Positions 1 through 23,394 of a DNA stretch of 23,394 nucleotides are shown here, in pieces. The translations under genes were made by a program, and so were the position numbers. This DNA is from a virus: IMG/VR virus record IMGVR_UViG_3300020442_002919, positions 1 to 23,394 of that record, one strand, 5' to 3'. Under the pieces are notes generated by a model, which ran no database searches, was not told the origin of the DNA, and was given only the letters and a program-made list of their open reading frames with translations. The number at the start of each line of letters is the position of its first letter. Position 1 is the first letter of the stretch.

Positions 1-1918
1 ATATAATGCCAATATGGTATCTAATGAGGTATTCATTGATTCCGCCACTCTCAGGGAGAATGTGGTGTCTCTGGCGAAGAATATAGGTTATACCCCCAGA
101 TCTAGTAAATGTGCTAGAGCTAATATTTCTTTTTTTGTTGATACCTCAAATTATGATAATAAACCACAAACTATTACCTTAAACAAAGGTATTGTTTGTA
201 CAACAACATCCTTTAGTGGTGAGAATTATACATTTTCAATTATTAATGATATCACAGTTCCGGTGGTAAATGATATCGCATCATTTGACAATATTGATGT
301 TTATCAAGGAACATATGTCACATCTGAATTTACATTTAACACATACGATCCTGATCAAAGATATATTCTAGATAATCAAAACATTGATGTCTCCACGATT
401 AATGTAATATGGAAACCATCAAGTAGATCATCAGTTAAAAGACAATATCATAAGGCAGATTCATTGTTTGAAATTGATGGAGATTCGCCTGTTTATTGGG
501 TTCAAGAAATAGCGGATGAAAGATATGAATTAATATTTGGGGATGGTATTTTTGGATCTGCTCTCATAGAACCTAACTTCATTCAGGTTACATATCTTGT
601 TAACGACGGTGTTGCTGGAAATGGATTAGCAAGATTTAATTTCAATGGTAAACTTACCACCTCTAGAGATAATCTTGCGATAGAGTCAGGTATTTCTAGA
701 ATTACAGTTAATAATGAATCATTTGGTGGACAAGGAGTTGAAAGTATTGAGTCGATTAAAAAATATGCACCTCAAACATATGCTTCGCAAAACAGAGCGG
801 TAACATCAACAGACTATGAATATATCATTCCTATGATATATCCAGAGACTGAATCGGTATCAGTGTTTGGAGGTGAAGAATTAAATCCACCACAATATGG
901 AAAAGTATTTGCAAGCATCAAACCTATTAATGGTGCGTATCTTTCTAATCTTGTAAAGGATAATTTAAAGAGAGAGATAAAAAAATATTCAGTTGGCGGT
1001 GTTGACTTAGAAATTACAGATCTTAAGTTTCTTTATATCGAGTCATTAGTTAATGTTTACTATAATTCTAATGATGCTAACGAAGATCTCATAAGTTCAA
1101 TTGTTAGTGATAATATTGCAAGGTATTCGGATTCAACTGAACTCAATAAATTTGGTGCAAGATTTAAATATAGTAAGTTTTTGAGTGTTATTGATAATTC
1201 CAATTCTGCAATTACATCTAACATTACTACAATTCAAATGAGAAGAGATTTGAGAGCTTCTCTTAATTCCTTTGCTGAATATGAAATTTGTTTTGGTAAT
1301 AGGTTCCATATTGTCAATCATGGACATGGAACTCATGGAGGTAAAATTGGATACAATATTAAATCCTCAGGATTCCAAGTAAGTGGTGTAGCAGGAACCG
1401 TTTATCTGATAGATCGAGCTGATCAATCTTTAGAGACAGGAACCATTGATTTAATTAGATTAAAATCTCCTACTGAACCAATTATAGTAAAAAGAAATAT
1501 AGGAACGGTTGATTATATTAAAGGAGAAATAAAGTTAAATCCAATTAATATTATATCAACTAACATTAATAGAAGGTTCCCATTAATTGAAGTTTCAGCA
1601 GTTCCTTATTCAAATGATATCATCGGATTACAGGATCTTTATATTCAACTAGATACTAATAACGTAACAATTAATTCTATAAATGATAGGATTTCTTCTG
1701 GTTATGACATATCTGGATCTGACTATATTGTAACTTCTAGTTTCGCTAACGGAAGTTTAGTACGTGGAACAGTTGATTTGATGTCATCAAATCAAGATGC
1801 ACAAAATCAAAATGTAAGATCAACGACAACAGTAACTACAACTAGATCTACAACTGGAACCACGCAAACTTACACGTCACCAACTACAACAACTTCAACT
1901 CCTACTTATAACTACTAA
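1..1918 (+). CDS. 6: Baseplate wedge protein gp6, C-terminal part (5' truncated)
   Basis: Baseplate wedge subunit of a T4-like contractile tail (Baseplate_J / Mu gp47 / P2 gpJ family). In T4, gp6 dimers form the inner ring tying the wedges together. The frame is open from base 2, before the first ATG at 14, and those residues (YNAN) belong to the family's conserved entry into NEVFIDSATLRENVVSLAKN, so the ATG is internal and roughly 60-70 N-terminal residues lie outside the window. Hallmarks: IGYTPRS (about 83-103); LIFGDGIFGSALIEPNFI with a following GVAGNG (about 530-630); APQTYASQNRAVTSTDYEYI and GGEELNPPQYGKVFASIKP (about 767-925), the typical Baseplate_J core; YEICFGNRF (about 1280-1306). 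Oddities are a histidine-glycine loop at 1319-1342 and a Thr-rich tail at 1820-1915. The next gene starts 8 bases after the stop. The identity is firm; only the missing start is unknown. Confidence 0.92.
   Translation, partial: YNANMVSNEVFIDSATLRENVVSLAKNIGYTPRSSKCARANISFFVDTSNYDNKPQTITLNKGIVCTTTSFSGENYTFSIINDITVPVVNDIASFDNIDVYQGTYVTSEFTFNTYDPDQRYILDNQNIDVSTINVIWKPSSRSSVKRQYHKADSLFEIDGDSPVYWVQEIADERYELIFGDGIFGSALIEPNFIQVTYLVNDGVAGNGLARFNFNGKLTTSRDNLAIESGISRITVNNESFGGQGVESIESIKKYAPQTYASQNRAVTSTDYEYIIPMIYPETESVSVFGGEELNPPQYGKVFASIKPINGAYLSNLVKDNLKREIKKYSVGGVDLEITDLKFLYIESLVNVYYNSNDANEDLISSIVSDNIARYSDSTELNKFGARFKYSKFLSVIDNSNSAITSNITTIQMRRDLRASLNSFAEYEICFGNRFHIVNHGHGTHGGKIGYNIKSSGFQVSGVAGTVYLIDRADQSLETGTIDLIRLKSPTEPIIVKRNIGTVDYIKGEIKLNPINIISTNINRRFPLIEVSAVPYSNDIIGLQDLYIQLDTNNVTINSINDRISSGYDISGSDYIVTSSFANGSLVRGTVDLMSSNQDAQNQNVRSTTTVTTTRSTTGTTQTYTSPTTTTSTPTYNY
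1820..1915 (+). other. Thr-rich low-complexity C-terminal tail of gp6
   Basis: The last 32 residues of gp6 are 18 Thr plus Ser, Pro and aromatic residues, ending TPTYNY. No fold is expected. It is probably a flexible surface or linker tail added after the conserved wedge domain. T4 gp6, as I recall it, has no such tail; this comparison is from memory. Confidence 0.8.
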
Positions 1919-1926
1919 GACGTAAG

Positions 1927-4900
1927 ATGATATCAACCGATTTACAGCGAGTACAAATTCAGGACATTATTGAGTATCAGTTACCTGCATTTGTAAGGGA
2001 CGACTTTCCACTTGTTGGTGAATTTTTAAAGCAGTATTATATTTCACAAGAATTTCCAACTTCTCCTGCTGATGTCATTCAAAATATTGATGAGTATGTA
2101 AAATTAGAAACTCTTCTTTCTGCAGAAGATGAAGCACGTCTTGATTTAGATATTGAATTTGATGACACTACAATTAATGCAACATTTAATTTGTATGAGG
2201 ATTATTTTGGTACATATAAGTTTCCGGAAAGATATGGTTTAATAAAAATTGATGATGAGATAATATTATATACAACTAGAAGTAACTATCAATTTAAAGG
2301 TTGTGTACGTGGTTTTAGTGGGATAACCCAGTTTAATGATAGTGATCAAGAATTAAATTTTAGTTCATCTGAAGCAACATCTCATGTCCAGGGTGCTAAA
2401 ATTATCAATCTTAGCAACCTTTTATTAAAAGAATTTTTAGTAAAATTAAAACAACAAATTTCACCTGGATTTGAAAGAAGAGAACTTGATTCTGAATTAA
2501 ATCAAAGACTTTTTCTTTCACGATCTAGAGACTTTTATCAATCTAAAGGCACTGATGAGTCATTTAAAATTTTATTTGGTGCTCTATATGGAGAAAAAGC
2601 GGAAGTTATAAAACCAAAAGAGTTTCTGTTTAGGCCATCTGATGCTCAATATAGAAAAACAAGAGATTTAGTTGTTGAAGCGATTGTAGGTGATCCATCT
2701 TCTCTCAAAAATCAAACTCTATATCAAGATGCGTATCCTGAATATGGTATTGAAAGTTCATATGGCACTGTTGTTGATGTTCAGAGACTTCTAAGAGATG
2801 ACAAGAACTACTATCAATTAAGTGTTGATTTTGATTATAGTAAAGATATTGATCTTACTGGAGGAACTGTTTTAGGAAATTTTGTTTCTCATCCTAAAAC
2901 AAAAAATACCACAGTGGTTGCAAGTGGTTCATCAATAATCGATGTAGATTCTACAATAGGATTTCCAGATAAAGGGCAACTTATCATTGATGGACAAAGT
3001 GGTATATTAACATATAGATCAAAAACAATCAACCAATTTTTTGGAGTTGGTTTAGCTAACACAACTGTGTCTGGAACAACTGCAGACATTAGTGCTGGAA
3101 CAGAATTCAATTTAAACGTTAATGCATACGGTTTTCAGGGGTATAATTCAATTTCCATTGCCTCCAGTGAAACTTCAACCGTAGGTATTGCAACTACAAC
3201 AAAGATTGAGGTTAGAATTGGTAATGTTCTCTCAAACAATTTAATATATGATGATACTTCATATTTTACTACTAATGATAACATTAGAATTAAATCTTTA
3301 GGTATAACCACATATTCACCACTGAATATTAATTGGTTAACCAACGTTAGTCCAAAGTATGATGTTAAAGAAGTAACTTTAACCGATTCATCAAGTTTTA
3401 CATATTCAATTGAAACTTTTGCTGCTAATAGTTTTACAGTTGGTGATAGTGTTACTGTTATACAATCAGATGGTGTAGGTAAATCTGGTTTAGTAATTGA
3501 TATTTCAAATGCAAAGAAATTTTCTTTTTCAAGAGCAGGTGAATTAACAGGTAGCACATTCAGTGTAAGAAGAGATATTCTTAAACCCGAAGTAAATAAG
3601 GTTAATGATAAAAATTATTCTTATTTAAGTAAGTCATTTGCAAACATTCAAAACACATATGCAAAATACACTGGTGATGTTTTAGTAGCATCTCCATCTA
3701 TTCCAAATTATTTTGATACCCCACTTAATTTTTATGATAAAAAAATTGAACTTGATGGAACTTACAGCGGAGAAGTATTTTCTTCAACTCAAGATCATGG
3801 ATATTATACTGGTGATAAAATATACTATGAATCTTACAGATATACCGATAGTATTGGATTAACAGTAGAGAGTAGATTTCCAGAAATTGAACCAGGAGTT
3901 TTTTATGTAAAAAGAGTAAGCAGCACGCAATTTAAAATTGCGTCAAGTATTACTAACTTATACAATAATACTTTTGTCTCTGTATCTGGTATTGTTACAA
4001 GTAATTATTTTTGTGCTAGTGATTTCTTTGATAAGAGATTAGAACATCAGCAACTCTTTAGAGAATTTAAATCTCCAATAAATGATGGTGGAGATTATAA
4101 TACACTTCCAGGTAAAACTGGTATGTTTGTAAACGGAGTTGAACTTCTTAATTACAAATCTGGTGATAGTGTTTATTTTGGAAAAATTAATGAAATAACT
4201 GTCTCAGCTGGCGGTGATGATTATGATGTTGTAAATCCACCTGTTCTGTCTATACAAGATTCTACAGGTATTGGTGCTACAGGTATCGTAAATGTAAAAG
4301 GAACATTTAAAAAATTTGAAATTATTGATCCTGGTTTTGATTATGTGACTGATCCCATTATCACTATTACAGGTGGAAATGGATCGGGAGCAATTGCAGC
4401 TGCCTCAACAAAATTTATTACACACTCTGTTTCTTTCTACGCAACATCTGATAACCCTCAAGTCGGGTTATCATCTAATAGCATTGGATTTACAACATTT
4501 CATAAATTAAGAGAATCTGAAAAAGTAATATACAGATCAGATGGGCAAACAGAAATAGGTGGATTATCACCTAATGCTGAATATTTTGTTAAATTAATTG
4601 ACTCAAAAACAATTAAATTATTTAAAACTGAAAGTGACACTATTAGTGGATCAAACGCTGTTGACTTAACCTCTAACGGTGTAGGTGTTCATAGAATTGA
4701 ATCTTTTAATCAAAAACGTGTAATCTCTGATATCAATATTATCAATCCTGGATCCGATTATGAAAACAAACAAAGATCTGTAGATTTCTCCGGAATAAAC
4801 ACGGCATCAAACCAAATCAATATTCCAGATCATAGATTTAATAGTGGTGAAACTGTTACTTATTCAGGAAATGCATCTGGACTTAGCTCTGATCAAACAT

Positions 4901-7900
4901 ATATTGTCACAGTAGTTGACTCTGATAATTTTAAACTGTCATCAGTTGGTGTTGGAACTACTTCTAAACTTTATTATTATAATTCTAGACAATATGTAAA
5001 TATTGAATCAACTGGTTCAGATTCTCATACTTTTAATTACCCACCAATCTCTGTTGTTGTTGAAGGGCAGATTGGTGTAACAACCTTTACCGGACAAGAC
5101 TTTAATGCAAAGATTCAACCAATTGTTAGAGGATCAGTCGAGTCTGTACAATTAACTGATAAAGGAGTTGGATATGGATCTAGTGAAATAATCAACCACA
5201 ATAAGCAACCATTATTTAAACTACTTACCGGAAGAGACGCTGAACTTCTTCCCATTGTTAATAATGGTAAAATAGAACAAGTTTTAGTTACTAACAATGG
5301 ATACGAATACAATACTCCACCCACATTAACTATTAATGGAACGGGAAGATTTGCTAAATTAACTCCCATTGTAAGTAATGGACAAATAACGAATATTATC
5401 GTTGATAATAGCGGCACGGATTATGATGACACAACCACTATAACAGTTACACCCAGTGGATTAGGTGCAAACCTTATTGCACAAATTAATCAATGGACTG
5501 TCAATTTATTTGAAAAAAATAAAGAAATTATTGAAAGTGATGATGGAATTTTAGATGTAGCATTAAATGATGAATATGGTATACAATTTACTCATCTTTA
5601 TGCTCCAAGAAAATTAAGAGAATCTTTATACGGTAAATCTCTGACTGGTACTTCTCAGTTTGAGGCTGATTTAATATATGATAATATTAAGTATGGAGTT
5701 GGTGATTTAAGAATTGATGGTTCTAATAAAGAAGTTACTAATGAATTTCACTCACCTATTCTTGGATGGGCATATGATGGTAATCCCATTTACGGGCCTT
5801 ACGGATATGAGAATAACACAGGTGGTAATGTAAAAGCACTTAGAAGCGGTTATAGCTTAATTGACGCATCAAATCGTCCATCTATTTCTACATGGAAAAA
5901 GGGATTTTTTGTTCAAGATTTTGAATTCACTAATGATGGTGATCTTGATGAACATAATGGAAGATATTGTGTGACTCCTGATTTTCCAAATGGCGTATAT
6001 GCATATTTTGCAACCATTAGTGATGGAAGTGTTGAGAGTGACGGTGCATTTAAAAATAACAAAATACCAGAGTTTCCTTACGTAATTGGTAATAATTTTA
6101 AATCAAAACCAAATGACTTTAATTTCAAAAATGATTCATATCAGAATAATTATGATGTAGCTGCTAATAGATGGTTAAGAAACACTACTTTCTACGGACT
6201 AACTTTAGATAATGCCACTTATGAATTTGTCACTCAACCATATGAGATTTTTCAGGAAGTTATAGACATAACAGCCACATCAAAAGGATCGATCGATAGC
6301 GTTGGTATCATTACAGGTGGTAGTGGTTATCAAGTAAATGATAGAATTGTATTTGAGGACATTCCTGGTGCCACACCAGCGAAAGCAAAAATATCTAGAG
6401 TGACTGGAAAGTCAGTTACAAACATTAGTGTTGCATCTTCAATAGTTTCTAATTTAGAAATTGCACCAGTTGACTCCTCTGGCAGATTCGTAGCTTTCTC
6501 AACAACTCCTCACAAGTTTGTTAATACCGATCTTATTACTCTATCGGGATTCAACACGTCAATAAATTTAAATAATAAGTCTGTAACTATTGGAGTTACT
6601 ACTGATTTTTATAATTTATCAACTGGAATTAATACCTCTGGTTCTACAGGAATTGTAACCTTTATATCTCTTAGTGGAGGTGTAATTGATAGAGGCATAC
6701 TTTCTATTAAAGAAAATGACATTTTGTCCTTAGGAAGTGAAAAAGTAAAAGTTCTCAATGTAGACAATCTTAATTCTAGAATAAGAGTTGAAAGAGCAGT
6801 AAATGGCACAGTCTCAAGTGCTCATACATCTACGACATCTATATCAGAGCAGAGTCGTAAGTTTACTTTCAATTCGGATAGAGAAAACAAAGTTAACTTT
6901 GAATTGAATAAACAGATCTATTTTGATCCTCGTGAGACTTTAGGTATTGGAACTTTAAGTGGAGTTGGAATTGGATCTACCATTTTCTTCTCAAATCCTG
7001 GAGCTGGTTTAACTCAAACGTTCTTGAATACCAGATCCCTTTTCTTACCTAATCATAAATTAAATACTGGCGATATTGTTTTATATCATAACGGTGATGG
7101 ACAATCAATTGAGGTTGATTCTAATCCTACTACTGGCACTACTTACAGAATTGCCAATGAAACAAAATTGTATGTTGCAAAAATAAGTGACGACATAATT
7201 GGAATTCAAACATTTAAAGTTGGAATTGGTTCTACCGGTACTTTTGTTGGTGTAGCAGACACAACAATGAATTCTGGATTGCTATTCTTTACTGGAATAG
7301 GAACAGGAACAAAGCATAGTATTAAAACTGTACGATCTAATGTAGTAAATGCTGAGTCTAGTAAAAATATAGTAACTGTCGCGACTGGATCTACTCATGG
7401 ATTGACGATTGGTGATCATGTTTTGATGTCTGTTACACCTGGAATCACTACAACAGTAACAGTTAAGTATAACGATCATAATAGAAGAATTGTTTTTAAC
7501 CCAATCGGATTCACTACAACAGGAGTAAGCACTGCTCTTAACACTATTACAGCATCTGATCATGGATTAAACACTGGTGATAAAGTAATACTGGATTCAA
7601 GCCCCGCTCCTAGTGGTTTACAAGATCAAAAAATTTATTATGTATATCGATTCTCTAAAGATAAAGTAAGACTTTGTAATTCAAAATTTGAGGCAGAAAA
7701 ATTCCAACCAAATTTTGTTTCAATTGATGTTGCTAGAAGTGGCACACTATTGCCAATTAATCCCTCAGTAAACATATTTGCGGGCAATACAGTTGTATTT
7801 GATCTCAGTGATAGCACTTTATCATCGTTGAATATATCTACATTATATTCTGCATTTGAAATGGATCTCTATAGAGATTCAAAATATACTGATAAGTATG

Positions 7901-10900
7901 TTGGTTCTCTCACTACTGATGATTTTGAGGTAACTAAAACGGGTAAGGTAGGAATTGATGCTAATGCAAAATTGACATTAGTTGTAAATGATAAAACACC
8001 TGAAAATTTATTTTATAAGTTCTCTTTAGTTAATTCTGATTTTGTTGAAGATGTAAAAAAAGAAATTATTATTGATGACGAAGTTGTCGGTTTTAATAAA
8101 ATTAATCTTGTTTCAAGTGATTATGACGGAGAATTTACTTTAGTTGGGATTGGTACAACAAACACCTTTACTTACAATGTAAAAAATGTTCCCGAAAGAT
8201 CTTCATATTCTTCTTCTACAGGAGGATTATCGTATAGCACTAACTCTACTAACGCTTATGGTGGTATATCTGAAATCAACATAACGTTTAAAGGATCTAA
8301 TTATGATGAAGTTGTTGGAGTTTCAACCGTAGTTGGTATTGTAACCGGAACTGGTGCAGTTCTTGAACCAGCGAGTACTTCAATTGGTAGAGTTTTAGGA
8401 ACAAATATAGAAAATATTGGATTCAATTATCCAACTGATTTTACTATTCGTCCCACTACAAATCTTCCAGAAATAGTTCAACTAGAATCTTTGACATCAT
8501 TTAAGTCAATTGGAATTACATCAGGTGGTAGAAACTATGCAATAGCTCCTAACTTGATTGTTCTTGATGGTTTAACTGGAAAACATATTGATGATGTTGA
8601 TCTTCGCTTTGAACTTGGTGATTCTGAAGTTACCATAAGAAAAAATACCAGTGGATTGACAAACGTTACACCCACTATAATTCCAATTAGTAATAGTAAT
8701 GGCGTATCGATTAATGAAATAACATTTGATATGTCAACTAAAAATGTAACAGTTGGATTTGATACAGGTTTTAGTGATCAATCTCCATTTGCAGTTGGTG
8801 ATAAAGTTCTTATTGAAAATGTAAGCGTTGGTGTAGGATCAACTGGATCTGGATATAATTCTGTTGATTATGGATACCAATTGTTTACACTCACTGATGT
8901 TAACATCCCTCTCGGTGGAAATGTCGGAGTTGTTACATTTAGTCTATCTGGTATTATTAATGACAATCTTTATCCTGGAAACTTTGATTCAAGTAATTCA
9001 GCAGGCAAGATTGTTAATCAAAGTTCTTTCCCACAGTTCAAAATTGAACTTAAAAAGAATGACTTCCTCATAGGAGAGGATGTAGTTTCAAATAGTGGAA
9101 CTGGAAAAGTTGATAGTTGGAACAATAGAATTGAACTCTTAAAAGTTTCAACGTCAAGAGACTTTAAAGTTGGCGATTTAATAATCGGACAAACATCAAG
9201 AACTCAAGGTAGAGTAAAATCCAAAATTGATTACAACTCTGAAATTGAAACAGAATCCTCTTCTATTGTAGAAAGGGGTTGGAGAACAACAACTGGATTT
9301 TTTAATAATAATCAGCAGAGAATTCCAGATAATTTCTATTATCAAAATTTCTCATATGCTATTAAATCAAAGATCCCCTTACAAAAATGGGATGACGCTG
9401 TAAGTTCTTTAAACCATACATCTGGATTCTTAAAGTTTAGTGACTTGGTTATTGAATCAAGCGATGATAAAGGAACAGGTGTCGTTTTTACAGACAATTC
9501 AGCAAACGTGTCCTTAACTGTTGATTTAATGCCCATTCCCACTTATGGTGGCGGTGGAGCAGGGTTTGGTGGTTTTGGTGGAGCTATTAGTTTAAATTGT
9601 TTCCCTGCTTTTGATTTAGTAACTGAAAATGATAAATTTGCATCAGGTAAAATATACTCTGATCGCATTTTCTTACAAAACAGAGTCCTTACTGATTTCT
9701 TTGAATCAGTTGGTAATAGAGTTCTAATTATTGATGATATTAGCACTCAATTTAATAGTGAAGAACGTCCCACAAGATTTAGTGTTGTTAAAAAGTTTTC
9801 AATCGATCAAAGAAGTAAGAAAATACTTACTTTTGTTAGAGACAAACTTTATACAGGGGAACGTCAAGCATCCCTTGTAACATTAGTTCATGATAATCAA
9901 AATGCAACTGTTAATAATTATGGAAGGGTTGAAAGTGTATTAGATCTTGGATCGTTTGATTTTAACATCTCAGGAACTGAAGGACAACTGTTATTCTTCC
10001 CAACTAAATTTAGACGAAACAATTATAATATTTCACTTTGCAGTTTTGATATAGATGATTCTGTAACAGGAGTCGGAACCTTTGCTCTAGGGGAAATATG
10101 CGATATTTCTTCCACACAAGTAGAAGTGCCCGCTGCAACTAAAACCACTATTGTTGGAATTGCTTCTACATATAGATCATCTAAAGTTCTCGTTCAGTTT
10201 ACAACTGATGATGGAAGATTTGGTTATAATGAACTGAACGTAATACATGATGGAACAACAGTTGATGTCCTAGAATACGGTGATCTTATTACGGGTGGCC
10301 AGGGAACCGCTACAGGACTTGGAACGTATGGCGCTGACATGTCAGCAGGTACAATCAATGTTGACTTTACCCCTGCAGCTGGATTAGCACTAACTGCAAA
10401 CACAGTTAGAGTTTCCATGTCTAGCACTGAGTCTGTCGGTGTTGGTACAACAATAATTGGACAATCTACAGAAAACATTGCTAGGTTAGAAACATTCCAT
10501 ACATCTATTGGATCCACTTCATCTCCCGGCATTCACACAATCGCTACCTATACAAACACATCTGGTGATACTGACTATAGTGCTGCTTACTACATCGTAA
10601 GTATAGAAGACACAACAAATGATCAATATCAAATGTCTGAAGTCATTGTATTGAATGACGCATCAGAGTCTTATATAACCGAATATGGCACTCTTGAAAC
10701 ATCGTCCGGAATTGGAACGATAGGTGCATTATTCACATCGGATAATACACATCTTCAATATACTCCACCTGCTAGTGCGAATGTACAAGTTCGTGTATAT
10801 CAGCAGGCAGTTCAATTGGTTGATGTTGATAATACACTTGATAATGAAATTGATATCAACAATGCATCAATCACTGCTGGATTTGGTTTCTATGAGGGAA

Positions 10901-13900
10901 CTGCTAATGATGTTAAGAGACAATTCTCTTTGACTCATAAAGGACTTCCGATCTTTAATAGGAATTTTGATGGAAGTGATAGCACTATTACAAATATAAC
11001 AGATAATGAAATTACATTACCTGATCATTTCTTTGTAACAGGAGAACCTCTTAACTATTCTGTTGGTATTGATACTCATGTTCGTATAGCGATTGAACCT
11101 ACTTCATTTACTGGCATCGGCACAACATCATTGTTACCAATTAATGCTACTGTATTTGCAATCAAACAAAATGATTCAAAAATTAAATTAGCATCATCCG
11201 CTGAAAATGCTAACAATTCAACCCCAGTTGCTATTGGTATTACGGGTGTTGGTATTGGAACCTTCCATACATTTACCTCTACAAAGCAAAATACGAAGTG
11301 TTTAATTGCAATTGATAACATTATTCAAAATCCCATTGTATCAACTGCCACAACTACTTCTCTTGATAAAGAAATTCAAATTGGAGATGCAGTTATTGAG
11401 ACTGTAGGTGTCACATCATTCTTCTCTGCAGATTTAATTCAAGTTGAATCTGAAATAATGAAAATTAATACAGTTGGATTGGGAACAACCAACGGCATAT
11501 TAGTTGATCGTGGATGGATGGGCACTGGAATAACGACTCATCCTGTTGGAGTAGCAGTTACAAAGGTTGATGGTGCTTACAACATAGTTGGTAATACAAT
11601 CAATTTCTATACAGCACCAAGAGGCCCAATTCCCATTGGTTCCATCACAAATCCTCCTGATGAAAGAGATTGGACAGGAATTACAACTTTCTCTAAATTC
11701 CAAGGAAGAGCATTTACAAGATCGCAGACACAAAACAGTTCTGAACCAGCATATGAATCAAATTATGTGTTTGACAGCATTGCTGATCAATTTGATGCGA
11801 CTACTAAGACATTTACTCTTAAATCAGAAAATGAAAATGTTACTGGATTCTCCACTAACAATGGTGTTGTTTTAATTAACGGAATATTCCAAGGCCCCAC
11901 CGGACAACTAAGTATTCCTCAAGATTATTCATTAAGTGAAGGATCAGGTATTAGTAGTATAACATTTACTGGAACTGCTACATCTATTGCTTATGATCCT
12001 AATAATGCAAATATTCCCGTAGGTGGATATATTGTTTCAGTTGGTTCGACAGGTGGATTGGGGTATCAACCGCTTGTTGCAGCAGGTGGTACTGCAATTG
12101 TGTCATCGGCTGGCACAATCACATCTATTAGCATTGGAAACACTGGATCAGGATATAGATCTGGTATTCAAACTGTAAATGTTGGAGTTTATACTTCTTC
12201 GACAGGGAGAACTGGAATTGAATTTATTGGAACTGCTGCGATAAGTAATGGACATATTGTCAGTGTTGCAATTACTAACCCTGGTTCAGGATATCTAATT
12301 GGATCTGAACCAAATGTTGTGTTTGATGCACCTCGCTCATATTCTGATATTCCTTTAATATATTCTGATTCATCTTCTGCAGGATTTGGAACAGAGGCCA
12401 CAGTTAACATTGTTGTAGGACAAGGATCAAGTGTCATTGATTTTGAAATTAAAAACTTCGGATATCGTTATGGACAAAAACAAATATTAACTGTGGCGAC
12501 TGGTGGTGCAACTGGAATACCCACTGACACAAACTTTACATTTGAAGAGTTCCAAATTACAGTTGATAAAACAGATTCTGATAAATTCTCTGCTTGGCAC
12601 TTTGGAGAACTTGAGCGTCTTGATAACATCAACACCGAATTTGATGGTGTTACAAGACAATTCACAATTAAGAGAAATGGAGATCCAGTTACTGTAAGAG
12701 CAGCGAAAGGATCAAATATTGATGTTGAATCAACATTAATAATTTTCGTTAATGACATACTTCAGGTTCCTGGAGAAGCGTATCAGTTTAGTGGTGGAAG
12801 TGTAATTAATTTCTCTGAGGCACCCAAAGGGCCATCTGCAGATGGTAATTTTAGTGGCGATACTTGTAAGATCTTATTCTACAAGGGAAGTGGTGATATT
12901 GATGTTACCTTCCGCGATATTCTTCCCACTATAAAAGATGGCGATATGCTCTCTATTAGAGGTGATGATAGTCTTGTCCCTGGTTCACTCGATCAAAATG
13001 AAAGATTAGTCACCGAAGTATTGTCCTCTGATACCGTTGAAACTAATGCATATTATGGAAGAGGTATTGATTCAAATCCTGATCATGCACGAACTGTTAC
13101 ATGGTGTAAACAAACATCCGATAAAGTTATCAACGGAAAAATTGTTAGTAAAGCCAGAGAACTTAATGCAGCACTAATTAATCCCAGAACAAATATTATT
13201 CAATCTGTTGGCGTTGGATCAACTGAAATTTATGTTGAGAGTGTCATTCCATTCTTTAATCCTGATGATGAAAATCAAACTGTTAAGAATCAGCAAACCA
13301 TAAGTATTGTCTCTCAAGATAATCTTGTGGCCGCTGCTGCTACAGCAGTCGTATCCATCGCAAATACAGTTGAATCCATTACAATTGGATATGGAGGAAC
13401 AGGATATGTTACGGCACCATCCGTAACCATTGAAACTCCTGTGGGACTTGGAACCACTGCTAGAGCGACTGCAACTGCAACTCTAACTGGTGATGCTGTG
13501 TCTGCTATAACAGTGTCCACACCTGGTGTTGGTTATACAAGAACGTCTGTTCCACAGGTTCTTATTGAGTCTCCTAAGTTGATTAAAGAGACAAACAGAT
13601 CATCTTTATACCAAGGTGATTTTGGAGATATTGTTGGACTAACTTCTACATCCGTTGGAGTTGCATCTACTGGATTTGTAATGGATATGTTCATTCCGAT
13701 TGATTCATTCCTTAGAGATACAAAAGTTGTTGGAGCTGCTGTCACTCTTAGTGATATTTCAGTTGGTGATTACTTCACAGTTAGAAATAGTAATGTAGGA
13801 AGCGGGGTAACTACACTTTACCAAACCGGTGGAACTTTAGGTGTAACAACTCAATTCATCGACTCTGTATATGAAGTAGCAGCAGTGTCTGTTGCTCAAA

Positions 13901-14151
13901 CCGCAGTTGCTGGAGTTGGTATTACATATATTAAGAGGGTTACTGTTAGTGTTGAAGATCTCGGTGATATTACTGGAATCGGACTTACAGAATTCTATGG
14001 TGAATTCTCATGGGGTAAAATTACATTAGGAAGCAGAGTAAATGCTGTAGCATTTGATGCGTACACTCTCAGAGGATCTGCAGGAATTACTACCGGTGCT
14101 GTGATAAACAGAGTTGAACCTCTGAAACTCGTAGGATACTCTACAACATAA
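1927..14151 (+). CDS. Giant modular baseplate structural protein in the gp7 position, with YHYH-type domain
   Basis: One unbroken frame of 4,074 codons (roughly 430-440 kDa) lies directly between gp6 and gp8, where T4 has gp7 (1,032 residues). Residues 1-240 look like the conserved anchor. Residues 199-222 carry RSRDFYQSKGTDESFKIL followed by FGALYG, resembling the KGT motif of P2 gpI / phage tail protein I, to which T4 gp7 is related. The rest is beta-rich modules: RG-type modules (about 102-166, 336-381, 1590-1639, 3164-3218); HxL-x-(T/S)GD...IKL modules (about 619-1006, 1526-1920, 3031-3090); many GSGY-type repeats; a YHYH-like domain (about 1274-1390); a Gly-rich loop (2541-2556); a tandem pair (2742-2965); and two FDG / INGIFQGP modules (3289-3348, 3572-3656). 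The C-terminus (FIDSVYEVAAVS, FSWGKI) resembles the ends of other marine-phage tail proteins. No signal peptide or membrane segment is seen. A virion baseplate role is well supported by context; gp7 identity is an inference from position and the KGT motif. Confidence 0.75.
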   Translation: MISTDLQRVQIQDIIEYQLPAFVRDDFPLVGEFLKQYYISQEFPTSPADVIQNIDEYVKLETLLSAEDEARLDLDIEFDDTTINATFNLYEDYFGTYKFPERYGLIKIDDEIILYTTRSNYQFKGCVRGFSGITQFNDSDQELNFSSSEATSHVQGAKIINLSNLLLKEFLVKLKQQISPGFERRELDSELNQRLFLSRSRDFYQSKGTDESFKILFGALYGEKAEVIKPKEFLFRPSDAQYRKTRDLVVEAIVGDPSSLKNQTLYQDAYPEYGIESSYGTVVDVQRLLRDDKNYYQLSVDFDYSKDIDLTGGTVLGNFVSHPKTKNTTVVASGSSIIDVDSTIGFPDKGQLIIDGQSGILTYRSKTINQFFGVGLANTTVSGTTADISAGTEFNLNVNAYGFQGYNSISIASSETSTVGIATTTKIEVRIGNVLSNNLIYDDTSYFTTNDNIRIKSLGITTYSPLNINWLTNVSPKYDVKEVTLTDSSSFTYSIETFAANSFTVGDSVTVIQSDGVGKSGLVIDISNAKKFSFSRAGELTGSTFSVRRDILKPEVNKVNDKNYSYLSKSFANIQNTYAKYTGDVLVASPSIPNYFDTPLNFYDKKIELDGTYSGEVFSSTQDHGYYTGDKIYYESYRYTDSIGLTVESRFPEIEPGVFYVKRVSSTQFKIASSITNLYNNTFVSVSGIVTSNYFCASDFFDKRLEHQQLFREFKSPINDGGDYNTLPGKTGMFVNGVELLNYKSGDSVYFGKINEITVSAGGDDYDVVNPPVLSIQDSTGIGATGIVNVKGTFKKFEIIDPGFDYVTDPIITITGGNGSGAIAAASTKFITHSVSFYATSDNPQVGLSSNSIGFTTFHKLRESEKVIYRSDGQTEIGGLSPNAEYFVKLIDSKTIKLFKTESDTISGSNAVDLTSNGVGVHRIESFNQKRVISDINIINPGSDYENKQRSVDFSGINTASNQINIPDHRFNSGETVTYSGNASGLSSDQTYIVTVVDSDNFKLSSVGVGTTSKLYYYNSRQYVNIESTGSDSHTFNYPPISVVVEGQIGVTTFTGQDFNAKIQPIVRGSVESVQLTDKGVGYGSSEIINHNKQPLFKLLTGRDAELLPIVNNGKIEQVLVTNNGYEYNTPPTLTINGTGRFAKLTPIVSNGQITNIIVDNSGTDYDDTTTITVTPSGLGANLIAQINQWTVNLFEKNKEIIESDDGILDVALNDEYGIQFTHLYAPRKLRESLYGKSLTGTSQFEADLIYDNIKYGVGDLRIDGSNKEVTNEFHSPILGWAYDGNPIYGPYGYENNTGGNVKALRSGYSLIDASNRPSISTWKKGFFVQDFEFTNDGDLDEHNGRYCVTPDFPNGVYAYFATISDGSVESDGAFKNNKIPEFPYVIGNNFKSKPNDFNFKNDSYQNNYDVAANRWLRNTTFYGLTLDNATYEFVTQPYEIFQEVIDITATSKGSIDSVGIITGGSGYQVNDRIVFEDIPGATPAKAKISRVTGKSVTNISVASSIVSNLEIAPVDSSGRFVAFSTTPHKFVNTDLITLSGFNTSINLNNKSVTIGVTTDFYNLSTGINTSGSTGIVTFISLSGGVIDRGILSIKENDILSLGSEKVKVLNVDNLNSRIRVERAVNGTVSSAHTSTTSISEQSRKFTFNSDRENKVNFELNKQIYFDPRETLGIGTLSGVGIGSTIFFSNPGAGLTQTFLNTRSLFLPNHKLNTGDIVLYHNGDGQSIEVDSNPTTGTTYRIANETKLYVAKISDDIIGIQTFKVGIGSTGTFVGVADTTMNSGLLFFTGIGTGTKHSIKTVRSNVVNAESSKNIVTVATGSTHGLTIGDHVLMSVTPGITTTVTVKYNDHNRRIVFNPIGFTTTGVSTALNTITASDHGLNTGDKVILDSSPAPSGLQDQKIYYVYRFSKDKVRLCNSKFEAEKFQPNFVSIDVARSGTLLPINPSVNIFAGNTVVFDLSDSTLSSLNISTLYSAFEMDLYRDSKYTDKYVGSLTTDDFEVTKTGKVGIDANAKLTLVVNDKTPENLFYKFSLVNSDFVEDVKKEIIIDDEVVGFNKINLVSSDYDGEFTLVGIGTTNTFTYNVKNVPERSSYSSSTGGLSYSTNSTNAYGGISEINITFKGSNYDEVVGVSTVVGIVTGTGAVLEPASTSIGRVLGTNIENIGFNYPTDFTIRPTTNLPEIVQLESLTSFKSIGITSGGRNYAIAPNLIVLDGLTGKHIDDVDLRFELGDSEVTIRKNTSGLTNVTPTIIPISNSNGVSINEITFDMSTKNVTVGFDTGFSDQSPFAVGDKVLIENVSVGVGSTGSGYNSVDYGYQLFTLTDVNIPLGGNVGVVTFSLSGIINDNLYPGNFDSSNSAGKIVNQSSFPQFKIELKKNDFLIGEDVVSNSGTGKVDSWNNRIELLKVSTSRDFKVGDLIIGQTSRTQGRVKSKIDYNSEIETESSSIVERGWRTTTGFFNNNQQRIPDNFYYQNFSYAIKSKIPLQKWDDAVSSLNHTSGFLKFSDLVIESSDDKGTGVVFTDNSANVSLTVDLMPIPTYGGGGAGFGGFGGAISLNCFPAFDLVTENDKFASGKIYSDRIFLQNRVLTDFFESVGNRVLIIDDISTQFNSEERPTRFSVVKKFSIDQRSKKILTFVRDKLYTGERQASLVTLVHDNQNATVNNYGRVESVLDLGSFDFNISGTEGQLLFFPTKFRRNNYNISLCSFDIDDSVTGVGTFALGEICDISSTQVEVPAATKTTIVGIASTYRSSKVLVQFTTDDGRFGYNELNVIHDGTTVDVLEYGDLITGGQGTATGLGTYGADMSAGTINVDFTPAAGLALTANTVRVSMSSTESVGVGTTIIGQSTENIARLETFHTSIGSTSSPGIHTIATYTNTSGDTDYSAAYYIVSIEDTTNDQYQMSEVIVLNDASESYITEYGTLETSSGIGTIGALFTSDNTHLQYTPPASANVQVRVYQQAVQLVDVDNTLDNEIDINNASITAGFGFYEGTANDVKRQFSLTHKGLPIFNRNFDGSDSTITNITDNEITLPDHFFVTGEPLNYSVGIDTHVRIAIEPTSFTGIGTTSLLPINATVFAIKQNDSKIKLASSAENANNSTPVAIGITGVGIGTFHTFTSTKQNTKCLIAIDNIIQNPIVSTATTTSLDKEIQIGDAVIETVGVTSFFSADLIQVESEIMKINTVGLGTTNGILVDRGWMGTGITTHPVGVAVTKVDGAYNIVGNTINFYTAPRGPIPIGSITNPPDERDWTGITTFSKFQGRAFTRSQTQNSSEPAYESNYVFDSIADQFDATTKTFTLKSENENVTGFSTNNGVVLINGIFQGPTGQLSIPQDYSLSEGSGISSITFTGTATSIAYDPNNANIPVGGYIVSVGSTGGLGYQPLVAAGGTAIVSSAGTITSISIGNTGSGYRSGIQTVNVGVYTSSTGRTGIEFIGTAAISNGHIVSVAITNPGSGYLIGSEPNVVFDAPRSYSDIPLIYSDSSSAGFGTEATVNIVVGQGSSVIDFEIKNFGYRYGQKQILTVATGGATGIPTDTNFTFEEFQITVDKTDSDKFSAWHFGELERLDNINTEFDGVTRQFTIKRNGDPVTVRAAKGSNIDVESTLIIFVNDILQVPGEAYQFSGGSVINFSEAPKGPSADGNFSGDTCKILFYKGSGDIDVTFRDILPTIKDGDMLSIRGDDSLVPGSLDQNERLVTEVLSSDTVETNAYYGRGIDSNPDHARTVTWCKQTSDKVINGKIVSKARELNAALINPRTNIIQSVGVGSTEIYVESVIPFFNPDDENQTVKNQQTISIVSQDNLVAAAATAVVSIANTVESITIGYGGTGYVTAPSVTIETPVGLGTTARATATATLTGDAVSAITVSTPGVGYTRTSVPQVLIESPKLIKETNRSSLYQGDFGDIVGLTSTSVGVASTGFVMDMFIPIDSFLRDTKVVGAAVTLSDISVGDYFTVRNSNVGSGVTTLYQTGGTLGVTTQFIDSVYEVAAVSVAQTAVAGVGITYIKRVTVSVEDLGDITGIGLTEFYGEFSWGKITLGSRVNAVAFDAYTLRGSAGITTGAVINRVEPLKLVGYSTT
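2521..2592 (+). other. gpI/gp7-like KGT motif in the giant protein
   Basis: Residues 199-222 read RSRDFYQSKGTDESFKIL then FGALYG. The pattern of an aromatic residue, S, KGT, a short helix, then ALxG is the recognisable signature of P2 gpI-type tail proteins, which form the wedge together with the gpJ/gp6 protein. This is the best sequence argument that this gene is the gp7 equivalent rather than only a fibre. Confidence 0.55.
5236..5490 (+). repeat. GSGY-type repeat cluster in the giant protein
   Basis: Consecutive units follow the pattern 'xIxxVxVTNxGxxYxxPPxLTI': EQVLVTNNGYEYNTPPTLTI, then TNIIVDNSGTDYDDTTTITV, preceded by SVQLTDKGVGYGSS. Each unit is a pair of short beta strands joined by a Gly-Tyr turn. 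Other copies of this family lie near 4189-4410, 4717-4790, 6289-6400, 8260-8580, 12010-12348 and 13366-13572. Confidence 0.65.
5743..6093 (+). other. YHYH-type domain inside the giant protein
   Basis: Residues about 1273-1389 carry the hallmarks of the YHYH family: HSPILGWAYDGNPIYGPYGY (1276-1295), DLDEHNGRYCVTPDFP (1339-1354), a GVYAYFATI strand where cellular members have YHYH-like residues, and a closing FPYVIG. The family occurs in marine bacteria and phages and its biochemical function is not established. Histidines of the eponymous motif are replaced here by YAYF, so any metal-linked role would need the remaining His residues. Confidence 0.7.
9547..9594 (+). other. Glycine-rich loop in the giant protein
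   Basis: Residues 2541-2556 read YGGGGAGFGGFGGAIS. Such a poly-Gly/Phe stretch is unlike the Thr/Ser/Asn-rich beta modules around it. It probably marks a flexible hinge or the tip of a loop between two halves of the protein. Confidence 0.6.
10150..10821 (+). repeat. Tandem divergent domain pair in the giant protein
   Basis: Two consecutive domains of about 90 residues share a pattern. The first (2742-2833) has SSKVLVQFTTDDGRFGYNEL, VIHDGTTVDVLEYGDL, GLGTYGAD, VDFTPAAG and VRVSM. The second (2869-2965) has DTTNDQYQMSEVIVLNDA, YITEYGTLETSSGIGTIGA, LQYTPPASANVQVRVYQ. The order of strands and the EYG, G(L/I)GT, FTP/YTP and VRV positions agree. They look like an internal duplication of one beta-sandwich module. 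Confidence 0.65.
11791..11970 (+). repeat. FDG / NG-Q-P tail module, copy 1
   Basis: Residues 3289-3348: FDATTKTFTLKSENENVTGF, VVLINGIFQGPTGQ, SIPQDYSL, SSITFTG. This is the widespread phage tail module with an FDGxTxxFTL entry, an (I/V)NGxxQxP strand and a final xITF strand. A second copy lies at 12640-12894. Confidence 0.65.
12010..12348 (+). repeat. GSGY-type repeat cluster in the giant protein
   Basis: Three adjacent units contain YIVSVGSTGGLGYQPLVAAG, SISIGNTGSGYRSGIQTVNV and SVAITNPGSGYLIGSEPNVV. The units match those at 5236-5490 and the unit in gp8, showing repeated use of the same small module. Confidence 0.65.
12640..12894 (+). repeat. FDG / ND-Q-P tail module, copy 2
   Basis: Residues 3572-3656: FDGVTRQFTIKRNGDPVTV, LIIFVNDILQVPGEAYQFSG, VINFSEAPKGPS, then a GD...ILFYKGSG end. 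It is a fuller version of the module at 11791-11970 and is common in phage tail and fibre proteins, where it is thought to be structural. Confidence 0.7.
13366..13572 (+). repeat. C-terminal GSGY-type repeat pair in the giant protein
   Basis: Two units, SITIGYGGTGYVTAPSVTIE and AITVSTPGVGYTRTSVPQVL, are separated by an Ala/Thr-rich strand (TARATATATLTG). This is the cleanest tandem pair of the family in the window. Confidence 0.65.
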
Positions 14152-14153
14152 CT

Positions 14154-14161
14154 AATAAATA
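14154..14161 (+). promoter_or_regulatory. Probable T4-type late promoter upstream of gp8
   Basis: AATAAATA differs from the T4 late -10 motif TATAAATA at the first base only; late promoters of T4-like cyanophages are described as NATAAATA-like. It ends 19 bases before the gp8 ATG, which fits a short late leader, and it lies in the only gap of more than 10 bases in the window. It would be read by the gp55/gp33/gp45-directed late transcription machinery. In such A+T-rich DNA a chance match is possible. Confidence 0.5.
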
Positions 14162-14180
14162 AGTAAAAAACTACGCAAAA

Positions 14181-15740
14181 ATGGCTGCGATTATAACTGA
14201 TCAACTTCGTATTTTAAATGCAAAGGATTTTGTTGCTAGTGTTGCGTCCACCAGCAACTCTTTCTATTCATTTGTAGGATTGCCCAATCCAACTGACGTT
14301 GATGCTAGTTGGGATAGCAGTCCTCCGGATCCTAGAGACAACTTTAACGAGGAGAACAATTATTGGGATACAATGATTGCTCTTAAAAAAATTGATGAAG
14401 AGGACGTAAAACAAGTAATCAGAAAAGTTACTTGGAAGTCTGGAACAACTTATGATATGTATCGTAATGATGTAAAGGCAGAGAGTCCCTCTAAACCCTC
14501 AAATGCAACCACACTGTATGAGGCAAATTATTATGTAATGAACTCTGATTATAGAGTATATCTTTGCTTACAAAATGGAAGCAACCCTGAAAACCCGAGT
14601 GGAAGAGCATCTCTTGATGAACCAACTTTCACTGACTTAGAACCAAGAGAAGCGGGTACAAGCGGCGATGGATACATTTGGAAATATCTTTACACCATTA
14701 AACCCGGAGATATTGTAAAGTTTGACTCAACAAACTTTATGCCTGTTCCTAAAGATTGGACAACAACAACGGATGCAAATATATCTGCTGTTAGAAATAA
14801 TGCAAGCACAAGTGGACAGTTAAAAATTGTAAAAATAACCAACAGAGGTGTAGGATTAGGAACTGCTAATAGAACCTACACACGAGTTCCTATTAAGGGA
14901 GATGGTAATGGAGCTGAGTGTACAGTTGCCATTAACAACAATTCAAAAATTGAATCTGTTACTATTTCAAAAGGCGGTTCAGGTTATACTTTTGGAACTA
15001 TTGATCTAGTGGCAGGTAATGTACCGACAGGTACTACTGCTCCAATTTTTGACGTTATGATACCACCTCAAGGTGGACATGGTGCTGACATTTATAGAGA
15101 ACTTGGAGCGAGAAATGCATTAATATATTCAAGAATTGAAAATGATACTGAAAATCCAGATTTTATAACTGGAAATGAAATTGCAAGAGTTGGAATTGTT
15201 CAAAATCCAAAATCATACTCCTCTACTTCAAATCTCGAACTTGATAAAGCAGCTGCAACTTATGCACTGAAATTGACAGGTGTTGGATATAGTTCTGCCA
15301 CCTTTACTGCCGATGCTTTTATAACACAAACTGTTGGACTTGGATCTACAGCAGTGGGTAGAGTTGTATCATATGATCAAGTAACTGGTGTTTTAAAATA
15401 TTGGCAAGATCGTTCAACAGCAGGATTTAATACTGACGGAACAAAAAACACGAGTCCTGAATATGGATTTAAAATGAATCGATTTACATCTGGAATCACT
15501 GGTGGAGGATCGTTTGATATTATTGGAGGATCTTCAACATTAGCGATTCAAACCTCATTTACAGGTGTATCAACCGAAATAAATAGTCGTACTTATTACC
15601 TAGGACAGTCCTTCTCGGAGGGTGTTGCTCAACCTGAAGTTGAAAAATATACGGGTAATATTATTTACGTAGATAATAGGCCTTCGATTACCAGATCGGC
15701 TAACCAAAAAGAAGATATCAAGATTATCTTGCAGTTCTAA
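14181..15740 (+). CDS. 8: Baseplate wedge protein gp8
   Basis: Wedge subunit; in T4 gp8 is a dimer that binds gp7 and gp10 in each wedge. The 519 residues compare with 334 in T4. Recognisable signatures: the N-terminal LNAKDFVASVASTSNSFYSF and FVGLPNPT; WDSSPPDP; GDGYIWKYLYTIKPGD (T4: GDGYVWEYLFEIPP); PPQGGHG (about 296-302); and the C-terminal end YVDNRPSITRSANQKEDIKI followed by ILQF, which matches T4's ENRPPIIMAMDQTEEINI end. Much of the extra length lies at residues 214-290, a GSGY-type insertion like the modules in the upstream giant gene. The start has no strong Shine-Dalgarno sequence; it is chosen because the family's N-terminal motif begins right after it. The next gene follows after 6 bases. 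Confidence 0.92.
   Translation: MAAIITDQLRILNAKDFVASVASTSNSFYSFVGLPNPTDVDASWDSSPPDPRDNFNEENNYWDTMIALKKIDEEDVKQVIRKVTWKSGTTYDMYRNDVKAESPSKPSNATTLYEANYYVMNSDYRVYLCLQNGSNPENPSGRASLDEPTFTDLEPREAGTSGDGYIWKYLYTIKPGDIVKFDSTNFMPVPKDWTTTTDANISAVRNNASTSGQLKIVKITNRGVGLGTANRTYTRVPIKGDGNGAECTVAINNNSKIESVTISKGGSGYTFGTIDLVAGNVPTGTTAPIFDVMIPPQGGHGADIYRELGARNALIYSRIENDTENPDFITGNEIARVGIVQNPKSYSSTSNLELDKAAATYALKLTGVGYSSATFTADAFITQTVGLGSTAVGRVVSYDQVTGVLKYWQDRSTAGFNTDGTKNTSPEYGFKMNRFTSGITGGGSFDIIGGSSTLAIQTSFTGVSTEINSRTYYLGQSFSEGVAQPEVEKYTGNIIYVDNRPSITRSANQKEDIKIILQF
14820..15045 (+). repeat. GSGY-type module inserted in gp8
   Basis: Residues 214-289 contain LKIVKITNRGVGLGTANRTY, a GDGNGAECTVAI strand and SVTISKGGSGYTFGTIDLVA. 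The pattern is the same as the repeats in the upstream giant gene. T4 gp8 lacks it, so it explains part of the extra length here. Confidence 0.65.
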
Positions 15741-15746
15741 GCAATT

Positions 15747-18700
15747 ATGTCACAGGAAACCAATCTCAACGTCGCTCCATATTTTGACGACTTTGATCCT
15801 TCAAAGGATTATTATAAGGTTTTATTTAAGCCTGGTTATCCAGTGCAAGCAAGAGAATTAACATCTCTTCAATCAATCCTGCAAAATCAGGTTGAAAAAT
15901 TTGGGCAGCACTTTTTTAAAGAGGGTGCTAAAGTAATTCCAGGAAATACAACATATTCAACAAATTATCAATGTGTTGTTCTTGAAAATACTTTTTTAGG
16001 AATTCCTCTTTTTGATTATATTGATCAAGTTAAAGGCGCTCAAATAACAGGACAAGATTCTGGTGTCACTGCTATTGTTGATAGTTGTGTATTATCAGAA
16101 GATTCTACAAGAGATCAAGTCACTCTTTATGTAAATTACTCTGGATCTGGTTTTAATAATCAAGAGACTGTTTTTAGAAATAATGAACTTTTAACTGCGA
16201 ATATAACCATATCATCAGCTAATACACTCATAAGATCTGGAACCCCTTTTGCATCTACAGTTCAAGAAGAAGCAACTGCCGTAGGATCTGCATTTTTTAT
16301 CGGTAACGGCGTTTATTTTGGAAAAGGAACATTTTTAAATGTTGATGAGCAAACTTTAATTCTAGATCAATATTCTAACACTCCAAGTTATAGAATTGGA
16401 TTGTTAATTAATGAAGAAGTAATTAATGTTGATTTAGATCCTTTACTTAGTGATAATTCAGCAGGGTTTAATAACTTTGGTGCTCCAGGAGCAGATAGAC
16501 TTAAAATTACTACTTCTTTATTTAAAAAAGAATTAAATGATACTGATGATAATAATTTTGTTGAATTAGCCACTGTTACTAATGGTATTATACGTGAAAA
16601 GACTACAAGTCAATATTCATTAATAACTGATGAGTTAGCTAAAAGAACTTATGCCGAATCTGGAGACTATTACGTCAAATCTTTTGGTATTAATTTAAAA
16701 GAATCTCTCAATAATTTTGAGGGTAATAGAGGTGTTTTTAACGCAGATCAAACAACATATGGTGGATCTGTTCCCTCTGATGATTTAGCAGTTTATCAAA
16801 TATCTCCAGGTAGAGCTTTTATCAAGGGTTATGATGTTACAACAACAGCATCAACATACTTAGATGTTCAGAAACCAAGAACTACAAAGACTTTAAACTC
16901 ACAACAGATTAATTACAATACTGGTGAAACTCTTAAATTAAATAGAGTTCATGGATCACCCACAATCGGTATTGGAAATACTTATGTCTTAAGTCTTAGA
17001 GATTCAAGAGTTGCTGATAGTGCGACGGGTATCGCGGGGAAAGAGATTGGATTAGCAAGAGTTTATGATTTTAGGTTAGATTCTGGATCTTATAATGCTT
17101 CAAATAGTGATACCAATGAATGGGGTATTTCTCTCTTTGACGTTCAAACAACAACTGAAATTACACTTAATGAGCCTATTACACTAAGTGTTCCTACATT
17201 TATCAAGGGAAAACATTCTGGTGCAACAGCATTTTTAAAAGATGCTGCTTCAAACACCACATCACTTACAGTTTATGAGACTTCTGGAAAGTTTATCTTA
17301 AACGAAGATTTTACCATAGATGGAGTAGACAATTCAAGAGTTGCAATCGCCGTCACATCCCATGGTATAAGCGATGTTTTATCAGTATTCGGAAGTGCTA
17401 ATGGTGCTGAAGTTGGAGCAGCAAGAACTTTCTCAGCTGATGTAGTTCTTTCTACTAATTTTAACATTGGAGTTGCTACAATTACTACTGTTGCTGATGA
17501 TTTCACATCGGTAGTAAGATCAACAAATCCTCTATTTCCTGGACAAATCAAAGCGGGAAATATTATTTCTTTTACAGGAAATTTATCTCAAGATCCAGTT
17601 TTTGCTTCAGTCGTTAGTGTTGCAACATCTGCAATCACAATTACCGGTGTCTCTACGGTAAATGGTGTTGCTAATGGTGCGTTACCCACCTCTGCTGCCA
17701 CTCTTACAGATCTTAAAGTTATTGCTGGAGATCTTGGTGTCACTGATGATAATACTCTTTTTACAACGTTACCAAAAAGACATATCTCAAATGTTGATTT
17801 AACTGATGCCTCTTTAACAATCAGAAAAACTCAGCAAGTAAATATCGTTGATAATAAGTTATCAGCTGCAGTAACAACTGATTCAAATGAAAATTTCTTA
17901 CCATTTACACCTGAAAGATATACACTTATTAGAAGTGATGGATCAACAGAGGAGTTGACTTCTGATAAGGTTCAAATCAATTCTGGATCTAATCAATTAG
18001 AAATTTTCAATCTGGGAAGTGATGATGAAGCAACTCTTGTCACAACCTTAACCAAAGTCAAACCGAAAGCAAAAAATAAAATCATCAATAGAGTAAATTC
18101 TATTGTAGTTGACAAATCGGTAAAAAGTTCCTCTGGTATTGGATCCACCACTCTAAATGATGGTTTAACTCATGGAAACTATCCTTTTGGAACAAGAGTT
18201 CAAGATGAAACCATATCGCTTAACCACGCAGATTTAATTGATGTTCATGGTGTATATGAAGTAGCCACAGATCCTGCAACTAATAATGCGGATCCGTCTG
18301 CTCCAACGATGATTTTATCAAATCTTTCGGGGCCAACATCAAAAACATCAGATTTGATAATTGGAGAAACAATTAAAGGTGGAACTAATAATGCTCGTGC
18401 TATCGTAGCAACTAAAGTAACAGATTCTAAAATTTCATTCTTACCTAAAAATGGTATAAACTTTAAAGAGGGAGATGTTGTTGATTTTGAAGAGTCTGGA
18501 GTAAGAGGCGTTTTAACAACTCTGGATACACCTAGCAAAGACATCTCATTTAAATATGTCTCTGATAATGGACAAAATGGTGAGTTTTATAACTATGGAT
18601 CATTAAGAAGAAAAAACACTGAAGAGTCTCCGCAAAGAAAACTCATTATTTATTTTTCTAATGGATATTATGAATCTACAGATGATGGAGATATTACAAC

Positions 18701-21700
18701 TGTTAATTCCTATTCAAATTATGATTACGGATCTGAAATACAAAGTGTAAATTTCATTAGAAATTCAGACATTATTGACATTCGTCCGAAAGTTTCAAAT
18801 GTTGAAACTATTTCTGAAGGTGACAGATCTCCCCTTGAATTTAAGGGTAGAACATTTAACGTATCTGGAAATTCTGCTCCCAATATCCTTGCTTCAAATG
18901 AGGGCATATTAACTAATTTTGCATATTATCTTGGAAGAATTGATAGAATATATCTTACTAAAGATGGCGTTTTCCAAGTAAAATATGGCACTCCATCTGA
19001 GTTTCCTGAAAAACCAATCTCTGTAGACGATGCTTTAGAGGTTGCAACTATAACTTTGCCACCTTACTTATATGACTTACGTGATGCATCTAAGAAATTC
19101 TTAGAGCATAAGCGTTATAGAATGGTTGATATCAAGCAACTTGAAAATAGAATTAAGAATCTTGAATTCTTTACTTCTTTATCACTACTTGAGACTAACA
19201 CTGTTAATCTTTTTGTTCCTGATGCAAACGGACTTAACAGATTTAAGTCTGGATTCTTTGTTGATAATTTCACTTCTTTCCTTGCTCAAGAAGAGTCAGT
19301 TGATTTAAAAAATAGTGTTGACTTTAATCAAAAGGAAGCACGTCCTAAGCATTACACTACTCAGACAGATTTATCACAAACACTTACAGGATCTGGTGAT
19401 TTAAGATTTACTGATCCTGATGGAACAAATATAAGAAAAACAAATGATATTGTTACACTTGATTATGAAAACGTAGAGTGGCTTAGACAACAATTTGGCA
19501 CAAGATCAGAGAGTGTAACTCCCTTTATTGTTGGATTTTGGGTTGGAGCTCTTGATCTCACTCCAGCTTCTGACTCCTGGACTGATCAAGTAAGACTCGA
19601 AGCTAACATTATTGAAGCTGAAGGCAATTTCACTGAAACTCTTGAGAGAGCAGCAAGAACTCTTGACGTAGATCCTCAAACTGGATTTGCACCTGCTGTT
19701 TGGAATTCTTGGATTGATAGTTGGACTGGACAGGAGGAAGGTATCAGAACTGAAGATAGAACATCAGTTAATACATTTGTATCTGATAGAGGAAATACCA
19801 GAGTTACCCAAAGAGTCGAAACTACCTTTAGGGATACCATTAGACAAGTATTCGACACTGGTGTATCAAGGAGATCTGGAACTAGAACAGTTGTTACTGA
19901 ACAGTTTGATAGAGAATCGATTGGTGACAGAGTTATTAGCAGGGATCTAATTTCTTTTGCGAGATCCAGAAATGTTGAATTTAATATTAGTTCTTTGAAG
20001 CCTTATTCTCAAGTTTATGCATTTTTTGATGGTATATCTTTTACTGATTATTGCATTCCAAAACTTTTGGAAGTCAATATGATTTCAGGAACTTTCCAAA
20101 CAGGTGAAACTGTTAGTGGAACAATGCGTCCTGTGGGGAATTCACGTTCTGATTCAGGAGCTGATCCCGCAATAACTTTTAGACTCGCTCAGGCAAATCA
20201 TAAATCTGGTGCTTTTGATAGTGCCACTGAAATATTTACTGTAAATCCTTACAATTCATCTCAAGTCCTTCCTAGCGCATATTCTACTACCTCTACAGTA
20301 TTGAATATTGATACTTTCTCTCTTTGTGATCAACCTCAGGGTGCGTTCATTGGATATGTAGCTCCTGAAATGATTTTGGTAGGGGAGACAAGTGGTGCTC
20401 AAGCAATTATTTCTCAAGTAAGACTCATATCTGATTTTACATCATCATTATTGGGTAGTTTCTTTATTCCAGATCCAAATATTGAAACTAATCCTAGATT
20501 TGAAGTTGGAACTAAAGTGCTTACATTTATAGATGATGTAAATAATAATCTTTCTAACGCATCGACTCGTGCAACATCTACTTTCCTGATCAGTGGAGTA
20601 ATTGAAACTGTTCAAGAAAATATTGTGTCTATTAGAAATGCTAACGTTCAATCTCAAGAAATTAATGAGCAAAGAGACATTAGAAGGCAAAATGAAGTCA
20701 TAGGAACTCAAGTCATTAACACTGAGGTAATCGGTACACAAACTGATGTCTTTAGAGAAGCTATAAGGCGAAGTGATCCTCTTGCCCAAACATTTAGGGT
20801 AGAAGATAGCACAGGTGTGTTTATTACACAGTGTGATGTATTCTTTGAACAGGTAGACAATCTTGGAATTCCTGTAATTTGGGAACTCAGAACAGTTGAG
20901 AATGGAATACCAACTACAAATATTCTACCATTATCTCAAGTAATTACACCACCAGATCAAATCAATGTTAGTGCTGATGGTTCAGTCGCAACCACCTTCA
21001 CATTAAAGGCACCCGTATATCTTGAACCTGGTATTGAATATGCTATGGTTATGCGTTCTGCATCAGCAAGATATAGAGTCTATATCTCAAGAGTTGGTGA
21101 AAATGATCTTATTACGCAAACATTTGTTTCTAACCAACCTTATCTTGGTTCTCTTTATAAGTCTCAAAATGGATCTGTTTGGGAACCAAGTCAATGGGAA
21201 GATTTAAAGTTTACTCTTTACAGAGCAGACTTTGTTGAAAGTGGTTCTATAGAGGTTTATAGTCCTGAACTGAGTAGAGGAAACAATCAGATTGCAAAGT
21301 TGATGCCTAATTCAATCAACCTTGCATCTAGATCTGTACGTATTGGTATCGGATCAACTCTTCAAGATACTGATCTGACTCTTGGTAACACAATTGTTCA
21401 ACATGGTACTAATGCGTCTGGTAATTTCATTGGAAAGGCTGGAATCGCAACAGGTACACTTAACATTATCAATGCTGGCATAGGATTTACACCCTCCTCT
21501 GGTTATCTAGAATACACTGGCGTTGAACTGGTGAACGTTACAAGCACCGGTAGAAACGCAAAAGCAGATATTACAATTAATAATGGTATCGCAGTTGGTG
21601 CTACTATTTCTGAATATGTCGCTTCTAGTGGTGGCCAAGGATACGTTGTTGGCGACGTTTTGGGAATTTCTACTATTGGAAATAATAATCTTGGAAGAAA

Positions 21701-23204
21701 TCTTAGATTATCACTTGTTTCAATAGCAAATACCAATGAATTGCTTTTAGATAATGTTCAGGGTGATTTTGTAACAGGTGCAGGAAATACGGTACAATTT
21801 ATCAACAATTCTGGACTTAGAACCGATTTAAATGCTACTCAAGGTGGCAATGTTCTGATTGATGGAATTAATGATATTGTAACTGATGGAATTCATTTCA
21901 CGGTTAACCACAAAAATCATGGAATGTATTTTGCAGACAACAGAGTAACAATTTCTGATGTACAGTCTGATATCCTTCCCGTAAAATTAACCGAAGAGGT
22001 TACTGCATCATCTACAGCTCCAATCACTGTAAATGCAACCACAGGATTTGATACATTTGAAAATGTTGGTGTTGGAACTACCAATCTTGGTTATCTTAAA
22101 ATTGGTGAAGAGATTGTGTCCTATGAATCCGCGTCTGGAACTACAATCAATATCACTGAAAGAGGTATAGATGGCACAACTGCTAAAAACTATCTTTCTG
22201 GAACTCAAATCTTTAAATATGAACTTGGTAATGTATCTCTGAGAAGAATTAATAAAACTCATAATTTAAATAATGTAACTGCTTCCAGTCCTCGTACTTT
22301 TGATACCTATAAGATTAAACTCGATATGGGTTCAAGTGGTGTTGGAAGATCCACTGGCGAAAGTTTCCCAATTCTTTATATGGGAGACACAAAATCTGTT
22401 GGAGGATCAAACATTAAAGCCACACAAAACATTCCCTTTGAAATTTTGACACCTCAAATTCAACATATGTCAGTTAAAGGGACAAACATTGATGGTGAGT
22501 TAAGAACCATCTCCGGTTCTTCAATTAGTGGCAGTGAAATTCCTTATATTGATCAAGGATTTGAATCTATTTCAATCTCTAGGCCTAATTACTTTGCAAC
22601 TCCTAGAATTATTGCTTCAAAGGTAAATGAGGACGCAAAACTTTCTACTTTACCTGGTAATAAGTCAATGACAATGAGACTTAATTTTGGTACAACCGAT
22701 TCAAGAGTTTCACCAGTAATTGATACACAGAGAATGAGTGTCATTTACACATCAAATCGTGTTGATAGTGTGATAAGCAATTATGTTACTGACAATAGAG
22801 TAAACGGTATAGAAACAGATCCTACAGGATTCCAATATCTTTCAAAAGAAATTACATTAGAAAATCCTGCTACATCTTTGAAAGTAATTGTTGATGTATT
22901 AAAAGACAGAAACGCTGATATCAGAGGATTCTTTGCAATCGCTGATCATCAAAACTTCAACCCAATTTATGAGGCGTTCCCCGGATTTAATAATTTAAAT
23001 GAAAGAGGACAAATTATTGATGTGTCTCAAAGTGATGGATTATCTGACACATTTGTTTCACCATCTAATGAATTTAGAGAGCATACATTTACAATTGATG
23101 AACTCCCTTCATTCAAGTCATACAGAATCAAACTTTCTTTAACTTCAACAAATCAGGCAAATCCACCCATAATTAAAAATCTCAGAGTGATAGCACTTGC
23201 ATAA
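15747..23204 (+). CDS. Large baseplate/tail-fibre-like structural protein with DUF4815-type N-terminus
   Basis: A 2,485-residue virion protein, 6 bases after gp8. The opening, PYFDDFDPSKDYYKVLFKPG then PVQARELTSLQSILQNQVEK and FKEGAKVIPG, with GRAFIKGYDVTTTASTYLDV near residues 355-375, marks a DUF4815-type phage tail N-terminus. Later hallmarks: YDLRDASKKFLEHKRYRMVD with LENRIKNLEFFTSLSLLE (about 1105-1150); PFIVGFWVGALDLTPASDSW (about 1257-1276); SRNVEFNISSLKPYSQVYAF then FDG (about 1407-1429); GETSGAQAIISQVRLISDF with GSFFIPDPN and NPRFEVGTK (about 1545-1590); a Gln-rich probable coiled coil (about 1628-1676); then DPLAQTFRV, VYLEPGIEYAMVMRSAS and GSLYKSQNGSVWEPSQWEDL (1677-1828). It ends with GSGY- and RG-type modules and a beta-rich C-terminus. 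No transmembrane segment or peptidase motif is seen. It is probably a peripheral baseplate or fibre-attachment protein; T4 gp9/gp10 equivalence cannot be claimed from sequence. Confidence 0.78.
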   Translation: MSQETNLNVAPYFDDFDPSKDYYKVLFKPGYPVQARELTSLQSILQNQVEKFGQHFFKEGAKVIPGNTTYSTNYQCVVLENTFLGIPLFDYIDQVKGAQITGQDSGVTAIVDSCVLSEDSTRDQVTLYVNYSGSGFNNQETVFRNNELLTANITISSANTLIRSGTPFASTVQEEATAVGSAFFIGNGVYFGKGTFLNVDEQTLILDQYSNTPSYRIGLLINEEVINVDLDPLLSDNSAGFNNFGAPGADRLKITTSLFKKELNDTDDNNFVELATVTNGIIREKTTSQYSLITDELAKRTYAESGDYYVKSFGINLKESLNNFEGNRGVFNADQTTYGGSVPSDDLAVYQISPGRAFIKGYDVTTTASTYLDVQKPRTTKTLNSQQINYNTGETLKLNRVHGSPTIGIGNTYVLSLRDSRVADSATGIAGKEIGLARVYDFRLDSGSYNASNSDTNEWGISLFDVQTTTEITLNEPITLSVPTFIKGKHSGATAFLKDAASNTTSLTVYETSGKFILNEDFTIDGVDNSRVAIAVTSHGISDVLSVFGSANGAEVGAARTFSADVVLSTNFNIGVATITTVADDFTSVVRSTNPLFPGQIKAGNIISFTGNLSQDPVFASVVSVATSAITITGVSTVNGVANGALPTSAATLTDLKVIAGDLGVTDDNTLFTTLPKRHISNVDLTDASLTIRKTQQVNIVDNKLSAAVTTDSNENFLPFTPERYTLIRSDGSTEELTSDKVQINSGSNQLEIFNLGSDDEATLVTTLTKVKPKAKNKIINRVNSIVVDKSVKSSSGIGSTTLNDGLTHGNYPFGTRVQDETISLNHADLIDVHGVYEVATDPATNNADPSAPTMILSNLSGPTSKTSDLIIGETIKGGTNNARAIVATKVTDSKISFLPKNGINFKEGDVVDFEESGVRGVLTTLDTPSKDISFKYVSDNGQNGEFYNYGSLRRKNTEESPQRKLIIYFSNGYYESTDDGDITTVNSYSNYDYGSEIQSVNFIRNSDIIDIRPKVSNVETISEGDRSPLEFKGRTFNVSGNSAPNILASNEGILTNFAYYLGRIDRIYLTKDGVFQVKYGTPSEFPEKPISVDDALEVATITLPPYLYDLRDASKKFLEHKRYRMVDIKQLENRIKNLEFFTSLSLLETNTVNLFVPDANGLNRFKSGFFVDNFTSFLAQEESVDLKNSVDFNQKEARPKHYTTQTDLSQTLTGSGDLRFTDPDGTNIRKTNDIVTLDYENVEWLRQQFGTRSESVTPFIVGFWVGALDLTPASDSWTDQVRLEANIIEAEGNFTETLERAARTLDVDPQTGFAPAVWNSWIDSWTGQEEGIRTEDRTSVNTFVSDRGNTRVTQRVETTFRDTIRQVFDTGVSRRSGTRTVVTEQFDRESIGDRVISRDLISFARSRNVEFNISSLKPYSQVYAFFDGISFTDYCIPKLLEVNMISGTFQTGETVSGTMRPVGNSRSDSGADPAITFRLAQANHKSGAFDSATEIFTVNPYNSSQVLPSAYSTTSTVLNIDTFSLCDQPQGAFIGYVAPEMILVGETSGAQAIISQVRLISDFTSSLLGSFFIPDPNIETNPRFEVGTKVLTFIDDVNNNLSNASTRATSTFLISGVIETVQENIVSIRNANVQSQEINEQRDIRRQNEVIGTQVINTEVIGTQTDVFREAIRRSDPLAQTFRVEDSTGVFITQCDVFFEQVDNLGIPVIWELRTVENGIPTTNILPLSQVITPPDQINVSADGSVATTFTLKAPVYLEPGIEYAMVMRSASARYRVYISRVGENDLITQTFVSNQPYLGSLYKSQNGSVWEPSQWEDLKFTLYRADFVESGSIEVYSPELSRGNNQIAKLMPNSINLASRSVRIGIGSTLQDTDLTLGNTIVQHGTNASGNFIGKAGIATGTLNIINAGIGFTPSSGYLEYTGVELVNVTSTGRNAKADITINNGIAVGATISEYVASSGGQGYVVGDVLGISTIGNNNLGRNLRLSLVSIANTNELLLDNVQGDFVTGAGNTVQFINNSGLRTDLNATQGGNVLIDGINDIVTDGIHFTVNHKNHGMYFADNRVTISDVQSDILPVKLTEEVTASSTAPITVNATTGFDTFENVGVGTTNLGYLKIGEEIVSYESASGTTINITERGIDGTTAKNYLSGTQIFKYELGNVSLRRINKTHNLNNVTASSPRTFDTYKIKLDMGSSGVGRSTGESFPILYMGDTKSVGGSNIKATQNIPFEILTPQIQHMSVKGTNIDGELRTISGSSISGSEIPYIDQGFESISISRPNYFATPRIIASKVNEDAKLSTLPGNKSMTMRLNFGTTDSRVSPVIDTQRMSVIYTSNRVDSVISNYVTDNRVNGIETDPTGFQYLSKEITLENPATSLKVIVDVLKDRNADIRGFFAIADHQNFNPIYEAFPGFNNLNERGQIIDVSQSDGLSDTFVSPSNEFREHTFTIDELPSFKSYRIKLSLTSTNQANPPIIKNLRVIALA
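20775..21233 (+). other. Conserved beta-sandwich-like segment of the DUF4815-type protein
   Basis: Residues 1677-1829 run from DPLAQTFRVEDSTGVFITQC through FFEQVDN, PVIWELRTVENGIPTTNILP, VYLEPGIEYAMVMRSAS and YISRVGEND to GSLYKSQNGSVWEPSQWEDL and FTLYRADF. This string of motifs recurs in many large phage tail proteins and is the most conserved stretch of this gene by eye. It follows a Gln/Asn-rich probable coiled coil. Confidence 0.65.
21453..21677 (+). repeat. GSGY-type modules in the DUF4815-type protein
   Basis: Residues 1903-1977 hold two units, GTLNIINAGIGFTPSSGYLE and TISEYVASSGGQGYVVGDVL, separated by a strand NAKADITINNGIAVGA. Spacing and glycine-aromatic turns match the repeats of the gp7-position gene and of gp8. 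Confidence 0.6.
22065..22223 (+). repeat. RG-type module in the DUF4815-type protein
   Basis: Residues 2107-2159: GYLKIGEEIVSYES, INITERGIDGTTAKNYLSGT, QIFKYE. It matches modules in the gp7-position gene: GLIKIDDEIILYTT...GCVRGFSG at 2230-2424 and LIQVESEIMKIN...LVDRGWMGTGITTHPVG at 11416-11580. Confidence 0.65.
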
Positions 23205-23394
23205 TGAAACATTATAAAGTTGAGGGACATAATAACCTCTTAAGAGATAGTGATACTGGTGCTATCATTAACAATGACAAATCCGGATATTCATCTTATA
23301 TGATGAATAAAAATATTAAAGATGAAGAGAGTATTAGAATACAGAATGTTGAGCAAGATCTTGCTAACATTCAAAATGAAATTAGTGAACTCAA
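23204..23394 (+). CDS. Small phage protein, N-terminal part (3' truncated)
   Basis: The ATG shares its A with the TAA stop of the preceding gene (TAATG), an arrangement typical of translational coupling. Sixty-three codons are visible before the window ends. The protein begins MKHYKVEGHNNLLRDSDTGA, then IINNDKSGYSSYMMNKN, and continues as a charged helix (DEESIRIQNVEQDLANIQNE) with coiled-coil-like spacing. From memory, short proteins with this kind of opening (KVEGH.NL.RD..TGAI.N.D) recur in the genomes of T4-like marine phages, often among structural genes, with no known function. The position suggests a small virion or assembly factor; this is inference. Confidence 0.75.
   Translation, partial: MKHYKVEGHNNLLRDSDTGAIINNDKSGYSSYMMNKNIKDEESIRIQNVEQDLANIQNEISEL

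Follow-up and report, generated by a model that had tools for sequence, protein, structure and literature searches.

A giant gp7-slot protein of a T4-like marine phage, probably a cyanophage-type gp7 whose core appears split by a long insertion

In T4, gp7 together with a gp6 dimer initiates the baseplate wedge. Among T4-like cyanophages of the Kyanoviridae, collinear orthologs of 3,000 to 6,600 aa occupy the gp7 slot, several of which have carried the names "gp7" or "baseplate wedge initiator" from 2010 onward. It has also been stated that T4 gp7 is absent from cyano- and pelagimyophages, with VrlC in its place (PMC7029224). Here, we analyzed a 23,394-nucleotide stretch of viral DNA (IMG/VR record IMGVR_UViG_3300020442_002919, positions 1 to 23,394; referred to as the window), in which one very long open reading frame (ORF) lies in the gp7 slot (Table 1). 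Its product is very likely a gp7 of the cyanophage (Kyanoviridae) type, from a T4-like marine phage; this reading jointly takes in a split core, a looped-out arm, and a scaffold role.

Table 1. Features of the window, with nucleotide positions and the evidence for each
Feature	Position	Strand	Evidence
gp6, baseplate wedge subunit (5'-truncated by the window edge)	2..1918	+	phrog_219 E 1.7e-161; PF21871 Gp6_C-III 9.6e-6
gp7-slot protein	1927..14151	+	4,074 aa, 440 kDa; phrog_2885 at 3,475 bits
Core half 1, residues 4-326	1936..2904	+	Family profile 423.8 bits; T4 gp7 724-758, 679-813
Second copy of beta module, residues 334-398	2926..3120	+	Family profile partial match 15.9 bits; module HMM
GGxGY beta modules, residues 712-836, 933-973, 1071-1195	4060..5511	+	Module HMM
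YHYH domain, residues 1271-1364	5737..6018	+	PF14240 7.8e-24, 85.1 bits (curated cutoff 25)
Core half 2, residues 2442-2520, with QRIPDNFYYQNFSYAIKSKIPLQKWDDAVSSLNHTSGFLKF	9250..9486	+	Family comparison; PF23786 C-terminal part in relatives; weak T4 gp7 847-898
C-terminal tail modules: LNG-type 3280-3371 and 3563-3641 flanking GGxGY 3398-3502	11764..12849	+	Module HMMs
gp8, baseplate wedge subunit	14181..15740	+	PF09215 2.3e-11; phrog_438 3.7e-163
VrlC-type DUF4815 structural protein, 2,485 aa	15747..23204	+	PF16075 1.5e-50; phrog_358 2,028 bits

The order gp6-ORF-gp8-VrlC in the window is that of the isolates, and window gp8 is 67% identical to gp8 of S-SM2. The match to phrog_2885, "baseplate wedge subunit," extends over residues 7 to 3426 (profile positions 8 to 3357 of 4,179). 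An initial sequence-only reading had described a gene between gp6 and gp8, about four times the size of T4 gp7, as a possible gp7 equivalent of exceptional size. Both neighbors are confirmed by PF21871/phrog_219 and PF09215/phrog_438, the size ratio holds (4,074 versus 1,032 aa), and the equivalence is supported by gene order, phrog_2885, profile similarity to T4 gp7, and virion proteomics of orthologs; the size, however, is normal for cyanophage gp7-slot proteins. Since orthologs among the isolates compared by blastp range from 1,016 aa (HTVC008M) to 6,483 aa (Syn19), a large protein in this slot is ordinary and represents the family norm. The gene psbA was present in a 184-kb relative and absent from the 11 partial relative contigs searched.

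The frame runs from an ATG to a TAA with zero internal stops over 4,074 aa, in agreement with the earlier description of one clean frame, and its chance probability is ~2e-126 at the stop density of the window (6.9% of triplets). GC content by codon position is strongly biased (44% at first, 41% at second, and 18% at third positions). In 33 long homologs from metagenomic contigs the frame is uninterrupted over at least ~3,650 aa, a length that marks the end of the contig DNA compared and not the end of the frame. In a comparison of residues 1 to 3600 with four relatives at ~77% amino acid identity, pN/pS was 0.13 to 0.33 in each 400-codon block, so the coding frame is constrained far past the anchor. 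The ORF is real and under purifying selection along its length. In the otherwise similar contigs L023, L025, and L030, gp7 frames stop at 1,569, 614, and 963 aa, respectively.

Orthologs of the protein are found in virions, where the sequence-only reading had proposed to look for them by proteomics. The 4,120-aa ortholog of S-SCSM1 is annotated as a virion protein, S-SZBM1_208 (6,619 aa, 724 kDa) was represented by 71 peptides with 13.5% coverage in virions (PMC9146016), and S-CREM2 ORF122 (1,937 aa) was represented by 91 unique peptides with 27.2% coverage (PMC10665884). Virions of S-SM1 contained T4-GC969, the cluster to which the Syn19 protein belongs (PMC3037559). As a crude measure of copy number, we computed peptides per 100 aa for S-CREM2 from Table 3 of PMC10665884. 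The value for the gp7-slot protein was 4.7, compared to 4.4 to 5.2 for other inner wedge proteins and 8.1 for the gp25-slot protein, while gp6 (18.1) and gp8 (11.0) were both above it. These ratios roughly fit one gp7-slot copy versus two copies of gp6 and gp8 per wedge.

T4-type gp7 was the only match in a single-sequence search of the PDB with the window protein (E 0.0024; residues 193 to 227 versus 724 to 758). With family profiles, the match to T4 gp7 improved to E values of 5.6e-5 and 2.7e-6, and hhalign aligned half 1 to T4 gp7 residues 679 to 813 at 95.1% (E 3e-8), in line with the N-terminal similarity that the sequence-only reading had suggested checking. Half 1 scored 26.5 against T4 gp7, compared to a best score of 7.7 among 2,000 composition-shuffled T4 gp7 sequences. 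These profile alignments indicate homology of the N-terminal core with residues 679 to 813 of T4 gp7. Half 2 of the window alone had no PDB or Pfam match and was seen only by family comparison. It matched T4 gp7 residues 847 to 898 weakly (11.4 bits, reached by 1 of 2,000 shuffled sequences), and hhalign gave only 6% (E 0.006). This T4 segment is collinear with the half 1 match, i.e., in the right order, and is probably the equivalent of half 2. Enterotoxin, rifin, and chitinase entries in the PDB profile searches were at chance level and were rejected. The Pfam domains of T4-type gp7 (PF21428, PF21427, and PF21456) are found in T4 gp7, and none was reported in the window protein, which we therefore filed as the cyanophage type of gp7 and not as T4-type.

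Few conserved islands remain in the gp7-slot protein when it is compared by blastp with divergent homologs. Residues 1 to ~327 and ~2442 to 2520 are shared by all 14 gp7-slot proteins in the comparison (the window and 13 isolates), including the 1,016-aa HTVC008M protein, and half 2 was also found in 40 of 40 long-enough contigs. Half 1 consists of N-terminal helices, a beta module (about residues 61 to 166), and helices at residues 162 to 221 with the gp7 motif FLSRSRDFYQSKGTDESFKILFGALYGEKAEV. In different relatives, the compact 284-position domain PF23786 (Baseplate_wedge) is matched at profile positions 154 to 230 in half 1 and at 228 to 281 in half 2; the insertion thus interrupts a single compact domain near profile position 230. 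Half 1 of the window scored 13.7 bits against PF23786, below the curated cutoff of 27, while relatives scored above it (locus L081, 28.5; Syn19, 29.7; HTVC008M, 48.9). By sequence comparison, then, the conserved gp7 core is broken into half 1 (residues 1 to ~327) and half 2 (residues ~2442 to 2520), with ~2,115 inserted residues separating the two and a ~1,554-residue tail following the second. Insertion and tail measure 422 and 193 residues in HTVC008M, 1,535 and 4 in S-CREM2, 1,490 and 1,169 in S-PM2, and 2,619 and 2,974 in Syn19, which has a further 506 within half 1. The sequence-only reading had taken just the first ~240 residues as a wedge anchor carrying an arm and had assigned all the rest to modular beta domains. 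Its gp7-like N-terminal core stands, but half 1 reaches ~327 and the anchor is split, the second half lying at ~2442 to 2520; a YHYH domain and recurring beta modules account for part of the insertion and tail.

AlphaFold2 models were of low confidence both for residues 1 to 400 (39 sequences; pLDDT 55.6) and for residues 1060 to 1510 (44 sequences; pLDDT 42.9). When the 1-400 model was searched with Foldseek, as had been proposed for the N-terminus, gp7-length chains of 9f4a and 5iv5 ranked first (E 2.6e-3) and third (E 0.08) and gp7 5hx2_A ranked 20th, with no significant match to gp7 or any other chain from this low-confidence model (TM 0.14 to 0.15 for the top gp7-length chains). VIA-align paired the beta module at residues 61 to 166 with phage chain 9in6_M (Z 9.5, rmsd 2.8, 79 aligned), 8rk3_b (Z 8.9, rmsd 2.1, 78 aligned), and 8vjh_B (Z 7.7, rmsd 1.5, 64 aligned); gp7 was not among the matches listed for this module. 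As modeled, the anchor beta module resembles modules of other phage structural proteins. Matches to the 1060-1510 model were Ig-like with Z of at most 4.4 and were not informative.

Homology to T4 gp7, combined with what is known of T4, implies that the gp7-slot protein has an assembly role at the wedge core. We infer that the two core halves meet to form the gp7 part of a (gp6)2-gp7 wedge core, present once in each wedge and six times in the baseplate. The ~2,115-residue insertion would then form a large, looped-out arm rich in beta structure, and the tail after half 2 a second peripheral part. Together, insertion and tail contain 12 GGxGY modules (compared to 2 in HTVC008M and 21 in S-RIM8), two LNG-type modules, another copy of the anchor beta module, and one YHYH domain, and the tail modules are among the most conserved blocks of the protein. 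Arm and tail would mainly constitute a conserved baseplate scaffold that replaces T4 gp10 and gp11 and holds fibers and receptor-binding proteins, possibly with direct contact to the cell surface. A scaffold replacing T4 peripheral parts is plausible, since gp7, gp10, and gp12 have been listed as non-cyanophage core genes (PMC3037559).

It is also possible that the gp7-slot arm binds receptors, as the sequence-only reading had suggested. A doubtful reading is that insertion and tail serve mainly as receptor-binding adhesins, built into each wedge and setting host range, although several observations lend it some weight. S-PM2d081, which we took to be the S-PM2 gp7-slot protein S-PM2p081 on the basis of its number and its length (3,048 aa), acquired a nonsynonymous mutation by day 39 and more by day 500 of coculture with Synechococcus WH7803 (PMC9910659), so direct host contact remains conceivable. 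The arm carries a YHYH domain, that of P-HM1 also has CBM_5_12-like domains, and a localized divergent patch (residues ~2820 to 3100) separates the window from contig L003, to which it is otherwise ~99% identical (pS 0.33 in block 2801 to 3200 versus 0.04 to 0.08 elsewhere). This patch could reflect either local recombination in the tail or a chimeric assembly. Against adhesins, gp8 and other structural genes were also mutated in the S-PM2 coculture, identity is uniform over the chain, with tail residues 3301 to 3600 among the best conserved and above the anchor, and no hypervariable block or domain swap was found across the 33 long homologs. The even conservation, the conserved tail segment, and the lack of a hypervariable block favor the scaffold reading. 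Whichever applies, S-PM2d081, described as a "very large hypothetical protein" mutated in coculture, is now linked to the baseplate core. A broader proposal is that, in this abundant family of marine phages, the wedge initiator grows by insertion and duplication of beta modules at defined sites in the split core, assumes the roles of gp10, gp11, and perhaps in part fibers, and contacts the host. We regard this as speculative and rather improbable in its entirety; if true, host adaptation would act on the baseplate core protein itself. The split-core layout offers a concrete, checkable model of baseplate growth.

YHYH domains in general have been predicted to have metal-dependent hydrolase activity (PMC7824862), and the window domain matches PF14240 well above the cutoff; most Kyanoviridae gp7-slot proteins also contain the domain. 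An arm that degrades the cell envelope as a metal-dependent hydrolase is nonetheless very unlikely, because the namesake histidines are missing: the window has YAYF at residues 1358 to 1361 in place of YHYH, and phage homologs with a readable motif have YAYF, YVYF, or YCYF, with YAYH once. The sole invariant histidines of the domain are H164 and H216 (alignment A4 numbering). The forms Y[AC]YF and FAYF occur at 80 loci from cellular assemblies, a set that is biased by having been chosen with a related pattern. These loci (L097 to L176) carry the same Y[AC]YF form as the window, pointing to a large YHYH-domain subfamily without the namesake histidines. Some bacterial and archaeal metagenome-assembled genome contigs (L097 to L107, L123, and L130), including Planctomycetaceae TMED10 and Euryarchaeota TMED129, match 300 to 450 residues of the window phage region at 26 to 46% and are probably misbinned phage contigs.

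The published statement that gp7 is absent would imply that cyanophages and SAR11 phages lack gp7, that VrlC substitutes for it, and that the window ORF encodes an unrelated structural protein, as the lack of a match to T4-type gp7 Pfam models might also suggest. We consider this highly improbable. Half 1 significantly matches T4 gp7, while VrlC has no core half 2, overlaps the gp7 family profile in a single common beta module only, and has a solved DUF4815 relative of its own, PDB 9euf_0 (1,152 aa; E 8e-31 with the window protein), which could help to place VrlC/DUF4815 proteins in cyanophage baseplates. Moreover, VrlC adjoins the gp7-slot ORF in the window, S-SM2, P-HM1, S-SCSM1, and HTVC008M, so both are encoded together. 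The gp7-slot protein appears to carry the gp7 core, which argues against the published absence and replacement by VrlC and settles, by sequence, the occupant of the gp7 slot of cyanophage baseplates. Finally, there is a negligible chance that misassembly produced the long frame or that it is translated in separate pieces: shorter frames in four metagenomic contigs (614, 963, 1,569, and 3,047 aa) are probably assembly errors, the same long frame recurs in over ten isolates as well as in >30 contigs, orthologs of up to 6,619 aa were detected by mass spectrometry, and stop density, codon-position GC, contig conservation, and purifying selection in all blocks tested led us to reject an artefactual ORF.

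Compared to T4 gp7 (1,032 aa; 5hx2 and 5iv5), the window shares the gene order and the helical core motif (724 to 758; wider, 679 to 813), but T4 has ~33 residues between the halves versus ~2,115, and the bulk of T4 gp7 (~680 residues) precedes the core. GGxGY and LNG modules and a YHYH match were not found in T4 gp7 with module HMMs and Pfam. In the SAR11 phage HTVC008M, I899_gp055 (1,016 aa) has its core halves at 1 to 321 and 744 to 823, as in the window, but with an insertion of just ~422 residues, a tail of ~193, and no YHYH match. This gene (L091:33435-36485) is annotated "head closure Hc2" despite both gp7 core halves, a label probably due to GGxGY modules resembling phrog_460. At the other extreme, Syn19 (6,483 aa) and S-RIM8 (6,395 aa) belong to the window's family by core halves and module types, and S-SZBM1 (6,619 aa) belongs to it by annotation and a common YHYH region. 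Syn19 and S-RIM8 differ from the window in an extra ~506-residue insertion within half 1 and in longer arms. The Syn19 ORF (L090:1155-20606) is followed by gp9, not by gp8 as in the window; by blastp it contains no whole gp8, only a shared module. The P-HM1 protein (4,446 aa) has conserved segments in common with the window protein, and ACG-2014f gp7 (4,225 aa) is collinear with it. Closest are the gp7 "baseplate wedge initiator" proteins of the Synechococcus phages Bellamy (4,067 aa, 45% identical), S-SM2 (4,156 aa, 43 to 44%), and S-SCSM1 (4,120 aa, 37%) and of the Prochlorococcus phage P-TIM68 (4,307 aa, 39 to 41%), all collinear with the window. P-TIM68 and S-SCSM1, unlike the window, have additional genes between gp7 and gp8. 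These four gp7 proteins agree with the window protein in slot and length, in the order of their modules, and in the split core, and differ from it by sequence divergence only.
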